Part shown: positions 1-64,000 of the stretch, piece by piece
Numbering within the stretch: position 1 is the stretch's first letter
How the letters are laid out: every line of letters begins with the position of its first letter
DNA from: Mycobacterium noviomagense
GTDB lineage: Bacteria; Actinomycetota; Actinomycetes; Mycobacteriales; Mycobacteriaceae
NCBI RefSeq assembly: GCF_010731635.1
Contig: NZ_AP022583.1
Location: 4,402,001-4,466,000 of the forward strand
Direction: 5' to 3'
Length of the DNA stretch: 64,000 nucleotides
The notes under the pieces: generated by a model
Told to the model about the DNA's origin: nothing
Database searches by the model: none
The model's input: the letters and a program-made list of their open reading frames with translations, nothing else
Translations under genes and position numbers: made by a program

Positions 1-1
1 A

Positions 2-913
2 GGCGAGGCGCTGCTTCGCAACACCTATATCGGCATCGACGCCGCCGTGCGCACCTGGCTCAACGACCAGCCCGGCTACCTGCCGCCGGTGCAGCTGGGC
101 GAGGTGATCCGGGCGGCGGGGATCGGTGAGGTGGTGGCGTCGCGCTGTGACGCCTACACGATCGGTGACGTCGTCACCACGCTGTCGGGATTTCAGGAGT
201 ACGTGATCATTCGTGACGACGTGTTCAGCACGCCGATCCCCGACGCGAAGGACCAGCTGGCGGTGATGTCGGTGTACGGCCCGACCGGCGCTACCGCCTA
301 CTTCGGCATGACCAACATCGGCAAGCCGACGCCTGGTGAGACGGTGGTGGTGTCAGCCGCTGCAGGCGCGACGGGGTCGGTGGCGGGCCAGATCGCCAAG
401 ATCGCCGGCGCCCGAGTGGTGGGCATCGCGGGCGGACCGGAGAAGTGCCGAGTCGTGGTGGAAGAGTTCGGCTTTGACGCGTGCATCGACTACAAGCAGG
501 GCAACCTGGCGGCCGCGCTCAAGCAGCACTGCCCGCGCGGCGTCGACGTGTACTTCGACAACGTCGGCGGGCCGATCCTCGACGCGGTGCTGGGCCGGCT
601 CGCGCACAAGGCTCGGGTCGTACTCTGCGGCGTCATCTCCAGCTACCTGACCGGCGAGCATCCGGGGCCGGCGAATTACGTCAACCTGCTGGCCAAAACT
701 GCTCTCATGCAAGGGTTTAACGCCCTGGAAATGTGGGATCGCTTCGACGAAGCCTTCGCCGATCTCCGCCGCTGGGAGCAGGAAGGCAAACTCGTGCACC
801 GCGAGACCGTCTTCGACGGCTTAGAGTCGTGCGTCGACGCGCTCAACGGGCTGTTCACCGGGGCCAACATCGGCAAGATGCTCGTCAAAGTCGGCGAACC
901 CACGTCGGCGTGA
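2..913 (+). CDS. NADP-dependent MDR oxidoreductase (C-terminal part)
   Basis: The gene enters from before the window; the frame is open from base 2 and the first ATG/GTG in it is internal. The product is a medium-chain dehydrogenase/reductase of the zinc-free prostaglandin reductase/CurA type, which reduces activated double bonds or carbonyls with NADPH. Seen: a cofactor-binding stretch AAAGATGSVAGQIAKIAGARVVGIAGG, split here as AAAGATGSVAG then QIAKIAGARVVGIAGG, followed by a GVDVYFDNVGG motif typical of this subgroup, and the usual C-terminal end with GKMLVKV. No catalytic-zinc cysteines are present. It converges on the next gene with a 6-base gap. The substrate cannot be inferred. Confidence 0.9.
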   Translation, partial: GEALLRNTYIGIDAAVRTWLNDQPGYLPPVQLGEVIRAAGIGEVVASRCDAYTIGDVVTTLSGFQEYVIIRDDVFSTPIPDAKDQLAVMSVYGPTGATAYFGMTNIGKPTPGETVVVSAAAGATGSVAGQIAKIAGARVVGIAGGPEKCRVVVEEFGFDACIDYKQGNLAAALKQHCPRGVDVYFDNVGGPILDAVLGRLAHKARVVLCGVISSYLTGEHPGPANYVNLLAKTALMQGFNALEMWDRFDEAFADLRRWEQEGKLVHRETVFDGLESCVDALNGLFTGANIGKMLVKVGEPTSA

Positions 914-919
914 GTGCTG

Positions 920-1594
920 CTATCCGTCGATCGCCCCGGAAATCCCACGCTCGATGCTTGCCTGCGTCGCGGGCGGCAACACAATCAGACCGTCAAGTTC
1001 TTTGCGGGCAAGGTCGTACGCCCGCTGACGTTCGGGTGCGGTGGCTGCTGGGTCTGATGCCACGCGCAGCAGATTGCGAGCGCGCGCGATCCGCTGCTGT
1101 CCTTCTTGGGAGAAGTCGTTGCAGCGTCTCCGGATGGCTTCGGCCTCAGCCGCTTTGAATGCGGTTACATAGTCCTCGACAGCGGCGAGATACTGCGCTG
1201 CAGCCTCGCGATCGTCGACGAGATCTTCAGCCTTTGCCGGGCGCAGGAACTCTGCTCTGAGCTTGGCCTTGTGGAAGGCGACGGTGAGCGGCTCACGCAT
1301 GTCGGTCATGAGCGGAAAGTCCAGCAGTTTGGCTACGTCGAGTTCGTATTCCAGCCACCGTGCGTCCGTCCGGCTGTGCTCCTCGAGGACGCGTTTGATC
1401 GAGCTCCACTGGGCGACTTGGCTACCGCCGGCACGTCCGAGGTCCACCGACTCCGCCCGGCTCGCTCGGTCAGGCTCGCTGGCCTCCATACGTCGACGCT
1501 GGCCGGCCAAGAATGCCTTGACTCCGGCGATGATCACGCCGGCCAGCGGCACCAGCACCAGCAGCAGCTCCGCAAGCCGGAACAGTAAGCCCAT
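920..1594 (-). CDS. Membrane-anchored helical protein of unknown function
   Basis: I do not recognise this protein. The N-terminus (about residues 3-29) is one strong hydrophobic helix, followed by basic residues (GQRRRM), which predicts a single membrane anchor with the remainder in the cytoplasm. The remaining ~190 residues are rich in Ala, Glu, Arg and Leu and read as long helices, probably coiled coil. It lies 24 bases downstream of the proline-rich gene on the same strand, so the two may be cotranscribed and work at the membrane together. No catalytic motif is visible. Confidence 0.75.
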   Translation of the reverse strand: MGLLFRLAELLLVLVPLAGVIIAGVKAFLAGQRRRMEASEPDRASRAESVDLGRAGGSQVAQWSSIKRVLEEHSRTDARWLEYELDVAKLLDFPLMTDMREPLTVAFHKAKLRAEFLRPAKAEDLVDDREAAAQYLAAVEDYVTAFKAAEAEAIRRRCNDFSQEGQQRIARARNLLRVASDPAATAPERQRAYDLARKELDGLIVLPPATQASIERGISGAIDG

Positions 1595-1618
1595 ATGGCG
1601 AGGATGCCACCGTCACCC

Positions 1619-2122
1619 TCAAACCCACACGTACAAGCGCGGGTTGGCCGGACCGCGCCGCGGTGCATCTCGCGGAAAGGAAACCGGTGTATCAAATCCG
1701 GCGAGCCTGACGGTGATCGCCGATGAATCGGCGGAGACGGCGACGATCGTGCCGATGTCGTATCTCTGTTCGCCGTCCCACTTGATGGTGGCGCGCTGCC
1801 CGAGGTGGTGCGCAGAAAGATCCTCGGGCGCCACTTCGGTCGGCTGCGAGGACGACGGCGACGGCCCGGCATCCATCTGCGCATGGGTTGGCACTCGGCC
1901 AGAATCCGCCGACCACGCCACGTCGTCGCCGAAGTACTCGACGTCGTCGCTGCTGCGCTCGACTCGATGCACCGACTTGGTCCTCTCCGGGGAAGGCCCG
2001 TCGTCCACCCAGAGCTTCCACCCCGGGGGAGGCGGCGGCCATGACGGGTCCGGCGACCAGTCAGGTGGCGGCACCCAACCTTCAGGTGGCTTGGGCCAAT
2101 TCGGGGGAGGGTTGTAGCGCAT
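1619..2122 (-). CDS. Proline-rich protein with a small beta domain
   Basis: The first ~40 residues are repeats of PP and W (PPNWPKPPEGW, PPDWSPDPSW, PPPPPGW), the W/P-rich head often found on mycobacterial and other actinobacterial membrane or secreted proteins. A low-complexity acidic/Ser linker follows. The last ~55 residues (from GQRATIKWDGEQRY) look like a small beta barrel of the SH3/Tudor kind, with alternating hydrophobic residues. There is no signal peptide and no enzyme motif. The proline/tryptophan segment suggests a protein-binding role. Function is unknown; the companion is the membrane-anchored helical protein downstream. Confidence 0.7.
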   Translation of the reverse strand: MRYNPPPNWPKPPEGWVPPPDWSPDPSWPPPPPGWKLWVDDGPSPERTKSVHRVERSSDDVEYFGDDVAWSADSGRVPTHAQMDAGPSPSSSQPTEVAPEDLSAHHLGQRATIKWDGEQRYDIGTIVAVSADSSAITVRLAGFDTPVSFPRDAPRRGPANPRLYVWV

Positions 2123-2256
2123 CAGCAGTCACCGCCCCAAGTCGAAGATCCGAAACTAACCAACCATATCTCCGCGGCGGCGGTGCGCCTCTTTCATGTA
2201 CTACGACGCGCCGCAAGGTTTAAGGTTCGGGCAACTCAATGTCAAAGGGGACCCTG

Positions 2257-3420
2257 ATGGGCAAGCTCAGGTTCGGATATTTCATGGCACCGTTCCACCG
2301 TCCGGGCACGAATCCGACACTGGCCTTGCAGCGGGATCTGGACTTCGTCGAACACATCGACGCGCTGGGCTTCGACGAAGTGTGGATCGGTGAACATCAC
2401 TCCGCGGGCAGCGAGATCATCAGCTCACCGGAGATCTTTATCGCCGCGGCTGCGCAACGAACCAAGCGGATCCGCTTGGGCACCGGGGTCATCTCGCTCG
2501 CCTACCACAACCCGCTGTGGGTTGCCGATCGGCTGATGCTGCTCGATCACCTGACGCACGGTCGGGTGATCGGGGGCGTAGGACCGGGTTCGCTGCCCAC
2601 CGATTCAGCGATGATCGGGTTGAACCCGACCGACACCCGCGAGCTGCTGGAAACCAACCTCGACATTCTGGTCCGCCTGTTGGCCGGTGAGAGCGTGACC
2701 GCCAAGACCGCCACTCACGAGCTGTTCGGCGCGAGGCTGCAGCTCGGCCCGTATTCCGAGGGCGGGATTCCCCTGGCGGTGGCGGCGGTCGCCTCGCCGA
2801 CGGGCGCCAGGCTGGCCGGCAAGCACGGCATTGGCCTGCTGTCCATCGGCGCGACACTGAGCATCGAGGGTTTCGACGCCCTGGCCTACCACTGGGGCAT
2901 CGTCGAGGAGCGTGCGGCGGCCTTCGGCAAGCAGGTCGACCGCAGCGACTGGCGGCTGGTCGGACCCTTCCACATCGCTGAAACCGACGAGCAGGCCCGC
3001 GCCGACGTGAAATTCGGCATCGAGCCGTGGTTTCACTACTTTCAGAAGGTGGCCGCATTCCCGCAGATGACCATGCCAGGGGATCAGCTCGACGAGATGA
3101 TCGACATCATCAACAACGCTGGCGCCGGTGTGATCGGCACGACGGAGCGGGCGCGCGCACAGGTGCAGCGGCTGTGGGATCAGTCGGGCGGATTCGGCTG
3201 CATGCTGCAGATGGCCCACGAATGGGCCAACCCGGCGGCGACCAAGCGATCAGCGGAGCTGTTCGCCGCCGAGGTGATGCCGCACTTCCAGGGCCAGGCG
3301 CAACCGACGCTCGACGCCGCTGCGCGAGCCAGCGAAGTACGCGAAGACCTCGCGCAGACCCAACTGCAGGCCATCGATCACATGACCAAGAAGTACCAAG
3401 ACGAAGTCGGGCCGAAATAA
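2257..3420 (+). CDS. LLM-class flavin-dependent monooxygenase (limonene monooxygenase-like)
   Basis: A luciferase-like (F420/FMN) TIM-barrel oxidoreductase. Seen: the N-terminal FGYFMAPFH strand, the FDEVWIGEHHS motif, the LGTGVISLAYHNPL segment and GRVIGGVGPGSLPTD, all characteristic of bacterial LLM monooxygenases such as limonene 1,2-monooxygenase LimB, which has about the same length (387 residues from this start). I chose the ATG at 2257 over the one at 2239 because AAAGGGG sits 7 bases before it. In mycobacteria such proteins may use FMN with a partner reductase or F420; the sequence does not settle this. No partner reductase is adjacent. Confidence 0.88.
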   Translation: MGKLRFGYFMAPFHRPGTNPTLALQRDLDFVEHIDALGFDEVWIGEHHSAGSEIISSPEIFIAAAAQRTKRIRLGTGVISLAYHNPLWVADRLMLLDHLTHGRVIGGVGPGSLPTDSAMIGLNPTDTRELLETNLDILVRLLAGESVTAKTATHELFGARLQLGPYSEGGIPLAVAAVASPTGARLAGKHGIGLLSIGATLSIEGFDALAYHWGIVEERAAAFGKQVDRSDWRLVGPFHIAETDEQARADVKFGIEPWFHYFQKVAAFPQMTMPGDQLDEMIDIINNAGAGVIGTTERARAQVQRLWDQSGGFGCMLQMAHEWANPAATKRSAELFAAEVMPHFQGQAQPTLDAAARASEVREDLAQTQLQAIDHMTKKYQDEVGPK

Positions 3421-3488
3421 AGGACTTTCGGAAGGTGGTGGGGATGTTATCGGGCCGTTGCGGCTCAGTCGCGTTAAAGTGATCGTCT

Positions 3489-3869
3489 ATGACGATCCCG
3501 GCGAACCTATGGACTGACGAACGGGGTAGGAGACGGCATCGGCTGCCGGGGCGGGATCAAGTACTCAGCCGTAGACGGGCACGACAAATGAGCCGACGCT
3601 TCGCCGACGTCGGCGTCGGGATCCCCGCAGTGCGGCTTCAGGCGATAGCGGCGGGTGCCCCCGCCGCGTCCAGCGAGTTGGTGGACGTGCAGTTTGCGCT
3701 CGCCGCCAGCCAGATACAGCGCGAGGAGCGCGTCGCCAAATTCCACCGCACCCGACGTCGCGGCATCCAATGTCTCTTGGTGGCGGGCCTGATCCTCGCA
3801 GCACTGAATCTGCTGTTGTGCATGGCCTACGTATTCATCAGCCTGGTCCTGCACGAGCCGCCGTTCTGA
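3489..3869 (+). CDS. Small protein with C-terminal membrane helix
   Basis: A 126-residue basic protein. The first ~95 residues are Arg-rich (RRRHRLPGRDQ, SRRRARQMSRR) and helical, and end in FHRTRRRGIQ. Residues ~97-118 are one hydrophobic segment (CLLVAGLILAALNLLLCMAYVF), giving a tail-anchored or single-span protein with the basic part inside. No family recognised. It stands alone between an LLM monooxygenase and the convergent GH16 gene. Confidence 0.65.
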   Translation: MTIPANLWTDERGRRRHRLPGRDQVLSRRRARQMSRRFADVGVGIPAVRLQAIAAGAPAASSELVDVQFALAASQIQREERVAKFHRTRRRGIQCLLVAGLILAALNLLLCMAYVFISLVLHEPPF

Positions 3870-3893
3870 CCGACTCGTGGATAACCCGTAGCG

Positions 3894-4760
3894 TTACCAG
3901 ACCCGCACCCAGTCGATGAGCATGTCGGCGGGATAGCTGCCCTGCCTGGCATCGCCGCCGCCCGAGCCACCAACCGCCAGGTTCAACACGGGAAACATCG
4001 TGTATCCAGGTTCGTTGAAGGGCCACTCGCGGTTCGGCAACTCAAGATGTTCGATGCCGGTCGCCGGAACGGTGAAGTAGGGATCCGCGCCGTCGACGTA
4101 GTCTTCCCAGAAGTAAAACCCGTTCTGGTCCCATCGGCATCGCCAGGTGTGCCATCCGCCGTCCATCCCGATCGGGTGAGTCTCGAATGCTGTGCCCTCT
4201 GGGTTGGCGTGCACAGTGGTTCCCGAGGGCCACTCCCCGTTGCCGTACCACTCGAGCAGGTCGACTTCGCTACTGCGGCCCGGATCGTCGTTGGACAACC
4301 ACCACGCCGGCCAGCATCCCGCAGTCAAACAGTTGAGTTTGATCCGGGCTTCCCACGTAGTGCCGATGGGTCCGCGCCAGTTGGCGCTGACCAGACCGCC
4401 GTAATAGGTGTCGCCTTCTTTTGTGGCGCGCAGAACGAGGTTCGAATTGCCGTCGACGAAGACGTTTCGGCGATCATCCCGGTACTGGTAGAAGAACTCT
4501 GGTCGGTCCCAGCCCACCGGGTTCTTGATCGGAGTCCGGTGTGTGGCCACAGTCCAGTTCGCCGGATTGGGCGCTGAACCGGCCGGTCCGTCGAACTCGT
4601 CGTGGAAAAGGTAGCCGCCGGCCGTCGCACCAGGCGGTGCGGTGGGCGCCGGCATCCCTGGTGCGCGTGGTGACGACGGGTGGGCACCGGCTTTGGGGAA
4701 AGGAGTTGCGGCTGCCATAGCGCCGATCCCCAGCATCAAGATCATGCTGCGACGGTTCAT
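3894..4760 (-). CDS. Secreted glycoside hydrolase family 16 (beta-glucanase type)
   Basis: Hydrolyses beta-1,3- (or mixed) glucans outside the cell. Seen: an N-terminal export signal beginning MNRRSM with a hydrophobic stretch and Ala-rich cleavage region, a Pro/Ala linker to about residue 48, then the GH16 jelly roll starting at YLFHDEFDG. The catalytic motif ExDxxE is present as EVDLLE (E165, D167, E170), with WPAWWLSNDDPGR before it and FPVLNLAVGGSGGG near the end. The product (288 residues) closely resembles M. tuberculosis Rv0315 as I remember it. The frame is open 37 codons further upstream, but those residues do not look like protein and the chosen ATG starts the signal peptide. Confidence 0.9.
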   Translation of the reverse strand: MNRRSMILMLGIGAMAAATPFPKAGAHPSSPRAPGMPAPTAPPGATAGGYLFHDEFDGPAGSAPNPANWTVATHRTPIKNPVGWDRPEFFYQYRDDRRNVFVDGNSNLVLRATKEGDTYYGGLVSANWRGPIGTTWEARIKLNCLTAGCWPAWWLSNDDPGRSSEVDLLEWYGNGEWPSGTTVHANPEGTAFETHPIGMDGGWHTWRCRWDQNGFYFWEDYVDGADPYFTVPATGIEHLELPNREWPFNEPGYTMFPVLNLAVGGSGGGDARQGSYPADMLIDWVRVW

Positions 4761-4978
4761 CTCGGGCACAGGTGCACGATATAAGGAAGAACCCGGGCGC
4801 ACATAGGAATAGGCAATCCGAGGGTTACCTGCTTCACGCCGTGAACCAAACCTCTTGCTGCACAGAGACATCGGACCAGCGTTATCGACGCCACCGTCGT
4901 CGTGACGCGTAAGAGTCGGTAGCAGAACGAGATACCCTGAAAGACTGTGGATCTGGCACGTTCGTGCGCCAGCAGTCG

Positions 4979-6076
4979 CTAGCTCGGCGGCGCGCCCAGC
5001 TGCGCGCCCGGCCGCAGCTGTTCAGCCAGCCCGTCACCAGCAGCTGCGGCTGCCAACGCCCGGCCAAGCGCCGGCGCGTGCTTGAAGAGGTTGTGGCCCG
5101 CGACAAAAAACACACCGTCGACCGACCAAACGCCCAGACCGTCCGAACCCCACGGCAGCTCGGTGACCCAGCAGTGGCGGACATCCACGGGATCGGGATC
5201 AAGACCGGGCAATGCGCGCGAGACGTAGGCGCTGGCCCGCTCAGCGAGCTGGGCGAGGGCCGGGGGATCCAGCAGTCCGCCTTCAGGGGCATCGACATGG
5301 TCGCTGAGCCCGACCGCGTATCGACCGTTGCCCGGTTCAGCCGCGGCATAGACGCCGGTTTCGCCGAATGCGCCACTGCCGTCCTGTAGGCATGCCAGGA
5401 TCTGCGGCGGTTCTCCGCAGACGCGGTAGGTGAGGCGCACATGGGCCCCGTGGCGGACCGGTAGGGCAAGACCCATCCCACGAGCAAGCGCAGCAGTGCC
5501 GCGGCCGGCGCACACCACCAGGCTGCGGTGCTCAGCGGTAACACCGCCGGCGCGGACCTCGACTGTGCCTGCGGGCGTGGAGCGCACCACTAGCACCTCG
5601 TCGGCAACCAGCCGGTCAGAAAGCTCGGCGGAGAGCGTCGAAATCGCCGCGGTGGTCCGAATCGAGCCGCCGCGTTCGTCGAGCACCGCGACGCCGTCGA
5701 AGTCGGCGAGAATAGGCAACCGCTGGTGCAGCTCCTCGGCATCGATGCGCCGGGCGGCAATACCGCCGACCTCTTGCAGCACACTAAGCCGACGCTCGGC
5801 GGAAGCCCCGAGCGCGACAACGCCATCGCCAGAGACCAATTCGATTCCGAGACGCTGCGCCCACTCATCCCAGATGAGCCGGCTCCGCTTAGCGAACTCC
5901 ACCATGCGAGGGTCGTCATGGCCGTGCCGAAAGATGCGTGACTCCCCGCCCGACTGACCATGCCCGGGCACGCCGCGCTCATAGACCGTCACCGAGGCCC
6001 CCCGCTCGGTTAGGGCGTAGGCGGTCGCTAAACCCACAATCCCGGCGCCGATAACCCCAACGTCGGTGGATCGCAC
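4979..6076 (-). CDS. FAD-dependent amine/amino-acid oxidase, monomeric sarcosine oxidase type
   Basis: Oxidises a secondary or N-methyl amino acid with FAD, releasing H2O2. Seen: the dinucleotide fold GVIGAGIVGLATAYAL at the N-terminus, SRIFRHGHDDPRM matching the sarcosine-oxidase segment that shields the flavin, and, near residue 302, HCWVTELP, which places a Cys where monomeric sarcosine oxidase binds FAD covalently; GHNLFKHAPALG follows as in that family. The start is a GTG at 6076 (TTG at 6088 is also possible); the longer open frame upstream is not protein-like. It is divergent from tenA with about 80 bases between starts, so the two may share control. The substrate is unknown. Confidence 0.83.
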   Translation of the reverse strand: MRSTDVGVIGAGIVGLATAYALTERGASVTVYERGVPGHGQSGGESRIFRHGHDDPRMVEFAKRSRLIWDEWAQRLGIELVSGDGVVALGASAERRLSVLQEVGGIAARRIDAEELHQRLPILADFDGVAVLDERGGSIRTTAAISTLSAELSDRLVADEVLVVRSTPAGTVEVRAGGVTAEHRSLVVCAGRGTAALARGMGLALPVRHGAHVRLTYRVCGEPPQILACLQDGSGAFGETGVYAAAEPGNGRYAVGLSDHVDAPEGGLLDPPALAQLAERASAYVSRALPGLDPDPVDVRHCWVTELPWGSDGLGVWSVDGVFFVAGHNLFKHAPALGRALAAAAAGDGLAEQLRPGAQLGAPPS

Positions 6077-6157
6077 ACTGCGACTCAACCATTGCCGTCG
6101 GCGTTTGTCAGTCGAGGCGACACAACAAGCTGGTATCGGGCTGGGATCATCGCAGGC

Positions 6158-6823
6158 GTGAGGCGAGGCGGTTGGACCGCACGGTTGTGGGCCGAGGTGG
6201 CCGGCATCTACGGGGCGATCCTGCAGCACCCGTTCCTGACCGGCCTAGCCGACGGCAGCCTGGACCCAGACACTTTCGCCCATTACCTGATCCAAGACGC
6301 GTACTACCTGCAGGATTTCGGCCGCGCGCTGACCGTCGTGGGCAGCAAGGCGCCCAGCCCGGCCGGCGTCGGCATGTTCGCGCGGCACGCCGCCGGGATC
6401 GTCGACGTCGAACTCGCGCTGCACGCCTCGCTGCTGACCCAACTGGGCATTCAGCACACCGACGCGATGCCGGTCGCACCGACGACCCGCGCATACACGA
6501 GCTACCTGCTGGCCACCGCGTACAGCGGCACCTTCGCCGACGGGTTCGCGGCGGTACTGCCGTGCTACTGGATCTATGCCGAGGTGGGCGCCGAGCTGGT
6601 CGAGCGCGGCTCGCCCGATCCGCGCTATCAGAGTTGGATCGACACCTATGCCGGCGACGAGTATCAAGCCATCGTTGCTGAGGTGCTGGCACTGGGCGAC
6701 GATGTCGGCCAGACCCTCTCCGCGGCCGACGAAGCTCGCGCCCGGGCGCATTTCGCCACGACTGCCCGCTACGAGTGGATGTTCTGGGACGCCGCCTGGC
6801 GGCGCGAGGCCTGGCCTATCTGA
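6158..6823 (+). CDS. tenA: TenA-family thiaminase II / aminopyrimidine aminohydrolase
   Basis: Salvages pyrimidine pieces of thiamin by hydrolysing aminopyrimidines. Seen: the all-helical TenA pattern, with HPFLTGLADGSLDPDTFAHY and LIQDAYYL early, PCYWIYAEVG in the middle (containing the family's active-site Cys and the Tyr/Trp pair) and YEWMFWDAAWR at the end. Length (221 residues from this GTG) is normal. The GTG at 6158 is chosen because the homologous part starts GGWTARLWAEVAGIY; the upstream 22 codons are not conserved-looking. I see no TPP riboswitch in the short divergent region. Confidence 0.88.
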   Translation: MRRGGWTARLWAEVAGIYGAILQHPFLTGLADGSLDPDTFAHYLIQDAYYLQDFGRALTVVGSKAPSPAGVGMFARHAAGIVDVELALHASLLTQLGIQHTDAMPVAPTTRAYTSYLLATAYSGTFADGFAAVLPCYWIYAEVGAELVERGSPDPRYQSWIDTYAGDEYQAIVAEVLALGDDVGQTLSAADEARARAHFATTARYEWMFWDAAWRREAWPI

Positions 6824-6963
6824 TCGGGTGCCGCCCCGCCGGGCGCTGGCACATGGGTCACCCAGGCGGCACCAGCTGGATGGTGTGGACGTTTGAGAAA
6901 GAACACCCACGGTCACACGACTTCTGAGAGACAATGCGCATTGTCGCAGGAGGGGAGTCGCCG

Positions 6964-8313
6964 ATGGACCCTGGCGGTCTGACGGCCGATGTTCAATGGC
7001 TTGGACGCGCTCCCCACCAGGATGCGCGCCGCGGTGAACATCCGCTGCTGCCGAGCAGGGATCCCTTCTACACCCCGCCGAGCGGATACGAGCAGGCCCT
7101 ACCAGGCACGGTGCTGCGTTCCCGCGGCGTCGAGCTGGCGTTTCTCGGTCTGATACCGCAGCGATTCAGGGCCACGCAGCTGCTGTACCGAAGTACGGAC
7201 TTGAACGGCGAACCGGAGGCCGCGGTGACCACCGTGGTAGTCCCGGCAAAGCGTGATCCCGAATTGGTCTGCCCGATGGTGTCGTATCAATGTGCGATCG
7301 ACGCCGTGGCCGAACGGTGTTTTCCGTCCTATGCGCTACGTCGCGGCTCCAAGGCGGTCGGCGCGCTGGCGCAGATCGAATTCTTGTTGATCGCGGCGGT
7401 GCTCGCCGAGGGTTGGGCGGTGTCGGTGCCCGACCACGAGGGCTGTCATGGCATGTGGGGGGCGCCGTATGAGCCTGGCTACCGGATTCTCGACGGCGTG
7501 CGGGCCGCACTCAACTGCCAGCGCTTAGGGCTCTCGCCGTCGGCGCCGGTAGGTCTATGGGGGTATTCAGGCGGCGGTTTCGCCTCGGCATGGGCAGCCG
7601 AAGTGTGCGCCGGCTACGCGCCCGAACTCAACATTGTCGGCGCCGTGCTGGGTTCGCCAGTCGGCGACCCCGGCAGCGTCGGGCGCCGACTCAACGCCAC
7701 GTTTTGGGCCGGTCTGCCAGCGATGGTGATCGGTGCGCTGGCCCAGATCTATCCCGACGTCGAGCGGCTCGTCCAGGAACATGCCACCGACGAAGGCAAA
7801 GCCATCCTGGCCAAACTGCAAAAGATGACCACGGCGGCCGCGGTGCTGGGGCTGAAGAACAAAGACATCAACGACTACATGGACCTGACGCTGGACGAAC
7901 TCTGGGATCTGCCGGAAGTGCAGCACATCATGGATGCCATCAAGCTGGGCACCGCCGCACCGACGGCTCCGGTGTTGATCATCCAGGCGGCCAACGACAA
8001 AATCATCAACGTCGCCGACATCGACGCGCTCGCCGCCGCCTACCGCGCGGGCGGAGCCTCCGTCACCTATCACCGCGACTGTTTCAGCGAGCACCTCTCG
8101 CTGCATGCGTTGTCTGCCCCGATGGCACTGCGGTGGCTGCGGGACCGGTTCGCCGGCCGACCGCTGACCGAGCACCTGACGCGGACCACCTGGCCGACAT
8201 TGCTGAACCCGTCGACGTATTGGGGGATGATCCAGCTGGGTGCGATCACGGCAAAGGTCATCACTGGACGCAGGGTTCGGCGCCGTCCGTTGTCGAAGTT
8301 CGACTCGGGTTAA
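6964..8313 (+). CDS. Secretory lipase family alpha/beta hydrolase
   Basis: A 449-residue hydrolase of the LIP/secretory lipase family (triacylglycerol or ester hydrolysis). Seen: nucleophile elbow GYSGGG (Ser about residue 202), the acidic residue in [10 protein letters not shown] and the His in FSEHLSLH, all in the expected order with the family's lid-like inserted helices between them. No clear signal peptide is visible despite the family name. The start at 6964 is set by AGGAGGGGA ending 7 bases before it; a further ATG at 6934 lacks such a site. It is a single gene followed by the 719-residue unknown. Confidence 0.87.
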
Positions 8314-8406
8314 GGGGCTATCTGTCGGCCGCCGCCAAAAAGCGGGTACTGCATCGGCAAGCACAACCGCTCACTTGATGCGCCGCCTCGAGCACTGGAG
8401 TTTGAC

Positions 8407-10566
8407 ATGGATCGTCCAGACACGATCATCGAAATTCACCGTCAACGCGTCCAGGACCAGACGGTCGACATGTTCAGCGGCGACAAGTACACCCAGTCGG
8501 TCGACGGAACCGGCTACTCCGCGACGGCCACTCTTGACCTCACGCTGGATCGCGTCTGGTTCGTCCTCGATTCGCATCAGCGGTTGTGGCAGGAGGAGAC
8601 CGACGGTGAGGCCCATGATCCCTTGCGGCATTTCGCGATCGACCTGGTGATCTTCGATTCGAAAATCGTCCTGGATTCGGTGACCTGTATTCCGCTGGTG
8701 TCGCTGCCGCCGCTGACTATCACCGTCCCGGACGGTCCGCGCGCCGGCGAGTCACGCGAGATTCCATACAACGAGATTCCGCTGTTCGGGCGGTTGACAA
8801 TTCATGATCAGCTCGAGCCGCACCAAACAGAGCCGGGCAAGCAGACCATCGCGCTGAACTTCGATGCCCAGGATGCTCCTGTGCTGGTGGCCACCTCGTT
8901 ACGCGACGAGTACGCCGCGCGGCTGTTCGGCCCGCACATCGAGCGGCGCCCCCAAGGCGACACCGTTTTTACCGGACAAGATCCGCGGATCACGTGGGAA
9001 CTCGACTATGCCGAGGCCTACTGGATAACCCACAGCATCGCCGGGGAACTGATGGTGAACCTGGAAAAGCTGCGGCATCCCAGCATCTCCGACGACGAGG
9101 CGAGAACCCGGGTGCTCGACTCACTGGCCGCCCAGATTGCCGACGCGGTCCGTCCGGAAGTGGGCAAGTTCGGCGACGACGGCATCTTGAACCTATTGCC
9201 GTCGCCGGTGGACGTCGACCCGGAAGCACAGGACGACAGCACTTTCAAGGACCTCGACGCCATCGTGCAGCGCTTCGACGTGGGGGAGGACATCCACGAA
9301 TCGTTGGTGGTCCAGCTGAAAACGCTGCGCACTCTGCCGTCCGGCGAGGAGCTGCCCGCGTCCATCCTTGCCGAAAATCCGCACGAGAAAACCGGACTGG
9401 CGGTCACCGGATGGAGCGTCCTGCGGCAGGTCCGCGACACCGTGATGAAAAGCTTTGATCTCGACGAGAGCGACTTCGCCGCCGATGTGCCCTGCCTGCT
9501 GGAGGGGCCGAAGCCCATCAAGGTCGGCGGCCAGGAGCGCAGTCTGGACGCTTTGGACGCCGATATCTTGCCGCGCACCGGGGACGGCCGGTTGGTCATC
9601 GACGGCACGGTGAGCGCCGAAACCAAGCTCTACGACTTCAACGCCACCTTCAAGGTGACCTACGAGATGCGCCTTGACGACATCCCGCGCGACCCGAAGG
9701 GCAAGGAGACCCTGGGAGCCGACGTGGAAAACATCGAGAGTCTCGAACAGGCGTTGAAGATGGCGGGCGAAAAGAAGCGCGCCGGTGAGCTCAGCGACCA
9801 GGACTACGAGGCAGAAGTCAAGCGGGTCAGCGAACGGTTCGATGCGCTTCCGAGGACCGTGGGAGTGCGGCCGACACAGAATCCTCCTGAGCCAGAAGTG
9901 AATCCAAACTTCACACTGTCGACGGCCGGCAAGACCGCCGCAGCCGCCGGCGCCGCGGCTATTGTCGGTCTGCTTGCGCTGCCGGTCACGTGGGCGGTTG
10001 GGGCTGCGGGAGTGGGTGCTGGTGGTGCCGGCGGTCTGCTGTCACTCGCGATTGCGCAGTACATCACCACCGTGCTGACGATTGACTGGTTCGGCACGGG
10101 CATCGGGTCACGTCAAGTCAAGAAATCACTGAACGACCATCCGGAGGGCACATCGCTGCCGCCGATCGGAATACCGGTCGACGTGAATCTCAACCGCCAA
10201 CGCCTCGCCGTGTACTTTCGTCCGCTGCCGGGGAAGCTATGGGTCAGCTGCGTCAGCGCTGACGATGACCATGCTGGCGATGATCATGGCCCCGAGGATG
10301 GCGGCGGCAACATCCGGCTCGTCGGTGGCCGATGGCCCGGCGACGGTCAGCCCTGGAAGCTGTCCAACGATGACGCGATGTTGTACGTCGAATCCGGAGA
10401 ACTACAGCTTTTCGTGGAACTGGATAGCGCCGACGGCAGGGAGCTGCCGATCAGTGTTGCCACAACTGCGGACGGGCGACGCTATCTCAAGCTCGAGGGC
10501 AACGACCCCGGCAGGTTGCACCGGCTTCCGCAGTGCCCGGACACTACTGCGAGCGGCGACGTCTGA
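8407..10566 (+). CDS. Large protein of unknown function coupled to PPK2
   Basis: I do not recognise the family. About residues 1-480 are a soluble, acidic, beta-rich region with no signal peptide; residues ~435-475 are a charged helix (EQALKMAGEKKRAGELSDQDYEAEV). Residues ~505-570 are hydrophobic and Gly/Ala-rich (TAAAAGAAAIVGLLALPV, then LLSLAIAQYITTVLTIDWF), giving one or two membrane passes. The end holds a His/Asp-rich patch (DDDHAGDDHGPEDGG), a possible metal-binding loop, and a further beta-rich segment. The stop lies 2 bases before the PPK2 start, so the two are translationally coupled, suggesting a membrane-linked role in nucleotide or polyphosphate metabolism. This is inference. Confidence 0.8.
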   Translation: MDRPDTIIEIHRQRVQDQTVDMFSGDKYTQSVDGTGYSATATLDLTLDRVWFVLDSHQRLWQEETDGEAHDPLRHFAIDLVIFDSKIVLDSVTCIPLVSLPPLTITVPDGPRAGESREIPYNEIPLFGRLTIHDQLEPHQTEPGKQTIALNFDAQDAPVLVATSLRDEYAARLFGPHIERRPQGDTVFTGQDPRITWELDYAEAYWITHSIAGELMVNLEKLRHPSISDDEARTRVLDSLAAQIADAVRPEVGKFGDDGILNLLPSPVDVDPEAQDDSTFKDLDAIVQRFDVGEDIHESLVVQLKTLRTLPSGEELPASILAENPHEKTGLAVTGWSVLRQVRDTVMKSFDLDESDFAADVPCLLEGPKPIKVGGQERSLDALDADILPRTGDGRLVIDGTVSAETKLYDFNATFKVTYEMRLDDIPRDPKGKETLGADVENIESLEQALKMAGEKKRAGELSDQDYEAEVKRVSERFDALPRTVGVRPTQNPPEPEVNPNFTLSTAGKTAAAAGAAAIVGLLALPVTWAVGAAGVGAGGAGGLLSLAIAQYITTVLTIDWFGTGIGSRQVKKSLNDHPEGTSLPPIGIPVDVNLNRQRLAVYFRPLPGKLWVSCVSADDDHAGDDHGPEDGGGNIRLVGGRWPGDGQPWKLSNDDAMLYVESGELQLFVELDSADGRELPISVATTADGRRYLKLEGNDPGRLHRLPQCPDTTASGDV

Positions 10567-10568
10567 CC

Positions 10569-11447
10569 ATGACACAGATTGATCTGAACGACCTTTCGAC
10601 TCCCGAACACGGATACACCGTCGACGACGAGGATCCCGACGATCCTGTCCTGCTCAATCGCGATGGCAGTCCTGTCGACACATGGCGCGAGGGATATCCG
10701 TACGACCAACTGATGCGCCGCGACGAATACGAGCGAACCAAGCGGCGGCTGCAAATCGAGCTGCTGAAGCTGCAAAGGCACAGCCAACGCACTGGCGCCC
10801 GGCACGTGATCCTGTTCGAGGGTCGTGACGCCGCCGGCAAGGGCGGCACCATTCAGCGATTCATGGAGCACCTCGACCCGCGGGCGGCACGGGTGGTGGC
10901 GCTCGACAAGCCCGGCGAACGCGAGCGAACGCAGTGGTATTTCCAGCGTTACGTGAGCCACCTGCCTGCCGGTGGCGAGATAGTGTTGTTCGACCGGTCG
11001 TGGTACAACCGCGCGGTCGTCGAGAAGGTGATGGGATTCTGTACTTCGGCTCAACACGCCGAATTCCTCGAACAGGCACCGCTATTCGAAGAAATGCTGG
11101 TCAACGACGGGATAAGCCTGACCAAGCTGTGGTTCTCCGTTTCCCCGGCCGAACAGCGGACCAGGTTCGCCATCCGGCTGGTCGACCCGGTTAAACAGTG
11201 GAAGTTTTCGGAGATGGACCTCGAGTCGCTGGACAGGTGGGACGACTACACCGCGGCGAAGGAGGAAATGTTCAGCGCCACCGACAGCGACATCGCTCCG
11301 TGGATCGTTGTCAAAAGCAACGACAAGAAGCGAGCCCGCATCAACGCCATGCGGCACGTTCTCGCCAAGACCGACTACGACGAGAAAGACAGAGAGGTTG
11401 TGGGAGAGCCGGATCCGTTGATCGTGGGTCGTGCGTTGGCTGAGTGA
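10569..11447 (+). CDS. ppk2: Polyphosphate kinase 2
   Basis: Transfers phosphate between polyphosphate and nucleotides (typically making GTP/ATP from NDP). Seen: Walker A GRDAAGKGG at about residues 86-94, the lid segment GERERTQWYFQRYVSHLPAGGEI (in two parts: GERERTQWYFQRY and VSHLPAGGEI), Walker B FDRSWYNRA and the conserved DPVKQWKFSEMDLES. At 292 residues it is a single-domain PPK2 of the class I type. It differs from the M. tuberculosis Rv3232c sequence I recall, so it may be a second paralogue. The start follows the upstream stop by 2 bases. Confidence 0.92.
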   Translation: MTQIDLNDLSTPEHGYTVDDEDPDDPVLLNRDGSPVDTWREGYPYDQLMRRDEYERTKRRLQIELLKLQRHSQRTGARHVILFEGRDAAGKGGTIQRFMEHLDPRAARVVALDKPGERERTQWYFQRYVSHLPAGGEIVLFDRSWYNRAVVEKVMGFCTSAQHAEFLEQAPLFEEMLVNDGISLTKLWFSVSPAEQRTRFAIRLVDPVKQWKFSEMDLESLDRWDDYTAAKEEMFSATDSDIAPWIVVKSNDKKRARINAMRHVLAKTDYDEKDREVVGEPDPLIVGRALAE

Positions 11448-11465
11448 GCGGCGCGCTGCCGGAGG

Positions 11466-12788
11466 CTAACGCGAGCCGGATCCGGCAATCGATCGCGAGC
11501 TGACCTCCGCGGGACGAAACGTCGCCAGGATCACCCCGGCGGCGAAAACCGTCGCGGTGAGCCACGAAAAGTGCCCTGCGGGGGCGAAGCCCGCATAGGC
11601 GAAGTATGCGAGACCATACGTCGCCGATGCGGTGCCGGCCAGCATGACTGGTAGCGCGCATTGACTCCTGAGCGGCGTTCCGAGCGCAGGGAGCGGGGCC
11701 GCGAAAATGCTTCGCTGCCACCACAACAGCGCGAGCTCGGCCGCTGTCACCAGGCAAAGGATGACCACCCATTCCAGTCGAGCCAGCCACCACGCCGTAG
11801 TTCCTTCGACCGGTTGCGGCAACAATCCGGATGGGTAACCGACCAGCGCCACAATGATGACCGGCACCATGTGCCACAGGTACAGGGCCATCACATTGCT
11901 GTTCGCAGTGTGGAGTACTCGCTGCACGCGCCTGGGACGCAACACGCGGTTGAGCAAGGGCCCCACCGTTATGGCCACTCCAGCCTGTGCGCAGGCGAAG
12001 GCCAGCATCGCCACCGTGGGCGGCGCCGAGTTGTCCACCTTTTGCCCCGGCACCCCGATCATGCTGACTGGATAGTGCGCCAGCCAGATCAGCGATGCCA
12101 GCGCAACCGCCGATCCCGTGGCGAGCAGCACAGCCCTGCGACCGACTAACAGCCCTTGACGCCAAGCTATTCCGAGCTGGTAGAGCGTCGCCCAGCACAG
12201 CAGGTAATTCAGCCAGCCGAGGTAGGGGACGTGGGCACCGATTGAGACGGCGTCCACCAACGCGACCGCCACCATCAACACCGCCGGCACTAGCAGACCC
12301 CAATGCTGTTGTGCAGCAATCGATATAGGCGTCAGAGATACCACCAACAGATACACGGCGAGGAACCACAGGTGCATCGCCACTGCCCAGCCCGCGTACT
12401 CCAGCGCGCCACGAGCCACGCCGCAGATATCCAAAACCGCCACCACTACCGAGACCAGCGTGACGTACACCGCTGTAGGCCCGAGTACTCGGGCCAGTCG
12501 ACGTCGAAGCCAAGCCTGGCGTGACATACCGCCGTCACGCCAATGCGTCCACGACACCGCGCCGGCGTATCCGGCTACCAGAAAGAACACCGGGACCGCC
12601 TGAAAAAGCCACGTCAGCCACTGTGTCCAGGGCAGGTCCACGAGCGGGTTTTGGCGACCGAACTGCCCGTCGTCATAGGTCACACATGCGGCCAGCCAAT
12701 GCCCCAGCACGATCAGGAGTACGCCTGATACCCGGTAGAAGTCGACGGCACGATCGCGGCCCGGTCGCGCGGGGTCCGTATCGTCCAT
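11466..12788 (-). CDS. Acyltransferase 3 family membrane protein
   Basis: An integral membrane O-acyltransferase that probably acylates an envelope sugar, lipid or peptide. Seen: the N-terminal motif DFYRVSGVLLIVLGHWL, with the catalytic-type His after the first helix, about ten hydrophobic segments, and VFFLVAGY then a basic loop (RQAWLRRRLARVLGP), which is standard for this family. MALYLWHMVPV lies in a later helix, the second conserved His region. Length 440 is normal. It converges on ppk2 with an 18-base gap; upstream it is separated by about 170 bases from the FAD monooxygenase, also on this strand. Confidence 0.88.
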   Translation of the reverse strand: MDDTDPARPGRDRAVDFYRVSGVLLIVLGHWLAACVTYDDGQFGRQNPLVDLPWTQWLTWLFQAVPVFFLVAGYAGAVSWTHWRDGGMSRQAWLRRRLARVLGPTAVYVTLVSVVVAVLDICGVARGALEYAGWAVAMHLWFLAVYLLVVSLTPISIAAQQHWGLLVPAVLMVAVALVDAVSIGAHVPYLGWLNYLLCWATLYQLGIAWRQGLLVGRRAVLLATGSAVALASLIWLAHYPVSMIGVPGQKVDNSAPPTVAMLAFACAQAGVAITVGPLLNRVLRPRRVQRVLHTANSNVMALYLWHMVPVIIVALVGYPSGLLPQPVEGTTAWWLARLEWVVILCLVTAAELALLWWQRSIFAAPLPALGTPLRSQCALPVMLAGTASATYGLAYFAYAGFAPAGHFSWLTATVFAAGVILATFRPAEVSSRSIAGSGSR

Positions 12789-12956
12789 CAGCGTGTCCCG
12801 ATCGGGAGACGTCGGTGTGGGTGATCAGTGGTTCGGCTCAGCAAGAGACCAGCGATTCTTTCTCGAGCTACCGGGCCCGTCCGAGTCTATGCGCATATCG
12901 CGGTCAGTGAGGGCAGGCCGGTCGCCGATCATTGCCGAACGGGCAACGGGTACCGG

Positions 12957-14474
12957 TCATGCGCTTCCGCACCACGTAGTCAGCGCGTCGCGCAATCCGG
13001 TAGCTGTGCCGCCTCCCACCCACGCGACGTATCCGTCGGGCCGAATCAACACGGCAGCAGGAGCAGTGACCGCGCCAAGTACCGGAAGCTCCCATGCGCC
13101 AGCATATTTGGCATCGATCGACTTGACCCTGCTTGCCCATGGTCCGATATCGAACGAGCCCGGCTCACCGACGTTGAGTAGCACGGGACGGGCCTCGTGC
13201 AGGAGGGTGAATACCCGCATCGGACCGTTGGGTGTGTCCAGGTCGATGTCGGGCATGCGGCGCCCAAGCAGCGGATGGCCGTCACCGAGGTCGTAATGAA
13301 TGTCCAGACCGGACATCATCGCACCGAATCGCCTACGCGGCTCGTCCATGCCGAGAAGCTCAGAAACGGTCTCGCGCAAGGCCTTGGTGCGGTCGTCGTC
13401 CAGACGGAGAAGAAGCGCCATCTGGGCCATCGCGTTGCGCAGGACGCGCGCAGCCACCGGGTGCCGTTCGGCATGGTAGGTATCCACAAGGGTTTCCGGC
13501 GAGGTCTGGTTGACCACCTGGCCCAGCTTCCATCCCAGATTGACCGCATCCTGGACACCGGTGTTGAGGCCCTGGCCGCCCACCGGGTGATGCACGTGTG
13601 CGGCATCGCCGGCCAGCAGGATCCGCCTGTCGCGATAGGCTGCGGCCTGCCGCGCTGCATCGGTGAATCGGGAAATCCAAGCCGGGCTGTGGATTCCGTA
13701 ATCGGTTCCGTATACGGCGATCAGCGCTTCGCTGAGATCCCGCAACATGGGTTCGCTGCTGGAGCCGAGGTGCTGCTCGGTCACCATGACCCGCACCGGG
13801 CCTGCGTCTTCCGGCCTCGAGAGTGCATGGACGCCGAGAGCATCGTGGCGGATGCCCCATTCCGGCTCTGGGCCTCTCTCGAAAGCCATTTCGACCTCGG
13901 CGAGCAGATAGCTGGTGGTCGGATCCCAGCCGGGGAAGTCGATGCCGGCCGCTTTACGAACCAGACTGCGGCCGCCGTCGCAGCCGACGAGATATTTCGT
14001 CCGCATAATATGGCCGTTCGATAGCTCGACGTCGACGCCAGTGTCGTCTTGGGCGAGACCCGTCACCTCACGTCCGCGATAGATCGGCATGGCCAGCTCA
14101 TCGACCCAGCCGGCCAATATGCGCTCGATCTCGTTCTGCCACAGCGCAAGCCCGTAGGGGTGCCGGGTGGGGAAGTCGCTGATGTCCAGACAAATCTGGG
14201 AGAACCCCGCGACCTGTGCTACCTGCCCTTGCGAAATGAACCGCTCTGCAAGTCCCCGTTGATCGAGAACCTCGATGGAACGTGAATGCAGGCCTCCGGC
14301 GCGCGCGCCAATCAGGTCTTGGCTGGCGCGCCGCTCGACAATGGCAACGTCGACTCCGGCCAACGCCAACTCACCTGCCAACATCAGCCCTGTCGGGCCT
14401 CCTCCGGCAATCACCACGGCATGGTCCGATTCGACCTGTCGAGGCGACTCGGCCGGCGCCCATGAACGACCCAC
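12957..14474 (-). CDS. FAD-dependent aromatic hydroxylase (class A, Rox/TetX-like)
   Basis: A flavoprotein monooxygenase that hydroxylates an aromatic or polyketide compound using NAD(P)H and O2. Seen: VIAGGGPTGLMLAGELALAG near the N-terminus (FAD-binding GxGxxG type), the DG motif CDGGRSLVRKAAGIDF, the GD motif LLAGDAAHVHHPVGGQGLNTG, and a C-terminal thioredoxin-like domain ending at IRPDGYVAWVG, as in rifampicin monooxygenase and polyketide hydroxylases. The GTG at 14474 follows GGAGGGG with good spacing; a GTG six codons earlier overlaps that site. It is divergent from sseB. Inactivation of an antibiotic is possible but unproven. Confidence 0.88.
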   Translation of the reverse strand: MGRSWAPAESPRQVESDHAVVIAGGGPTGLMLAGELALAGVDVAIVERRASQDLIGARAGGLHSRSIEVLDQRGLAERFISQGQVAQVAGFSQICLDISDFPTRHPYGLALWQNEIERILAGWVDELAMPIYRGREVTGLAQDDTGVDVELSNGHIMRTKYLVGCDGGRSLVRKAAGIDFPGWDPTTSYLLAEVEMAFERGPEPEWGIRHDALGVHALSRPEDAGPVRVMVTEQHLGSSSEPMLRDLSEALIAVYGTDYGIHSPAWISRFTDAARQAAAYRDRRILLAGDAAHVHHPVGGQGLNTGVQDAVNLGWKLGQVVNQTSPETLVDTYHAERHPVAARVLRNAMAQMALLLRLDDDRTKALRETVSELLGMDEPRRRFGAMMSGLDIHYDLGDGHPLLGRRMPDIDLDTPNGPMRVFTLLHEARPVLLNVGEPGSFDIGPWASRVKSIDAKYAGAWELPVLGAVTAPAAVLIRPDGYVAWVGGGTATGLRDALTTWCGSA

Positions 14475-14607
14475 GTCGAAACCCCCCTCCACTGAGTTTT
14501 AGCTCTGGGCAGCGATTTTGCGGCATGCCCCCGGTCTTGCCGCAAGCCCCCCGGTCCGCTATATGTTGAAGGTGAGGGGAGTATTCACTCGTAAGGATTC
14601 TGAATCG

Positions 14608-15462
14608 GTGAGCACGCGTGCTCAGGTCCTGATCACTGCCGGCGAGTTGGCGCGCCTGATCGAAGCCGACGCTGCGCTGACGATTCTTGACGTGCGTTGG
14701 CGGCTGAACGAGCCCGATGGGCATGCGGCCTACTTACAGGGTCATCTGCCAGGGGCGGTGTATGTCTCGCTGGAAGAAGAGCTCAGCGATCACACGATCT
14801 CTGGGCGGGGACGTCATCCGCTGCCCTCAGGGCCTCGCCTCGAGGCGGCGGCGCGGCGATGGGGCATCCGCCAGGATGTGCCGGTTGTCGTGTATGACGA
14901 TTGGAATCGGGTCGGCTCGTCACGGGCATGGTGGGTGCTGACCGCGGCTGGGTTGCCAGATGTGCGGATTTTGGACGGCGGCCTGGCGGCGTGGCGGTCG
15001 GTCGGCGGCGCTGTCCACACCGGACCTGTCACTCCGCGGCCTGGGAATGTCACTGTGGCGCACAGTGATTTGTATGGCGGAGCCCTGCCCACCTTGACCG
15101 CGCAGCAGGCGGGCTCGGCCGACGTGGCTCTGTTTGATGCAAGGACACCTGAGCGATTTCGTGGCGACACCGAGCCCGTCGACCCGGTCGCCGGTCACAT
15201 TCCCACCGCGAAGAATCTGCCGAGTACCGACGTCCTTACTAGCGACGGGACGTTTCGGACGGATAGTGCGCTGGCCGAACAGCTTTCAGCACATGACTTC
15301 GAGCCTGGGCGTCAGCTGGGCGTCTACTGCGGATCAGGCGTCAGTGCGACCGTTACCGTCGCCGCGCTCGCCACCGTGGGTTATCAGGCAGCGCTGTTTC
15401 CGGGCTCGTGGTCGGAGTGGATTTCCGACCCGGAGCGCGCGATAGCCCGCGGCGACGAATAG
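14608..15462 (+). CDS. sseB: Thiosulfate sulfurtransferase SseB
   Basis: A two-domain rhodanese that transfers sulfane sulfur. Seen: the inactive N-terminal rhodanese domain (LDVRWRLNEPDGHAAYLQGH, YDDWNRVGSSRAWWVLTAAG) and the active C-terminal domain with the catalytic loop CGSGVSATV (Cys near residue 242) and the ending FPGSWSEWISDP. Sequence and length (284 residues from this GTG) agree with M. tuberculosis Rv2291 as I recall it. AAGGA lies 10 bases before the GTG. The open frame extends 30 codons upstream but these are not conserved. It ends one base before the convergent nucleosidase remnant. Confidence 0.93.
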   Translation: MSTRAQVLITAGELARLIEADAALTILDVRWRLNEPDGHAAYLQGHLPGAVYVSLEEELSDHTISGRGRHPLPSGPRLEAAARRWGIRQDVPVVVYDDWNRVGSSRAWWVLTAAGLPDVRILDGGLAAWRSVGGAVHTGPVTPRPGNVTVAHSDLYGGALPTLTAQQAGSADVALFDARTPERFRGDTEPVDPVAGHIPTAKNLPSTDVLTSDGTFRTDSALAEQLSAHDFEPGRQLGVYCGSGVSATVTVAALATVGYQAALFPGSWSEWISDPERAIARGDE

Positions 15463-15463
15463 G

Positions 15464-16047
15464 TCACTGGCGCAACGATGTTGCGAGCCCCCTGATCGCG
15501 GCGTCGGTTGCCCGCTCGATGGCCAGCCTGGACCCTCTGGCGAGGCGGACCAGGCGGGGCAGCGCGCCCGGGCGGCCGATCACGTAGCGGGCGACGGCGG
15601 AGTAGTTCACCCTACCGTCCGGATGGCACAGGCCGACAACGTCGGCGTCCACGGTCGCGTCGGTGGCCCGGTCGCTGATCGCGCGCACCACCGACCACGG
15701 CATGCCGCGCTCGTCGCACACCTTCGCGATCGCGGCCGTCTCCATGTCAAGCGCCACGACGCCTCGCGCCCGCAGCCGCGCGTGTACCGCCGGATCGACA
15801 AGCACGTCATCGGTGGTCCACATCGTTCCGTGGCCGTCGCCGAGCGGGAGTGGCTTCGGCAGGTACTGCGAGCGGTCGGCGCCGTTGACCACCAGCTCAG
15901 GCAACACCAGTGTCCCGATCGGAGTCTCGTCGTCGATAGCGCCGGCGATGCCGACGACAATCACCCGCTCGACGTCGACGGCGTCCAGGAGTCGCACCGT
16001 CGCAGCGGACGAAGCTCCATGGGCATGGCGCAGATGACGGCGATCAC
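15464..16047 (-). pseudogene. Nucleoside phosphorylase/nucleosidase broken by internal deletion
   Basis: The N-terminus is intact from a GTG at 16047 behind GGAGG and reads VIAVICAMPMELRPLRR, the start of this MTA/SAH-nucleosidase-like family. It then changes frame at about 16000 directly into RLLDAVDVERVIVVGIAGAID, which in the family comes about 45 residues later. The joint reads TGCGAC-GG-TGCGAC, so deletion between short direct repeats is likely. The rest is well preserved (VALDMETAAIAKVC, the substrate-binding Glu region, and AISDRATD). The remaining 177-codon frame could start at a GTG at 15997 but lacks the phosphate/ribose loop of the fold. It is the last gene of a five-gene operon. 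Confidence 0.82.
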
Positions 16048-16057
16048 AATCCTCCGC

Positions 16058-17467
16058 TCAAATGGCCTGGCGAGTCTTTGGCAGCCATGGATATCTGCTG
16101 ACCTTGGTGAGCAGTGCGGTAAGCGTTGACACCGGCTCGTCGCCGAGGTGACTGACAGTGTCAACGATCGCGTCGCGCAGGTGGTCGTCGGCGTATTGTT
16201 CAGCAAGCCAATGGAATTTCTCCACGGTGCGCGACCATGTCAGTGGTCGGCTAGGTGCGCCCTCGAAGTCGTGTTGCTCACGGGTCACGCTGCGCCCGTC
16301 GCGGAGCATCACGCTAACCCGCGCGGGTGTCATCCGGGGGTAGGTTGACGTCATCGCCGGGTTGGGCCTTACCGCCACCCTCTGCAGCAGTGCGTGAACG
16401 TCGGCTCGTCGGATCCGCTCGGTTCGCAGTTGTTGGGGTCCGACTTGTCTATCGATGAACGCTGCTGCCAGTAGGTACTTAAGGTTGTAGTCGGCCTGCT
16501 CCTTTGTCTGCGGGATGTCCTTCGTGCCGAAGCTTCCTCCGCCGGCGATGTCGTATGCGCTCTGAAAGGTTTCCAGTTCAATCGATTCGATGTCGCGGTA
16601 ATCGATATTGTGTTCTTCCGCCAACTTGAGTGCGGTTTCGATTGGCGCCTGCCCATGGATCAGAGCGCAATACTTCTTCAAGTGGGTTTCGCGGACGACT
16701 GCTAGCGTCGGGTCGTCGAGCCGAAGGTCAATCTGCTGGCCGAACAGTCGCTCAAGTCCGTTGGGCCCCTCGAAGATTGCTCGTGGGCCGGTGACGCCCC
16801 GCTGAGCCAGTGCCGTGGTGTAGACGGCGCGCTGCGCTGTGATGCCGGGCGAGACACCTTTCCAGTTCGACACCGGCTCCGAGTGGACCGCGGACAGCGA
16901 CACGTTGTCGGCAACCGCGATAGCCATCGCGTTGGCCGTCTGTTCGGCGCTCAGCCGCATAAGCTTCGCCGCTCCCGCTGCAGCCGAGATAGCAAGCTGC
17001 AGTGCATGATTCAAGCCGTGAGCCATCACCGGTACGGACGCAGAGAAGCGGCACTGCACCTCGTAGGCGACGGCCAGAGCGAGCACGAACTCCGCGCCGG
17101 TCACACCCACGTTTTCGGCTACTGCCAGTAACGCGCCGAAATGGTCCGCCGGGTGGCACAATCCGCCGGGCGTCAGGTAGGTGTCCAGTTGATCGACGTA
17201 TCGGACGGCGACAGAGTTGAACAACGTAGCCTGCGCGACGCTGGTTTGCCCGCCGCCGATCATCGACGCCGACGGCGCTGATGCGATGGCCTCGATCTGA
17301 TCGCGTACCGCACGAAGCACATCACCATCCAGCGCGGCGATCGCGCAGCCCACACTGTCACAGATGTTGCGCCGCATCAGCGTTGGTACGTCGCCGGGCA
17401 TGTCGGCGGGAGTAGCGGCCAACACAAACCGGGCCAGGTCGTCGACAACAAATCTGTCTGCAGTCAT
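16058..17467 (-). CDS. MmgE/PrpD family protein
   Basis: Belongs to the 2-methylcitrate dehydratase / cis-aconitate decarboxylase / iminodisuccinate epimerase superfamily. Seen: the helical N-domain (LARFVLAATPADMPGDV), the DVPTLMRRNICDSVGCAIAA region, QLDTYLTPGGLCHPADHFGALLAVAE, where the active-site His/Asp region falls, and KKYCALIHGQAPIETALKLAEE. The length of 469 from the ATG at 17467 is normal; the 66 codons open upstream overlap the endonuclease V gene and are not protein-like. The reaction cannot be read from sequence. The 3' end lies 10 bases before the start of the nucleosidase remnant. Confidence 0.87.
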   Translation of the reverse strand: MTADRFVVDDLARFVLAATPADMPGDVPTLMRRNICDSVGCAIAALDGDVLRAVRDQIEAIASAPSASMIGGGQTSVAQATLFNSVAVRYVDQLDTYLTPGGLCHPADHFGALLAVAENVGVTGAEFVLALAVAYEVQCRFSASVPVMAHGLNHALQLAISAAAGAAKLMRLSAEQTANAMAIAVADNVSLSAVHSEPVSNWKGVSPGITAQRAVYTTALAQRGVTGPRAIFEGPNGLERLFGQQIDLRLDDPTLAVVRETHLKKYCALIHGQAPIETALKLAEEHNIDYRDIESIELETFQSAYDIAGGGSFGTKDIPQTKEQADYNLKYLLAAAFIDRQVGPQQLRTERIRRADVHALLQRVAVRPNPAMTSTYPRMTPARVSVMLRDGRSVTREQHDFEGAPSRPLTWSRTVEKFHWLAEQYADDHLRDAIVDTVSHLGDEPVSTLTALLTKVSRYPWLPKTRQAI

Positions 17468-17498
17468 GGTCAGGGCGTCGATATCATCTTGAATTGAC

Positions 17499-18050
17499 TC
17501 ACTTTTTCGAGCTTGCTTCATCGTCCGAGAGTGCCTTCGCGGGGTCCGGCGCCTCATGCTCGCGCGCGAGGCGGTCGGCCCGCTTAAGGAGAGTGGGCAA
17601 TCGGTGCGGGCCATGCATGCGACGGATGAGCTCGGCCGCCTCGTGCGTGTTAATTCCTGCCGCACTGACGAATAGCGGCCGGTTGCTGGAGCCGCGCAGC
17701 ACAGAGACCGCGCTGCCTTCGGCGAACGCGGCCTTCGCTACACCGATGACCGCCGTTCGGCCGAGCGCTTCGTGCAGTCGCGCCCCCAGACCAGGTTGAC
17801 CCTCTCGCAGCCACACGTGACCATCGATGACCACCACCTCGACAGGTTGGTGCCGCTGCACCACGGTGACCGCCTCGAGGAGGAAGGGCAGTTCCCGCTT
17901 GTAGAACGCCCCCGATTCATATGGTGCCGGCGTCACCGCCGCGCGGCGGACGCATTCGAGCGTCGAGCTGAGGTCGGACCAATCGGCGAAGCCCACGGCA
18001 GCGGTGACCACTGCGGGCGCCGCATACTGAACATCCATCGCGACGAGCAT
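17499..18050 (-). CDS. nfi: Endonuclease V family nuclease
   Basis: Cuts DNA near deaminated adenine (inosine), or edited RNA. Seen in family order: DVQY at the start with the first catalytic Asp, PYESGAFYKRELPFLLEA with the catalytic Glu, VVVIDGHVWL with the second Asp, GLGARLHEAL with the conserved His, and VIGVAKAAF. The protein has 183 residues, shorter than E. coli EndoV (about 223), mainly at the N-terminus. It sits inside an apparent metabolic operon (9 bases after the alcohol dehydrogenase, 31 before PrpD), which is an unusual context for a repair enzyme. Confidence 0.82.
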   Translation of the reverse strand: MLVAMDVQYAAPAVVTAAVGFADWSDLSSTLECVRRAAVTPAPYESGAFYKRELPFLLEAVTVVQRHQPVEVVVIDGHVWLREGQPGLGARLHEALGRTAVIGVAKAAFAEGSAVSVLRGSSNRPLFVSAAGINTHEAAELIRRMHGPHRLPTLLKRADRLAREHEAPDPAKALSDDEASSKK

Positions 18051-18059
18051 CCTGGCGCG

Positions 18060-19169
18060 TTATCGGTATCTGATCACGCCTCGGATGTTGCTGCCGTCGT
18101 GCATTGCTGCGTACCCGTCATTGATCTCGGCGAGGGTGTATTCGCGGGTAATCATCTCGTCGAGAAGCAACGCCCCTGATTTGTACAGGTTGACCATCCG
18201 ACGGAAATCGTCGATCGGGTTCGCTTCGCCATAGACGTGGCCAAGCAGGCGCTTGTTGTAGAACACCAACTCAGTCAGCGAAAAGTTGACTTGCATTTCC
18301 GATGCCGGGGCTACTGAGGTCACGACACATGCTCCGCCCTTGGAGACCAGTTGCATTGCCGGTGCGAGCAAGTCACCGTGCATGACGCCGACAGTGATGA
18401 TCACGACGTCTGCCATCACTCCGCGGGTGATATCCCGTACCAGACCCTCCGCGGCCGCGATATCGGACGCTGTGTGGGTAGCACCGAACTTCGTAGCTTG
18501 CTGACGTCGGAACTTCAACGGCTCGACCGCGACGATGGTGGCAGCGCCGGCGACCCGGGCCCCTTGGATCGCGCTGGTGCCGACGCCGCCGGCGCCAATG
18601 ACGACAACCACGTCGCCTTCGCGTACCTGACCGACTTTGGTGGCGGCGCCGAAGCCGGTGGTGACACCGCAGCCGATCAGTGCCGCTACGTTGAGCGGCA
18701 CATCGGAGTCGACGGGCACAACTTGAGTCTCCGAGACGGTTGTGTACGGCGAAAACGTGCCGAGTTGACAAAACGCGCCTATGTCGGCGCCGTCGAAATG
18801 GCGGCGATACGTGCCGTCCGCCCCATATCCGGTGAGCGCGAACGCACTTCGATCACAGATATAGGCGCGACCCGTTACGCACCAACGACATTGGCCACAG
18901 TTCGGCGGTGCATGCAGGATGACGTGGTCGCCTTCCTTGATTCGGGTCACTTCCGGTCCGAGCTCGACCACGACACCCGCGCCTTCGTGGCCGGCGACCA
19001 TCGGCAGTGGCACGGGCATATCGCCGGTAAGGAGGTGATCGTCGGTGTGACAGAGTCCCGATGCCGTCAGCTCGACCAGCACCTCACGTTCTTTGGGCTT
19101 GTCCAGCTCGATCTCGACGACCTTGTACGGCTGATGCGTGCCGAAAAGCACGGCTGCTTCAACCTTCAT
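18060..19169 (-). CDS. Zinc-dependent alcohol dehydrogenase (NDMA-dependent type)
   Basis: Oxidises alcohols. It has the MDR fold with catalytic zinc ligands in GLCHTDDHLLTG and AGHEGAGVV, the four structural-zinc cysteines in PPNCGQCRWCVTGRAYICD, and the Rossmann motif VVVIGAGGVGTSAIQGA. The sequence matches the mycobacterial NDMA-dependent (mycothiol-era nicotinoprotein) alcohol dehydrogenases, such as the protein annotated adhB in M. tuberculosis; in such enzymes NAD(H) is tightly bound. Length 369 is normal. It lies 39 bases downstream of the cyclic-nucleotide-binding gene and 9 upstream of nfi, all on one strand. Confidence 0.9.
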   Translation of the reverse strand: MKVEAAVLFGTHQPYKVVEIELDKPKEREVLVELTASGLCHTDDHLLTGDMPVPLPMVAGHEGAGVVVELGPEVTRIKEGDHVILHAPPNCGQCRWCVTGRAYICDRSAFALTGYGADGTYRRHFDGADIGAFCQLGTFSPYTTVSETQVVPVDSDVPLNVAALIGCGVTTGFGAATKVGQVREGDVVVVIGAGGVGTSAIQGARVAGAATIVAVEPLKFRRQQATKFGATHTASDIAAAEGLVRDITRGVMADVVIITVGVMHGDLLAPAMQLVSKGGACVVTSVAPASEMQVNFSLTELVFYNKRLLGHVYGEANPIDDFRRMVNLYKSGALLLDEMITREYTLAEINDGYAAMHDGSNIRGVIRYR

Positions 19170-19208
19170 GCCACCTTCTCCTGTGATCGATGGGGCCAGC
19201 GCCGTGAA

Positions 19209-19802
19209 TCATTTCCTGCCCTGCTCGGCCGTACTGTTCCGCTCGATCCACTGGGTGAGTGCATCTTCGAGCGCGGCCGCTACACCCACACCGGCGATAT
19301 CGGCGGTCTGCTCGAACCGCTCGACGAGGTCCGTCGGGACGGAGGCACTTAGCTTCAAACGTGTCGGTTTTGGCTTCGGCGGGCGGGCAACAGGTGTGTG
19401 TCGGGCGGCCGTAGCGTCCATGGTTTCCCGCAGGGCGGGTATCTCGTCGAGCAGGCGGGCGAGATCATCGCGCTCGATACGCAGCACCTCGGCCGGCCCC
19501 ATCGTCGTCACAGTCGCAGAACGCAGTTTCCCACGACGCAGCGCGGATTCGCCGATCACCTCGCCCGGCCCCAACACGGCGATGCGGTCATCACCGACGT
19601 AGACTCCTACCTCACCGCTGAGCAGGATGTAGCACTCATCCGATGGAGTCTGCTCGCGAATCAGCGGCCACGGCTTTGACCGCGAAGTGTGGTGTGCTGC
19701 TCGGACGAGACGCTCCAGCTCATCATCAGAGAATTTGTCGAATTCGCTGAATTCGCGTAGCCGAGCGGCGTCTTTCCCGATTCCTTGCGCCTCTGAGTTC
19801 AT
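19209..19802 (-). CDS. Cyclic nucleotide-binding domain protein with ribbon-helix-helix-like tail
   Basis: Residues ~15-125 form a cNMP-binding beta roll (FSDDELERLVRAAH, DECYILLSGEVGVYVGDDRIAVLGPGEVIGESAL in parts). The phosphate-binding cassette is GEVIGESALRRGKLRSATV, with the Glu and Arg expected for cAMP binding. Instead of the usual CRP helix-turn-helix, the tail (from KLSASVPTDLVERFEQTAD) resembles a ribbon-helix-helix or a single helical bundle. It heads the operon with alcohol dehydrogenase, nfi, PrpD and the nucleosidase remnant and may regulate it. DNA binding is inference. Confidence 0.75.
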   Translation of the reverse strand: MNSEAQGIGKDAARLREFSEFDKFSDDELERLVRAAHHTSRSKPWPLIREQTPSDECYILLSGEVGVYVGDDRIAVLGPGEVIGESALRRGKLRSATVTTMGPAEVLRIERDDLARLLDEIPALRETMDATAARHTPVARPPKPKPTRLKLSASVPTDLVERFEQTADIAGVGVAAALEDALTQWIERNSTAEQGRK

Positions 19803-19901
19803 CTCGGGCTCCTGACGCGCGATGAGACTGTGACATCGAGGAGCCTAACGCTCGGCGTGTTCGGCGAATGGGGGATCAGCCCGTGGCGGCGCGCTCGAGG
19901 G

Positions 19902-20591
19902 TCATGCGTTGTCCTTGGCTCCGTAGGCGCGGGCGATCTCCGGCGAATCCGCCCATCCCGAGTAGGTCGGGTGCGAGGGCCAACCCGGAGGCGAGTCCTG
20001 CCATTCCTCCTGCCGGCCCCACGGCAGGATGTCGATCAGCCCGAATGTGTAGCTGAGCTGCTCGGTGCCTCGCCCGTTCGTATGCCACGTGCGGTACACG
20101 GTCTCGCCGTCGCGCAGAAAGACGTTGACCGCGAAGCCCCCGCCGGGCGGTGCGTCCATGTCGGCGCCGAACGAGCTCGCCGATGACGAGTACCACTCCA
20201 TGCGGTTACCGACTTTGCGCTTGTAGGCGAGCGCCTCGTCGATAGGGCCGTTCGTGATGATGACGAAGCGGGCGTCGTAGTTGTCGAGGAACTCCAGCCG
20301 GGTGAACTGGGATGTGAAGCCGGTGCACCCGCCGCACTGCCATTCAGCAGCATCCGTCCACATGTGGTGGTAAACGATGAGCTGAGAACGGCCGTCGAAC
20401 ACATCGACCAGGCGGATGGGCCCCTCGGCACCGATCAGGGTGTAGTCAGGCAGCTCGACCATCGGTAGACGGCGCCGCTGAGCGGCGATCGCATCCAGTT
20501 CGCGGGTGGCGGCCTTTTCGCGCTTGCGCAATTCGTCGAGCGCGGCGCGCCAGGTTTGGTGGTCGACGATTGGCGGCAAGGCATTGGACAT
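19902..20591 (-). CDS. DUF899 thioredoxin-like protein
   Basis: A member of the DUF899 family (thioredoxin-like fold, function unknown). Seen: the helical N-terminus (HQTWRAALDELRKREKAATRELD), the family signature YHHMWTDAAEWQCGGCTGF with a CxxC pair (CGGC), NVFLRDGETVYRTWHTNGRGTE and the C-terminal ILPWGRQEEWQDSPPGWP. The start at 20591 is set by GGAGGTG eight bases upstream; the 12 extra codons of the open frame contain that site. It could be a redox protein acting on thiols. No operon partner is obvious. Confidence 0.85.
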   Translation of the reverse strand: MSNALPPIVDHQTWRAALDELRKREKAATRELDAIAAQRRRLPMVELPDYTLIGAEGPIRLVDVFDGRSQLIVYHHMWTDAAEWQCGGCTGFTSQFTRLEFLDNYDARFVIITNGPIDEALAYKRKVGNRMEWYSSSASSFGADMDAPPGGGFAVNVFLRDGETVYRTWHTNGRGTEQLSYTFGLIDILPWGRQEEWQDSPPGWPSHPTYSGWADSPEIARAYGAKDNA

Positions 20592-20729
20592 TGAATCCAC
20601 CTCCATTTCCGAGCTGTCCGATCTCATAGGTATGACTGGTGGCGCGCCCGGTATTCATCGCTGCAACCGCGATGCTGAATCTGGCTCCCTACTCGCCTTG
20701 TGACGGGGACTGTATCCGCATCGTCGACG

Positions 20730-21503
20730 TCAGCGGCCTCGCCAGTCGGGCTTGCGTTTTTCGCGCCATGCTCGAACGCCTTCGACCGCGTCCTCGGTTG
20801 CCCCGGCAACCTTGCGCATGGTCTCGCCGAAGCGGACAGACTCAATCCAGCCCATATCCGCGGTTCGCCAGGCCACCTCCTTGGTTGCCCGCTGGGCGAG
20901 CGGCGCGGCTTGGGTGAGCGTGCGGGCCCATGCGTGAGCCTCCGCCTGCAGTTCGTCGGGCTTGACCAGCTTCCACACCAGACCGATTTCCTTGGCCCGC
21001 TCGGCGCTCATCGGCTTCCCGGTCAGCAGCAACTCCATGGCGTTGGCCCAGCCCACACGCTGGGGGAGCCGAATGGCCCCAACGATGGTCGGCACCCCGA
21101 TGGACACCTCCGGAAAGCAGAACACGGCCTCGGTACTGGCGATGACGAAGTCGCAGAACAGCAGACCGGTTAGCCCGTAGCCGATACACGGACCGTGCAC
21201 AGCGGCGATTGTCGGTTTGAAGAGCTCCATCCCACTCTCGAACGAATTGATGGTCGGCTTTTCCCAGAAGGTGCCGCCGAAGGTGCCGACCGCTCCCTCG
21301 CCGTCGTTGAGGTCGGCCCCGGCGCAGAACACGGGGCCGTTGGCCGTCAGGACCCCGACCCAGGCGTCCTCCTCGTCGCGGAACCGGTCCCAAGCGGCGT
21401 TCAGCTCGCGGCGGAGGGCGCCGTTGATGGCATTGCGAGCCTCCGGACGGTTCAGGGTGATGGTGGCAACGTGGTCTTCGAGGTCATAGGTGACGAGAGC
21501 CAT
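20730..21503 (-). CDS. Enoyl-CoA hydratase/isomerase family protein lacking one catalytic Glu
   Basis: A crotonase-fold protein acting on acyl-CoA. Seen: ITLNRPEARNAIN, the oxyanion-hole part FCAGADL, AAVHGPCIGYG and FPEVSIGVPTIVGAIRLPQRVG. In rat hydratase the two catalytic glutamates lie in GGGCEL and QPEILLG. Here the second is kept (FPEVS) but the first position is Thr (GYGLTGLLFCD). True hydration of enoyl-CoA is therefore doubtful; isomerase, hydrolase or another crotonase reaction is more likely. Length 257 is normal. It precedes, on the same strand, the TetR-free oxidoreductase region with only intergenic gaps of about 30 bases to the gene upstream. Confidence 0.88.
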   Translation of the reverse strand: MALVTYDLEDHVATITLNRPEARNAINGALRRELNAAWDRFRDEEDAWVGVLTANGPVFCAGADLNDGEGAVGTFGGTFWEKPTINSFESGMELFKPTIAAVHGPCIGYGLTGLLFCDFVIASTEAVFCFPEVSIGVPTIVGAIRLPQRVGWANAMELLLTGKPMSAERAKEIGLVWKLVKPDELQAEAHAWARTLTQAAPLAQRATKEVAWRTADMGWIESVRFGETMRKVAGATEDAVEGVRAWREKRKPDWRGR

Positions 21504-21532
21504 GGCTGCACCCTAGCCAGGTGGCACTCGGA

Positions 21533-22594
21533 TCATACCGAGGGCGAGTCGCTCCGTTCTCTCAGCCAGATTCCTGCCGGCGCGCAGGGCAGCCCCACGT
21601 CCTTGAGGGTCAGGATGCCGGCGGGTGCCGCGGCGACGTCGAGGACCGCGTTGACCGCTGGCATGGCGGTCATGGTGTCCCATTCGTGGTTGCCCCAGTG
21701 CTTCGCCGGAATGAAGCGGATGCGAGTGTGCACGTCAGGCTCACCCGTGATGACGACCTGGTAGTGATCGTCGTCAAACACCCAGTCTCCGTTGAGTTTC
21801 TTCGTGAGATACCAGGAGACGCGCGACTGAATCACGGTTTTTCCCTCCACCTTGGCGTTCCAGCCCCCACGAATTGCGGCGATTGAGTCCTTTTCGATGC
21901 AGAGCCAACCGAGATCGATTCTCTCCGAGGCGGTTTGGTGGTCGATGACGAATTCCATGTCGTCGAGTTCGAGGACCAACGCCTCGGCCATGCGTTGAAC
22001 GGAATCGGCGAAGGTGCCGAACCCGAACTTGGCCAGTTCGGCGACTTCGGGCGTCGCCTCGGGCAGCCCGATGCCCAGTGCCTGCCATGTTTCGGCGGAC
22101 TCGTAGACGGAGACATCGGCCGACTCGACGATCGACACCTGCTGGACGTCACGGCAGACGGCGGTCATCGCCGTCACCATCGTGTTGATCCAGCCTGGAT
22201 TGATACCGGTGATGTAGAGCGAGCTGTCACCGCGTTCGCATGCGGCTGCGAGCTTCTCCTTTGTTTCTCCCTGGATTCCGCCCACGTTGAGGAACAAGTT
22301 CGTGCTGATGACGTCGAGGCCGCTTTCGAGCAACCGGACGGCGTGGTCGAGATCGGCCATGAACGGCGTGTAGATGACGGTGTCGGCGTCCAACGCGAGC
22401 AGCGCGTCGATGTCGGTGGTGGCACGTACGCCGGTATCGGGTCTGCCGCACAGCGGTCCAGCGTCGACACCTGCCTTGTCAGCTGAGAAAGCATATACGC
22501 CAACGAGTTCAAGACGGGGATCGTCGAGGATCCCTCGCATGCTGAGCTTGCCGACTTTGCCGGTGGTCCACTGAATGACGCGCAGCTTGTTCAT
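21533..22594 (-). CDS. DapB-fold NAD(P)H-dependent amine dehydrogenase-like protein
   Basis: Resembles dihydrodipicolinate-reductase-like proteins abundant in mycobacteria, related in fold to 2,4-diaminopentanoate dehydrogenase. Seen: the start MNKLRVIQWTTGKVGKLSMRGI (nucleotide-binding GxxGxxG variant TTGKVGK), LELVGVYAFSADKAGVDAG, DADTVIYTPFMADLD and NLFLNVGG. 353 residues from the ATG at 22594, which has GAAGGAAG just upstream; the 27 extra open codons before it are discarded. The gene follows 30 bases upstream of the enoyl-CoA hydratase-like gene, so they are probably cotranscribed. The substrate is unknown. Confidence 0.82.
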   Translation of the reverse strand: MNKLRVIQWTTGKVGKLSMRGILDDPRLELVGVYAFSADKAGVDAGPLCGRPDTGVRATTDIDALLALDADTVIYTPFMADLDHAVRLLESGLDVISTNLFLNVGGIQGETKEKLAAACERGDSSLYITGINPGWINTMVTAMTAVCRDVQQVSIVESADVSVYESAETWQALGIGLPEATPEVAELAKFGFGTFADSVQRMAEALVLELDDMEFVIDHQTASERIDLGWLCIEKDSIAAIRGGWNAKVEGKTVIQSRVSWYLTKKLNGDWVFDDDHYQVVITGEPDVHTRIRFIPAKHWGNHEWDTMTAMPAVNAVLDVAAAPAGILTLKDVGLPCAPAGIWLRERSDSPSV

Positions 22595-22716
22595 CGCTTC
22601 CTTCGATAGGACACCTGATAACGGACTAACTTTTTTCGAGAATGGCATTCTCATGCAGGAGAGTAAGGCAGTCAATCCGGGGTTTCAAGATGCGGCGGTG
22701 ATGGCATGCTGGGGCC

Positions 22717-23298
22717 ATGGTTGCTGTTCCGTCGACGATGCTTCCACTGGGCACTCCGGTGCCCGACTTCCGGCTTCCCGATCCTGATGGAAAACTGCAC
22801 GGCCCAGCCGATGCGGCTGGGGCTGCGGGCCTGCTAGTGGCGTTTGTCTGCAACCACTGCCCATTCGTCATCCACATCGGACCGACGCTGGGGCAGCGGG
22901 CCAGCCAGTGGATCGACCAGGGGCTGGCCGTACTGGCGATCAACGCCAACGACATCGACGCCTATCCCCAAGACGGCCCCGACCATATGCCCGCCTTCGC
23001 CAAGCAGAACGGGTGGAACTTCCCGTACCTGCTGGATGAGACCCAGGAAGTCGCTCGCACGTTCCGGGCCGCCTGTACTCCGGATTTCTTCCTCTTCGAC
23101 AGCGACCGCAAGCTCGCCTACCGGGGCCAGTTCGACGCGAGCCGGCCGGGCAACAACCAACCCGTCACTGGCGACGACCTCGACCGCGCCGTTGCGGCTG
23201 TGCTGGCCAAGCAACCGGTCCCGGGCGACCAGATTCCCAGCATCGGCTGCAATATCAAGTGGAAACCGGGGAACGAGCCCGACTACCACTCCGCCTGA
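22717..23298 (+). CDS. Thioredoxin/peroxiredoxin-like protein
   Basis: A redoxin-fold protein of 193 residues in the group with a CNHCPFV active site (Cys in FVCNHCPFVIHI, about residues 46-49). Seen: the N-terminal GTPVPDFRLPDPDGK typical of AhpC/TlpA redoxins, VLAINANDIDAYPQDGPD, and ACTPDFFLFDSDRKLAYRGQFD with the cis-Pro region. No signal peptide, so it is cytoplasmic. The CxxC pair suggests a thiol oxidoreductase rather than a peroxidase. Divergent from the upstream dehydrogenase. Confidence 0.85.
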   Translation: MVAVPSTMLPLGTPVPDFRLPDPDGKLHGPADAAGAAGLLVAFVCNHCPFVIHIGPTLGQRASQWIDQGLAVLAINANDIDAYPQDGPDHMPAFAKQNGWNFPYLLDETQEVARTFRAACTPDFFLFDSDRKLAYRGQFDASRPGNNQPVTGDDLDRAVAAVLAKQPVPGDQIPSIGCNIKWKPGNEPDYHSA

Positions 23299-23389
23299 CC
23301 CACCGACGGCGCATTTGAACGTGTGCCATAGACAACGTCCGGACCGTGGCCGGATTCGTCGCTGTCACAAGCGATGTGGGCGTTATCGA

Positions 23390-24064
23390 CTAAAGCCTGC
23401 CTGCGACGAAGTCCGCAGCTTGATCGGCCATCCCGGCCTGGATGTAGGCGCTAGCGAGATGTTGCGGCCAGTTGTTTTGCCAGGTGTTCGGGTCGGCTGG
23501 GTTGCAGACCGGATCGGCGCCGTGGCACAGCTCGATGGTCCTGTCGCTGTAAATCGGGTTGAAGTTTGTGATGGGGCCCACCCACTGGCTGCCGTTGCCG
23601 AACAGCGCGACGGCCGCGATGTGCTGGTCGGTGCCGTCCGGCAGGGGGCTGTCGAAACCGAACGCCGACATGGGCACCGCGAGCACCACGTCGGTGACCG
23701 CCGCGCCAAGCGAGTAGCCGCCCAACACCAGCCGGGTGTTCGGGCAGTTGTTGACCATGTACTGGATGTGGCGGCTCATGTCGTTGGCGCCCACGTCGAC
23801 CTCGGTGTCGGCGGGGTACTTCACGGCGTATACGCCGATGTTCTTACCGGCGGCCTTGGATTCGAGCGAGTTGATGAACGCGTTGCCGAGTACGCCTGGA
23901 CCCGGTGATTCCAGTCGGCCGCGGGCGAAGACGACCTCCACATCAGGACAATTCGCTGCGGCGGCCGCGGGCGTCGCGGACGGCACCACCGCAAAACCGA
24001 ACGGCAGCGCGACTGCCGTCAGGACCGCCGCTAGGGCAACTCCAAACGATTTACCGGCGAACAC
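23390..24064 (-). CDS. Secreted cutinase-family esterase
   Basis: An exported carboxylesterase/lipase. Seen: a signal peptide over residues 1-36 ending ATPAAAAA, ANCPDVEVVFARG (first Cys), NNCPNTRLVLGGYSLGAAV with the nucleophile Ser (about 118; the usual Gln after it is Leu here), ELCHGADPVCNP with the catalytic Asp (about 184) and the second disulfide pair, and NWPQHLASAYI with the catalytic His (about 202). Length 224 matches mycobacterial cutinases (Cfp21/Cut family). The GYSLG in place of GYSQG alters an oxyanion-hole residue, so activity may differ. Confidence 0.9.
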   Translation of the reverse strand: MFAGKSFGVALAAVLTAVALPFGFAVVPSATPAAAAANCPDVEVVFARGRLESPGPGVLGNAFINSLESKAAGKNIGVYAVKYPADTEVDVGANDMSRHIQYMVNNCPNTRLVLGGYSLGAAVTDVVLAVPMSAFGFDSPLPDGTDQHIAAVALFGNGSQWVGPITNFNPIYSDRTIELCHGADPVCNPADPNTWQNNWPQHLASAYIQAGMADQAADFVAGRL

Positions 24065-24124
24065 TCAAGCGATGCTAGCGATTCGCAGTAACGACCGCTG
24101 GGTCAATTCCTGCTCAGCACGGAG

Positions 24125-24379
24125 CTAACGCTCGGTGTGCGGTGTAGGACTTTGCGGCGATTCCCACTTCGACTCCAGATGCGTTCGCACCACAGTGCCG
24201 GCCGCTAGTTCGAGCTCGAAGGTTTCGCCGTCGTCGTCCTCGAGGGTGACGACGTAGCCGCCGTCAGCGGAGTCCTTGAACACCACTTTGTAAAACCGTT
24301 CGCCCGAGCCCCGGTCGACGGCGATTGTGTCGCCTGGGGCGACATCGTCGATTCGGTCGTTATCGGATAGGTCAGACAT
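24125..24379 (-). CDS. Small acidic protein of unknown function
   Basis: 84 residues, acidic, with no signal peptide or membrane segment. The pattern (DVAPGDTIAVDRGSGERFYKVVFKDSADGGYVVTLEDDDGETFELELAAGTVV, read as short strands) suggests a small beta-barrel domain like DUF1918-type proteins. It lies 35 bases downstream of the ferritin-like gene on the same strand, so the two may be cotranscribed. No function can be inferred. Confidence 0.65.
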   Translation of the reverse strand: MSDLSDNDRIDDVAPGDTIAVDRGSGERFYKVVFKDSADGGYVVTLEDDDGETFELELAAGTVVRTHLESKWESPQSPTPHTER

Positions 24380-24414
24380 AGCGTTGACGGTAGTAGACGG
24401 GCTATCTTGGCTTT

Positions 24415-24831
24415 TCAGCCCTCGAGCGCATCTTCCAGTTCCCGCACATGATCCTGCGTTTGCTGCAACAGCGGCCGTAATGCCTCGGCAACGTCCGGAA
24501 GTCCCAAGTCGGTGGCTTCCATCACGCGTTGGCGGTAGCGATCCAACTGACGCCTTTCAAGTTCCACATCGGCCTTCAGGGCCGACGCGCCGTCCGCAGC
24601 GTCGGGCACGTCAGGGACTTTCACAGTCGGCGTACCGCCGAGAAAGTCGATCTGCTGAGCGAGAATCTTGGCGTGCTGCAGCTCTTGGGTGAGGTGCTTG
24701 TCCAGTTCTTCGGTGATCGAGTGGTATTCGGGTCCCTTGACCGTCGCGATGTGCTGGACGTACTGAACGATCGATTGATACTCGGTACCTAGATCTTCGT
24801 TGAGCCGTTCGATGAAAGCACTGGTGTCCAT
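24415..24831 (-). CDS. Ferritin-like diiron protein (bacterioferritin/Dps type)
   Basis: A four-helix bundle of about 138 residues. Seen: helix A with NEDLGTEYQSIVQYVQH (Glu and the ferroxidase-type His), helix B with EELDKHLTQELQHAKILAQQIDFLGG giving ExxH-type ligands, and ELERRQLDRYRQRVMEATD then QTQDHVRELEDAL in the last helices. This fits bacterioferritin-like or ferritin-like oxidative-stress proteins. The ATG at 24831 is preferred over a GTG five codons upstream; neither has a clear ribosome site. The gene is nearly divergent-overlapping with the VOC gene. Confidence 0.8.
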   Translation of the reverse strand: MDTSAFIERLNEDLGTEYQSIVQYVQHIATVKGPEYHSITEELDKHLTQELQHAKILAQQIDFLGGTPTVKVPDVPDAADGASALKADVELERRQLDRYRQRVMEATDLGLPDVAEALRPLLQQTQDHVRELEDALEG

Positions 24832-24915
24832 GTGGGCAGGTTTCACACAAGGCGGCGAGCTGAAACATTGACGCTATTTGGCGCCAGCCGCGTGGTCGGA
24901 CACGGTTCGGGTGCG

Positions 24916-25314
24916 ATGACAGCGGGAGCCGATACGGTGTATTTCGTGCCTCGCGTGGATTACGTCATCCAGTATGTCGAGTCGCTCGGGCGGTCTGTCG
25001 CGTTCTACCGCGACGTGATCGGGCTCAAGGTGCGGATCGAGGGCGACGGCTACGTGGAGTTCGAGATGGAGAACACCAAATTCTCGCTCTTCGAACGGTC
25101 GAAGCTGCCGGGGCTCATCGGCCGCGGAGGCGGCCGACCGCCGTGCGGCGAGATCGGCTTCCTCATCGAGGACGTGGCCATGGAAGCCGAGCGGTTGAAA
25201 GGGCTCGGGGTCGAGATCCTCAGCGGGCCGGTGGACCGGCCATGGCGTGAAAGAACGCTGCACATCGCCGACCCGGACGGCAACGTTATCGAGTTCGCCC
25301 AGAAACTGCGATGA
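24916..25314 (+). CDS. VOC family (glyoxalase/dioxygenase fold) protein
   Basis: A small metal-dependent-type enzyme of the vicinal oxygen chelate fold. Seen: YVIQYVESLGRSVAFYRDVIGLKVRIEGDGYVEFEM, the first beta-alpha-beta-beta-beta module (in pieces: SVAFYRDVIGLKV, YVEFEM), and EIGFLIEDVAMEAERLKGLGVEILSGP with ADPDGNVIEFAQ in the second, the classic ending with the metal-ligand Glu. No partner gene. The 28 codons before this ATG overlap the ferritin-like gene and are discarded. Confidence 0.85.
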   Translation: MTAGADTVYFVPRVDYVIQYVESLGRSVAFYRDVIGLKVRIEGDGYVEFEMENTKFSLFERSKLPGLIGRGGGRPPCGEIGFLIEDVAMEAERLKGLGVEILSGPVDRPWRERTLHIADPDGNVIEFAQKLR

Positions 25315-25343
25315 TCCCCGGAACCGTCGAGGCGGGGCTTTGC

Positions 25344-26525
25344 CTAACTGGTGATTCCAGCAAGTTCGTCTGCCACCGCATCGAATACTCGCAGTGTGTC
25401 TTCCATGTGCGGCTCATGAGAATGCGGCTGGGTGGATAACTTGGCGGCGACCATCTGCGCGGCGCGGTTGACGTAGATCATCTGGCCGCACATGCCCAAG
25501 CACAACACGACGTTGCTGCCGGGGTAGGGGAACCACATTTGGTTGCGGTACATCCCGCCGGGCATTTGGTTGTCGTCGGGACTGGCGGCGAACGCCTGAC
25601 GCGAGTCGGGGGCGCCTTCGAGGGTGTCGTCGATCCACGCCGCCGGCACCACTTGTTCACCGGTCAATGAGACACCGTCGCGCAAGAGCAGCGAGCCGAA
25701 CCGGATCATGTCGGTAAGACAGGCGTTGATGCCGCCGTCGAAGAATCCGGTCCCGACCGCGTCGACACCGATGGTGGCGTCGCACTGCGCGCCGATGCGG
25801 CTCCACAGCAGCTCTGACATCAGTTCCGGCATCCGTTGGCCGCCGGCGACCTCGCAGATCCAGCCGAGCACATCGGTTTCACACGAGCGATATTCGAACG
25901 GGCCGCCATGGGCCGACTTCTGCCGCAACGTCAGCAGGAAGTCTTGCAGCGTGCAGGGGACGCCCGGACTGCTCTTGGGCGCCCATCCCATCGCCTGGTC
26001 GAGCAGGTGTATTTCCGCGCCCGGGTCGTCGTAGTTCTCGGAGAAGGCAATACCAGACCTCATGTCCAGCAGGTGACGCACCGTCGCGCCGGCGTAGCCG
26101 CAGTTCGCCAGGACCGGAACGAAAGTCGTGACCGGCGCGTCGAGCTCAATCGCACCGGCCCCATGCAGCGCCCCGACGACGGTTGCCACCATCGACTTGC
26201 TCACCGAGAACAGAAGGTGACGGGTATGGGCCTGCAGGCCGTCGAAATATTCCTCAGCCATCATCGACCCGCGGTGGCAAACGGCCCACCCGTCGGTGGC
26301 GGTGTTGGCCATCACTGCGCCCACGGTGGTGGCCGCGCCGTTGGTATTGGTCACTGGGATCTCGGCCAGGGCAGTTGGGGCCGGGGCAATCGCCACGGAT
26401 GGCCCAGTCCCGCGCGAGATTATCGCGGTCGACACGAATTCTTCGACGTGCTGGAAGGACCAATGCGCATAGGGCGGCAACAGCCAGTTGTCCAGTGAGA
26501 TGCCGGCCGGGACCCCGCTGCTCAC
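25344..26525 (-). CDS. Beta-lactamase-fold serine hydrolase (NylB/class C type)
   Basis: A 393-residue penicillin-binding-protein-like hydrolase. Seen: the SxxK motif in LLFSVSKSMVATVVGAL (nucleophile Ser and Lys), GLLH-like IRHLLDMRSGIAFSENYDDP after it, a Tyr in FEYRSCETDVLGWICE where the YxN/YxS motif is expected, and GGINACLTDMIRFGSLLLRDG, as in 6-aminohexanoate-dimer hydrolase NylB. No signal peptide, so it acts in the cytoplasm on amides, esters or small peptides. The start overlaps the stop of the ATP-grasp gene by 4 bases (ATGA), meaning the two proteins are made together. Confidence 0.87.
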   Translation of the reverse strand: MSSGVPAGISLDNWLLPPYAHWSFQHVEEFVSTAIISRGTGPSVAIAPAPTALAEIPVTNTNGAATTVGAVMANTATDGWAVCHRGSMMAEEYFDGLQAHTRHLLFSVSKSMVATVVGALHGAGAIELDAPVTTFVPVLANCGYAGATVRHLLDMRSGIAFSENYDDPGAEIHLLDQAMGWAPKSSPGVPCTLQDFLLTLRQKSAHGGPFEYRSCETDVLGWICEVAGGQRMPELMSELLWSRIGAQCDATIGVDAVGTGFFDGGINACLTDMIRFGSLLLRDGVSLTGEQVVPAAWIDDTLEGAPDSRQAFAASPDDNQMPGGMYRNQMWFPYPGSNVVLCLGMCGQMIYVNRAAQMVAAKLSTQPHSHEPHMEDTLRVFDAVADELAGITS

Positions 26526-28090
26526 GCGCGTGCGACGAGGCGCGAGACGATCGGCGTTGCCGGCGCCAGTGGTGTTGAGGCGAACTTCGCCTTGATGCCC
26601 TTGATCCAGCGCCGGCAGCGCTCGGTGAGCTGGTAGTCATCGGTCTGCAGATGCCCGCGGGTGACGAGCACTCCGAGTTGTGCGCCCTCGCAGCGTAAAT
26701 CGCCCGGCGCGGCGACACGCATGTAGAAGGCTTCGGACCCGTCGAGCAGCGTGGCCCAGTCGTTGGCGGGGCGTGCAAAGGAGACGCGCCCGTCGTCGTC
26801 GATACGCCACACACCGGTGCGTGGCGTCGCGGTGAAAATCTCGACGTCTTGGGAGGTCTCACTGATTATCAGCTGACCCCAGACCTCGTCCTCGCCGTAG
26901 CCGCGCTCCCAGCGCGCATTGATTTCGTCGATGTCGAGCTCGTAATCCACGTCCATGTACTCGAGCAGATGGAAGAGGAACAGCGGCATGTCGGCGTAGG
27001 CCTCGGTGGTCAGGTTCGTCATCGGGCTGGCGCCGGACAGGCGCGGGTTCACCTCGCCGAGGTAGAGCTCGCGAGAGTCCAGGTCGTGCAACAGGTCCAC
27101 CTCGAAGTAGCCGCGGTATCCCTCGCGGCTGAGGATGTCGCCCAGCTTTCCGACCATTTCTCGCGCGGCGTGAGTCTGTGCCGGCGGCAGCACCTCGCGC
27201 CAGATGTCATTGCCGCACCAGCCGCCTTTGCGCGGAGTCAGCTCCGGATACCCGACGAGGCTCGTCATCGCGGGACCGATCACGGTGCCGTGGCGGGTCA
27301 CGGTGCCCTCGATGCACACCTCGACATTGCGGATGCGCTTCATGACTTTGACTTCCTGGCCGGCCAGGTCAGCGGCGTGATCGTCCCAGTCACGCTGGCC
27401 GCGCACAAAGAACACCGCGCTGCCGGCGTCGCCATAGGCGGCCACGACGACGAGGTCATCGCCCAGCCCTGCCTGTTGCGCGAGCGCCTGCAGCTCGTCG
27501 TAGGAGCCGGCCCGGCCGATAACGTGAGGCACGCTCGGCACGCCCGCCTCGTCGGCCAGACGGGTCATGACGAGCTTGGAGCCCAAGCGATGGCGCAACT
27601 CCACCGGAGGATGCATGACCTCCAAACCCGCTTCGCGCGCGAGGGCCTGCGTCTCCTCTTCCATCATCACGAAGCAGGCCTTACCACCGGGGCCTCGACC
27701 TGCGATGAACTCGAGTGTCTCCGGGTCACGCAGCAGGTGGTTGCACACATCACCCATGGACCCGAAATCAATGCGGTCGCGCCGCCGGGGAACGAATACG
27801 CGCGAGTGTGTGCCCTCGAACGAGTCGAAGTAGGTCAGGTAGAAGAAGTTTCGTATCCAGCGGTCGACGCCGAGCAGGTTGAACGGGGTGGGGGAGATGA
27901 AGTACAGCGGCACGGTGTTGGTGTGAAAGAACGCGCGTACCTCCGAGAGTCCGTTCAGCTGGCGGCGCGGCTCGGGCTCGGGGCCGCCGGCGTTGGCGAT
28001 CATGCCGGCCGAGTTGATGTCGGCGCCTGAGTCCGGCGCAAGAATCGCGGCGCGGGCGCTGGGCTCGGCGGGATGGCGGTGAGATGGCAT
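26522..28090 (-). CDS. ATP-grasp ligase of unknown substrate
   Basis: A carboxylate-amine/thiol ligase that would activate a carboxylate with ATP. Seen: an N-terminal domain of about 190 residues, LRHRLGSKLVMTRLADEAGVPSVPHV (start of the ATP-grasp fold), DDLVVVAAYGDAGSAVFFV with the ATP-binding lysine region altered, KVMKRIRNVEVCIEGTV, and GYRGYFEVDLLHDLDSRELYLGEVNPRLSGASP, which supplies the Mg-binding Glu/Asn pair. Length 522. The start is an ATG at 28090 rather than a TTG at 28105. It is coupled to the serine hydrolase. A ligase plus hydrolase pair suggests making and trimming a small peptide or amide. Confidence 0.84.
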   Translation of the reverse strand: MPSHRHPAEPSARAAILAPDSGADINSAGMIANAGGPEPEPRRQLNGLSEVRAFFHTNTVPLYFISPTPFNLLGVDRWIRNFFYLTYFDSFEGTHSRVFVPRRRDRIDFGSMGDVCNHLLRDPETLEFIAGRGPGGKACFVMMEEETQALAREAGLEVMHPPVELRHRLGSKLVMTRLADEAGVPSVPHVIGRAGSYDELQALAQQAGLGDDLVVVAAYGDAGSAVFFVRGQRDWDDHAADLAGQEVKVMKRIRNVEVCIEGTVTRHGTVIGPAMTSLVGYPELTPRKGGWCGNDIWREVLPPAQTHAAREMVGKLGDILSREGYRGYFEVDLLHDLDSRELYLGEVNPRLSGASPMTNLTTEAYADMPLFLFHLLEYMDVDYELDIDEINARWERGYGEDEVWGQLIISETSQDVEIFTATPRTGVWRIDDDGRVSFARPANDWATLLDGSEAFYMRVAAPGDLRCEGAQLGVLVTRGHLQTDDYQLTERCRRWIKGIKAKFASTPLAPATPIVSRLVARA

Positions 28091-28131
28091 ACCTGCATAC
28101 CGCAAGTGTGCACCCCGGCGGCGCCCGCGCC

Positions 28132-29094
28132 TCAGAGTGCGCGTAGGCCGCGCAGGGTTCTTCGTATCAGTTCGCGCCGTTCGTCGAGTGTCATCGAGTC
28201 ACCGAGCGGTGCGTGCACCCGCAAATAACCTTGTGTCGCCAGGTCGTCGACCAGAAACCGCGTCGCACCGAGCGGCAAGGACAGACGAGCGGCGATCTCT
28301 GCGACCGAGGGGCTGTGCGCGCACGACGTCAGGATCTGATTCCGCACATCATTTCTCCGCCAGTGCGGCGGCTTAGCTGTCCTGAGCGCTTCGACCGGAG
28401 CCTCGGGTGCCAGGTTGGCATCAGGGTCAGTACGGCCTGCCGTCAGCGCGTATGGCCGGACCAGGCTCGGTTCGTCCGCCGTTTCCGGTTCTGTGAACCA
28501 GTCACCGATCGCGTTGTCCTTACCGTCCGACTGCTGATGCGTGTCGGTGTGCCTCTCTCGGACGTCGTGGTTCTGCAAGAACCTCAAGGCCTCATCGGCG
28601 TGCACCGATGCGCGCACCTCGCTGGAGACGACTTTGAGGATGGTGCGGTCGGTGTCGATGACGAATGTGGTCCGTCTGACCGGCAGCAGTCCGGCCAGCA
28701 GGCCACGGCGCCGAGCGTGCCGGCCACGCCGGCCCGTCTCACGCGCGACGACGGATTTACGCAGCTTGGCGAGCCTGCCTCGGCGCACCCCGAACAGCTC
28801 GGACACCACGCCGTCCGCGTCCGAGAGCAGGGGATAGTCGAACGAGCGCTGTTGGGCGAAGTGGGCCTGTTTGTCGACGGTGTCGGTGCTGATGCCTACC
28901 CGCTGGGCGCCCGCCGCAGCGAATTCGCTGCTCAGGTCTCGAAAATGACAGGCCTGGGCGGTACAGATCGGGGAGGACGCTAGTGGGAAGAAGAACAGCA
29001 CAACCGGCCCTTTGGAAAGGAACGCGGACAGTGTCCGAGGCCGGCCGGTGTGATCCAAAAGAGTGAAGTCGGGCGCCTTCTCCCCGGCGATCAT
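28132..29094 (-). CDS. Peroxiredoxin Q fused to DUF742
   Basis: Residues 1-~175 are a PrxQ/BCP peroxiredoxin: MIAGEKAPDFTLLDHTG, then SSPICTAQACHF with peroxidatic Cys44 and resolving Cys49 (C-x4-C), and FVIDTDRTILKVV. A basic insert (RRGRHARRRG) interrupts it. After a polar linker the C-terminus (~225-321) is a DUF742 domain: SLVRPYALTAGRTDP, a winged-helix-like core VAEIAARLSLPLGATRFLVDDLATQGYL (in parts) and TLRGLRAL at the end. DUF742 is normally a separate protein in roadblock/GTPase (conservon) operons. The single frame is continuous, so this is a real fusion. The start at 29094 begins the conserved domain. Confidence 0.84.
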   Translation of the reverse strand: MIAGEKAPDFTLLDHTGRPRTLSAFLSKGPVVLFFFPLASSPICTAQACHFRDLSSEFAAAGAQRVGISTDTVDKQAHFAQQRSFDYPLLSDADGVVSELFGVRRGRLAKLRKSVVARETGRRGRHARRRGLLAGLLPVRRTTFVIDTDRTILKVVSSEVRASVHADEALRFLQNHDVRERHTDTHQQSDGKDNAIGDWFTEPETADEPSLVRPYALTAGRTDPDANLAPEAPVEALRTAKPPHWRRNDVRNQILTSCAHSPSVAEIAARLSLPLGATRFLVDDLATQGYLRVHAPLGDSMTLDERRELIRRTLRGLRAL

Positions 29095-29321
29095 CGGCAA
29101 AGAGTAACGCTGGGAGGCTCTGCGCAACGCACGACTGGAGATAATTCGGTCATCGCCGCGCAGCTACGGGTGTGCCCCGCGTGTATGGGGGTAGTCAGTT
29201 TGGGTGCGAGGAAGCGGTATCGAGTCGACGACGGGAGGACTGGCGCGTCGAGCACCGGTACCTGTCCACCGAACGCGCCGGAGCGGTCACCCACGACATC
29301 AACAGACGCTGCCATGTGGCG

Positions 29322-30416
29322 ATGACTAAGACATCACAAAGCCGGATCCGTCTGACCCATCACATCGTGGATCTCGACGACGGTCGCCAAGTTGGACTTT
29401 CCATCGGCGGCCGGGGAGTGCCGTTGGTCTTCATGCACGGGATCCTGCTGAGTCGTCGCGCATATCTACGCATGCTCAGCCGGATCGCCGGTCTGGGATT
29501 CCTGGTCGTCGCCGTCGATGCCGCCGGTCACGGCGACACCTGGCGACTGCCGAAAGATGCCTGTGGCTTCAGCGATCGCGCCGACTCAGTGCTGCACACA
29601 TTGGACGCGCTCGGCGTCGGGCAAGCGGTGTTCGTCGGCCACTCAATGGGTGGACGGATGACCATCCAACTGGCTGCACGCGCCCCCGAACGAGTGCTTG
29701 CCGCCGTGCTGTTCGACCCGGCGGCCGGGGCTCGGTTCGACAACTCCATCCCGAACCTGGTGAAGTCTCCAAACAGGGCATTGGGTGCGGCTTTCACCGC
29801 GATCCGCGACACGCTGGAAGACCCGATGCGGCTAGGAACCGGCGAGCAGGTCGGATACTTGCGCTTGCTCACGTCGGTAGCGACACCTAACTTGCTTAAT
29901 CCGTTGGGAGCCATCCGGACAATCAAGGCCATCATCGAGTCTGGTGATTACACGCCGATGCTGCGCACCATGCGCACCGAGGGGATGCCCACGATTGTGG
30001 TGCATGGCGAAAAAGACATGATCGTGCCGTTTGCCTGCGCACGCGAAATCGCCGACGAATGCGACGGCACGCTATACAAGGTGCCCGATGCGTACCACTC
30101 CTGGATGATCGCCAATCCGCGGCAGGGCGCCGATGCGTTTCGCCAATTGCTAGGCGCGGAACTCGGCGAGGTGATCCGCAACGCCGCGGACACGATCGGC
30201 ATCGAGGATGTCAACGATCATGCGGCTTGGGAGCGCGAACTGCTCGACCCCGATTCACTGTTGTTCAAATTCATCGATGTAGGGCATCACCGAAATCGGT
30301 GTAGAGGAACCCCAGCAGGTCAAACTCGAGCGGATGCGCGACGCCCAGCGCACCCACGAGCGGATGTCGTGGACGCGACGAACATATCAACGGTGGGCGG
30401 CCAAGCACATGCGTAA
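29322..30416 (+). CDS. Alpha/beta hydrolase with a C-terminal frameshift
   Basis: The catalytic domain is complete: oxyanion HGILL, VAVDAAGHGDT, nucleophile VGHSMGGR, acid in VHGEKDMIVP and His in DAYHSWMI. After residue ~318 (LLFKFIDV) the frame changes character to GHHRNRCRGTP and ends at 30416. Removing one G from the GGG at 30282-30284 restores a different frame that reads ITEIGVEEPQQVKLERMRDAQ and continues as basic, protein-like sequence to a stop at 30469-30471. So the gene probably carried 61 further codons. The hydrolase may still work. Either a recent mutation or a sequencing error explains it. The ATG at 29322 starts MTKTSQSRIRLTHH. Confidence 0.8.
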   Translation: MTKTSQSRIRLTHHIVDLDDGRQVGLSIGGRGVPLVFMHGILLSRRAYLRMLSRIAGLGFLVVAVDAAGHGDTWRLPKDACGFSDRADSVLHTLDALGVGQAVFVGHSMGGRMTIQLAARAPERVLAAVLFDPAAGARFDNSIPNLVKSPNRALGAAFTAIRDTLEDPMRLGTGEQVGYLRLLTSVATPNLLNPLGAIRTIKAIIESGDYTPMLRTMRTEGMPTIVVHGEKDMIVPFACAREIADECDGTLYKVPDAYHSWMIANPRQGADAFRQLLGAELGEVIRNAADTIGIEDVNDHAAWERELLDPDSLLFKFIDVGHHRNRCRGTPAGQTRADARRPAHPRADVVDATNISTVGGQAHA

Positions 30417-30642
30417 GACGCGGTCGGTGATCCGCCAGAACACCCAGATCCGGTCTGGACAGCGGCCATAGTCGCGTAGTCCATCTGGCCGCTGGATTGT
30501 TGGCGGCCGAACGACTCCGCGTCCCGATGCAGTTCGGTGGATCGAGGCTCAAATCTCGTGACGGTCTCAGTTGCGCAAAGGTACTGCAGCCCCCCGCGAT
30601 GCAAGGGCCGATATCGCCTGGTTGGCTTTAGCGTTGGCTGCT

Positions 30643-31071
30643 ATGGCCGGAGCGGGCAATTACGTGAAGTGCTGGCGCACAGCGCTTCATGCAACCGTCT
30701 CGGCATTGATAGTTGCCATCCTCGGACTCGCGATCACCCCCGTAGCTCATGCGGCTGCGGCCACGGCGACATTGAGGGTGGAACATACATGGCAGACCGG
30801 TTTCATCGCCCGCTTCGCAATCACCAACTTGAGCACAGCGCCGCTAAGCGATTGGAGGATTGACTTCGACTTGCCGGTCGGAGAATCCGTCTCGCACACG
30901 TGGAATAGCACCATTGCACAATCTGGCACGCACTATGTTCTCGCCCCCGCGAATTGGAATCGCGTCATTGCACCCGGTGGTTCAGCCACCGGCGGTTTCC
31001 GGGGCGTGTTGACCGGTTCCTACTCGCCACCGTCGAATTGTCTGCTCAACAGGCAATATCCTTGCACCTAA
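30643..31071 (+). CDS. Secreted carbohydrate-binding module 2 protein (Rv1987-like)
   Basis: 142 residues, the same length as M. tuberculosis Rv1987 (annotated a possible chitinase), and very similar to it as I recall. Seen: a signal peptide (WRTALHATVSALIVAILGL, then AITPVAHAA), then a single CBM2 domain with TWQTGFIARFAITNLST, DWRIDFDLP, HTWNS and NWNRVIAPGGSATGGF, ending in the Cys pair NCLLNRQYPCT. There is no catalytic domain, so it can bind polysaccharide (cellulose or chitin) but not cut it by known chemistry. The start ATG is set by the homology. Confidence 0.9.
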   Translation: MAGAGNYVKCWRTALHATVSALIVAILGLAITPVAHAAAATATLRVEHTWQTGFIARFAITNLSTAPLSDWRIDFDLPVGESVSHTWNSTIAQSGTHYVLAPANWNRVIAPGGSATGGFRGVLTGSYSPPSNCLLNRQYPCT

Positions 31072-31182
31072 CGACGACTGCACACTGAGGCCGAGTCATC
31101 GGGGATCCGCGGATGGCTGGGTTGTGGCCGGCCGAGGGGAAAGCCCGGTGACGCCCCGGGCTGTCGGTGGAATCCTGGGAGG

Positions 31183-31872
31183 ATGACCAAGCGCATCCTC
31201 AACGTCGTCTCCAACGTCGCCCACTACGACGACCCCGCCGAGCCAACCGGGCTGTGGCTCTCGGAGCTGAGCCACGCCTATGACGTCTTCGCCGAAGCGG
31301 GTTACGAGCAGACGATCGTCAGCCCGAAGGGCGGCCCTTCACCGCTGGAGCCGCGTTCGTTGAAGTTCCCCAATTTCGGCAAGAGCGCCAAGGCGTGGAA
31401 GGCCGACGATACGAAGATGGCGTTGCTGGCCAACACCGCCTCACCCGATGAGATTGACTCGGCGGATTATGACGCGATTTACTTCACCGGCGGTCACGCG
31501 GTCATGTACGACTTCCCGGACAGCGAAGGCCTGCAACGTATCACGCGCGAGATCTTCGAGCGCGGGGGAGTCGTGTCCTCGGTCTGCCACGGCTACTGCG
31601 GCCTGCTCAACACGAGGCTCTCGGACGGATCGCTCTTGGTTGCGGGGCGCAAGCTCACCGGGTTCGCCTGGTCCGAGGAGGTCCTGGCCCGGGTCCACAA
31701 GTTGGTGCCCTACAACGCCGAAGCGGAAATCAAGAAGCGCGGCGCCCGGTACGAAAAGGGTCTGATTCCTTTTGCTTCCCACGTCGTTGTCGACGGGCGG
31801 CTGGTAACAGGCCAGAATCCGGGATCTGCCAAGGCTACTGCGAAAAAGATTGTCTGGGCGCTGGGCAGGTGA
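31183..31872 (+). CDS. DJ-1/PfpI family glyoxalase III-like protein
   Basis: A class I glutamine-amidotransferase-like fold of the Hsp31/YajL group, probably a glutathione-independent glyoxalase or protein deglycase. Seen: EPTGLWLSELSHAYDVF with the conserved Glu, YFTGGHAVMYDFPDS, and the nucleophile elbow SSVCHGYCGLL (Cys near 137, followed by His). FASHVVVDGRLVTGQNPGSA is the usual C-terminal part. Length 229 is normal. It is monocistronic. Confidence 0.88.
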   Translation: MTKRILNVVSNVAHYDDPAEPTGLWLSELSHAYDVFAEAGYEQTIVSPKGGPSPLEPRSLKFPNFGKSAKAWKADDTKMALLANTASPDEIDSADYDAIYFTGGHAVMYDFPDSEGLQRITREIFERGGVVSSVCHGYCGLLNTRLSDGSLLVAGRKLTGFAWSEEVLARVHKLVPYNAEAEIKKRGARYEKGLIPFASHVVVDGRLVTGQNPGSAKATAKKIVWALGR

Positions 31873-31910
31873 ACCAGCGGGGCGCGACCGAGGTGCCGTT
31901 CTAGCGCGCC

Positions 31911-32567
31911 TCAGCGCGTAGCGCCGTGAAGATCCTTGGCTGTCGCAGACGTCGGTACCGTCGATTGATCCGGATACGTGCCGAGCAGTCGATCGGCAGT
32001 TCCGGTGGTGGTGACGGTGAACCAGTAGTGTTCGTTTTTGAAGTGGTGCCGTCGGTGGTTACGCCAAATCGACCGGTACAGACTGGTTTTAGGCTTGTAG
32101 TCGGTGTGGATTAGGTAGTGCGTCCACTCGTAGGCCAGCCCGAGGGCCGTCAAGCAGACCAGGTACGTCAGCCCGAGACCGAGTCTCGGGAAGGCCACCA
32201 ACGCTATGGCGACCGCCGTCGGGAGCACCCAGAGCAGGCTCTGCCACGGCATGAAGATGAGCTCGACTTTCCGCGGGTCGCAGTGATGCTCGCGATGTTT
32301 GCGTGCCAGTAGCGGATCCACGACGAAGCGGCCGACACTGCGCGGCCGCCAGTGCAGGATGCCGACATGGATGATCCACTCCAAAACCGGAAACGTGGCC
32401 ACCATCAGTGCCGGCAGCACGGCATCGGTGAGCTGCCAGTCGCCGACGACGATCCGGGTCGTCAGCGCCCCTGCGAACGTCAGTGAGAGAGCCCAGGGGG
32501 AAGGGTGGCGCCAAAACTCCCGGCCCGCCTCGGCCAGGGCGAAGTTGCTGCGTGCGCGTGTTGTCAC
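31911..32567 (-). CDS. Fatty acid hydroxylase/sterol desaturase family membrane protein
   Basis: A diiron membrane oxygenase. Seen: histidine clusters in [24 protein letters not shown] and [14 protein letters not shown], matching the 8-His motifs, and four hydrophobic segments. The ending [11 protein letters not shown] is typical. It overlaps the FadR-type regulator by 4 bases (ATGA), so it is produced with it and is the likely target of its control. Substrate could be a fatty acid or carotenoid; not decided here. Confidence 0.86.
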
Positions 32568-33298
32568 CGCCGTTCATCCAAGCCAGAAAGAGCGGCGAGC
32601 AGGTCGTGGGTGGCCGGCTCGAGCAGTTCGGTCGCGGCGCGTTTGGCGGCCGCCGGGTCGCCTGCGCTGATCGCCTGTGCCAGCTGCCGATACAGCTCTG
32701 TGCGACTGACCTCGGCGGCCATCACTGTGGCAAGGGCCGATAGTGCGGGTTCGTAGGTAGCACGCAAGGTGTTGAACATCAGCCGGAAGACGATGGAGTC
32801 GGCGGCGTCGACGACGTGATCCCAGAACGTCAACGCGGCGCGCTGATGCTCCACCGGGTCCTTCTCGGCGGCAAGTGCATCCACGGCGCCAGCGAGCAGG
32901 CCGGCCGCCTGCGGGCCGCCGCGTTCTGCAGCCAGCTCGGCAACTTTGGGCCCGTTGTGCAGCCGGGCCTCCAAGATGCTGCGCACGACTGCCACGTTCA
33001 GCTCATCAGCCCGATCGCCCCCGCGGAGCAACAAGCGGGGCAGCAGGTCCAGGCCTGCGTGGCGGCGGTAATCCCGCACGGTGGTGGCGTCCCCGTGCCG
33101 AACTTCGACCAGGCCGGCGGCGCTGAGGCGCTTGAGCGCCTCACGAACCGTCGGCCGGGACACGCCGAGCACTTCGGCGAGCTTGCGCTCATTGGGCAGC
33201 GTCTCTCCGGGCGCCATCTCGCCGCTGAGCACATTAGACATGATCTGCTCGAAGACGTATTCGGGTATCGATCGTCGAGTCACCGGCCGCAGAGCCAT
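32564..33298 (-). CDS. GntR/FadR-family transcriptional regulator
   Basis: The N-terminal winged helix is clear: [56 protein letters not shown] (in parts; the recognition helix is [12 protein letters not shown]). The C-terminal all-helical FCD/FadR domain holds the ligand pocket, starting about residue 95. The start at 33298 ([15 protein letters not shown]) is chosen; a later open frame start at 33334 gives a Phe/His-rich tail not seen in the family. It is the first gene of a two-gene operon with the hydroxylase, and may respond to fatty acyl ligands. Confidence 0.87.
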
Positions 33299-33361
33299 AG
33301 GCCTAAACATGCCGTGAAACTGGCTAGACGTCAAGTGGTCAGACCAGTAGCAAGCTCCTTA

Positions 33362-33544
33362 ATGGATTCGAGTCTGCGGCCGTCTATTCGGTGGTCGGGC
33401 AGACTCGATGGCCGCCTCACGCGCGTGCGAGCCGACCAGGCCGCGACCGTCGACCCTAGCCGACTAGGCAAGAGTGTTGGTTATCTCAGCCTGGAAGAGA
33501 TGCGACGAATAGATGCAGCGCTGCGCATCGTGTTGGATCTCTAA
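33362..33544 (+). pseudogene. C-terminal remnant of a MazF/PemK toxin gene
   Basis: A 60-codon frame whose last ~40 residues (RVRADQAATVDPSRLGK, then SVGYLSLEEMRRIDAALRIVLDL in two parts) are the standard end of MazF toxins, where DQ-TVD-RL and L-EM--ID-AL--VL-L are conserved. The beta-barrel core with its catalytic residues is missing. No MazE antitoxin is nearby. It is a relic of a lost toxin-antitoxin module. Confidence 0.72.
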
Positions 33545-33642
33545 CGCCATCGAGCACCGGAACCAAATCCAAACCGCTTGGGCCTCAGGCGGGTTCGCGT
33601 CTGACAACATGATGCAATATGCGGAGACTTACCGGTAATGCT

Positions 33643-33665
33643 GCATATTCGATTTGTGCGTATTG
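33643..33665 (+). repeat. 23-bp dispersed repeat, copy A
   Basis: GCATATTCGATT followed by TGT and GCGTATTG. It differs from copy C by four bases with no gap. It lies between the MazF remnant and the MPT63-like gene. Confidence 0.5.
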
Positions 33666-33697
33666 CCCTATGAGGCGGGGGCACGCGAGTCGAGTTG

Positions 33698-34153
33698 CTA
33701 GCCTTTCCAGACGACCTTGTCCGCGCCTCCGGCGTCCCGGTAGACCACACTGTCGGGGTTCGTACCGTTGCGAACGTCAAAGTAAAGCCGCCCTGTAACA
33801 GGGCTGCCTAAGGGGAGTGGCCCTTCAGGAAGGCCGTCAATCTGGTTACCCTTCATCACCGCGTACGTGGAGCTGTTGACCGCCCGAGCGTTGAAGTCGG
33901 CAATGTTCGGTGTTGCGTTACCGCTCACACCTTTGGCCGTGACGTCGGAGTACCACACGCCGTCGTTGTGGCCGCTGGGCTGCAGGTTGCTCACGGTGTA
34001 GTCGATGGTGCCGCCCATACTGGAAATCTCTGCCATCTGGCCGAATTGCAGCACCTGCGGATCGGCGAATGCGGGTGTCGCCGCGAAGATTCCGGCCGCC
34101 GCCAATACAGCTGTTGCTGCCGTTGTTTTCGATGCAATGTGTGAGAATGCCAC
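33698..34153 (-). CDS. Secreted MPT63-like protein (DUF1942)
   Basis: A small secreted beta-sandwich protein. Seen: a signal peptide from VAFSHIASKTTAAT through TPAFADP, then TVSNLQPSG, IADFNARAVNSSTYAVM, VTGRLYFDV and DKVVWKG, matching M. tuberculosis MPT63 (Rv1926c) in pattern (FNAR, G-LYFDV, W at the end). Function of the family is unknown. The GTG at 34153 has AAGGGAG six bases upstream, so it replaces a farther start at 34237 that yields non-protein-like sequence. Confidence 0.85.
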   Translation of the reverse strand: MAFSHIASKTTAATAVLAAAGIFAATPAFADPQVLQFGQMAEISSMGGTIDYTVSNLQPSGHNDGVWYSDVTAKGVSGNATPNIADFNARAVNSSTYAVMKGNQIDGLPEGPLPLGSPVTGRLYFDVRNGTNPDSVVYRDAGGADKVVWKG

Positions 34154-34500
34154 GTCAGGCTCCCTTCGTGATGTGCCGGCTGTCCAAGAGCGGCAGCTGA
34201 TTCGCAAGTGAGGTTTATCCGAAGCGCGGAATTTCAAACCTGATGTTTGCTAGCGCGCTTGTCGATCCTGGGGCCCGTTGATTAACTCGATATCAGAAAA
34301 GCTGGAACGCAGCGCTGCGCCCGATCCCGCCGTCGACCATGTGCGGATGGCCCGGCTCGTCGACGTCGACGTCGCTCACAAATAGGGTGAGCTCAAGCAG
34401 GGAGGCAGATACACCCGCGGAGCGTCTGAGCCGGCCCCATCTTTGTCATGGCGCGCCACCGTTGCGCTTGTCGAGTTCGCGGCTCGTCCGAACCAGATGA

Positions 34501-34685
34501 TCACGTAGCGCAGGTTTGGGTGAGCATGTCGAGGTCGGCGGAGGACCATTCTGCCAGTGGCCTCATTGTGAGCAGAAAATCGGCAACGAGCGCTTTCTTG
34601 GTGGGGTCGTGGACGTGTTCGGCGACACTGGCCAGCAGTTCTTGTCGGCTGCATCGCCGTCGTCGACGGTGTCTGGGTTTTGCAT
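34501..34685 (-). pseudogene. Possible small frameshifted gene
   Basis: From an ATG at 34685 one frame reads MQNPDTVDDGDAADK. A second frame then reads SRQELLASVAEHVHDPTK, followed by KALVADFLLTMRPLAEW and SSADLDMLTQTCAT, with TGA at 34501. The span is 185 bases (61 codons plus 2), so one indel would join them. The second part is amphipathic and protein-like, while the surrounding ORFs are not. The family is unknown. The rest of the 870-base gap between the MPT63-like gene and the lipoprotein holds only repeat copy B. Confidence 0.35.
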
Positions 34686-34820
34686 CCGGCTAACGGTAGG
34701 TGAGCGCTCCGACAAGCGACTTATATTGCACAACAACACGATACAACTACAGAACGATCGTGTCGAAATACGGTGCAGCGCCGCATATTTGGCAATATGG
34801 ATGACTTTACTGGCAGCTCT

Positions 34821-34843
34821 GCATCTTCAACTCCCGCGTATTG
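34821..34843 (+). repeat. 23-bp dispersed repeat, copy B
   Basis: GCATCTTCAA followed by CTCCCGCGTATTG. Differs from copy C at four positions without gaps. It sits in a gene-free, AT-richer stretch. Confidence 0.5.
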
Positions 34844-35026
34844 TTCAGTGCCAGACATCAATGGATCTCATGGAACTCGCCCGCCGAGCCCATGGTGGAT
34901 TTCATCGAGCACCGCTGGACCTTATTCGGGTGCTCTGACTTGCCGTCTCTGACCGCGTTATAAGTTTTTCGGAGCTACGAAGACCGCGACTGCCTGCGCC
35001 ACTCAAGAAGACGCGAGAGGAAGCCG

Positions 35027-35635
35027 ATGAGAACGATCGCCTACCGCCACGCGGGAGTCGTCGGCCTGGCCGCCGTCGCGCTGATCACCGTGGGCTGCAG
35101 CAATGGCAAGAGCGTCGAAGCGTCGGCACCGCCTCAGGTTGGGGTGAACGCCAGCTCCACGGCTAAAACCCCAGCGCAGCCCACCGAGGTGAAGCTCATA
35201 GGGGAGAGCGACGTCGAGGTGACCCTGACCGGCCCGATCGCTGCGAAGTACTCGTCGGCAACCGAGAATCAGAGGGCGGCTCTCGGCAAGCCACTGACGG
35301 GTGACCGCAACGCGGGAAAACGCGAGAGCGGCGTGGTGTTCCAGCAGTTCCAAGGCGGCGTCATCACCGCCAAGAACGACGAGGCTGGCACGCCCGCATA
35401 TATCACCCTGGGCAAGATCCGGGAGGCCTGGAATATCCCGCGCGACCGGGACGGCGCGCCTGCGATCACCGGCAATAACGGTTCGGCAGGCCCTCTGGGC
35501 TTGCCCATCAGCGACGAGAACACCGTCGGCGATCTGCTCGTGTCGAATTTCGAGCACGGCAGGATCGAGTACAACCCGAAGACCGGCCAGGTCGATGTGA
35601 CGGTAAACGGCAAGGTCGTACCATCCGGGCTGTAG
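35027..35635 (+). CDS. Putative lipoprotein with LGFP-like region
   Basis: 202 residues. Seen: a lipoprotein signal (VGLAAVALITVGC, lipobox Cys near 24) followed by a disordered Ser/Thr/Pro segment to ~52. The folded part contains FQGGVITAKNDEAGTPAYITLGKIREAW and GPLGLPISDENTV (in parts), then NFEHGRIEYNPKTGQVDVTVNG, which looks like two LGFP repeats as found in envelope proteins that bind arabinogalactan/peptidoglycan. AGAGGAAG lies just before the ATG. It is monocistronic. Confidence 0.82.
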   Translation: MRTIAYRHAGVVGLAAVALITVGCSNGKSVEASAPPQVGVNASSTAKTPAQPTEVKLIGESDVEVTLTGPIAAKYSSATENQRAALGKPLTGDRNAGKRESGVVFQQFQGGVITAKNDEAGTPAYITLGKIREAWNIPRDRDGAPAITGNNGSAGPLGLPISDENTVGDLLVSNFEHGRIEYNPKTGQVDVTVNGKVVPSGL

Positions 35636-35848
35636 CCCGAATCAGGCGTTCATCAAACCGCAAATATCGTGGATTTGATGCACGACGCGATCACGCAGGT
35701 ACTTGAGCGTCTTCGCGAAAGGTCATTTTCGTAGAACCGCAACGGAAGGCCTTGGGCGGCAAACGAAATCGGTGGATGTGTCGGCGGTCGGGAGGGTCAA
35801 GGGTGCTGATTCGTCAGATGCGCTATGCAGTGGGTTACCGGTCAGTCG

Positions 35849-35871
35849 GCATATTCGATTCCCGCGTATTC
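35849..35871 (+). repeat. 23-bp dispersed repeat, copy C
   Basis: GCATATTCGATT followed by CCCGCGTATTC. Best match to both other copies. It is 68 bases from the end of the SDR remnant. Confidence 0.5.
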
Positions 35872-35938
35872 TGCTAGTGGCCAGAGTCGCGGCGGCTACC
35901 CGTCCGCCGCTAGCGGGTCATCGGGCCTGGTTACTGGT

Positions 35939-36097
35939 TTAGAGTTGTCCGGCCGAGTCCGCGGACAATTCGATGCCGGTAATGAAGCTAGCGTCGCCCG
36001 AGGCGAGGAAGAGTGCTGCTGCGGCGAGCTCGTAGGGGCCGGGCCGTCTCATGGGGACGTCTGCGGCTTGGTCGGCGAGCAGAGGATCCCTAACGGC
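35939..36097 (-). pseudogene. C-terminal remnant of a short-chain dehydrogenase
   Basis: On the minus strand, 52 codons to a TAA at 35939 read RAVRDPLLADQAADVPMR, RPGPYELAAAALFLASGD, ASFITGIELSADSAGQL. This is the SDR ending (R-G-P-E-A-A-LFLAS-DASFITG-EL--D-G). The catalytic YxxxK and cofactor parts are absent; the frame is cut off where the vapB promoter begins, so the module arrived there or a deletion removed the rest. Confidence 0.75.
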
Positions 36098-36124
36098 TCT
36101 TGAGCTACGATCTCCACTGCTGTC

Positions 36125-36140
36125 TCACCGGTGATACACT
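36125..36140 (+). promoter_or_regulatory. vapB promoter with operator-like palindrome
   Basis: A perfect 10-bp palindrome TCACCGGTGA (36125-36134) directly precedes the -10 hexamer TACACT (36135-36140). The vapB ATG begins 7 bases after it, so transcription would start at or next to the ATG, giving a leaderless mRNA. Repression by VapBC at the palindrome is inferred. Confidence 0.5.
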
Positions 36141-36147
36141 GGCGGTC

Positions 36148-36384
36148 ATGAGCACTGTTACCGTGCGCGATCTGCGGAATAAGGGCGGAGAGGTGCTTCG
36201 CCGCGTTGAACACGGCGAACGCATAGTGATTACACGCGATGGCACCGCCGTGGCCGAACTTCGCCCGCTCCCTCGTACGAGGGTCGGCCCGGCTGAACTG
36301 ATTCGTCGGCGCAAGAATCTTCCGCGGGTGAACCCATACGCCCTTCGGCGCGATGTCGACAACCTAATCGATCCGTCGCTATGA
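36148..36384 (+). CDS. vapB: Type II antitoxin VapB (Phd/YefM type)
   Basis: 78 residues. Seen: the DNA-binding N-terminus TVTVRDLRNKGGEVLRRVEHGERIVITRDG (in parts), and AVAELRPLPR in the Phd/YefM fold; the C-terminal tail (RRKNLPRVNPYALRRDVDNLIDPSL, in parts) would wrap the toxin. Its stop overlaps the vapC start by 4 bases (ATGA). The leaderless promoter is described separately. Upstream 16 open codons are not used. Confidence 0.88.
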   Translation: MSTVTVRDLRNKGGEVLRRVEHGERIVITRDGTAVAELRPLPRTRVGPAELIRRRKNLPRVNPYALRRDVDNLIDPSL

Positions 36385-36803
36385 CGGAGGCGCCGCGCGA
36401 GGGAATGCTGGACACCTCTACAGTGATCCTTCTCGGCGAGATCGCCGACCCAACCGAGCTTCCTGACGAAGCGGTGATAAGCGCGATAACACTGGCGGAG
36501 TTGTCTGTGGGTCCACATGTCGCGCACGACGATGCTGAGCGCAGTGCCCGTCAGCATCATCTACAGCAGGCTGAAGCCGACTTCGATGTAGTTCCATTCG
36601 ATGACGATTGCGCGCGGTCGTTTGGCGGCGTCGCCGCAGCGTTGCGCGCATCAGGGCGTAAGCCGGCTGCGCGCGCCTACGATGCGCTCATCGCAGCGAG
36701 TGCGATCGCGCATAAGGTGCCGCTATACACATGCAATCCAGACGACTTCACGGGAATACCGAGGCTGGAAGTCTGCCCGGTTACGAATCCACGTCAGCGA
36801 TAG
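36381..36803 (+). CDS. vapC: PIN-domain toxin VapC
   Basis: A ribonuclease toxin of 140 residues. Seen: the PIN acidic residues in order, D11 in MLDTS, E40 in ITLAEL, D101 in RAYDALIAASA and D121/D122 in CNPDDF, all needed for Mg binding, so it is likely active. It follows vapB by translational coupling. The stop lies 88 bases before the left end of the Tn7-like transposon. Confidence 0.88.
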   Translation: MTEAPREGMLDTSTVILLGEIADPTELPDEAVISAITLAELSVGPHVAHDDAERSARQHHLQQAEADFDVVPFDDDCARSFGGVAAALRASGRKPAARAYDALIAASAIAHKVPLYTCNPDDFTGIPRLEVCPVTNPRQR

Positions 36804-36886
36804 GGGAATAGGCCGGCACAGCTGGTCGTCGCTTGTGTGCCGATCGTTTCGAATGACTGGCTGCTCACAGGCCGTTGGCGGCTATT

Positions 36887-36891
36887 GCAGG
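36887..36891. repeat. Left target-site duplication (GCAGG)
   Basis: The five bases GCAGG directly before the TGTCC terminus match exactly the five bases after the right terminus, the 5-bp duplication expected of Tn7-like transposition. Confidence 0.9.
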
Positions 36892-36987
36892 TGTCCAGTC
36901 TCAATCAATCTGACACTGGTGAGCGGGCGTTATGCCAGAAATTTGACGCGGCGCGGACAGTGAAGCGTCTCAATGTAACTGGCACTT
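36892..36987 (+). repeat. Left transposon end with two putative TnsB sites
   Basis: The terminus TGTCC is followed by site 1, GTCTCAATCAATCTGACACT (36898-36917), and site 2, GTCTCAATGTAACTGGCACT (36967-36986), 69 bases apart. They match the three right-end sites in inverted orientation. Confidence 0.8.
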
Positions 36988-37019
36988 CTGTCCAGGGGCT
37001 CGCAATGTCTCCTGTCGTG

Positions 37020-37108
37020 TGTTGACCCCCGGCGGGCGCACCAGCACGCGCGTTTGGTCGGTCATGACCACAGGTGCAGGCACTGGCGACGCCATTCCGA
37101 TCGGCGTA
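37020..37108 (-). pseudogene. Relic of a second, diverged tnsA 5' end
   Basis: Bases 37066-37108 match 46610-46652, the region spanning the start of the intact tnsA, at 39 of 43 positions. The minus-strand reading is MASPVPAPVVMTDQTRVLVRPPG against MEPPVPAPVV...MTDETLVLARLPG, with six codons missing; similarity fades near 37020. Only the N-terminus remains. It shows that a related element once occupied this place or contributed the left part of the present one. The 137 bases from here to the methyltransferase hold nothing I recognise. Confidence 0.75.
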
Positions 37109-37245
37109 GCGCTGCTGGTCGGTGAGCGGTGGAGGCTCCGGCAACATGGTCGTTGACAGCGGCATGTTGGTGGCCGGCGCGGTCGTGTGTCGTTTTCACC
37201 TTGCGGGGCCACGGATTTACCGCACGATGAGACATAATTCCTTCC

Positions 37246-37908
37246 TTAAGCAGATAAGCCAGGGCGTCGGCGCGATAGTTCGAAGCGGCGGATCTGCAGG
37301 CGGCCACTTTGCAGGCCGACTTTGAGCGGGAGCGGGATGCGGGTGTGGCGCTGGATCTCGCTGACGGGCACCACGGCACTGGTCTGCAGTTCCCACGCGG
37401 GGAGGCGGCGGCGCAGATCCTGCTCGGAGATGCCGGCAACGATGCCGGGGATTTTGGTGCAGCCGGCCATGAGGAGCAGTGCCCCGGGGGCCGCGACGCG
37501 GGTGACACCCTCGGCGTAGGCGTCTCGCCGGTTCTTGGCCAGGCCGTAGTAGCAGCCGCTGTCGTTGATCAGCGTGTAGCCGTCGCCGACGCTCAGGTCA
37601 TCGAGTCGGGTCACATCACCTTGGAGGAATCGTGCGTTCGCTGCGTCGCCGATCGCTCGGGATCGCGCGATGTCGATGGCGCGGCCGATCACGTCGATGC
37701 CTAACGCGTCCCAGCCTTGGCGGGCAAGGTAAACAGTGTTGCGTCCCGCCCCGCAGCCGAGGTCAAGCGCGCGGCCCGGTGGGAGTCGGTGTTGGCCTTC
37801 GATGTGCTCCACCAGCCATCGGTCTGGGACGTCGGAGGCCATCAGCGACTCGTTCGATCCGATGCGGGACAACGCCTGATATACAAGGCGCAAGACGTCA
37901 CGGTTCAT
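37246..37908 (-). CDS. Class I SAM-dependent methyltransferase (cargo)
   Basis: 220 residues. Seen: SAM-binding motif ALDLGCGAGRNTVYLARQGW, acidic GIDVIGRAIDIAR, GDVTRL and a LINDSGCYYGL segment in the place of motif IV. Proteins starting NRDVLRLVYQALSRIGSNESLMASDVPDRWLVEH (in parts) are common in mycobacteria as small methyltransferases of unknown substrate. It is the last gene of the transposon cargo operon on this strand, 65 bases after the alpha/beta hydrolase. Confidence 0.85.
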   Translation of the reverse strand: MNRDVLRLVYQALSRIGSNESLMASDVPDRWLVEHIEGQHRLPPGRALDLGCGAGRNTVYLARQGWDALGIDVIGRAIDIARSRAIGDAANARFLQGDVTRLDDLSVGDGYTLINDSGCYYGLAKNRRDAYAEGVTRVAAPGALLLMAGCTKIPGIVAGISEQDLRRRLPAWELQTSAVVPVSEIQRHTRIPLPLKVGLQSGRLQIRRFELSRRRPGLSA

Positions 37909-37973
37909 ACGTGATCCCTTCTGGTGTCGACGGTTGCGGTGTCCGAGCTATTACGTATCGCCTGGGGGCGTGC

Positions 37974-38759
37974 TCACCGGAGTTGCGGTTCGCCCGTCGC
38001 TGGTTCCAGCAGAAGCCGCGCGACCTCGTGCGGCATGGTGATCATGGCGCGGTGCGTGGTGGGTAGTCGGCGGTGGCGCCAGTTTGGGCCGCGAGGCGGT
38101 CGCAGCCTGGGGTGCAATGCGGAGCGGAAGCCGGTCATCAGCAGCTGGCCGACTAAGGTCCCGCCGGTGCAAACGATGTAGGTCCGCGGGATGCTGCTCA
38201 TCAGGTCAGGGTGGGTCATATGGATGGGTTCCTCGAACATCCTCAACGGTGCTCCAGTTACGTTCTGGTCGGCCGGATCCTCGTGGTGGCCTTCAAAAAA
38301 GCCGATGACGCGGCTCACGATCTTGCCGAGATGGGGTAGCCACGCCCCGGCCGGTAACCACCATCCGTCTCCGTGGGCCACGGCTTGCTTGCGCATCCTG
38401 TTGACGAGGCGGGGGATGATATCGGCGACGGCTTCGCCATCGTGCGGCGCCATCGCGTCGAGATAGATCAGGTGGGCGATCCGGTCAGGGATTTCTCCGG
38501 CTATGGCGGTGATAACCATGCCGCCGTAGCTGTGACCGACAAGGATGACGTCTCGAAGATCGTTGGTGTGGAATAGCTCGATGACATCTTGCACCTGTGC
38601 GTACAGGCCGGTCTCGGAGCTGGCGAGATGAGCCCGCTCGCCGATGCCCAACAGTGTGGGTGTATAGACGCGATGGCCGACCTGACGCAATAGGGTCGCG
38701 ACGGGAATCCATCTGCGACCGCTGTCAAATCCGCCGTGGACGAGCACATAGGTTGCCAC
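37974..38759 (-). CDS. Alpha/beta hydrolase (cargo)
   Basis: A 261-residue hydrolase of the small esterase group related to methylesterases and salicylate-type esterases. Seen: MATYVLVHGGFDSGRRW with the oxyanion HG, TPTLLGIGERAHL, nucleophile VGHSYGGMVI and a His in LPTTHRAMITMP. The acidic residue is probably in the CTGG region near residue 200, where the usual sequence is altered (YIVCTGGTLVGQLLMTGF), so the catalytic triad needs checking. It belongs to the transposon cargo operon. Confidence 0.82.
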   Translation of the reverse strand: MATYVLVHGGFDSGRRWIPVATLLRQVGHRVYTPTLLGIGERAHLASSETGLYAQVQDVIELFHTNDLRDVILVGHSYGGMVITAIAGEIPDRIAHLIYLDAMAPHDGEAVADIIPRLVNRMRKQAVAHGDGWWLPAGAWLPHLGKIVSRVIGFFEGHHEDPADQNVTGAPLRMFEEPIHMTHPDLMSSIPRTYIVCTGGTLVGQLLMTGFRSALHPRLRPPRGPNWRHRRLPTTHRAMITMPHEVARLLLEPATGEPQLR

Positions 38760-38808
38760 CCTGGTTACCCTCGCTTTCTGTCACATGGCCGATCGGCGGC
38801 AGTGCGAT

Positions 38809-39038
38809 TTACGCGCACGACTCGGGCAGATTCACGCCAGCAGTGTCGAGATCCTCTTGGATGTCGTGGATGGTGATCGAGAAGACTTTTCCGCCCGTGG
38901 CGGCACGGTCGAGGAGGTGGAAAAAGCAGATATGCCGAAAACCTTGCTCGCGCTGGGTGTACGGCACATCTCTTCTTCCAGCATCGCGAGCATGTCACGA
39001 ATATCCGCCGGGTAGACTGGGCAGCGCGACTTCACCAT
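38809..39038 (-). pseudogene. Small frameshifted cargo gene
   Basis: From ATG 39038 the reading is MVKSRCPVYPADIRDMLAML, EEEMCR. The frame then must shift (near 38965) to continue YTQREQGFRHICFFHLLD, RAATGGKVFSITIHDIQ, EDLDTAGVNLPESCA and stop at 38809. The span, 230 bases, is 76 codons plus 2, so one base is missing. Both parts are clearly protein-like and uninterrupted otherwise. The unshifted frame instead ends in Ser/Thr-rich non-protein sequence. I do not recognise the family. It lies between the hydrolase and the solute-binding-like gene, in the only gap of more than 300 bases in the operon. Confidence 0.65.
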
Positions 39039-39108
39039 TCTGGCATACAGCTTCAAACTGACTCCTCCCGTATTGCATTGCGCCCGTGGTTGATTGGCGG
39101 GCGCACAG

Positions 39109-40026
39109 CTAGCACTCGATGAGTTGAGCCGCGGTAATTCTGTCCTGTTCGGCCGTATGTTCGGCCCAGCACGCATAGTGGATATCAAGTTTGCGCTGGA
39201 CATAGCGCTCATCAATCACCATGTCGAAGCCGTTGAACACGTAGTGTCCATCGGGGTCGATACCCGGCAGACGGGTGATCATCGCTCTGACCGCTGCCTG
39301 GGCGTCGTCTGGGTGGCTGTTCACATACGTGGTGCCCTGTTTTAGGGCCGTGCGGAATGCCGACACGGTAGCGGGGTTCTTTTGCGCGTAGTCGCGCGTG
39401 GTCCACACTGCGCTCTGCGGCTGATCCTGCCAGCCCCAACGCTCGTCAAAGAGATTGATCAACACCCTCGCGTTTAACTGAAGTCGAAACGTCGTGCAAT
39501 AGGGGTCGGGAAGGCAAATCGCATCCGCCTGCTTGCTTGCCAATGCCGATCCGAGCGAAAAGATTGGTATCGGCAGGAACTCAACGCGGCTGCGGTCGAC
39601 TTTCAGCTGACCGAGGATGTCCCACACCAACTCATGGGCGGTTGACCCCAGACCGGGCACACCGATGCGCACATCGATGAGATCATTGGGCTCCCTAAAG
39701 TTTGAGTCGGGTAGGACAAGCAAATTGCACCAGCCCGAGCGGGCGACCGCGAACCCTGTCACAGCCAGGAGCTTGACTCGTTTCTGCTGTACGGTCTCCG
39801 CTGCCGTTGACCATCCGGCCACGAGGAAGTCAGCTTGGCCATCCAGCAGGGGAGACATGTCGTTGGCATCGGTGTAGGGCTGCAGAACGACCCGATCGAA
39901 ACCGGCTTGATCGAAGTACCCTTGCTCAAGAGCCCATCGGGCCGGTAGCGCTCCCGGCGGCTGATTTCCGGCATCATTCGTCCTCCAATGCGCGGCGCGG
40001 CATCGAGCGATCCAGGCCGGCCGCAC
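39109..40026 (-). CDS. Solute-binding-like protein without signal peptide (cargo)
   Basis: Resembles NMT1/SsuA/TauA-type substrate-binding proteins: ALEQGYFDQAGFDRVVLQPY, MSPLLDGQADFLVAGWST, IGVPGLGSTAHELVWDIL and ADAICLPDPYCTTFRL. The first ~25 residues are not a signal peptide and the first beta strand of the fold seems missing, so it is probably cytoplasmic or degenerate. No permease or ATPase is next to it. The GTG start overlaps the preceding stop by one base (TAGTG), so the gene is translated by coupling. It could serve as a soluble ligand binder. Confidence 0.75.
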   Translation of the reverse strand: MRPAWIARCRAAHWRTNDAGNQPPGALPARWALEQGYFDQAGFDRVVLQPYTDANDMSPLLDGQADFLVAGWSTAAETVQQKRVKLLAVTGFAVARSGWCNLLVLPDSNFREPNDLIDVRIGVPGLGSTAHELVWDILGQLKVDRSRVEFLPIPIFSLGSALASKQADAICLPDPYCTTFRLQLNARVLINLFDERWGWQDQPQSAVWTTRDYAQKNPATVSAFRTALKQGTTYVNSHPDDAQAAVRAMITRLPGIDPDGHYVFNGFDMVIDERYVQRKLDIHYACWAEHTAEQDRITAAQLIEC

Positions 40027-41228
40027 TAGGACCGCGCCCTCCAGCCAACCTTGGCCAGGGTGCTCCCGAGTCGGCGAGCGTCTTCGGACAGCCGCGACCT
40101 GACAACGTGGGTGACCAGCCGGCCCACACGGACTTGCACCAGCTTTGACAGCGCGTCACGCTCCGCCGCTGTGGTGCGGTCGGCCACCGCCGCGTGAATG
40201 TGCTCGGTGGCCGTTGCCGCTAGCTCATTGATCAGCGCGTCGCGATCGACATGCCGCTCTTCTGCCATGTCGGTGAGGCTCTCGCCGGCGAAGTAGCGCT
40301 GACGAATCTCCTTGACACTCAGCCCGATGATCTCGCTGGCCCGCCGGGCCACCGCGCCCACGGCGGCCGGTGCTGCAGACGGGTCGCGGGGGACTCTCTG
40401 CGGCTGGTAGTCCGCGGGGAACCAGGTGGCCGCGTTCCCGTCGACCAGGCGGGAAATCCGCCCTGCCAGCAGAGTCTGCAACGCCGGGATTTCCTCGGCC
40501 GTTAACCGGCCCACAGCCACAACATCTTTCAGCGGCTCGATCAAGACACTGACTATGGTGCTGACGAGCACAGAGCGGTCCACCCCCTGACTGGCAGCGA
40601 TTTGGACGGGGCTTTCGCCTGCGTACAGTCGCTGTCGGATCTGCTCTGTGGTCAGCCCGAGAACCTCGGTTACACGATCGATCACCGCCGTGAGCTTGGC
40701 AGGGATGCCCATGTGATGGTCCATAATGTGGTCCACCCGCGCCGATAGCAATATCGCTAGTGCATCGCGTTGCTCGTCGCTGATGGCGGCGGAATCGACA
40801 GACTGATCGAGGGTTTTGATCGTCACATCGGTCATCTCGCGCACCAGACGATCCCGCCCTATCTCCCCGCCGAAACGGCTGGCGATATCGGCCCAACTGT
40901 CACCCGCGAAGGCCTGGGCGATGATCTCCGGACGCTCTGAACCCATCACCTCGCTGCTTTGGCGCCAAACGTTTCCCCGCAACCCGCTGTCAGCTCCACC
41001 GTGGGGCACACCCATCATCATGGCCACGGCCCCCGAGATGACGTTGAGTGCCCGGCCCAGCACCAGACGCTTCCCAGCCTCCGGCACCAGGTTGCCCTGT
41101 GCGTCGTAGAGCCCGCGATCGCGCGCCTCGCGACGAAGCGCCAAAGCTTGACTTTCCGTTAACGTGCCGGCCCCCACCAGGCTGTCGAAGACATCGTCCT
41201 GCCGGTCTTGCGCGTCGGTATCAACCAT
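40026..41228 (-). CDS. Three-repeat helical protein (cargo), function unknown
   Basis: About 400 residues made of three similar units of ~100 residues. Each has an HTH-like part (I-Q-AGDSWADIA-R-G; LTTEQIRQRLYAGESPVQIA; LSVKEIRQRYFAGESLTDMA), followed by a helix and an L--GRI--LV-type segment (ALAILLSARVDHIM, ALQTLLAGRISRLV, ALSKLVQVRVGRLV). A GLYDAQGNLVPEAGKRL stretch precedes them. Such units recur in actinobacterial proteins of unknown role, often exported ones; here there is no signal peptide. It is the first gene of the cargo operon and is divergent from marR, so the MarR operator controls it. The ATG at 41228 is preferred to 41255. Confidence 0.75.
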   Translation of the reverse strand: MVDTDAQDRQDDVFDSLVGAGTLTESQALALRREARDRGLYDAQGNLVPEAGKRLVLGRALNVISGAVAMMMGVPHGGADSGLRGNVWRQSSEVMGSERPEIIAQAFAGDSWADIASRFGGEIGRDRLVREMTDVTIKTLDQSVDSAAISDEQRDALAILLSARVDHIMDHHMGIPAKLTAVIDRVTEVLGLTTEQIRQRLYAGESPVQIAASQGVDRSVLVSTIVSVLIEPLKDVVAVGRLTAEEIPALQTLLAGRISRLVDGNAATWFPADYQPQRVPRDPSAAPAAVGAVARRASEIIGLSVKEIRQRYFAGESLTDMAEERHVDRDALINELAATATEHIHAAVADRTTAAERDALSKLVQVRVGRLVTHVVRSRLSEDARRLGSTLAKVGWRARS

Positions 41229-41281
41229 TCGTACCTGCCAACTTCCACGAACCATCGACGAACTTGTCGCCCAGGCGATGC

Positions 41282-41304
41282 TTAGTTTAGCAAAAACAAA
41301 CTAA
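41282..41304. promoter_or_regulatory. Putative MarR operator between divergent cargo genes
   Basis: A perfect inverted repeat TTAGTTT-N9-AAACTAA lies 18-40 bases before the marR start and 54 after the other gene's start, in an AT-rich stretch unlike its surroundings. This size and AT character fit MarR-family operators. It would control marR and the leftward cargo operon together. Confidence 0.65.
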
Positions 41305-41321
41305 AACGCTAGACTCTTTCC

Positions 41322-41840
41322 GTGGGAGATATTGGCCTGAGAGCCCCGACGGAAGCCGCCACGGCGCAGCAGCCTGGGCAGCCAGCACCGCTTGCGCCTG
41401 GCTCCGACCTCGATCAGCAGATCCGCGTACTACTGGGCTTTTTCATCCGTTTCTCTACCACCCGCCGTCGAGACCACGTTCAACTCCCAGGCAGCCCGAA
41501 CGACTTCGCGCGCCTCACTGCCCGCCACCTGAGCGCCGCCGCTCAGTTGTTCCTTCGGGGTCCGCTCACCGTCGGCGAGCTTGCCGAGCAGCTTGACGTG
41601 ACCTATGCGACCGCCAGCCTCGTGGCAACCGATCTCGAGCGGGCTGGCGCGATCGAGCGTGAACGAGACCCAGCCGACGGCCGACGCGTGGTCCTGCGCC
41701 TCCATCCCACCATTGGTATCAACGCCATGAAGCAGCGGATCGAGCCGATGCGCCGCACGCTGGAGCAACTCGACGAGGCCGAGCGCAACACATTCGTGAA
41801 GGCGATGAGTATCTTCATCGAGGAGTTAGAGAGACGCTAA
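41322..41840 (+). CDS. MarR-family transcriptional regulator (cargo)
   Basis: 172 residues from a GTG. Seen: a helical dimer N-terminus, winged helix with LTVGELAEQLDVTYATASLVATDLERAGAIERERDPADGRRVVLRL (recognition helix TYATASLVATDLERAG, wing DPADGRRV), and C-terminal RRTLEQLDEAERNTFVKAM. MarR proteins usually repress until a small, often phenolic, ligand binds. It is divergent from the three-repeat gene and convergent with tniQ. Confidence 0.88.
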   Translation: MGDIGLRAPTEAATAQQPGQPAPLAPGSDLDQQIRVLLGFFIRFSTTRRRDHVQLPGSPNDFARLTARHLSAAAQLFLRGPLTVGELAEQLDVTYATASLVATDLERAGAIERERDPADGRRVVLRLHPTIGINAMKQRIEPMRRTLEQLDEAERNTFVKAMSIFIEELERR

Positions 41841-41934
41841 AACGCTGAGTTCGAGCAATTCGTTATGGAAACCCGCAGCGCCGTACAGATCCGCTTGCTG
41901 TTGGTGGTCACGTCGCGATCACCTCATCGGACCG

Positions 41935-42831
41935 TTAAGCGAGGCCACCGTTCCAGGACTTTGCGCGGCGGGGTAGAACGGATTCACCTGCCGATCGGTA
42001 GCGAGCGGGCAGCGACGAGTACCGCAGTAGCTTGAATTGAGTATCGTCCGGTATACGGTCATGAGAGGCGGCTCGTCGCAGTTCGTTGGTCAAGGTGCGA
42101 ACGACCGCCCAGATTCTCTCAACCCCTCGCCAGAGGTCTGATCGGTCGTCGACGCGCAGTGCGGCTGCGAACTGGGCAGTGACGTGTGCATAACGGACAG
42201 GCGTGGCAAGGCTCGGATTGCACGCAGTGTCGAGAAATTGTGTGCTGGTGAGCATCTGAGCAATCGCGACTTGCTCCCGATAGGCAAGTGCCTCGATTGC
42301 AGGGATTCCAGTTGTGGTCCGTCGCCGTTCGAGTTCATCACCGCCCAGCGCCACGACCGCCGTCTCCAGACCGATCATCATGGCCGTGCAGTCAAATACG
42401 AGTCCCCTGCTTCGGAACAGAGCACGGAACCGTCGTTCAGCGCTTAACGCGGGACGGTAGTCCCGAATATCCAATTGAGGCTGTCCAACCCAGCGACGGT
42501 GGCGCAGGCAAACCATACCTGTGCCAGGAATTCTGCCCACAGCGACTTCTCCGCGGGTGCAGTGTAGACATAGGTTTCGTTCGTGGATCACGTTGTCTTC
42601 CAGCGTGGTAGGAGCGCAAAATGCATCAGCCCGTAGTAATCCAAGTTGCCGCCAGGCCTCTGGTCGGCCATGGGCAGAACGCGCCCTCGATTTCAGGTCG
42701 CCGCTATCCACTAATGCCGTCTCGACTGCTTTCACGGTCGTGTGGTTTTGCACCGATGCACGGTGTGCGAAGGAGTCGACAGTTTCCCCGGCGTAGATCT
42801 TCGTCCGGATCGGCAGTGGCTTGAGCTTCAT
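41935..42831 (-). CDS. tniQ: TniQ/TnsD-family target-site protein
   Basis: 298 residues, short for TnsD but normal for TniQ. Seen: the N-terminal KLKPLPIRTKIYAGETVDSFAHRAS and the zinc finger CLHC...CLRHRRW (C88, C91, C108, H111). The rest is helical and carries a second region (RRFRALFRSRGLVFDCTAMM). TniQ-family proteins choose the target site and pass it to TnsC. It starts by overlapping the tnsC stop (ATGA). The open frame before this ATG overlaps tnsC and is not used. Its DNA target is unknown; the insertion is 88 bases after vapC. Confidence 0.85.
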   Translation of the reverse strand: MKLKPLPIRTKIYAGETVDSFAHRASVQNHTTVKAVETALVDSGDLKSRARSAHGRPEAWRQLGLLRADAFCAPTTLEDNVIHERNLCLHCTRGEVAVGRIPGTGMVCLRHRRWVGQPQLDIRDYRPALSAERRFRALFRSRGLVFDCTAMMIGLETAVVALGGDELERRRTTTGIPAIEALAYREQVAIAQMLTSTQFLDTACNPSLATPVRYAHVTAQFAAALRVDDRSDLWRGVERIWAVVRTLTNELRRAASHDRIPDDTQFKLLRYSSLPARYRSAGESVLPRRAKSWNGGLA

Positions 42832-43862
42832 CCCGCCTGCTTGAGTCGCTTGGGCTTTCGCGGGCGTGGCGGCGCTGCGGCGTGGTGCTCGTCCGCCGCC
42901 CGGTCGGTCTTGATCGAGTCGAGCAGTGTGCGGTCGATCTTCTCGGACCCTTCCTGGATCGCGGCAATAGCGGCGTCGCTGAGTAGTGCGCGCAGAGAGC
43001 CGATACTGCCGCCGGTGCGGTCGTAGAGGTAGGTGGCGTGCTGCTCCAGTGAGCCCTCGCGATGCTTGGCCAACGGTAGGAGGCTCTCCAGGCCGAGTAC
43101 TAACTCCACCCAATCGTCACGATGGGCCTGGGTGCCATAGCAGTATGGTGACATCTCATGAACGATCATGCGGGCCTTGATTTGACGGCCCATGTGCCCC
43201 GCGAAGAGATCGCTCGTGAGCAGGTCGATGCCCGCATAGATGAAAGTCGCATCCAATCTCTCGCCGAAGACCTTGAGGGCTGAGGCGGCTTCGGCACCGA
43301 TGCTGCTGTTGGTCTTCAGGTTGTGCACTTCATCGACGATCACCAGTGTTGTTCCGAGGTCGCGGAGCACCGCGACGACTTGTTCGGTGATGTCCTGGGC
43401 GGTGTTCTTGCTGCGCATAACCAGACCGAGCCAGTTGGCGAAGGCCAGCATCATCATCTTGGGTGTGGTTCCGGGTGGAACGACCGCATACACGACTGGT
43501 GCGTAGTTGGCGTCATTGCGGCCTGTTTTGGTTCGCATGAATTTCTCGTGGCGCTTGCCGATCAGAAGCGCGGCGGTGCTCTTTCCCAGTCCTGCAGCGC
43601 CGCTCAGCGCAAGGCCTCGCCTAGCGGTGGCGGTTTGTGCGGCGTTGCGTGCCAAAATTATTCGCGTTTGCCGCTCCAGGGCCTTGGTGTCCGCGGTTTC
43701 CAGTACGACGTCGGCGGCCAGCCATGCGATTCGCTGTTGGTCATAGTCCAATTTGGCATCGGGGGAGAGGGAGGCGAGTTCTTCGGGGATGAGCAGGTCA
43801 GGTGTCGTCGGCCGGTGGCCAACGAATTCGCGCCAGGCGCTCAACGAGTCAGGTACAGCCAT
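42828..43862 (-). CDS. tnsC: Transposition AAA+ ATPase TnsC
   Basis: 344 residues. Seen: Walker A GAAGLGKST (88-96), Walker B LVIVDEVHNL (D177, E178), and sensor-type FIYAGIDLL, as in TnsC/TniB. TnsC assembles on target DNA and connects TniQ to the TnsAB transposase. The basic tail (PPRPRKPKRLKQ) may contact DNA or TnsA. It starts 3 bases after the tnsB stop and overlaps tniQ. Confidence 0.9.
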   Translation of the reverse strand: MAVPDSLSAWREFVGHRPTTPDLLIPEELASLSPDAKLDYDQQRIAWLAADVVLETADTKALERQTRIILARNAAQTATARRGLALSGAAGLGKSTAALLIGKRHEKFMRTKTGRNDANYAPVVYAVVPPGTTPKMMMLAFANWLGLVMRSKNTAQDITEQVVAVLRDLGTTLVIVDEVHNLKTNSSIGAEAASALKVFGERLDATFIYAGIDLLTSDLFAGHMGRQIKARMIVHEMSPYCYGTQAHRDDWVELVLGLESLLPLAKHREGSLEQHATYLYDRTGGSIGSLRALLSDAAIAAIQEGSEKIDRTLLDSIKTDRAADEHHAAAPPRPRKPKRLKQAG

Positions 43863-43865
43863 CGG

Positions 43866-45869
43866 TTACTCCTCGTCGATTCGTCGCGCGGCCTTGATCT
43901 GGCGTGATGGTTTGATCGGTGCCGCGGTTTCTATGGGTCCGCATTCGGCGGATGGGGTCGGGTCAGGTTCGGGGACGACGGGGATCGTGCTCGCGTTGCG
44001 CCGGGCGGCGGTGCGCTCGCGGGTGGATACCGCTCCGCCGGTCTGGATGCGGTTGATTTCGGCCAGAACGTCGACGCCTGCCCCGCCACTTCCGCGTTTG
44101 GCAGCAGCGCTTCTGGCGGCGTTGAGCACATCAAGGGAGAATGGTGCGAGGGCCTGTTTGGCCATCGTCCATTCGGCGTGGATCCACCGGCCTCGTTTAT
44201 GGTCGCGGATGAAGATCTCGTTCATTCGGTAGGGGTCGAATCGGATCTCCCAACGACCTCGGGCGGGTTCGGGGAGTCCGCTGCTAACGCCCCGGTATTC
44301 GTGCAGGCCGGACGAATCGTAGTGCAGGCCAGCGAAATTGACTCCGTATGGCTGGATCGACCTCCAGTCGATGGGCAGCAGCCCTATGTAGTCGTCGGTT
44401 GTGAGCGCGACGTTCACCGCGGGGGCGATTCCTGACAGCGCTGCGTAGGCCTCGTTGGGTGTCAATTCCTTGCGGGGCATGGCAGGGTGGCGCAGTCCGC
44501 TGTGTGGGCGGTTTTGCCAGACGCTCACGATCCACAGGTCGAGGAGGTTCTGTACCTCGGCCAGCGTCCACTGCGCGTCGACGCCGGGATCGGTCCCGCG
44601 ACGGACGACGTTTGGTCCAACGTAGCCCGCGAGATACTGGGTGAAGCCGCTGTTGATAGCAGCGAAGGCTCGCTCGATGTGCGGTTTGTCGGTCGGAGTT
44701 CGGGGAGCCGCTTTGATGATACTGATCTGAAGTCGTTCGCATGCGCTCAGAAATGTTGAGCCGACAAACACCTTGCCGCGATCGATCGTGATGCTGTCAG
44801 GAACGATGACGGGTTTCGCCGCGATTCTTGCCTTCACCGCGTCGTCTCCATCGATCATTCCCTGGGGGAGAATGCTTCTGGAAAAGGCAAGGGAGGCAGC
44901 CCAGCCGGGCTGCATCGGTATTGGGGTCAAGGCTCGTGCGAGCAGCACGGCGGCATCGACTGCCTTGGTCGCGACCGGCCGAAGGATCGCCGCCAGCGCA
45001 GTGCGGGTCGCGATGTCAAGCGCCATCGTGAGGTCGACCCGTCCCGTTGAGCCGTCCGGGTTAACTACCATCAGGTCCAGTGGAGTGGAATCGATCTCGA
45101 CCAGCTCCCCTGGTCTGGACGGGGCCTGGCGTCCCCAGCTCCTGGCAGGTCTGTTCGCCTGGGTTCTGCGTGTCGTCGCATTGCCGAAGGGATGTCGGTT
45201 GCGCTCGAGCGCGGACAGGGCTCGGTACATGGTGGCGCGTGAGGGGAGCGGTATCTCTTGCTTGGTCGCCTCGATCCTCACCTGGTTGATGACGCGATCG
45301 CGGGTGCCGGTGCTCAGATCGGTCTGGCCGGCTATCGCAGTCTCCAAGAGGGCGATGATCCGCTGATCGGTCCGCCCGGCCACGGTGCGTTGTCTTGTCC
45401 TGCGACGGTCGATAAGTCCCGCTAACCCATTCCGGCGGTAGGCGGACAGGTATCGCTTCAGGCTTCTCTCGCCGATGGGAGTTCCGGCTTGTCTGAGTTC
45501 GTTAAGTTTTGCTTCGATGCGGTCCGCCAATCGGTTCGTGGGGTCATACTCCGGTCGGGGTTTTACGATCGTCGTTCCGTCGTTCGGCGGGACACCGGTA
45601 AGTACCTCCACGACGTGCCGGTGCAGGAACTCAACTCGGGTGCGTGTTTCCGCGTCCAGCGTTTCGATAACGGCGACGTTATCGAGGCTGGGCAACCGGT
45701 CAGGGTTGTCTGGTAGGTACGACTCGTCGCCGAGCAGATCAGGTAGGGGTATCTTGCGGATCCTGTTCGTGGCCAGGCTCTTTAACGCGATGGTGGTGCC
45801 GTCCTGTGCCATGACCTGCCACGAACCACCGTCATACTCGATGAAGTCGAACAGCCGAACTGATCTCAT
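43866..45869 (-). CDS. tnsB: DDE transposase TnsB
   Basis: 667 residues from an ATG overlapping the tnsA stop (ATGA). Seen: an N-terminal DNA-binding region with HTH (RSLKRYLSAYRRNGLAGLIDRR), then the RNaseH-like catalytic core with D260 (ELVEIDSTPLDL), D363 (SITIDRGKVFVGS) and E399 (DKPHIERAF), the last two 36 apart, a Mu/Tn552-like C-terminal beta barrel and a Pro-rich tail that in Tn7 binds TnsC. It recognises the end repeats and cuts the 3' strands. All catalytic residues are present, so it is likely active. Confidence 0.92.
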   Translation of the reverse strand: MRSVRLFDFIEYDGGSWQVMAQDGTTIALKSLATNRIRKIPLPDLLGDESYLPDNPDRLPSLDNVAVIETLDAETRTRVEFLHRHVVEVLTGVPPNDGTTIVKPRPEYDPTNRLADRIEAKLNELRQAGTPIGERSLKRYLSAYRRNGLAGLIDRRRTRQRTVAGRTDQRIIALLETAIAGQTDLSTGTRDRVINQVRIEATKQEIPLPSRATMYRALSALERNRHPFGNATTRRTQANRPARSWGRQAPSRPGELVEIDSTPLDLMVVNPDGSTGRVDLTMALDIATRTALAAILRPVATKAVDAAVLLARALTPIPMQPGWAASLAFSRSILPQGMIDGDDAVKARIAAKPVIVPDSITIDRGKVFVGSTFLSACERLQISIIKAAPRTPTDKPHIERAFAAINSGFTQYLAGYVGPNVVRRGTDPGVDAQWTLAEVQNLLDLWIVSVWQNRPHSGLRHPAMPRKELTPNEAYAALSGIAPAVNVALTTDDYIGLLPIDWRSIQPYGVNFAGLHYDSSGLHEYRGVSSGLPEPARGRWEIRFDPYRMNEIFIRDHKRGRWIHAEWTMAKQALAPFSLDVLNAARSAAAKRGSGGAGVDVLAEINRIQTGGAVSTRERTAARRNASTIPVVPEPDPTPSAECGPIETAAPIKPSRQIKAARRIDEE

Positions 45870-46639
45870 GCCGAGACCTCCGTTTCCATGCGCAGTGAGA
45901 CGGACAAGTCGGCATGTAGAAGCCTCCTCCACATCAGGTGATAGATGTTCGCCAAGGCCGCTGGTTCAGTTGAGCCGAGCGCTTTCGCCGCTCGGCTCAC
46001 ACCAACCCCAAGCGGAGTGGGCTCCCCGAACACATCGACGATATGTGTGATCACGCTGTCTGGGGGCGAGAAGCGGTCGTGACGGTAGCCGGATAACCAG
46101 CGCACGTTCCGGCGGTGCGGCGTATCGATGCCTGTGAAAATCTCGTACTCCCAGCCGATCTCACTGCATGTATCCCGTGTCAACGCGAACTGCTTCGCAG
46201 AGTTAGCAACCGCGCCAGGATGCTTGACGTCGACCACTCGGCCGTCCCCGCTGGCCAGCCGGAGAAAGAAGTCAGGGACGTGGTACTTCGAACCCTTAGT
46301 CGTTCGCGGCCACAGAAGGGCGAAAGGCTGCGCCGAGATCGCCACCACTTCCGCGTCGAAGTCGGCGATCATCAGCGCATCTCGCTCCAGTAATGACTCG
46401 AACTCTATTTGCGTGCGCGTGGTTGAGCTCCACCAGCGACCTTCATAGTTGCGCTTACCCTTCCAGGAGTAGAAGCGGCGGATCGGCAGGGCGGATTCGA
46501 GTCGCATTGCGGCGAGATCGTCAGCCACACGATGGTTAACGACGCGCCGTGCGCCCGGCAGCCGTGCCAGGACGAGCGTTTCATCGGTCATGTTCCTGGG
46601 CAGCTGTTCGACCACAGGTGCGGGCACTGGCGGCTCCAT
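45866..46639 (-). CDS. tnsA: PDDEXK transposase subunit TnsA
   Basis: 257 residues. Seen: the nuclease core with E85 (ESLLERDALMIADFD), D123 (HVPDFFLRL) and D137-x-K139 (RVVDVKHPG), the equivalents of E63, D114 and Q130/K132 of Tn7 TnsA; and a C-terminal winged region. TnsA cuts the 5' strands, so the element should move by cut-and-paste. It is the first gene of the operon; its promoter lies among the right-end repeats, which would let TnsB repress it, as known in Tn7. Confidence 0.9.
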   Translation of the reverse strand: MEPPVPAPVVEQLPRNMTDETLVLARLPGARRVVNHRVADDLAAMRLESALPIRRFYSWKGKRNYEGRWWSSTTRTQIEFESLLERDALMIADFDAEVVAISAQPFALLWPRTTKGSKYHVPDFFLRLASGDGRVVDVKHPGAVANSAKQFALTRDTCSEIGWEYEIFTGIDTPHRRNVRWLSGYRHDRFSPPDSVITHIVDVFGEPTPLGVGVSRAAKALGSTEPAALANIYHLMWRRLLHADLSVSLRMETEVSA

Positions 46640-46722
46640 TCCGATCGGTGTACCGCCAACTTCTCACGAGCGACCGACAAGTCTGATCCGCTGGCGACGC
46701 GCGTGCGGTCGCGACCGGTCAC

Positions 46723-46808
46723 CAATGCCAACTTGAATGAGATCCCGCGACGATTCCGTAAGGTGCCAGATCGACTGCGAAAAGTGCCAACTGCACTGAG
46801 ACCGGACA
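46723..46808 (-). repeat. Right transposon end with three putative TnsB sites
   Basis: On the plus strand three related sites lie at 46723-46743, 46760-46780 and 46782-46802, cores AATGCCAACTTGAATGAGAT, AAGGTGCCAGATCGACTGCG and AAGTGCCAACTGCACTGAGA. The last two are 22 bases apart. The terminus GGACA ends at 46808. Confidence 0.8.
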
Positions 46809-46813
46809 GCAGG
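46809..46813. repeat. Right target-site duplication (GCAGG)
   Basis: Identical to the five bases before the left terminus. The 421 bases from here to the end of the second vapC gene are AT-richer at first and hold no gene I can support. Confidence 0.9.
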
Positions 46814-47234
46814 CGAGGACCGGGCTGACTCATCCGATGAAAACGGCGAGTTTTTTACTTAACATAATGTGGCTTATCGGTACAGAACGCATGCGGGTTG
46901 CATTGGATGAAAGTGCTCGACCAGGCCTCTGAGGTTCATGCCGATTGAATCACCGATGCCCAATGCGCCAGGCGCCGACCGGTTGCGCATTCCTAATGTC
47001 TAGCTGGGCAGCAACCGGGCCTGCAGCTGAGTTGACTGCGCGCCACTGGCGGAACTTCCGGTGAATGAGCCCCGACGACGCGCTTCCACCATGCCACGCC
47101 CTTCCCGCCGGGCCAAGTCAATTCGTCACCGTGACGAAATCGACTGGCGCGTTGCGTTATTCATTGGCCAGTTCCTGCAATCAGAATCAGCTGGAGTGAG
47201 CTTGGTCAGTTGACGTAATCGAAGTAATCGCCAA

Positions 47235-47669
47235 TTACCGTGAAACGGGCGACAGCAGCTCATAGTTGACGTCGAGCAACCGATACGTCGGCTCAGCCCG
47301 TCGGTCGCATGTGATGAGCATCAGCTTGTGCTTGCGAGCAGCCGCACCGACGAGACCGTCGTAAACTGCGCCGCCGGCCAAGGCCACTTCGGCAAACTCC
47401 CGTAACAGGCGCTTTGTATCCGTTGCGGACAGGAAGCGAGACTCCGGAAAATTCCTCTCCTCCAAGCGAAGTGCCGCAACCGGAGTAAGTCGGTGCGGCG
47501 GCGGCAGTCGCGTCAGCACCGACAGCAGCTCGACCGCGGCATGCCCTGACAACCCCCGGCGGCACACTAGGAGCCTGGCCTTGGCGGCTCGGTGAAATGG
47601 GTTCTCACGCTGCACCAGTGCAAGTGCAGCGCTGGTGTCGACCAGCACATGTTCAACGCTGGTCGGCAA
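47235..47669 (-). CDS. vapC: PIN-domain toxin VapC (second module)
   Basis: 144 residues. Seen: D11 (LVDTSAALA), E47 (AVELLSVL), D104 (AVYDGLVGAAA) and D122 (TCDRRA), the PIN metal-binding set, so it is probably active. It starts 17 bases inside the end of its antitoxin gene. It belongs to a different VapC subgroup from the module at 36,381 and pairs with an AbrB-type antitoxin. Confidence 0.87.
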   Translation of the reverse strand: MPTSVEHVLVDTSAALALVQRENPFHRAAKARLLVCRRGLSGHAAVELLSVLTRLPPPHRLTPVAALRLEERNFPESRFLSATDTKRLLREFAEVALAGGAVYDGLVGAAARKHKLMLITCDRRAEPTYRLLDVNYELLSPVSR

Positions 47670-47886
47670 GCCGCAACTCCCTCACCGCGTCGGCGCCAAG
47701 CTTTGGACCGCCACTGGGTAGCAGCAGAAGCCCATCCTCTTCGACAAGGTCGTCGGCTGCCACGCTTTCGATCCGGATAGCAGCCCCATCGAGGGAGATC
47801 TCTACTTCACCAGAGGCGATGCCGGCCTGTTCGCGTAATGACTTCGGAATCACCAAACGCCCGGCTTTATCCATGGTAGTTCGCAT
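47653..47886 (-). CDS. vapB: AbrB/MazE-type VapB antitoxin
   Basis: 77 residues. The N-terminal swapped-hairpin DNA-binding motif is clear (MDKAGRLVIPKSLREQAGI) and the acidic tail would bind the toxin. Upstream bases hold the direct repeat ACCATTA twice and an inverted TACC/GGTA, a likely operator. A TAGTCT hexamer six bases before the ATG would give a leaderless transcript. Overlaps vapC by 17 bases. Confidence 0.85.
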   Translation of the reverse strand: MRTTMDKAGRLVIPKSLREQAGIASGEVEISLDGAAIRIESVAADDLVEEDGLLLLPSGGPKLGADAVRELRLADQR

Positions 47887-48010
47887 ACCATTAGACTACC
47901 ATTATTTTGGTACAAGTATCCGGCTCAGCCACCTCCTCATGCGAAGGTCACGCCGTCCTAGGCCGGACAGTCCCTATCGGCGGGGATTCCCCGGCCTTGT
48001 TGCACTCATT

Positions 48011-48045
48011 TAGACCGTTGGTCTAAAGTCTAGACCGGTGGTCTA
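48011..48045. promoter_or_regulatory. Double TetR operator
   Basis: Two 15-bp palindromes, TAGACC-GTT-GGTCTA (48011-48025) and TAGACC-GGT-GGTCTA (48031-48045), have centres exactly 20 bases apart, two helical turns, on one DNA face. They precede the membrane protein and TetR genes, so autoregulation by TetR is likely. Confidence 0.8.
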
Positions 48046-48087
48046 AGACGGACGGCCTCCGTCGCCCTTCGAAAAGGAGTGGTATGC

Positions 48088-48555
48088 ATGCGCACACCCG
48101 TCACCACGATCGATCGCGCGGAACGCACTCGGGCATTTGCCCGGGTGCTCGGGCCGTTCATCGCCGTGGTTCCTGCGATCGTCGCGATCAGGGCGGGCAG
48201 CATCGGCAATCAGCTGTCCAGTTTCTCGACCGACCCGATGTGGCCGTGGGTGCTGGGCGCGCTGTTGTTCTTCAGTGGGCTGTTTGTCGTTGCGTTTCAC
48301 CAGTATTGGCGAAGTGTTGCCGCGGCGATCATCTCGCTGTTTGGCTGGTTCTTGCTGTTACGGGGTTTCACATTGCTCGCCATGCCGCAGCTGATTGTCA
48401 AAGGGGCCGAAACCGCCACCAACACGTCAGGTTCCGCAGTCGCTTTCGTGCGGCTCGGTTTCGGATTACTCGCAGTGTGCGGTTTGTATCTGACATATGT
48501 GGGGTGGCTGAAGAAGTCTCCGACTGATTCGAAACCGTCATGCCGCGAATTGTGA
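48088..48555 (+). CDS. Membrane protein, TetR-controlled
   Basis: 155 residues with about four hydrophobic segments (FIAVVPAIVAIRAG, VLGALLFFSGLFVVAF, AAIISLFGWFLLLRGFTLLA, LGFGLLAVCGLYLTYVGWL in parts). No family recognised beyond a general small integral membrane protein. The ATG at 48088 follows AAGGAG by eight bases. The last 16 bases overlap tetR, so the two are cotranslated. The double operator lies about 45 bases upstream. It could be an exporter or a lipid-related membrane protein; this is not decided. Confidence 0.75.
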   Translation: MRTPVTTIDRAERTRAFARVLGPFIAVVPAIVAIRAGSIGNQLSSFSTDPMWPWVLGALLFFSGLFVVAFHQYWRSVAAAIISLFGWFLLLRGFTLLAMPQLIVKGAETATNTSGSAVAFVRLGFGLLAVCGLYLTYVGWLKKSPTDSKPSCREL

Positions 48556-49247
48556 AGCCGAAGGATGTCCGGCGGGCCGAAGTGCTCGACGAAGCACTCG
48601 CGCTGTTTCTGGAACGCGGTTACGAAAATGTCAGTCTCAATGACCTACTCGCGACAACGGGCACTCCGAAAGGGGCGTTCTACCATTACTTTCCGTCGAA
48701 GGAGGCGCTGGTCACTGCGCTTGCTGAACGCAGCGCCGCTGAAGCCTTCGAGGCGCTGCGTCCGGTCTTCGACCAGCCCGGCAAAAGCGCGCTGCAACGC
48801 CTCAATGCCGGACTGGCCGCCAGTTACCAGGTCAAGATGGCCATGGGGGCTCCCGAACAGATCGCAGCGATGGCGTCACTGCTGAAGCCGGACAACCAGG
48901 CCCTGTTCGTGAGGATTGTGACCATCTGGGAAGACCTGTTCCGACCCATGCTGACAGAAGTCATCACCCAAGGGGTGGATGACGGTGTGTTCGACACGTT
49001 CGATCCCGAAGGCGTCGGCGACATGATTCAGGGATTCGCGGCCAGCATGCAAAAACTTGTAGTTCGCGTGCTCGATGCACCCGACGCGAAATCACGACGC
49101 AAAGTTATCGATACCTGCGTGAAGCGCCTCAAGCTCCACGGCATCGCGACGGACCGCATCCTCGGTTTACCCGACGGGTCAACCGTAGTGCTCAACCGCA
49201 AGCAGGTAGAGGCGATGGTCGCCCGTCTGCATCCCACACACCGTTGA
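48540..49247 (+). CDS. TetR-family repressor
   Basis: 235 residues. Seen: HTH with EVLDEALALFLERGYENVSLNDLLATTGTPKGAFYHYFPSKEALV (recognition helix PKGAFYHYFPSKE), then a helical ligand domain. It overlaps the membrane protein gene and very probably binds the two palindromes upstream of it. An extended C-terminus (about 30 residues after the last helix) is unusual but not diagnostic. Confidence 0.88.
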   Translation: MPRIVKPKDVRRAEVLDEALALFLERGYENVSLNDLLATTGTPKGAFYHYFPSKEALVTALAERSAAEAFEALRPVFDQPGKSALQRLNAGLAASYQVKMAMGAPEQIAAMASLLKPDNQALFVRIVTIWEDLFRPMLTEVITQGVDDGVFDTFDPEGVGDMIQGFAASMQKLVVRVLDAPDAKSRRKVIDTCVKRLKLHGIATDRILGLPDGSTVVLNRKQVEAMVARLHPTHR

Positions 49248-49393
49248 GTCGGTTCGCTCCGAGGACAACTGCGTTTGTGTGCATTCCCGACGTACATAAC
49301 CAGCGAACGCGGCAGAGTTATTGGGATTGGTAGTCGGCCCCATAGCGTGCACTGACAGCGCTGATGGGTTGACGCCGTCGAGAGGAATCGACG

Positions 49394-49801
49394 ATGAACC
49401 GAATTTCGCGGTTCGCAATCACCGTGGTGATGTCGGGCGGTCTGAGCCTGCCCAGCTTGAGCCTCTCGGCTGGGACCGCTCAAGCCACGGGGCCCAGCTA
49501 TCAGGGCGGCAACTGCCCGGGCGGGATGACATGCACTCACTGGTGCCCGGGCGACCCTCCCATACCGGGTAGCCAAGCGATTACCTGGGACTGGAACGTC
49601 TGCCACGACTGGTACTGGACCTCGGAGGGCGTCATCGACATCGACTCCAACACCGTCTACCCGTGGCATGGCAGTCCACATCAGGCTCCCCCGCCGCCCC
49701 CGCCTCCCCCTCCCTATACACCTCCGCCGCCGCAGCCACTGCCGCCGGATTGCCCACCCTGGTCCCCCATCTTGGCCCCGTCGCGGTGCGGCGGCCTTTG
49801 A
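49394..49801 (+). CDS. Secreted proline-rich small protein
   Basis: 135 residues: signal peptide (MNRISRFAITVVMSGGLSL through SAGTAQA), a short Cys/Trp-rich core (CPGGMTCTHWCPGDPP, WDWNVCHDWYW) and a polyproline run PPPPPPPPPYTPPPPQPLPP with two further Cys near the end. Such small secreted Cys/Pro-rich proteins are frequent in mycobacteria; function unknown. It ends directly at the convergent histone-deacetylase-like gene. Confidence 0.8.
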   Translation: MNRISRFAITVVMSGGLSLPSLSLSAGTAQATGPSYQGGNCPGGMTCTHWCPGDPPIPGSQAITWDWNVCHDWYWTSEGVIDIDSNTVYPWHGSPHQAPPPPPPPPPYTPPPPQPLPPDCPPWSPILAPSRCGGL

Positions 49802-50833
49802 TTACAGGCCGTGCAGCTGCTTGAGCCGTGCGACGAGGCGCTCGATGTCTGGCTCGGGTCGTGGGCTCGGTTGTGTGCCCGGCGGGTCGACTGGCGGTTC
49901 GCCGAGCAGCAGGCGAGCGATATTGCTGGCTCCGTATCGCAGCGCGTCCATGTCGTAGCCGCCCTCGAGCACAAAGACGACCTTGTCCGCGCATAACGAT
50001 TGCGCCATGCGGACGACTTCCGCGGCCAGGTGCGAATAGCCGGGCAATGTGAGGCGCATCCCCGCCAACGGATCTGCCCAGTACGCGTCGAACCCCACCG
50101 ATACGAGGATCAACTCAGGGTCGAACCGCTCGGCGGCCGGCCAGACGATCGTGTCGAAAACCGTTGCGTAGGTAGCGTCGCCGCTTCCGGCGGGCAACGG
50201 AATATTGACCGTGTAGCCCTCGCCGGAGCCCGTCCCGACGTCACTCGCCGCACCGGTGCCGGGATAAAACGGATACTGGTGAGTCGAAATGTAGAGCACC
50301 GATGGATCGTCGTAGAACATGGCTTCGGTGCCATTGCCGTGGTGAACGTCGTAGTCGACGATCAAGATGCGCTCAATCCCGTAACGCGTCTGGGCGTGGC
50401 GCGCGGCAATCGCGACGTTTCCGAGCAGGCAGAAACCCATGGCGCGATCGGGCATCGCATGATGCCCCGGCGGGCGAACGGCAGCCAGCCCATTGCCCGC
50501 GGTTCCGCTGAGCACCGCGTCGGTCGCAGCAATGACTCCACCGGCCGACAACCGGGCGATGGTGAGGGCGTCCGGTCCCGCGTAAGTGTCAGGGTCCAGA
50601 TGGATGGTGCGCGGCGTGTCGTTGATGCGTTGCAGCAAGGCGAGATAGTCGTCCGTGTGCACCGCGAGCACGGCCTCGGTGTCGAGAGGTTGGACTTCGA
50701 GCGGCTGCATCCGCGCGGCCATGCCGCTCTCGTCCAAACCGCGCCACACCGCGCGGATGCGGTCCGCACACTCCGGATGTCCCGGCAAATCGTGTTCGGT
50801 GTACCGGGGATGGGTTGCGTAAACCGTAGTCAT
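49802..50833 (-). CDS. Histone deacetylase family (AcuC/acetylpolyamine amidohydrolase type)
   Basis: A zinc amidohydrolase. Seen: HPECADRI near the N-terminus, the active-site RPPGHHAMPDRAMGFCLLGN (the two His of the charge relay), ILIVDYDVHHGNGTEAMF with zinc ligands Asp and His, STHQYPFYPGTG, VSVGFDAYWADPLAGM with the third zinc ligand Asp, and VFVLEGGYDMDAL. 343 residues. The start overlaps a TGA upstream; nearby is a haloacid dehalogenase gene on the same strand. Confidence 0.9.
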   Translation of the reverse strand: MTTVYATHPRYTEHDLPGHPECADRIRAVWRGLDESGMAARMQPLEVQPLDTEAVLAVHTDDYLALLQRINDTPRTIHLDPDTYAGPDALTIARLSAGGVIAATDAVLSGTAGNGLAAVRPPGHHAMPDRAMGFCLLGNVAIAARHAQTRYGIERILIVDYDVHHGNGTEAMFYDDPSVLYISTHQYPFYPGTGAASDVGTGSGEGYTVNIPLPAGSGDATYATVFDTIVWPAAERFDPELILVSVGFDAYWADPLAGMRLTLPGYSHLAAEVVRMAQSLCADKVVFVLEGGYDMDALRYGASNIARLLLGEPPVDPPGTQPSPRPEPDIERLVARLKQLHGL

Positions 50834-50921
50834 TCCTTCAACTCCTGCGCATACAGTGCCTCAGCCGCTTCCATCGTCAGCCATGTTGGACACGGCCGCG
50901 TGGAAGACAGCCCACCACATC

Positions 50922-51644
50922 TCAGCAGCCCAGCTGCTCGGCGAGGTCGAGGAAGTCGGTCGCGTTGATGTCGAACCGTTCGTCGTAGTCGACGTCGACC
51001 GCACCGTTCGGCCCCAACTCCAGCGGGCGGATGACGAAGGCCGTCTGGAATCCCAACGCGGCCGCCGCCCGAATGTCGTATTTGTGGCTGGCCACCATCA
51101 TGATCTCGCCGGGTGGCAGCGCGAGATACTGCGCAGCCATGTGGTAAATAGCCGGCTCCGGTTTGAACACGCCCGCCATTTCGGCGCAGAACACCGCATC
51201 CCACGGCAGCCCAGCACGTTTGGAGATGTTCACCACCGCCGACACATCGGCGTTGGACAGGGTGGCCAGCGTGTACTTCTTCTGCAGTCTCGTGAGGCCA
51301 GGCACCACATCCGGCCACGGCGCGAGCCGCTGCCACGCGAAGGTCAATTCTTCTTGCTCGGCGCCGGAGAGATCGGTGAGGCCATATTGGTCCAGCAACG
51401 ATCGCAGAGCCGCCCGGTACATCGAGTGTACGGAAACCCATTTTTCGCGACTCGGTCTCGCCGAATCCACTGCGTTGAAATATGCTGCGCGCCAGGCATT
51501 GACAAATGCAGCCCAATCTACGCCCGGATGCCGGCCCGCACTGATGCGCTGGGCCTCGCAGCACAGCGTTGAATGAAAGTCTGTCGCGCTGCCCTGCACA
51601 TCGAAGAGCAGCGCCTTAAGGGCACGTCGCCCTCCGTGCGTCAT
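50922..51644 (-). CDS. Haloacid dehalogenase type II
   Basis: 240 residues. Seen: the HAD motif I FDVQGSATDF with the nucleophile Asp, LATLSNADVSAV (motif II), GVFKPEPAIYHMAA (motif III Lys) and MVASHKYDIRAAAALGF (motif IV Asp). L-2-haloacid dehalogenases and their relatives have this layout; in the usual motif the residue after the nucleophile is GT, here it is QGS. It lies 88 bases before the histone-deacetylase-like gene on the same strand. Between them is no gene I can support. Confidence 0.87.
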   Translation of the reverse strand: MTHGGRRALKALLFDVQGSATDFHSTLCCEAQRISAGRHPGVDWAAFVNAWRAAYFNAVDSARPSREKWVSVHSMYRAALRSLLDQYGLTDLSGAEQEELTFAWQRLAPWPDVVPGLTRLQKKYTLATLSNADVSAVVNISKRAGLPWDAVFCAEMAGVFKPEPAIYHMAAQYLALPPGEIMMVASHKYDIRAAAALGFQTAFVIRPLELGPNGAVDVDYDERFDINATDFLDLAEQLGC

Positions 51645-51699
51645 AGCAGCTAAAGTACCTTTGCGTGCGAAGACCAGACGGACGCTAGCGAACCACGCT

Positions 51700-52038
51700 A
51701 TGGGAAACGTGATCGATTGGTCCGATTTTCAACGGGTGGAATTGCGCGTGGGCACCATCGTCGAGGCAATGCCCCACCCTCGCGCGAAGAAGCCCGCGTA
51801 TGTGCTCACCATCGACTTGGGACCGTTGGGGACGAAGACTTCCAGCGCTCAAATCACCGACTACTACGATGCGCAGAAACTCCTTGGCCGCCAAGTGCTT
51901 TGCGTCTATAACTTCGCTCCAAAGAGCGTGGCCGGAATCACCTCGGAGGTGCTCGTGACCGGTGTGTACGACGAGGACGGCAAGGTAGTACTGGCCGGAT
52001 TCGACCGTCCAGTGCCCAACGGATCGCGATTGGCCTGA
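51700..52038 (+). CDS. csaA: CsaA-type tRNA-binding (EMAP-II-like) protein
   Basis: 112 residues with an OB fold. Seen: DFQRVELRVGTIVEAMPHPRAKKPAYVLTIDLGPLGTKTSSAQITDYY in parts, and LCVYNFAPKSVAGITSEVLVTGV near the end, as in B. subtilis CsaA, a chaperone-like protein that also binds tRNA. The chosen ATG gives the family length; 13 open codons upstream are ignored. It is divergent from the dehalogenase. Confidence 0.9.
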   Translation: MGNVIDWSDFQRVELRVGTIVEAMPHPRAKKPAYVLTIDLGPLGTKTSSAQITDYYDAQKLLGRQVLCVYNFAPKSVAGITSEVLVTGVYDEDGKVVLAGFDRPVPNGSRLA

Positions 52039-52105
52039 CCCGCCGATCAAAGCGAACCCGGCAGGTCGTCCGGTGCTGCTGAAAGTCCCTGTTCTGCAGT
52101 GCAAT

Positions 52106-53218
52106 CTACGACGGATACGCGGTGAGGATACCGTCGCCGGTGCCACTAACGCGTGTCCTGAACGGCCGACCGATCCGATCCAGGGTCCGCTGCAGCCACT
52201 CGACATCCTCGTGCGGAACACGCTCGAGCCGCATTCTTCGCATCCGCATCGGCAGCATCCGCAAGGTGACGCAGCAGCCGTCGGCCGAGGCAAAGTACAA
52301 CAGGCGCAAGTTCGGCCGGAATTCCTCGTATCCCGCGATGCCCTCGTAGTCGTCCACCGCGTCGCCGCAGCCGTACAGGATCAGTTTGTCGGCGTAGAGC
52401 TCAATCGGTCGTGGATGGTGGGATGAATGCCCATGCACGATGTCGACACCGGCGTTGATCAACCGGTGCGCGAAACGGACTTGGTGGATGTCGACGTCGT
52501 AACCCCAGTTCGAACCCCAGTGCACGGAGACAATTGCGATATCGCCGGGTTGCTTCGCCGCCAGCACCCGATCGGCGAGCACGTCAGCGCTGCGATCGGA
52601 GTGGTCGGCCACGAAAGCAACCCCCGGCCGGCCCTGGGTTGCCGCCCAGGAAGGCGCGATGCCGCTGGACGCCATACCGCAGGCGCCGATGACGACCCGC
52701 TTTCCGTCGCCGCAGGGCACGACGGCGGGACGCTCAGCTTGTTGGGCGGTCAGTCCAGCGCCTACCGCACGGATTTCGGCGTGGCCCAGCACATCCAGCG
52801 TGTCGACCAGTCCACCAGGACCGAAATCCAGGATGTGGTTGTTGGCGAGGGCACAGGCGTCGGGCCGGACCGCTGTCAAGCAACCGATGTTGTCGGGGTG
52901 CATCCGGTAGTGCACGGCTTTGCCGGGCGCGAACTGGCCGTCGGCGGTAACGCTGGTCTCCAGGTTGACTAACCGGACGTCGGGCGAGAAGTCGTCAATG
53001 AGCGACAGCGCCTCTCCCCACGGCCATGTCACGTCGGTCGGTACAGGAATTGGCCCGTTGAGGCGCTCGGCGAGTGTCACGTAGGTGCGGGCATCGGTGA
53101 CCGACGGCTCGCGAAGTTCGGCGCTTCCCGGATGCGGAAGTATTTGGTCAATCCCGCGACCGGTCATCACGTCGCCGCAGAGAAAGACCGTTACGCCGGT
53201 GTCAGGGCTCGCTGTCAC
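52106..53218 (-). CDS. CapA-like metallophosphatase fold protein (Rv0574c-like)
   Basis: 370 residues, close to Rv0574c as I recall. Seen: the CapA (poly-gamma-glutamate synthesis) fold with FLCGDVMTGRGID, VRLVNLETSVT, CALANNHILDFGPGG, VSVHWGSNWGYDV and HGHSSHHPRPIE, which supply the metal ligands. No membrane anchor is seen, so the protein is cytoplasmic or exported by other means. The role may be hydrolysis or biosynthesis at the envelope. Confidence 0.88.
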   Translation of the reverse strand: MTASPDTGVTVFLCGDVMTGRGIDQILPHPGSAELREPSVTDARTYVTLAERLNGPIPVPTDVTWPWGEALSLIDDFSPDVRLVNLETSVTADGQFAPGKAVHYRMHPDNIGCLTAVRPDACALANNHILDFGPGGLVDTLDVLGHAEIRAVGAGLTAQQAERPAVVPCGDGKRVVIGACGMASSGIAPSWAATQGRPGVAFVADHSDRSADVLADRVLAAKQPGDIAIVSVHWGSNWGYDVDIHQVRFAHRLINAGVDIVHGHSSHHPRPIELYADKLILYGCGDAVDDYEGIAGYEEFRPNLRLLYFASADGCCVTLRMLPMRMRRMRLERVPHEDVEWLQRTLDRIGRPFRTRVSGTGDGILTAYPS

Positions 53219-53260
53219 TGAGTGAAATTGTGCGCGCCGTTTGTCAGCGGGAATGGCGAT

Positions 53261-53608
53261 TTACCGCGTATCCCGACCCTCTGGCCCGTGCAGGAATCGA
53301 CGCCGCAGTGTCTCCAGGAGACGGTGAGCTTCGTCGATACGCGCCCGAAGCTGGACGAGCTCCTCGGGAGGCCAATCGTCCGAGGCGCGCCGCTGGCGGT
53401 GCTTCAGACCCCGGTCGAGCATGGATCTCGCCGCCTGCTCCAGCTGGGAGAGCTCGGAGCGCAGCATGCCCTCGAAAATCCGGGCCTGAGCCAACTCCGC
53501 AGCGTCGTGCGATTGCGCCGCTCCGCCGCCGACCGCACGGGCCGACCCGCGAGCGGGTTCATCGCGGCGGGACACAGCCAGTGGCCCGGTATCCGCGAAC
53601 TGCGTCAT
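53261..53608 (-). CDS. Small helical protein, paralogue of the 55,199 gene
   Basis: 115 residues. The C-terminal 70 residues (AAELAQARIFEGMLRSELSQLEQ, LVQLRARIDEAHRLLETLRRRF in parts) are amphipathic and form a coiled coil. The protein at 55,199-55,588 has the same pattern (DAAQARLFETILQVEIAQLQQ, LSELRARIEDVHHLLQRLRDRF). Both start MTQ. I do not recognise the family. The pair brackets tetR and the SDR relic. Confidence 0.75.
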   Translation of the reverse strand: MTQFADTGPLAVSRRDEPARGSARAVGGGAAQSHDAAELAQARIFEGMLRSELSQLEQAARSMLDRGLKHRQRRASDDWPPEELVQLRARIDEAHRLLETLRRRFLHGPEGRDTR

Positions 53609-53710
53609 AAGACCACCCCGCCACGACGATGTCTTGCCCTTCGCGCCGGAAGGCGCCGTCCATCATCTTGGTTGCCCACGCGGCGTGGATCAAACCGGGG
53701 ACGTCTGTAT

Positions 53711-54400
53711 GTGACGCTCGCTACGGTAGCGGGGTTGACGGCTGCTCGTGTCACCAAAGCAGATCAGCGTGGAGCGCGGTCGCGCGAGCTGCTGCTCGAC
53801 GCCGCAGAGCAGCTGATGGCGGAAAAGGGGTATGCCGCCACTCCGGTATCGGCGATCTGTAAAGCCGCCGGAGTGCCTGTGACGTCGTTGTATTGGCACT
53901 TCGGCAGCAAGGACGGACTGCTCGCGACAGTGATGGAACGCGGAGCCGAGCGCTGGTTCGCGTCGCTGCCGCGCGGGGACGACCGGGAGACACCGCAAGC
54001 CGACGCCGAGGCCTTGCAGGTGCAGGGCGCCGACGCGGTCGCGGCCAACCCGAACTTCTTGCGGTTGTTAGACATCCTGGCCATCGAGGGCCGAAACGAC
54101 GAATTAGCCGCGACGCTCGTGCACCGGGTGCGCGGCCATGCACAGGTCTACTTTCGAGCCGCGATCGAGCGTCTGCTGACGTCACTGTGCGACACCGTCA
54201 CGGCGCGCGTGGCCGCGGACGACCTGGCCCGGTTCGCCGTGGCATTTTCCGACGGATGCTTTTTTGCGCTGCAACTCGAGCTCGAAACCACTGACCTACG
54301 GCAGATGTACGCCGACCTGACCACCGCCATCCGAGCGCTGGCTCCGGCTGCCATCGGCCGCGCCAGAAACGGTGCCGAACCGCCCCAGGATTCGCCATGA
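53711..54400 (+). CDS. TetR-family regulator
   Basis: About 229 residues from a GTG (a TTG eight codons later is also possible). Seen: HTH with GARSRELLLDAAEQLMAEKGYAATPVSAICKAAGVPVTSLYWHFGSKDGLLATVMER (in parts; recognition helix PVTSLYWHFGSKD), and a helical C-domain. It precedes the eroded SDR gene by 18 bases on the same strand, so the SDR was probably its operon partner. Confidence 0.83.
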   Translation: MTLATVAGLTAARVTKADQRGARSRELLLDAAEQLMAEKGYAATPVSAICKAAGVPVTSLYWHFGSKDGLLATVMERGAERWFASLPRGDDRETPQADAEALQVQGADAVAANPNFLRLLDILAIEGRNDELAATLVHRVRGHAQVYFRAAIERLLTSLCDTVTARVAADDLARFAVAFSDGCFFALQLELETTDLRQMYADLTTAIRALAPAAIGRARNGAEPPQDSP

Positions 54401-54417
54401 TCGCCGGGCGAGCATCG

Positions 54418-55183
54418 TGAAGCCTGACCGCTGTGTCGTCATCACCGGCGGCACCGGAAGCCTCGGATACCGCACCGCCAAACTGCTCGCCCAACAGGAC
54501 TGGTCGGTGGTGATCACGGCCGCAATCCGGCGTCGACCGCGGACGCGGCCCGCAGCCTGGCCCAGCAGACATCAGGTCAGGTAATCGGCCTCCCACTGGA
54601 TTTGACCTCGTTGGCCGATGTGCGCCGATTCGTCGCTGATTTGGCCGAGCGCGAACTGCCGCCACTGCGGGCGAGTCTGCAACGCCGGCATCCAGATCGT
54701 CTCCGGCATGAGCTTCACCCCCCGACGGGATGGAAACCACGTTCGTCGTCAACCACCTCGCTCACTTCCTGCTCGTCCAGCTGTTGCTCCCAGTGATGAG
54801 CACACCGGGGCGCATCGTCATCGTTTCCAGCGACAGGTCCCACGCGGATCACGGTCAACGCATTCGACCCCGGGCTCATGCCCGGGACCGGGCTTGCGCG
54901 TGACTATTCCGGGATCCAGGCATTCGCGTGGCGCTACCTGCTCCCCGCACTGACGGTGGTGCCCGGTGTCAATGTCCATACTCCGGGCAAGTCCGCTGAA
55001 GCCTTGGCTCGGCTGGTCACCGACCCGGAGCTGAAAACCACGTCGGGCCAATACTTTTCGGGGTTCCGCAGTACACATTCGTCGGCCGATTCCTATGACC
55101 GCGCTAAAGCGGCTGACCTGTGGCGCACCAGCATCGAGTTGACCGGTTTTAGGTCTGCCGACAGCGGTGCGGCTAAGGCATAG
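54418..55183 (+). pseudogene. Decayed short-chain dehydrogenase
   Basis: Pieces of one SDR lie in order in different frames: VKPDRCVVITGGTGSLGYRTAKLL (cofactor), NPASTADAARSLAQQTSGQ and [67 protein letters not shown], then after a gap [16 protein letters not shown] and KTTSGQYFSG to the end. At least four frame changes are needed. The YxxxK catalytic region between VSSD and the PG motif is missing. This was a protochlorophyllide-reductase-like SDR. The nearest relatives would show the gaps. Confidence 0.82.
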
Positions 55184-55198
55184 CACCGCAAGCCAGTA

Positions 55199-55588
55199 TC
55201 AAAGTCCGGGGCTGTTCGGGAACCGATCTCGCAGCCGCTGCAGAAGATGATGGACGTCCTCGATGCGCGCCCGCAGCTCGCTGAGCGTTTCGGGGGGCCG
55301 ACGGTCGGAGAAACTGTCCGCGCCGCAACCGGAATTGAGGACTGCCACCAGTTGCTGAAGTTGGGCGATTTCCACTTGCAGGATGGTCTCGAAGAGCCGC
55401 GCCTGGGCCGCGTCTGCAGGATTCACCTGAGGGGGCACGCCGTTGTTGGCTGAGAACATGCGACGTGCCGGCGCGGATCTAGCCAGCGACGGATGTTCTC
55501 GCATTCGGACGGTCACACGATCGTGCGGTGGTCTGTCCATTACCTGTCGGGATGGTGCCAAAGTGGCCGACTTCAGTGGTTGCGTCAT
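55199..55588 (-). CDS. Small helical protein, paralogue of the 53,261 gene
   Basis: 129 residues with an unstructured basic N-terminus and a helical C-terminal half, DAAQARLFETILQVEIAQLQQLV and LRARIEDVHHLLQRLRDRF. The match to the other copy spans about 70 residues. GGGAGGTG lies just before the ATG, supporting the start. Function unknown. Confidence 0.75.
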   Translation of the reverse strand: MTQPLKSATLAPSRQVMDRPPHDRVTVRMREHPSLARSAPARRMFSANNGVPPQVNPADAAQARLFETILQVEIAQLQQLVAVLNSGCGADSFSDRRPPETLSELRARIEDVHHLLQRLRDRFPNSPGL

Positions 55589-55751
55589 GGGACACCTCCC
55601 GACTTGCCGATGCGCTTTGCAAGTATCGAGAGAGTATCCGCGCTCTGAACCAGACGGGACCTGCCGGAAGAGTTGTTAACCTGATGGCCATCCCTGTTAG
55701 GTCTTGTTCACCAATGTGACGCTTTTGCCGCCTGGCCTGAACGCACATGCT

Positions 55752-56822
55752 CTATGTGATCCGGCAGCCGTCTGTATCGAAGAAGTGCAGGTGGCCCGGT
55801 TGCGGATGCAGCCGCACTCGGCTGCCCCGCTGAGGCGGGTTGTGCCCGTCGGCGCGGGCGATCACAGATTGTCCCGCCGTGGTGTCGGCTCCGGTGATGC
55901 GGCCGTACAGGTACGCGTCGGCGCCAAGTTCCTCGACAACGTCGACCTCCATTTCGACACCGACGCCGCCCAACTCGAAGTGCTCCGGGCGGACGCCGAC
56001 GACAATCTCACCAGCGGCCTCGCTGACCTGCCGCGGCACCGGAATACGCCAGTCCCCCAAGGAGACTGCATGCTCGACGATCGGCACTTCGAACAGGTTC
56101 ATCGCCGGTGAGCCGATGAATCCCGCGACGAACACGTTTGCTGGGTTGCGGTAGAGCTCGCGAGGCGCCGCGCACTGCTGCAACACACCGTCGCGCAAGA
56201 CCGCGACGCGGTCCCCCATCGTCATGGCCTCGACCTGGTCATGGGTGACGTAGATGGTGGTGGTGCCCAGCCGCCGTTGCAACCCGGCGATCTGACTGCG
56301 CGTCTGGACCCGCAACTTGGCGTCGAGGTTGGACAGCGGCTCGTCCATCAAGAACACCTGCGGGCGGCGCACGATGGCACGCCCCATAGCCACGCGCTGG
56401 CGCTGCCCGCCGGAAAGCTCTTTCGGCTTGCGGTTCAGATAGGGCTCTAAGTCCAGGAGCCGCGCTGCATCCAGCACTCGGTCGCGGATCTCGGTCTTGG
56501 GCATGCGTGCCACCTTTAACGCGAAGCCCATGTTTTGTGCGACGGTCATGTGCGGGTACAGCGCATAGTTTTGGAAGACCATCGCGACATCGCGGTCTTT
56601 GGGTTCGAGGTCGGTCACGTCGCGCGCGCCGATTTTGATGTTGCCGGAATCCACCGGTTCCAAGCCGGCAACCATCCGCAGTGACGTGGTTTTGCCGCAT
56701 CCAGAGGGTCCGACCAGGACGACGAATTCACCGTCATCGACGGCGAGGTCCAATCGGTTGACGGCGGGCCGCGTGGTCGCCGGATAGCGCCGTGTCGCTT
56801 GTTCGAAAGTCACTGAAGCCAT
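55752..56822 (-). CDS. Sugar ABC importer ATPase (MsmK/UgpC type)
   Basis: 356 residues; the last gene of the importer operon, similar to M. tuberculosis Rv2038c. Seen: Walker A GPSGCGKTT, Q-loop FQNYALYPHMT, signature LSGGQRQRVAMGRAIVRRP, Walker B FLMDEPLSNLD, H-switch VTHDQ, and a C-terminal regulatory beta domain (MOI/TOBE type) as in carbohydrate importers. It energises uptake through the two permeases 30 bases upstream. The substrate is an unknown sugar or glycerol derivative. Confidence 0.92.
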   Translation of the reverse strand: MASVTFEQATRRYPATTRPAVNRLDLAVDDGEFVVLVGPSGCGKTTSLRMVAGLEPVDSGNIKIGARDVTDLEPKDRDVAMVFQNYALYPHMTVAQNMGFALKVARMPKTEIRDRVLDAARLLDLEPYLNRKPKELSGGQRQRVAMGRAIVRRPQVFLMDEPLSNLDAKLRVQTRSQIAGLQRRLGTTTIYVTHDQVEAMTMGDRVAVLRDGVLQQCAAPRELYRNPANVFVAGFIGSPAMNLFEVPIVEHAVSLGDWRIPVPRQVSEAAGEIVVGVRPEHFELGGVGVEMEVDVVEELGADAYLYGRITGADTTAGQSVIARADGHNPPQRGSRVRLHPQPGHLHFFDTDGCRIT

Positions 56823-56852
56823 TACAGATAACCGCTTTCCAAACTGTCCGGG

Positions 56853-57695
56853 TCAGCCACCGAGCCCGCTCACGGCGATACCGCGGATGAAGGACCGTTG
56901 CGCGACGGCGTAGACAATCACCAGCGGCAACAGAATCATCATCGATGCCGCCATCAGCACCGGCCATCGAGCCACGTACTCCCCCTGCATGCGCACCAAA
57001 CCGAGGGTGAGAGTGGCGATGCTGTTGCGCTGGATCATCACCAGCGGCCATAGGAAGTCGTTCCAGACATTAACCCAGGTGAGCACCGCGAGCACCATCA
57101 GCGCAGGTTTGGTGTGCGGCAACAGGATTCGCCAGTAGATCTGCCAGGGCGTGCATCCGTCGAGAATCGCGGCTTCCTCGAGTTCCACCGGCAGGGTGCG
57201 GAAGAACTGCCGCATGAGGTAGGTGCCGAACGCGCTACCGAACAATCCCGGCACGATCATCGCCCACGGCGTATCGGTCCACCCAAAAATCCGCATGAGG
57301 ATGAACTGCGGGATCACCGTCACCGTCAGCGGCACCATCAACGTGCCCAAATACAAAACGAACAGGACATCGCGGCCCCGAAACCTCAGCCGAGCAAAGG
57401 CATAACCGGCGAGCGAGCAGAAGAACACGTGGCCCGCTGTGACACATCCGGCGTACAGCACCGTGTTGAAGAACATGCGCCAGAGCGGCATCAGGCTGAA
57501 CACCTCGCTGTAGTTGGACCACCGGGGGTGCGACGGCAACAGCTTCGGCATGGTGACCTCACCCTCGTTCTTCAACGACCCGGACAACGCCCACAGAATC
57601 GGGAACAGCGCGCACCACGCGATCCCGATCAGCGCAACATAGAGGGCCACCCCGCGCAGCAGGCTGCGTTTGACCAACCGCTCAGCCGAAACCAC
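56853..57695 (-). CDS. Sugar ABC importer permease (Rv2039c-like)
   Basis: 280 residues from a GTG (the same length as Rv2039c), overlapping the previous gene by 14 bases. Seen: about six membrane helices and the EAA loop EEAAILDGCTPWQIYWRILLP, which docks the ATPase. NVWNDFLWPL follows near the end. A longer frame from 57725 overlaps the neighbour and is not used. Belongs to the second-permease group of carbohydrate importers (MalG type). Confidence 0.9.
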   Translation of the reverse strand: MVSAERLVKRSLLRGVALYVALIGIAWCALFPILWALSGSLKNEGEVTMPKLLPSHPRWSNYSEVFSLMPLWRMFFNTVLYAGCVTAGHVFFCSLAGYAFARLRFRGRDVLFVLYLGTLMVPLTVTVIPQFILMRIFGWTDTPWAMIVPGLFGSAFGTYLMRQFFRTLPVELEEAAILDGCTPWQIYWRILLPHTKPALMVLAVLTWVNVWNDFLWPLVMIQRNSIATLTLGLVRMQGEYVARWPVLMAASMMILLPLVIVYAVAQRSFIRGIAVSGLGG

Positions 57696-58635
57696 GGTCC
57701 ACCTCCAAAGAGCTTCGCCGCGCAAATCGCAACTGCAGCATGGTCAAAACTAGGAGAATCGCGAAGATCACCCATGCCAGCGCCGATGCGTAGCCGAACT
57801 CCAAGAACCCGAACGCGTGCTGGAACAGCATGATGCCGAATACATAGGTTCCGGTCTCCGGACCGCCGTTGCGTCCGGTGAGCACGTAAACCAGGTCGAA
57901 CGCCTGAAACGCGTGGATGATCGAGATCACGACGACAAACGACACCGCGCCGCGGATCAACGGCACCGTGATCGAGATGAACTGTCGTACCTCGCCAGCA
58001 CCATCGATTCTGGCCGCCTCGTAAACCGTGTCCGGGACACCCTGCATGGCTGCCAGCAGCACAACCGTGGCGAAAGGCACGCTCTTCCAGACACTGACCA
58101 AGCACAGCGAGACCATCGCCCACTTGGGATCAACCAGCCACGGGACGGGGCCTACGCCGATCCAGCCGAGCATGATGTTGAGCAGTCCGTTGTCGGTGTT
58201 GAAGACGAACTGCCACACGACGGCGATCACCACCGAAGACACCGCCAGCGGCAGAAAGGCGGCTGTGCGGAAAAGCCCGATTCCCTTAGCTTTTCGGTTC
58301 AGCACTGCGGCGACGACCAGGCTGATGAGCACTGTCGGGGCCACCGTGCCGACGGTGAAGACGACCGTGTTGGTCAGCGCGATGAGAAACAGGGGGTCGG
58401 AGCTGAACAGATCGCGGAAGTTGGACAGCCCGACGAACCTCGGCGGGGTGAACACATCCCATTTCTGAAAGCTCATGTACAGCGAGAAACCAAGCGGGAA
58501 GAGCATGAACACCGCAACTGCAGCCAAATTAGGTGCAACGAACATCCGTCCGGCCCGGGCTCGTCGCCGAGCTGCGGTGCGGCGGCCTGTCGATACAGTC
58601 AGCGCCGGGGCGGCGGGTTCCTCGGTCGCTGTCAT
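57682..58635 (-). CDS. Sugar ABC importer permease (Rv2040c-like)
   Basis: 317 residues, MalF-type. Seen: an N-terminal basic cytosolic segment, then six membrane helices (VFMLFPLGFSLYMSF, VFTVGTVAPTVLISLVVAAVL), and the EAA loop YEAARIDGAGEVRQFISITVPLI. It starts within the stop of the binding protein gene by a 4-base overlap and ends overlapping the second permease, so translation is coupled. Confidence 0.9.
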   Translation of the reverse strand: MTATEEPAAPALTVSTGRRTAARRRARAGRMFVAPNLAAVAVFMLFPLGFSLYMSFQKWDVFTPPRFVGLSNFRDLFSSDPLFLIALTNTVVFTVGTVAPTVLISLVVAAVLNRKAKGIGLFRTAAFLPLAVSSVVIAVVWQFVFNTDNGLLNIMLGWIGVGPVPWLVDPKWAMVSLCLVSVWKSVPFATVVLLAAMQGVPDTVYEAARIDGAGEVRQFISITVPLIRGAVSFVVVISIIHAFQAFDLVYVLTGRNGGPETGTYVFGIMLFQHAFGFLEFGYASALAWVIFAILLVLTMLQLRFARRSSLEVDRGFG

Positions 58636-59948
58636 GGCTGGCGTAGCACCTCCTCAACAGCGCCGCTCAACCCGGCCAACGATGTCGCCGGCCGCACGCC
58701 GCGCAGGACCGGTCCGAAGTTGCGGTCGATGAGCGCGTTGACTTTCTCCCACGCAGGGCTGATCGGCAGGCCTTGGGAGTGCGCGGGTCCGCCGGTGAGC
58801 ACGGCGATATTGCGAATCCTGCTGTGCGCCTGAGCGAAGCCGGTGGAGTTGATCGCCGACCGCAGTACCGGCACGAAAAGCCGCGACTCGCCGATCAATG
58901 CCTGCCCGATCGGGCCTGTCGCGAATTTCACGAATTCCCATGCTTGGTCCTTGCGAGGACTGCTTGCCGCGATGGCCAGGCCGGTGGTACCGATATTCGA
59001 GTGGGCACCGTGGCCTTTGGGCCCGGTTGGCAAGACGGTGACATCGAAGTCCAGCCCTTCGGCCCGGTCGAACGTCTGGTAGCGCCAATGTCCGCCCAGC
59101 GCCATCGCCGCCTTGCCAACCGAGAAGAGGTCCATTGTGGACATTGACTGTTGCTCGGTCGTAGTCGGCGCCACCTTGTGTCTGGTCGCGAGGTCGGCGT
59201 AGAACTGGACGCCTTCGATGAACGCTTCGTTGTCGAGGTTGAGGCGGGTGGGGTTCGTCCGCGGGGTGCACCACGGTACGCCGTTGTTCATGGCGAAGAG
59301 CCCAGCCGAGTACGCCGGTGCCCACGTGTCGACGAATCCCCACTGGCTGACCCGTCCCGAACCGTGTTGCCTGGTGAGAGCTCTTGCGGTGTCCAAGAAT
59401 TCGGCGAAGCTCCACGGCTGCTCCCAGCTGCGCGGTGGCGTCTTGACGTTCGCGTCGGCGAAAAGCTGCCTGTTGTAGAACAAGTAGTTCCCGGACCACT
59501 GCTCGGGGAAGGCATACTGGCCGCCGTCGAAGGTGAAGGTGTCATACAACGACGCGATGCTGTCGGTCCTCAGCTGCGCGGCAAACGCTTTGTCCTGCGC
59601 CAGCAGGGTATTGAGGTCCAGCAGTACGCCGCGGGCCGCGAGAACCGCGTAGCTCATTTCCCAGGCCATCAGCACATCCGGGCACTTGCCGCCGGCGCAA
59701 AACGTCGACATCTGCTGCACCGCGCCGGGGCCGGATAGCAGCATTCGGAACTTGATACCGGGATGCCGGCGCGCAAACGCGTCGACGACCCGTAGCCGGG
59801 CGTCGGCTTCTTCCGGATTGGCCGCGAAGAAGAATGTCAGTGCTCCGTCGTCGGCGCTACACCCTTGCGGCCACGGGGCCAGTGACGCCGCGCCCAGTGC
59901 GGCGGCCCCCCGCAACAGCGTCCGCCGCCCGAACCTGTCAGCGGCCAT
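58632..59948 (-). CDS. Sugar-binding lipoprotein of the ABC importer (Rv2041c-like)
   Basis: 438 residues. Seen: a Tat-like signal with twin Arg (DRFGRRTLLRGAAALGAASLAPW) followed by a lipobox with Cys (QGCSADD), and the type 1 extracellular solute-binding fold (GGKCPDVLMAW, QYAFPEQWSGNYLFYNRQLF, WEQPWSFAEFL, VGKAAMALGGHWRYQ). Similar over its length to Rv2041c as I recall. The long frame upstream to 60176 overlaps the sigma factor and is not used. The first 11 bases overlap the sigma factor gene. Confidence 0.92.
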   Translation of the reverse strand: MAADRFGRRTLLRGAAALGAASLAPWPQGCSADDGALTFFFAANPEEADARLRVVDAFARRHPGIKFRMLLSGPGAVQQMSTFCAGGKCPDVLMAWEMSYAVLAARGVLLDLNTLLAQDKAFAAQLRTDSIASLYDTFTFDGGQYAFPEQWSGNYLFYNRQLFADANVKTPPRSWEQPWSFAEFLDTARALTRQHGSGRVSQWGFVDTWAPAYSAGLFAMNNGVPWCTPRTNPTRLNLDNEAFIEGVQFYADLATRHKVAPTTTEQQSMSTMDLFSVGKAAMALGGHWRYQTFDRAEGLDFDVTVLPTGPKGHGAHSNIGTTGLAIAASSPRKDQAWEFVKFATGPIGQALIGESRLFVPVLRSAINSTGFAQAHSRIRNIAVLTGGPAHSQGLPISPAWEKVNALIDRNFGPVLRGVRPATSLAGLSGAVEEVLRQP

Positions 59949-60891
59949 GGCGCACCGATGTTGGCACGGTGTCGTTGGTAGCCGACGTAACTGTGGTATT
60001 GCTGAGTGCGCCAGCGGGAACTGCCAGTGCGGCGCTGCGAAGGCGTTCGGGATCGCCCACGATGTCGATGGCGTGGATGCGGCGATCGTCGCCGATATCG
60101 ATGCGCAACAAGGCCTGCAGTTGTGCCCGCGGTGCGATCGCAATGCCGGGAACCCCGTCGACGAGCAGCACCACACCGGCTTTGGCGCGCTGGGTGAACC
60201 GCCGGGTTTCCTCGGCTACTTGCTGGGCGCCGCGGACTTCGGTGGGAACGTCGTCGGCCACCAGGATGCGGTCGACCCGGCGAACGACGTCCGGAGCCAA
60301 CAGTTGCAGCAGTGTGGGGATGTCGCCGCCGCGGGAGGCCGCCAAAAACGCTTCGACGATCTCGATGTGCTCGCTTGTCCGCCGGGGTTTGGCGGATGGT
60401 CTGGCGTGCAGGCGCTGACGGGCTCGGCTCGCCAGCTTCTTGGCCGCTGTCGGCGACCGGTCCAACATCTCTGCGATCGCCTCGAATGACACGCCGAAGA
60501 CGTCGTGCAGCACGAAGGCGGCGCGTTGTGCCGGGGACAGCCTGTCCAGGACCACTAGGAGTGCCCGGCTCACGGCGTCGGTCAAGAGCACGTCTTCGTC
60601 AGCCGGCGCCGCGGTGGATGCGATGCGCTCCCATTCGCCGCTGTCGGCCAGCGGTAGCTCGGCTCGTCGTTTGCGGGCCCGCAGTTGGTCGAGGGCCTCG
60701 CGCGCGGTGATGGTGGTGAACCAGCCGGTGAGGTTGTCGACAGCGTGGTAATCGGCGTTGCTGACCTTCAGCCATGCCGATTGCACCGCGTCGTCGGCGT
60801 CGGCGGTCGAGCCGAGCAGGTGGAACGCAACCGACCGCAGGTGTCGTCGATCAGCGTCGAAGCGGTACGCGACATCGTCAATGGCGCTCAT
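59938..60891 (-). CDS. ECF sigma factor with C-terminal SnoaL-like domain (ECF41/SigJ type)
   Basis: 317 residues. Seen: region 2 (RSVAFHLLGSTADADDAVQSAWLKV), region 4 (LSPAQRAAFVLHDVFGVSFEAIAEMLDRSPTAAKKLASRARQRL, in parts), and a C-terminal NTF2-like domain ending GDPERL; the DGVPG stretch corresponds to the NGxPG of ECF41 factors. ECF41 proteins regulate neighbouring oxidoreductase or DoxX-like genes and have no ordinary anti-sigma. It overlaps the importer operon by 11 bases, an arrangement I do not know in M. tuberculosis. Confidence 0.87.
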   Translation of the reverse strand: MSAIDDVAYRFDADRRHLRSVAFHLLGSTADADDAVQSAWLKVSNADYHAVDNLTGWFTTITAREALDQLRARKRRAELPLADSGEWERIASTAAPADEDVLLTDAVSRALLVVLDRLSPAQRAAFVLHDVFGVSFEAIAEMLDRSPTAAKKLASRARQRLHARPSAKPRRTSEHIEIVEAFLAASRGGDIPTLLQLLAPDVVRRVDRILVADDVPTEVRGAQQVAEETRRFTQRAKAGVVLLVDGVPGIAIAPRAQLQALLRIDIGDDRRIHAIDIVGDPERLRSAALAVPAGALSNTTVTSATNDTVPTSVRHGR

Positions 60892-60892
60892 G

Positions 60893-60919
60893 GGTCACCT
60901 TTTCTACGCGGCAGCCGTC
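60893..60919 (+). promoter_or_regulatory. Candidate ECF41-type promoter for the DoxX-like gene
   Basis: GGTCACC, 16 bases, then CGTC. The ECF41 consensus I remember is TGTCACA-N16-CGTC, so spacing and -10 fit and two bases of -35 differ. It begins just after the sigma factor start codon on the other strand and lies about 48 bases before the DoxX-like ATG. Confidence 0.55.
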
Positions 60920-60967
60920 ATGGAGGTGAGCACATCCACCAAACGCGCCGTTGTAGAGGAGACCACC

Positions 60968-61315
60968 ATGAGCCTATACATCGCCGTCACGGTGCTCACC
61001 GCGATCGTCACCGCGGTGGTCGCCGTGGCCGACTACATCCCGGCCAAGTTCGTGCTCGCCAACTCGGCCAGGGTCGGGGTGCCGCAGTCGTGGTTGCCCA
61101 TGTTGGGAACGCTCAAGCTCGCCGGAGCGCTCGGTCTGGTGGCCGGGCTGCTGGGTCTACGCCTCATCGGTGTCGCGGCCGCCGTCGGGCTGATGCTGTT
61201 CTTCATCGGCGCCGTCGTCGCGCACGTCCGGGTGCGCGTGCTGTCCAACATCGCCTTCCCCGGTGGCTATCTGCTCTTGTCGGCCGCGTCGCTGGTTTTG
61301 GCGACCGCCCATTGA
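60968..61315 (+). CDS. DoxX-like membrane protein
   Basis: 115 residues with four hydrophobic helices (AVTVLTAIVTAVVAVADYIPA, LGTLKLAGALGLVAGLLGL, AAVGLMLFFIGAVVAHVRV, YLLLSAASLVLATA in part), the pattern of the DoxX_2/PF13564 family. ECF41 sigma factor genes are typically next to such genes, and the promoter candidate upstream supports control by the neighbour. GAGGAG lies 6-11 bases before the ATG. Function uncertain; DoxX proteins have been tied to redox or membrane integrity. Confidence 0.86.
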   Translation: MSLYIAVTVLTAIVTAVVAVADYIPAKFVLANSARVGVPQSWLPMLGTLKLAGALGLVAGLLGLRLIGVAAAVGLMLFFIGAVVAHVRVRVLSNIAFPGGYLLLSAASLVLATAH

Positions 61316-61324
61316 GCAGGGTCA

Positions 61325-61885
61325 TCAGCCGCTGTGGGCTACCGCCACGCCAGCGTCGCGCATCTCGTCGATGGCCGCTGAGGTCGACTCCGGCGCTACG
61401 CCCGCCGTAAGGTCTTCCAGCACCCGGGTCGACAAACCGGCGCGGGCGGCGTCTTCGGCGGTCGAGCGCACGCAGTGGTCAGTGGCGAGGCCCACGATGT
61501 CGACCTGGTCGACGTGGTGTCGGCGTAACCAGTCGAGCAGCGACGTATCGGACTCGTCGGCGCCTTCGAAGCCGCTGTAGCCGGCGGAGTAGGCGCCTTT
61601 GCGGAAAACCGCCTCGACGCGGCTGGTATCGAGATCGGGATGGAAGTCGGCGCCGCGGCTGCCGGCCACGCAGTGCGGGGGCCACGACGAGAAGTAGTCG
61701 GGATGGTCGGAGAAGTGGTCACCGGGATCGATGTGGAAGTCCTTGGTGGCGACCACATGGTCGTAGCCCGGCTCGGTGGTCAGGTAGTCGGTGATGGCGC
61801 GGGCGACGGCCGCGCCGCCGGGCACCGGGAGCGAGCCGCCCTCGCAGAAGTCGTTTTGTACGTCGACGATGATCAACGCCCGCAC
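61325..61885 (-). CDS. pncA: Nicotinamidase/pyrazinamidase PncA
   Basis: 186 residues, the length of M. tuberculosis PncA. All key residues are in the same positions: catalytic D8, K96 and C138, and metal-binding D49, H51, H57 and H71. It deamidates nicotinamide to nicotinate in NAD salvage and activates pyrazinamide. H57 is kept, unlike in M. bovis, so nothing here predicts loss of activation. It is the third gene after two small genes on the same strand, and 9 bases separate its stop from the convergent DoxX-like stop. Confidence 0.96.
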   Translation of the reverse strand: MRALIIVDVQNDFCEGGSLPVPGGAAVARAITDYLTTEPGYDHVVATKDFHIDPGDHFSDHPDYFSSWPPHCVAGSRGADFHPDLDTSRVEAVFRKGAYSAGYSGFEGADESDTSLLDWLRRHHVDQVDIVGLATDHCVRSTAEDAARAGLSTRVLEDLTAGVAPESTSAAIDEMRDAGVAVAHSG

Positions 61886-61921
61886 AACCTCTACCGTATC
61901 CCCGCTTAACGCGAGGTCAGC

Positions 61922-62152
61922 TCAGGCAGCGGGGCGCCGGCGACGGCCAGGCCGAGTATCGAGCGACCAGAAATGCGCACAGGTCGGGCATTGCAGGTGA
62001 AGCACCGCGGCGTGGTTGCCGATCAGGTACTGCCAGTGGCTGGGGCAGTTGCGACTGCTTCGGCACTCGGCGCAGCCGGCGCCGTGGTCGCAGTTCGGGC
62101 ACGCCAACCAGGCCCGTCGACTTCTGTCGGCCTGCGGGTCAATCGGCAGCAC
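61922..62152 (-). CDS. Small zinc-ribbon-like protein upstream of pncA
   Basis: 76 residues from a GTG overlapping the upstream stop by 14 bases. Seen: CPNC, CAEC, a Cys-Pro-Ser-His, and CPTC, enough ligands for one or two zinc sites. The family is not recognised. It lies 36 bases before pncA and is probably cotranscribed with it; M. tuberculosis also has a small gene (Rv2044c) in this place. Confidence 0.7.
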   Translation of the reverse strand: MLPIDPQADRSRRAWLACPNCDHGAGCAECRSSRNCPSHWQYLIGNHAAVLHLQCPTCAHFWSLDTRPGRRRRPAA

Positions 62153-62381
62153 GGTCGACCGCCCGCTCCGGCAGCACCCCGGCCCGGACCAGCTCGTCAT
62201 AGTGGCGCTGCTGCTCGGCGTCGAGGTTGCAGTAGAGCATCGCGTAGGCCTTTTCCTCATCGACCAGCGCGCGGACCGGATCCCAGTCGTCGCCGATCGC
62301 GTCGAGCACCGCGGTGCGCCGCCTGACCTCGTCCAATGTGAGGTCGTAGGCGAACTCGAAATCAGTTGGGTCAGTCGGCAT
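62139..62381 (-). CDS. Small DUF6400-like protein
   Basis: 80 residues from the ATG at 62381. The pattern FEFAYDLTLDEVRRRTAVLDAIGDDWDPVRALVDEEKAYAMLYCNLDAEQQRHYDELVRAG (in parts) is helical and resembles the DUF6400 family of small actinobacterial proteins. It starts the three-gene pncA operon and its stop overlaps the next gene. Function unknown; the 22 codons upstream of this ATG are ignored. Confidence 0.75.
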   Translation of the reverse strand: MPTDPTDFEFAYDLTLDEVRRRTAVLDAIGDDWDPVRALVDEEKAYAMLYCNLDAEQQRHYDELVRAGVLPERAVDRAAD

Positions 62382-62609
62382 GAGCCTGCTCCCAGCTTGT
62401 CGGTACAGCGAGAGGTAAGGCTCTCCTAAAATAGATGGGCTATGCAATGATGCAGCTCACACGTCGGCGTTGATTTGCGTCACATCGGGGCGGCACCGCG
62501 GGACCGCACGCCCCAGCGGTCAGCGCCGGAAGCGCCGGTCAGTAGCATCAGGACGGTTTGACGCCTTGCGAGGTGCGTTGCATCGCGTAGGCCGTCAAAC
62601 TATAGTCCA

Positions 62610-62619
62610 GACACGTGTC
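62610..62619. promoter_or_regulatory. Palindrome upstream of the glycosyltransferase
   Basis: GACACGTGTC sits in the middle of a direct repeat GTCCAGAC, 12 bases apart, with TATAGT just before. It could be a repressor operator for the glycosyltransferase gene. No cognate regulator is nearby. Confidence 0.4.
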
Positions 62620-62682
62620 CAGACAGCTCGCTGACGTCTCGATCAGTTGACGGAAGCGGGCAACCGCCACAACAGAACGGGC

Positions 62683-63960
62683 ATGAGCATGCGGATCGCT
62701 TTGCTGTCCTACCGCAGCAAGACACACTGTGGCGGACAGGGCGTATACGTCCGCTATCTCAGCCGCGGCCTCGTCGAACTCGGCCACCACGTCGAGGTGT
62801 TCTCCGGTCAGCCCTACCCTGAGGTGCTCGATCCGCGGGTGGTGCTTCGGCAGGTGCCCAGCCTGGACATGTACCGCGAACCCGATCCGTTCCGCATTCC
62901 GCATCCCCGCGAGATCCGCGACCGAATCGATCTGCTGGAGTTGGCGACCGTTTGGACGGCTGGTTTTCCGGAGCCGCGCACCTTCAGCCTGCGCGCCGCG
63001 CGACTGCTCGCCGAGCGGCGACACGACTTCGACGTCGTCCACGACAACCAGAGCTTGGGCTTTGGGCTGCTCGACATTTCGGCCATGGGCTTGCCGGTGG
63101 TGGCGACCGTGCACCATCCGATCACCCGTGACCGGCTGCTGGACCTTGCCGCCGCCCGGTGGTGGCGTAAACCGTTGGTGCACCGCTGGTATGGCTTCTT
63201 GAAAATGCAGCAGCAGGTGGCGCGCAGCATCCCGGATCTGCTCACCGTGTCGTCGTCGTCGGCCGCCGACATCACCACGGACTTCGGCGTACATCCCGAC
63301 CAGCTCTGCGTCGTGCCGCTGGGCGTAGACACCGACGTATTCGCCCCCGCTGCCCAGCGTCGCGTTCCCGGCCGCATCATCGCGGTCGCCAGCGCCGACA
63401 CCCCGCTCAAGGGGGTCGGGCATCTGTTACACGCAGTGGCCAAGCTGCGGGCCGAACACGACCTGGAGGTTCAACTCGTCGCCAAGTTGGAGCCCAACGG
63501 GCCCACCGAGAAGCTGATCGCCGAGCTGGGCATCTCCGATATCGTGCACACGTCCAGCGGGCTCTCCGACGCTGAGCTGGCCCGGTTGCTGGCATCGGCC
63601 GAAATAGCTTGCATTCCTTCGCTTTACGAAGGCTTCTCGCTTCCCGCCGTGGAAGCGATGGCGAGTGGCACACCGATCGTGGCCAGCCGCGCCGGGGCGT
63701 TGCCGGAGGTGCTCGGCGCCGACGGGCATTGCGCCCGGCTCGTACGGCCGGGCGACACCGGCGACCTGATACGGGTGCTGGGCGCTCTGCTGGCCTCGCC
63801 CGAGGAGCGGAAGCGACTGGGCGCGGCCGGTCGCCAGCGGGCGCTCGAGGTGTACAGCTGGGAGTCAGTGGCAGCGCAGACCGTTCACGTCTATGAGCGC
63901 GCGATCGCCAGAAACTCCCAGCGCCACAGTGCTGTCGACGCGGTGGGCGAACCGTGCTGA
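62683..63960 (+). CDS. Glycosyltransferase family 4
   Basis: About 426 residues with a GT-B fold. Seen: RSKTHCGGQGVYVRYLSRGLVELGHHV for the N-terminal domain, VVHDNQSLGFGLLD, VPLGVDTDVFAP and, in the C-terminal domain, YEGFSLPAVEAMASGTPIVAS (ExxxxxxxE motif with both Glu). It retains configuration and uses a nucleotide sugar. The ATG at 62689 is as likely as 62683. The stop overlaps the following methyltransferase start by 7 bases, suggesting a pathway modifying a lipid or glycan. Confidence 0.9.
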   Translation: MSMRIALLSYRSKTHCGGQGVYVRYLSRGLVELGHHVEVFSGQPYPEVLDPRVVLRQVPSLDMYREPDPFRIPHPREIRDRIDLLELATVWTAGFPEPRTFSLRAARLLAERRHDFDVVHDNQSLGFGLLDISAMGLPVVATVHHPITRDRLLDLAAARWWRKPLVHRWYGFLKMQQQVARSIPDLLTVSSSSAADITTDFGVHPDQLCVVPLGVDTDVFAPAAQRRVPGRIIAVASADTPLKGVGHLLHAVAKLRAEHDLEVQLVAKLEPNGPTEKLIAELGISDIVHTSSGLSDAELARLLASAEIACIPSLYEGFSLPAVEAMASGTPIVASRAGALPEVLGADGHCARLVRPGDTGDLIRVLGALLASPEERKRLGAAGRQRALEVYSWESVAAQTVHVYERAIARNSQRHSAVDAVGEPC

Positions 63961-64000
63961 CGGTGGACTTCAACCGGCTCGGCATCGGTCCCGGAACAAA
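63954..64000 (+). CDS. Methyltransferase, 5' end only
   Basis: Starts with a GTG overlapping the glycosyltransferase stop and reads VLTVDFNRLGIGPGT to the window edge. Mycobacterial class I SAM-dependent methyltransferases begin with this LTVDFxRLGxGPG pattern before their GxGxG motif, so this is a likely identity from 15 residues only. Confidence 0.6.
   Translation, partial: MLTVDFNRLGIGPGT

Follow-up and report, generated by a model that had tools for sequence, protein, structure and literature searches.

A Tn7-like transposon of Mycobacterium noviomagense that appears to use the host dif site as its attachment site

The locus described here raises the question of how a Tn7-like transposon with a short TniQ protein chooses its place in a chromosome. 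The window, a stretch of 64,000 nucleotides of the Mycobacterium noviomagense genome, contains a Tn7-like element at 36892-46808 that begins with TGTCC and ends with GGACA, with both ends exact to the base. Comparison of ends and duplications placed a copy of the 5-bp target-site duplication GCAGG on either side (36887..36891 and 46809..46813, neither assigned to a strand). TGTCC/GGACA pairs 3-30 kb apart with a matching 5-bp flank occur four times in the window; 20 of 30 terminal bases match in the pair that bounds the element, against only 7-10 in the other three. The left end starts with the terminus TGTCCAGTCTCAATCAATCTGACACTG (36892..36918, plus strand), which includes the first TnsB-type repeat (36898-36918), and has a second repeat at 36967..36987 (plus strand). 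The right end closes with the terminus whose reverse complement is TGTCCGGTCTCAGTGCAGTTGGCACTT (46782..46808, minus strand), and its second and third repeats (46761..46781 and 46723..46743, both minus strand) score only 14/21 and 15/21. The 21-bp repeats lie at positions 7 and 76 of the left end and at positions 7, 28 and 66 of the right end. A preliminary description of this DNA had given the same termini, duplication and coordinates, all of which proved exact when the sequence was re-checked, and had noted the related 21-bp repeats at both ends that we located. As expected of a Tn7-like element, there are TGT...ACA ends, TnsB sites in several copies and a duplication of 5 bp. Inside the left end, 37028..37112 (plus strand) holds a relic that resembles the tnsA 5' end and right-end interior in direct orientation (89% across 47 bp and 79% across 39 bp, compared with parts of 46554-46656).

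The core genes, all on the minus strand, form the intact tnsABC-tniQ set of a complete Tn7-like transposon that had been claimed earlier: family models assign TnsA, TnsB and TnsC, and the catalytic motifs are present. The Tn7-like endonuclease gene tnsA (45866..46639; TnsA_like_Actin) was identified by NF033179 (229.6 bits against a cut-off of 110), a PF08722 match and its motifs. The DDE transposase gene tnsB (43866..45869, 667 aa) has a PF09299 match, a PDB match to the TnsB of Tn6677 (E=3e-14) and the D, D and E motifs; its reading frame is readable from 45932, and its start is probably at 45869 because the database copy of tnsB has 667 aa. The Tn7-like tnsC (42828..43862) encodes a TniB-type AAA+ ATPase (PF05621, E=3e-15) with Walker A GAAGLGKS and Walker B LVIVDE. 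The tniQ gene, previously taken as a 392-aa frame, was corrected to 41935..42831 and encodes a short protein of 298 aa with a zinc-finger motif, the proposed target selector or adaptor. It is assigned more weakly than the other three (PF06527, E=0.0052, 17.9 bits, below the Pfam cut-off of 27), and its place in the TniQ/TnsD family, weak for the single M. noviomagense protein, comes through its relatives: PF06527 is matched at E<=1 in 13 of 14 members (best 8.9e-6), one of which is labelled PF06527. With TniQ as query, a PDB profile search returned no match at E<=0.1, and an AlphaFold2 model built from 14 sequences was poor (mean pLDDT 60.5), with 43 Foldseek matches at E<=10 and none at E<=0.001. 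The preliminary description called the element apparently active, which its sequence would allow; transposition would be of the cut-and-paste type.

The cargo comprises genes for a SAM methyltransferase (37246..37908), an alpha/beta hydrolase (37974..38759), an NMT1/SsuA-like substrate-binding protein (39109..40026) and a 409-aa protein with no match in Pfam, NCBIfam or PADLOC (40026..41255), all on the minus strand, and a MarR-type regulator (41322..41840, plus strand). The MarR-regulated metabolic operon proposed in the preliminary description is a weak reading of this set, a divergent MarR gene and four cargo genes in which the binding protein stands alone, with no permease or ATPase partner among the ORFs scanned. 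A defence-system cargo was considered and rejected, as PADLOC offered only mad2, a match to a methyltransferase domain, and weak hits for the regulator. As to a CRISPR-associated transposon, the MarR protein matched Csa3/CARF models weakly in PADLOC, and the 10 ORFs scanned with Pfam held no Cas effector domain.

The key feature of the locus, missed in the preliminary description even though the transposon itself had been recognized as Tn7-like, lies beside the right, tnsA-proximal end. This is a dif site, ACTTAACATAATGTGGCTTATCGGTACA (46857..46884, plus strand), with its XerD arm toward the element; a spacer of 49 bp (46809..46857, no strand) separates its 23-bp core from the right end. The dif site is the XerC/XerD chromosome-dimer-resolution site, where joined chromosomes are separated. 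The dif pattern (at most 3 mismatches) has one match in the 4.78-Mb host genome (G000) and none in a backward-read control, dnaA lies 2.60 / 2.18 Mb from dif on the host circle, i.e., roughly opposite, and XerD- and XerC-like genes are present in the host. On the other flank of the element is a toxin-antitoxin pair (36148..36803, plus strand) consisting of a Phd/YefM-type antitoxin (36148-36384) and a PIN-domain toxin, "vapC" (36381-36803). The check for an empty site that had been suggested earlier succeeded: in several relatives the PIN-toxin gene directly adjoins dif at the orthologous site with no insert. For the element in G002 the empty site could be followed base by base, the joined flanks aligning unbroken to G197 with 155 of 184 bases identical.

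Such Tn7-like elements are frequent in mycobacteria. Among 297 genomes of the genus, 105 gave a TnsB-like match (E<=1e-10), although the weaker ones may not be complete Tn7-like elements; the rarity implied by the earlier remark that few such elements have been described in Mycobacterium is unsupported. The clade treated here consists of nine mycobacterial elements, that of M. noviomagense included, whose TnsB is uninterrupted and at least 60% identical. In all nine the distance from the right end to dif, or to a dif-like site, is 40-51 bp, with the element on the XerD-arm side and in one orientation (to the dif core, 49 bp in M. noviomagense, 40 in G155, 46 in G002, 49 in G087, 48 in G113, 42 in G756 and 47 in G169, where the contig starts with the same right end). 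The two copies in G277 lie 48 and 51 bp from two different dif-like sites that are 3.7 Mb apart, so that at least one copy is away from the chromosomal dif. The spacing ranges over 12 bp within the clade; that of Tn7 at glmS is tighter. In seven full elements the tnsB-to-dif interval is 913-930 bp. Duplications were confirmed on both sides in six of the nine elements and, read in element orientation, all six differ, which makes the insertions independent events. A disrupted tenth element (G082) is 49 bp from dif with a weak end score (16/24), and the duplication search recovered no left end for the elements in G155, G756 or G082. A decoy scan of 1.05 Mb of strand gave no end-motif match of at least 19/24, and two of 20 further genomes have a solo A-type end near dif, at 41 bp in G281 and at 39 bp in G292. 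Over the nine sites aligned on dif, information amounts to 1.68 bits per base in dif and 0.37 and 0.49 in the flanks, a score that is partly by construction because the dif pattern was composed after the first right flanks had been seen.

Outside this clade the association with dif takes several forms. In other Tn7-like clades the ends are 39-60 bp away from dif (60 in G195); TniQ-like zinc-finger ORFs of 267-323 aa (n=4) were found in four of seven loci of other clades. In a large clade with TnsB about 43% identical, 12 of 23 lie within 2 kb of dif at a spacing that is not fixed (172-897 bp; in G296, 176 bp on the opposite side), and TnsB relatives less than 33.9% identical are at least 278 kb from dif in 15 of the 16 places that have dif on the same contig. 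The Arthrobacter plasmid pJ349-116 carries a 4.8-kb element containing only tnsABC and a TniQ-like ORF; it has the duplication ACTGC and is 40 bp away from a dif-like site, on the side of the XerC arm instead of the XerD arm. Another relative, on plasmid pHiyo8-1, is broken, and no dif adjoins its right end, the nearest dif-like site being about 3.9 kb off. A class-wide search of 394 genomes found at E<=1e-150 only G420 besides the M. noviomagense element, and 186 genomes of its family held no further match at E<=1e-100; in G420, dif is upstream of tnsB, at 40 bp from a putative right end, but the 20 kb examined yielded no left end bearing a matching duplication, and this element was excluded from the counts. 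A search of genome contigs gave only four Streptomyces relatives (31-34% identity). The 12-bp range, the changed arm side on pJ349-116, the absence of an adjoining dif on pHiyo8-1, the loose spacing of the ~43% clade, the undetected left ends of G155 and G756 and the poor TniQ model speak against dif as the attachment site.

Since the right ends of the nine-element clade lie at a near-constant distance from dif, these elements appear to use it as a landing beacon. From the sequences compared, we put the probability that the M. noviomagense element is a Tn7-like cut-and-paste transposon (TnsA+TnsB, TnsC and a short TniQ) with the host dif as its attachment site at about 0.87. A TniQ/TnsC target complex would be brought to dif, the transposase would insert the element some 40-51 bp away with the right end toward dif, and dif would be left intact. 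A single locus would also suit an ordinary Tn7-like element that has no chromosomal attachment site and lies next to dif by chance, but nothing beyond that speaks for coincidence, and with the spacing repeated in nine of nine close relatives with uninterrupted tnsB its probability is close to nil. It is very improbable, too, that the dif region is a tolerant hotspot where insertions survive without targeting: several different Tn7-like clades do gather near dif, one of them at no fixed spacing, but the spacing of 40-51 bp in one orientation in all nine elements, the location of both G277 copies at dif-like sites far apart and the position of distant TnsB clades of the same genus elsewhere all argue otherwise. 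Together, spacing, orientation, the decoy scan, information per base and the distant-clade positions effectively refute coincidence and disfavour a hotspot. Another neighbour of dif might be recognized instead, as the toxin-antitoxin pair and an ATTCATC/GATGAA motif both recur beside dif (ATTCATC in 13 of 45 dif flanks scanned); however, flanks vary across the nine sites, both G277 copies, G087 and G113 have neither within the 60 bp examined, and pJ349-116 is used as well, which leaves this suggestion with very little credence.

How dif would be read is less settled. Among ORFs of at least 100 aa, only tnsA, tnsB, tnsC, tniQ and one antisense ORF are common to all nine elements, so TniQ either reads dif or borrows the host XerC/XerD bound there; we infer that it is the target selector by one of these routes. 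TniQ might well read the DNA directly with XerC/XerD uninvolved, a reading to which we give appreciable weight though less than an even chance. The TnsD of Tn7 binds its own attachment site directly, and dif is the sequence conserved across the sites; against this, TniQ is short (also in the TniQ-like ORFs of other clades), the occurrence of clades on either arm side is as compatible with a protein complex at dif as with DNA, and many loci have a TniQ too short for target selection according to Faure et al. (PMC10293859). Our tentative proposal, just short of even odds, is that host XerC/XerD on dif serve as the selector in trans, the short TniQ docking on the Xer-dif complex and recruiting TnsC.

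Literature searches found no published dif-homing Tn7-like transposon. Attachment sites named for Tn7-like elements include glmS, tRNA and parE (PMC11406308) and comM (PMC10293859). The present elements resemble Tn7 and its relatives in tnsABC and tniQ, TGT/ACA ends, several TnsB sites, a 5-bp duplication and insertion beside a conserved chromosomal site, and differ in that dif is a non-coding recombination site, TniQ is short and no second target selector is common to the clade. Tn7, like the dif-adjacent elements, has its right end toward the attachment site. The "dif site hunters" of the IS1202 family, e.g., ISAjo2, target dif and plasmid dif sites and share a TnsB-like transposase, TGT/ACA ends, a 5-bp duplication and a fixed orientation, and are described as 1.5-kb insertion sequences with a single transposase, 5 bp from the XerC arm (PMC10132070). 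Unlike them, the M. noviomagense element has four core genes, including TnsA, TnsC and TniQ, and cargo, and lies 49 bp from dif (40-51 bp in the clade) on the XerD-arm side. The "res site hunters" Tn5053/Tn402 are TniQ-bearing, are not known to carry TnsA, and home on a recombinase site occupied by their resolvase, encoded by their own tniR. The likeness is that of a TniQ-bearing element homing on a recombinase site; here, in contrast, TnsA is present, the site is the host's dif and no resolvase domain was found in the 10 ORFs scanned (E<=0.001). Tn6022 at comM combines TniQ with TnsF, which selects the target and is itself a degenerate tyrosine recombinase of the Xer kind (PMC10293859). A short TniQ is shared with it, but no tnsF-like gene is common to the nine elements, the pJ349-116 element shares no gene besides tnsABC and tniQ, and the Xer proteins would come from the host. 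Tn7706 of Rhodococcus, a fellow actinobacterial Tn7-like element compared by description, has tnsA, tnsB, tniB and tniQ and is reported in contigs and plasmids; the section on Tn7706 does not mention dif (PMC12915292).

Target choice by short-TniQ elements is an open point in Faure et al. 2023 (PMC10293859), and dif would supply a definite target for those Tn7-like elements in which TniQ had seemed too short for target selection by itself. Among attachment sites it would open a new class, that of recombination sites rather than genes, and homing on it would explain the build-up of Tn7-like elements at dif in mycobacteria; a dif-directed TnsABC-TniQ set could serve as an insertion tool. A testable link is drawn between the Xer recombinases of the host and TnsF, the selector that resembles them. 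If Xer does act in trans, these elements may represent the first step predicted for the evolution of selectors derived from Xer, TnsF among them, their right end would be kept beside a site carried by most circular bacterial chromosomes, and their reach would extend to plasmid dif-like sites, aiding their spread.

The host genome is a single 4.78-Mb contig that contains the window at 4402001-4466000, and the element is delimited exactly by TGTCC, starting at 36892, and GGACA, ending at 46808, with GCAGG on either side. These boundaries agree with the preliminary description, as do the TnsB-type repeats found at the left and right ends. Four TGTCC/GGACA pairs with an identical 5-bp flank occur in the window (spacing 3-30 kb), and only the element's pair has similar ends (20/30 bases versus 7-10 in the remaining pairs). 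A relic of the tnsA 5' region, in direct orientation just within the left end (37028-37112), suggests by its sequence an earlier recombination event involving a related right end. The tnsABC-tniQ core genes proposed earlier, with catalytic motifs, were recovered in the order tnsA, tnsB, tnsC, tniQ from the right end inward, all running away from that end. The tnsA gene matches NF033179 (229.6 bits; cut-off 110), tnsB matches PF09299 and, in the PDB, Tn6677 TnsB (E=3e-14), and tnsC matches PF05621; D/D/E (TnsB), E/D/K-like (TnsA) and Walker (TnsC) motifs are present, with residues that we take to be the catalytic ones. The tniQ product of 298 aa matches PF06527 below the cut-off (E=0.0052), which is weak alone; 13/14 aligned TniQ family members match this profile at E<=1. 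TnsB is single-copy in the host genome. A cargo methyltransferase (37246-37908) is similar to the methyltransferase part of PADLOC mad2 (E=8e-19), probably just through a common fold.

About 50 bp outside the right end lies dif, the XerC/XerD chromosome-dimer-resolution site (46857-46884, ACTTAACATAATGTGGCTTATCGGTACA), first seen as a sequence that the element shares with its relatives in the right flank. Its reverse complement matches the Frankia dif, as given by Kono et al. (PMC3025954), at 21/28 bases, and its TTATGTTAAAT side is the XerD arm in the naming used by Harmer et al. (PMC10132070). This site is the sole match in the host genome to a 23-bp dif pattern with at most three mismatches, and the pattern read backward had no match there at the same threshold. 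The dnaA gene, at 1.849 Mb, is 2.60 and 2.18 Mb from dif round the circle; the host carries an XerD gene that scores 348 bits, above the cut-off of its family, and an XerC-like gene at 275 bits. The pattern was also found in 16/16 and 76/80 further genomes of the genus, all picked for having TnsB matches.

Among all nine elements found with an uninterrupted tnsB and a TnsB at least 60% identical to that of the window, every one lies on the XerD-arm side with its right end toward dif. The distance from right end to 23-bp dif core is 49 bp in the window, 40 in G155, 46 in G002, 49 in G087, 48 in G113, 48 and 51 in the two G277 copies, 42 in G756 and 47 in G169; in G169 the element occupies its own contig (1-15896) and its link to dif is inferred from the same right end starting the dif contig. 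In G082, where tnsB is in pieces (one on another contig), a weak end (16/24) lies 49 bp from dif. The end motifs derive from these same elements, so that scores of 24 are self-matches; a decoy scan gave no match of at least 19 in 1.05 Mb of strand. Duplications were confirmed on both sides for the window, both G277 copies, G002, G087 and G113, and since all six differ in element orientation, the insertions are independent. With the nine sites aligned on dif, information is 1.68 bits per base in dif versus 0.37 and 0.49 in the flanks. A near-palindrome around ATTCATC...GATGAA occurs within 60 bp of dif on the XerD-arm flank in 13/45 dif flanks scanned (e.g., loci L099, L100 and L116; window variant ACTCATCCGATGAA). 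Solo A-type right ends stand 41 and 39 bp from dif at L123 (G281) and L131 (G292), in genomes without a close TnsB match, and are probable scars of lost elements.

The preliminary description knew of few described Tn7-like elements in Mycobacterium; such elements are not rare there, and TnsB-like matches (E<=1e-10) occur in 105/297 genomes of the genus. Close relatives (at least 60%) are few, with 11 places in 8/297 genomes and one further genome (G756) in a search of 396. In a large protein set, 1108 of 7996 scored candidates were TnsB-like at E<=1e-10, and mycobacteria, Arthrobacter and Corynebacterium are among the best 120 of these. We compared 139/147 genus TnsB places with dif positions (eight short or weak places excluded). 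For TnsB of at least 60%, dif is on the contig in 9/11 (7 within 2 kb, each with tnsB 913-930 bp from dif; 9 within 12 kb); at 40-47%, in 23/36 (12 within 2 kb, 18 within 12 kb); at 33.9-40%, in 22/40 (8 within 5 kb, 11 within 12 kb); and below 33.9%, in 16/51 (1 within 12 kb, 15 at 278 kb or more). The 52% place (G086) is 3.4 Mb from dif. The association with dif is therefore a property of certain clades and not of TnsB genes generally.

Other clades have ends of their own next to dif. For a second end type (TGTCCGATCCGG), whose nearby elements have about 35% TnsB identity, a scan covering up to 1 kb from dif at 60 loci gave 14 ends of at least 19/24, 13 of them at 48-56 bp on the XerC-arm side (G139, G037, G171, G019, G034, G152, G203, G272, G176, G020 and G040, plus G156 and G214, which score lower at 19 and 20); the remaining end, in G086, is at 405 bp. 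This type was not found at dif in G141 and G123, whose TnsB genes (36-37%) are 45 and 59 kb away. In G086, G171 and G203 a third type (TGTCGGATGACAACC) stands on the XerD-arm side at 39-53 bp. A fourth (TGTCGTTTTGCAG) begins on the XerC-arm side in G078 (52 bp) and G266 (55 bp) and, from positions, about 60 bp out in G195. Different end types flank one dif at L057 (G086), L061 (G171) and L065 (G203), both within about 55 bp in G171 and G203 and at 53 and 405 bp in G086. The clade with about 43% TnsB identity is often near dif; its spacing is 172-897 bp in the cases measured, and in G296 it is 176 bp on the opposite side, so that fixed homing is not supported for this clade. Two of its copies, about 180 kb apart in G101 (L034 and L035), have exchanged 5-bp flanks (CTATC/TCTCG and TCTCG/CTATC), as after recombination between them, judging by these flanks. 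Beyond mycobacteria, the conjugative Arthrobacter plasmid pJ349-116 carries an element of 4,826 bp whose genes are only tnsA, tnsB, tnsC and a TniQ-like ORF; ACTGC duplications flank it, and it stands on the XerC-arm side of a dif-like site (3 mismatches), 40 bp away. No dif adjoins a broken relative on pHiyo8-1, and in G420, from another family and with a TnsB of 49% identity, the dif site is upstream of tnsB and the end there is putative.

The left flank of the window element holds a toxin-antitoxin pair (36148-36803), a Phd/YefM-type antitoxin and a PIN toxin (vapC); another PIN gene is present at 47235-47669. When the joined flanks were used as query, vapC orthologues turned up in many relatives. 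In 9/19 vapC loci examined (L078-L096), dif lies within 1.5 kb past vapC, at 43-87 bp from the match end in six and about 300-500 bp in three; it is absent from that stretch in the other ten, including G002, where the element intervenes. The pair is a recurrent dif neighbour in mycobacteria (L080, L082, L083, L085, L087-L089, L091 and L092). The element stands between vapC and dif in both G002 and the window, and the empty site sought earlier exists as vapC-dif without insert in relatives, base by base for the G002 element, whose joined flanks align to uninterrupted G197 continuously through the junction, with 155/184 bases identical.

No description of a Tn7-like transposon homing on dif appeared among the open-literature matches listed; one may be reported elsewhere, as subscription papers and most preprints lay outside that scope. 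Tn5053 is a res hunter. Dif hunters are already known in the IS1202 family (PMC10132070). According to Faure et al. (PMC10293859), many loci have a TniQ too short for target selection and no partner, selectors in trans are proposed for them, and a short TniQ functions together with the degenerate Xer-like recombinase TnsF. In nine clade elements, including the plasmid element and with G155 and G756 taken in part, the common ORFs of at least 100 aa are tnsA, tnsB, tnsC, tniQ and one antisense ORF, so that the clade has no additional selector gene of this length in common. TniQ may read dif directly; its structure prediction was no help on targeting. Given the short TniQ, the lack of such a shared gene and the TnsF precedent, host XerC/XerD are an attractive candidate, and, bound at dif, they would act as the target selector in trans.
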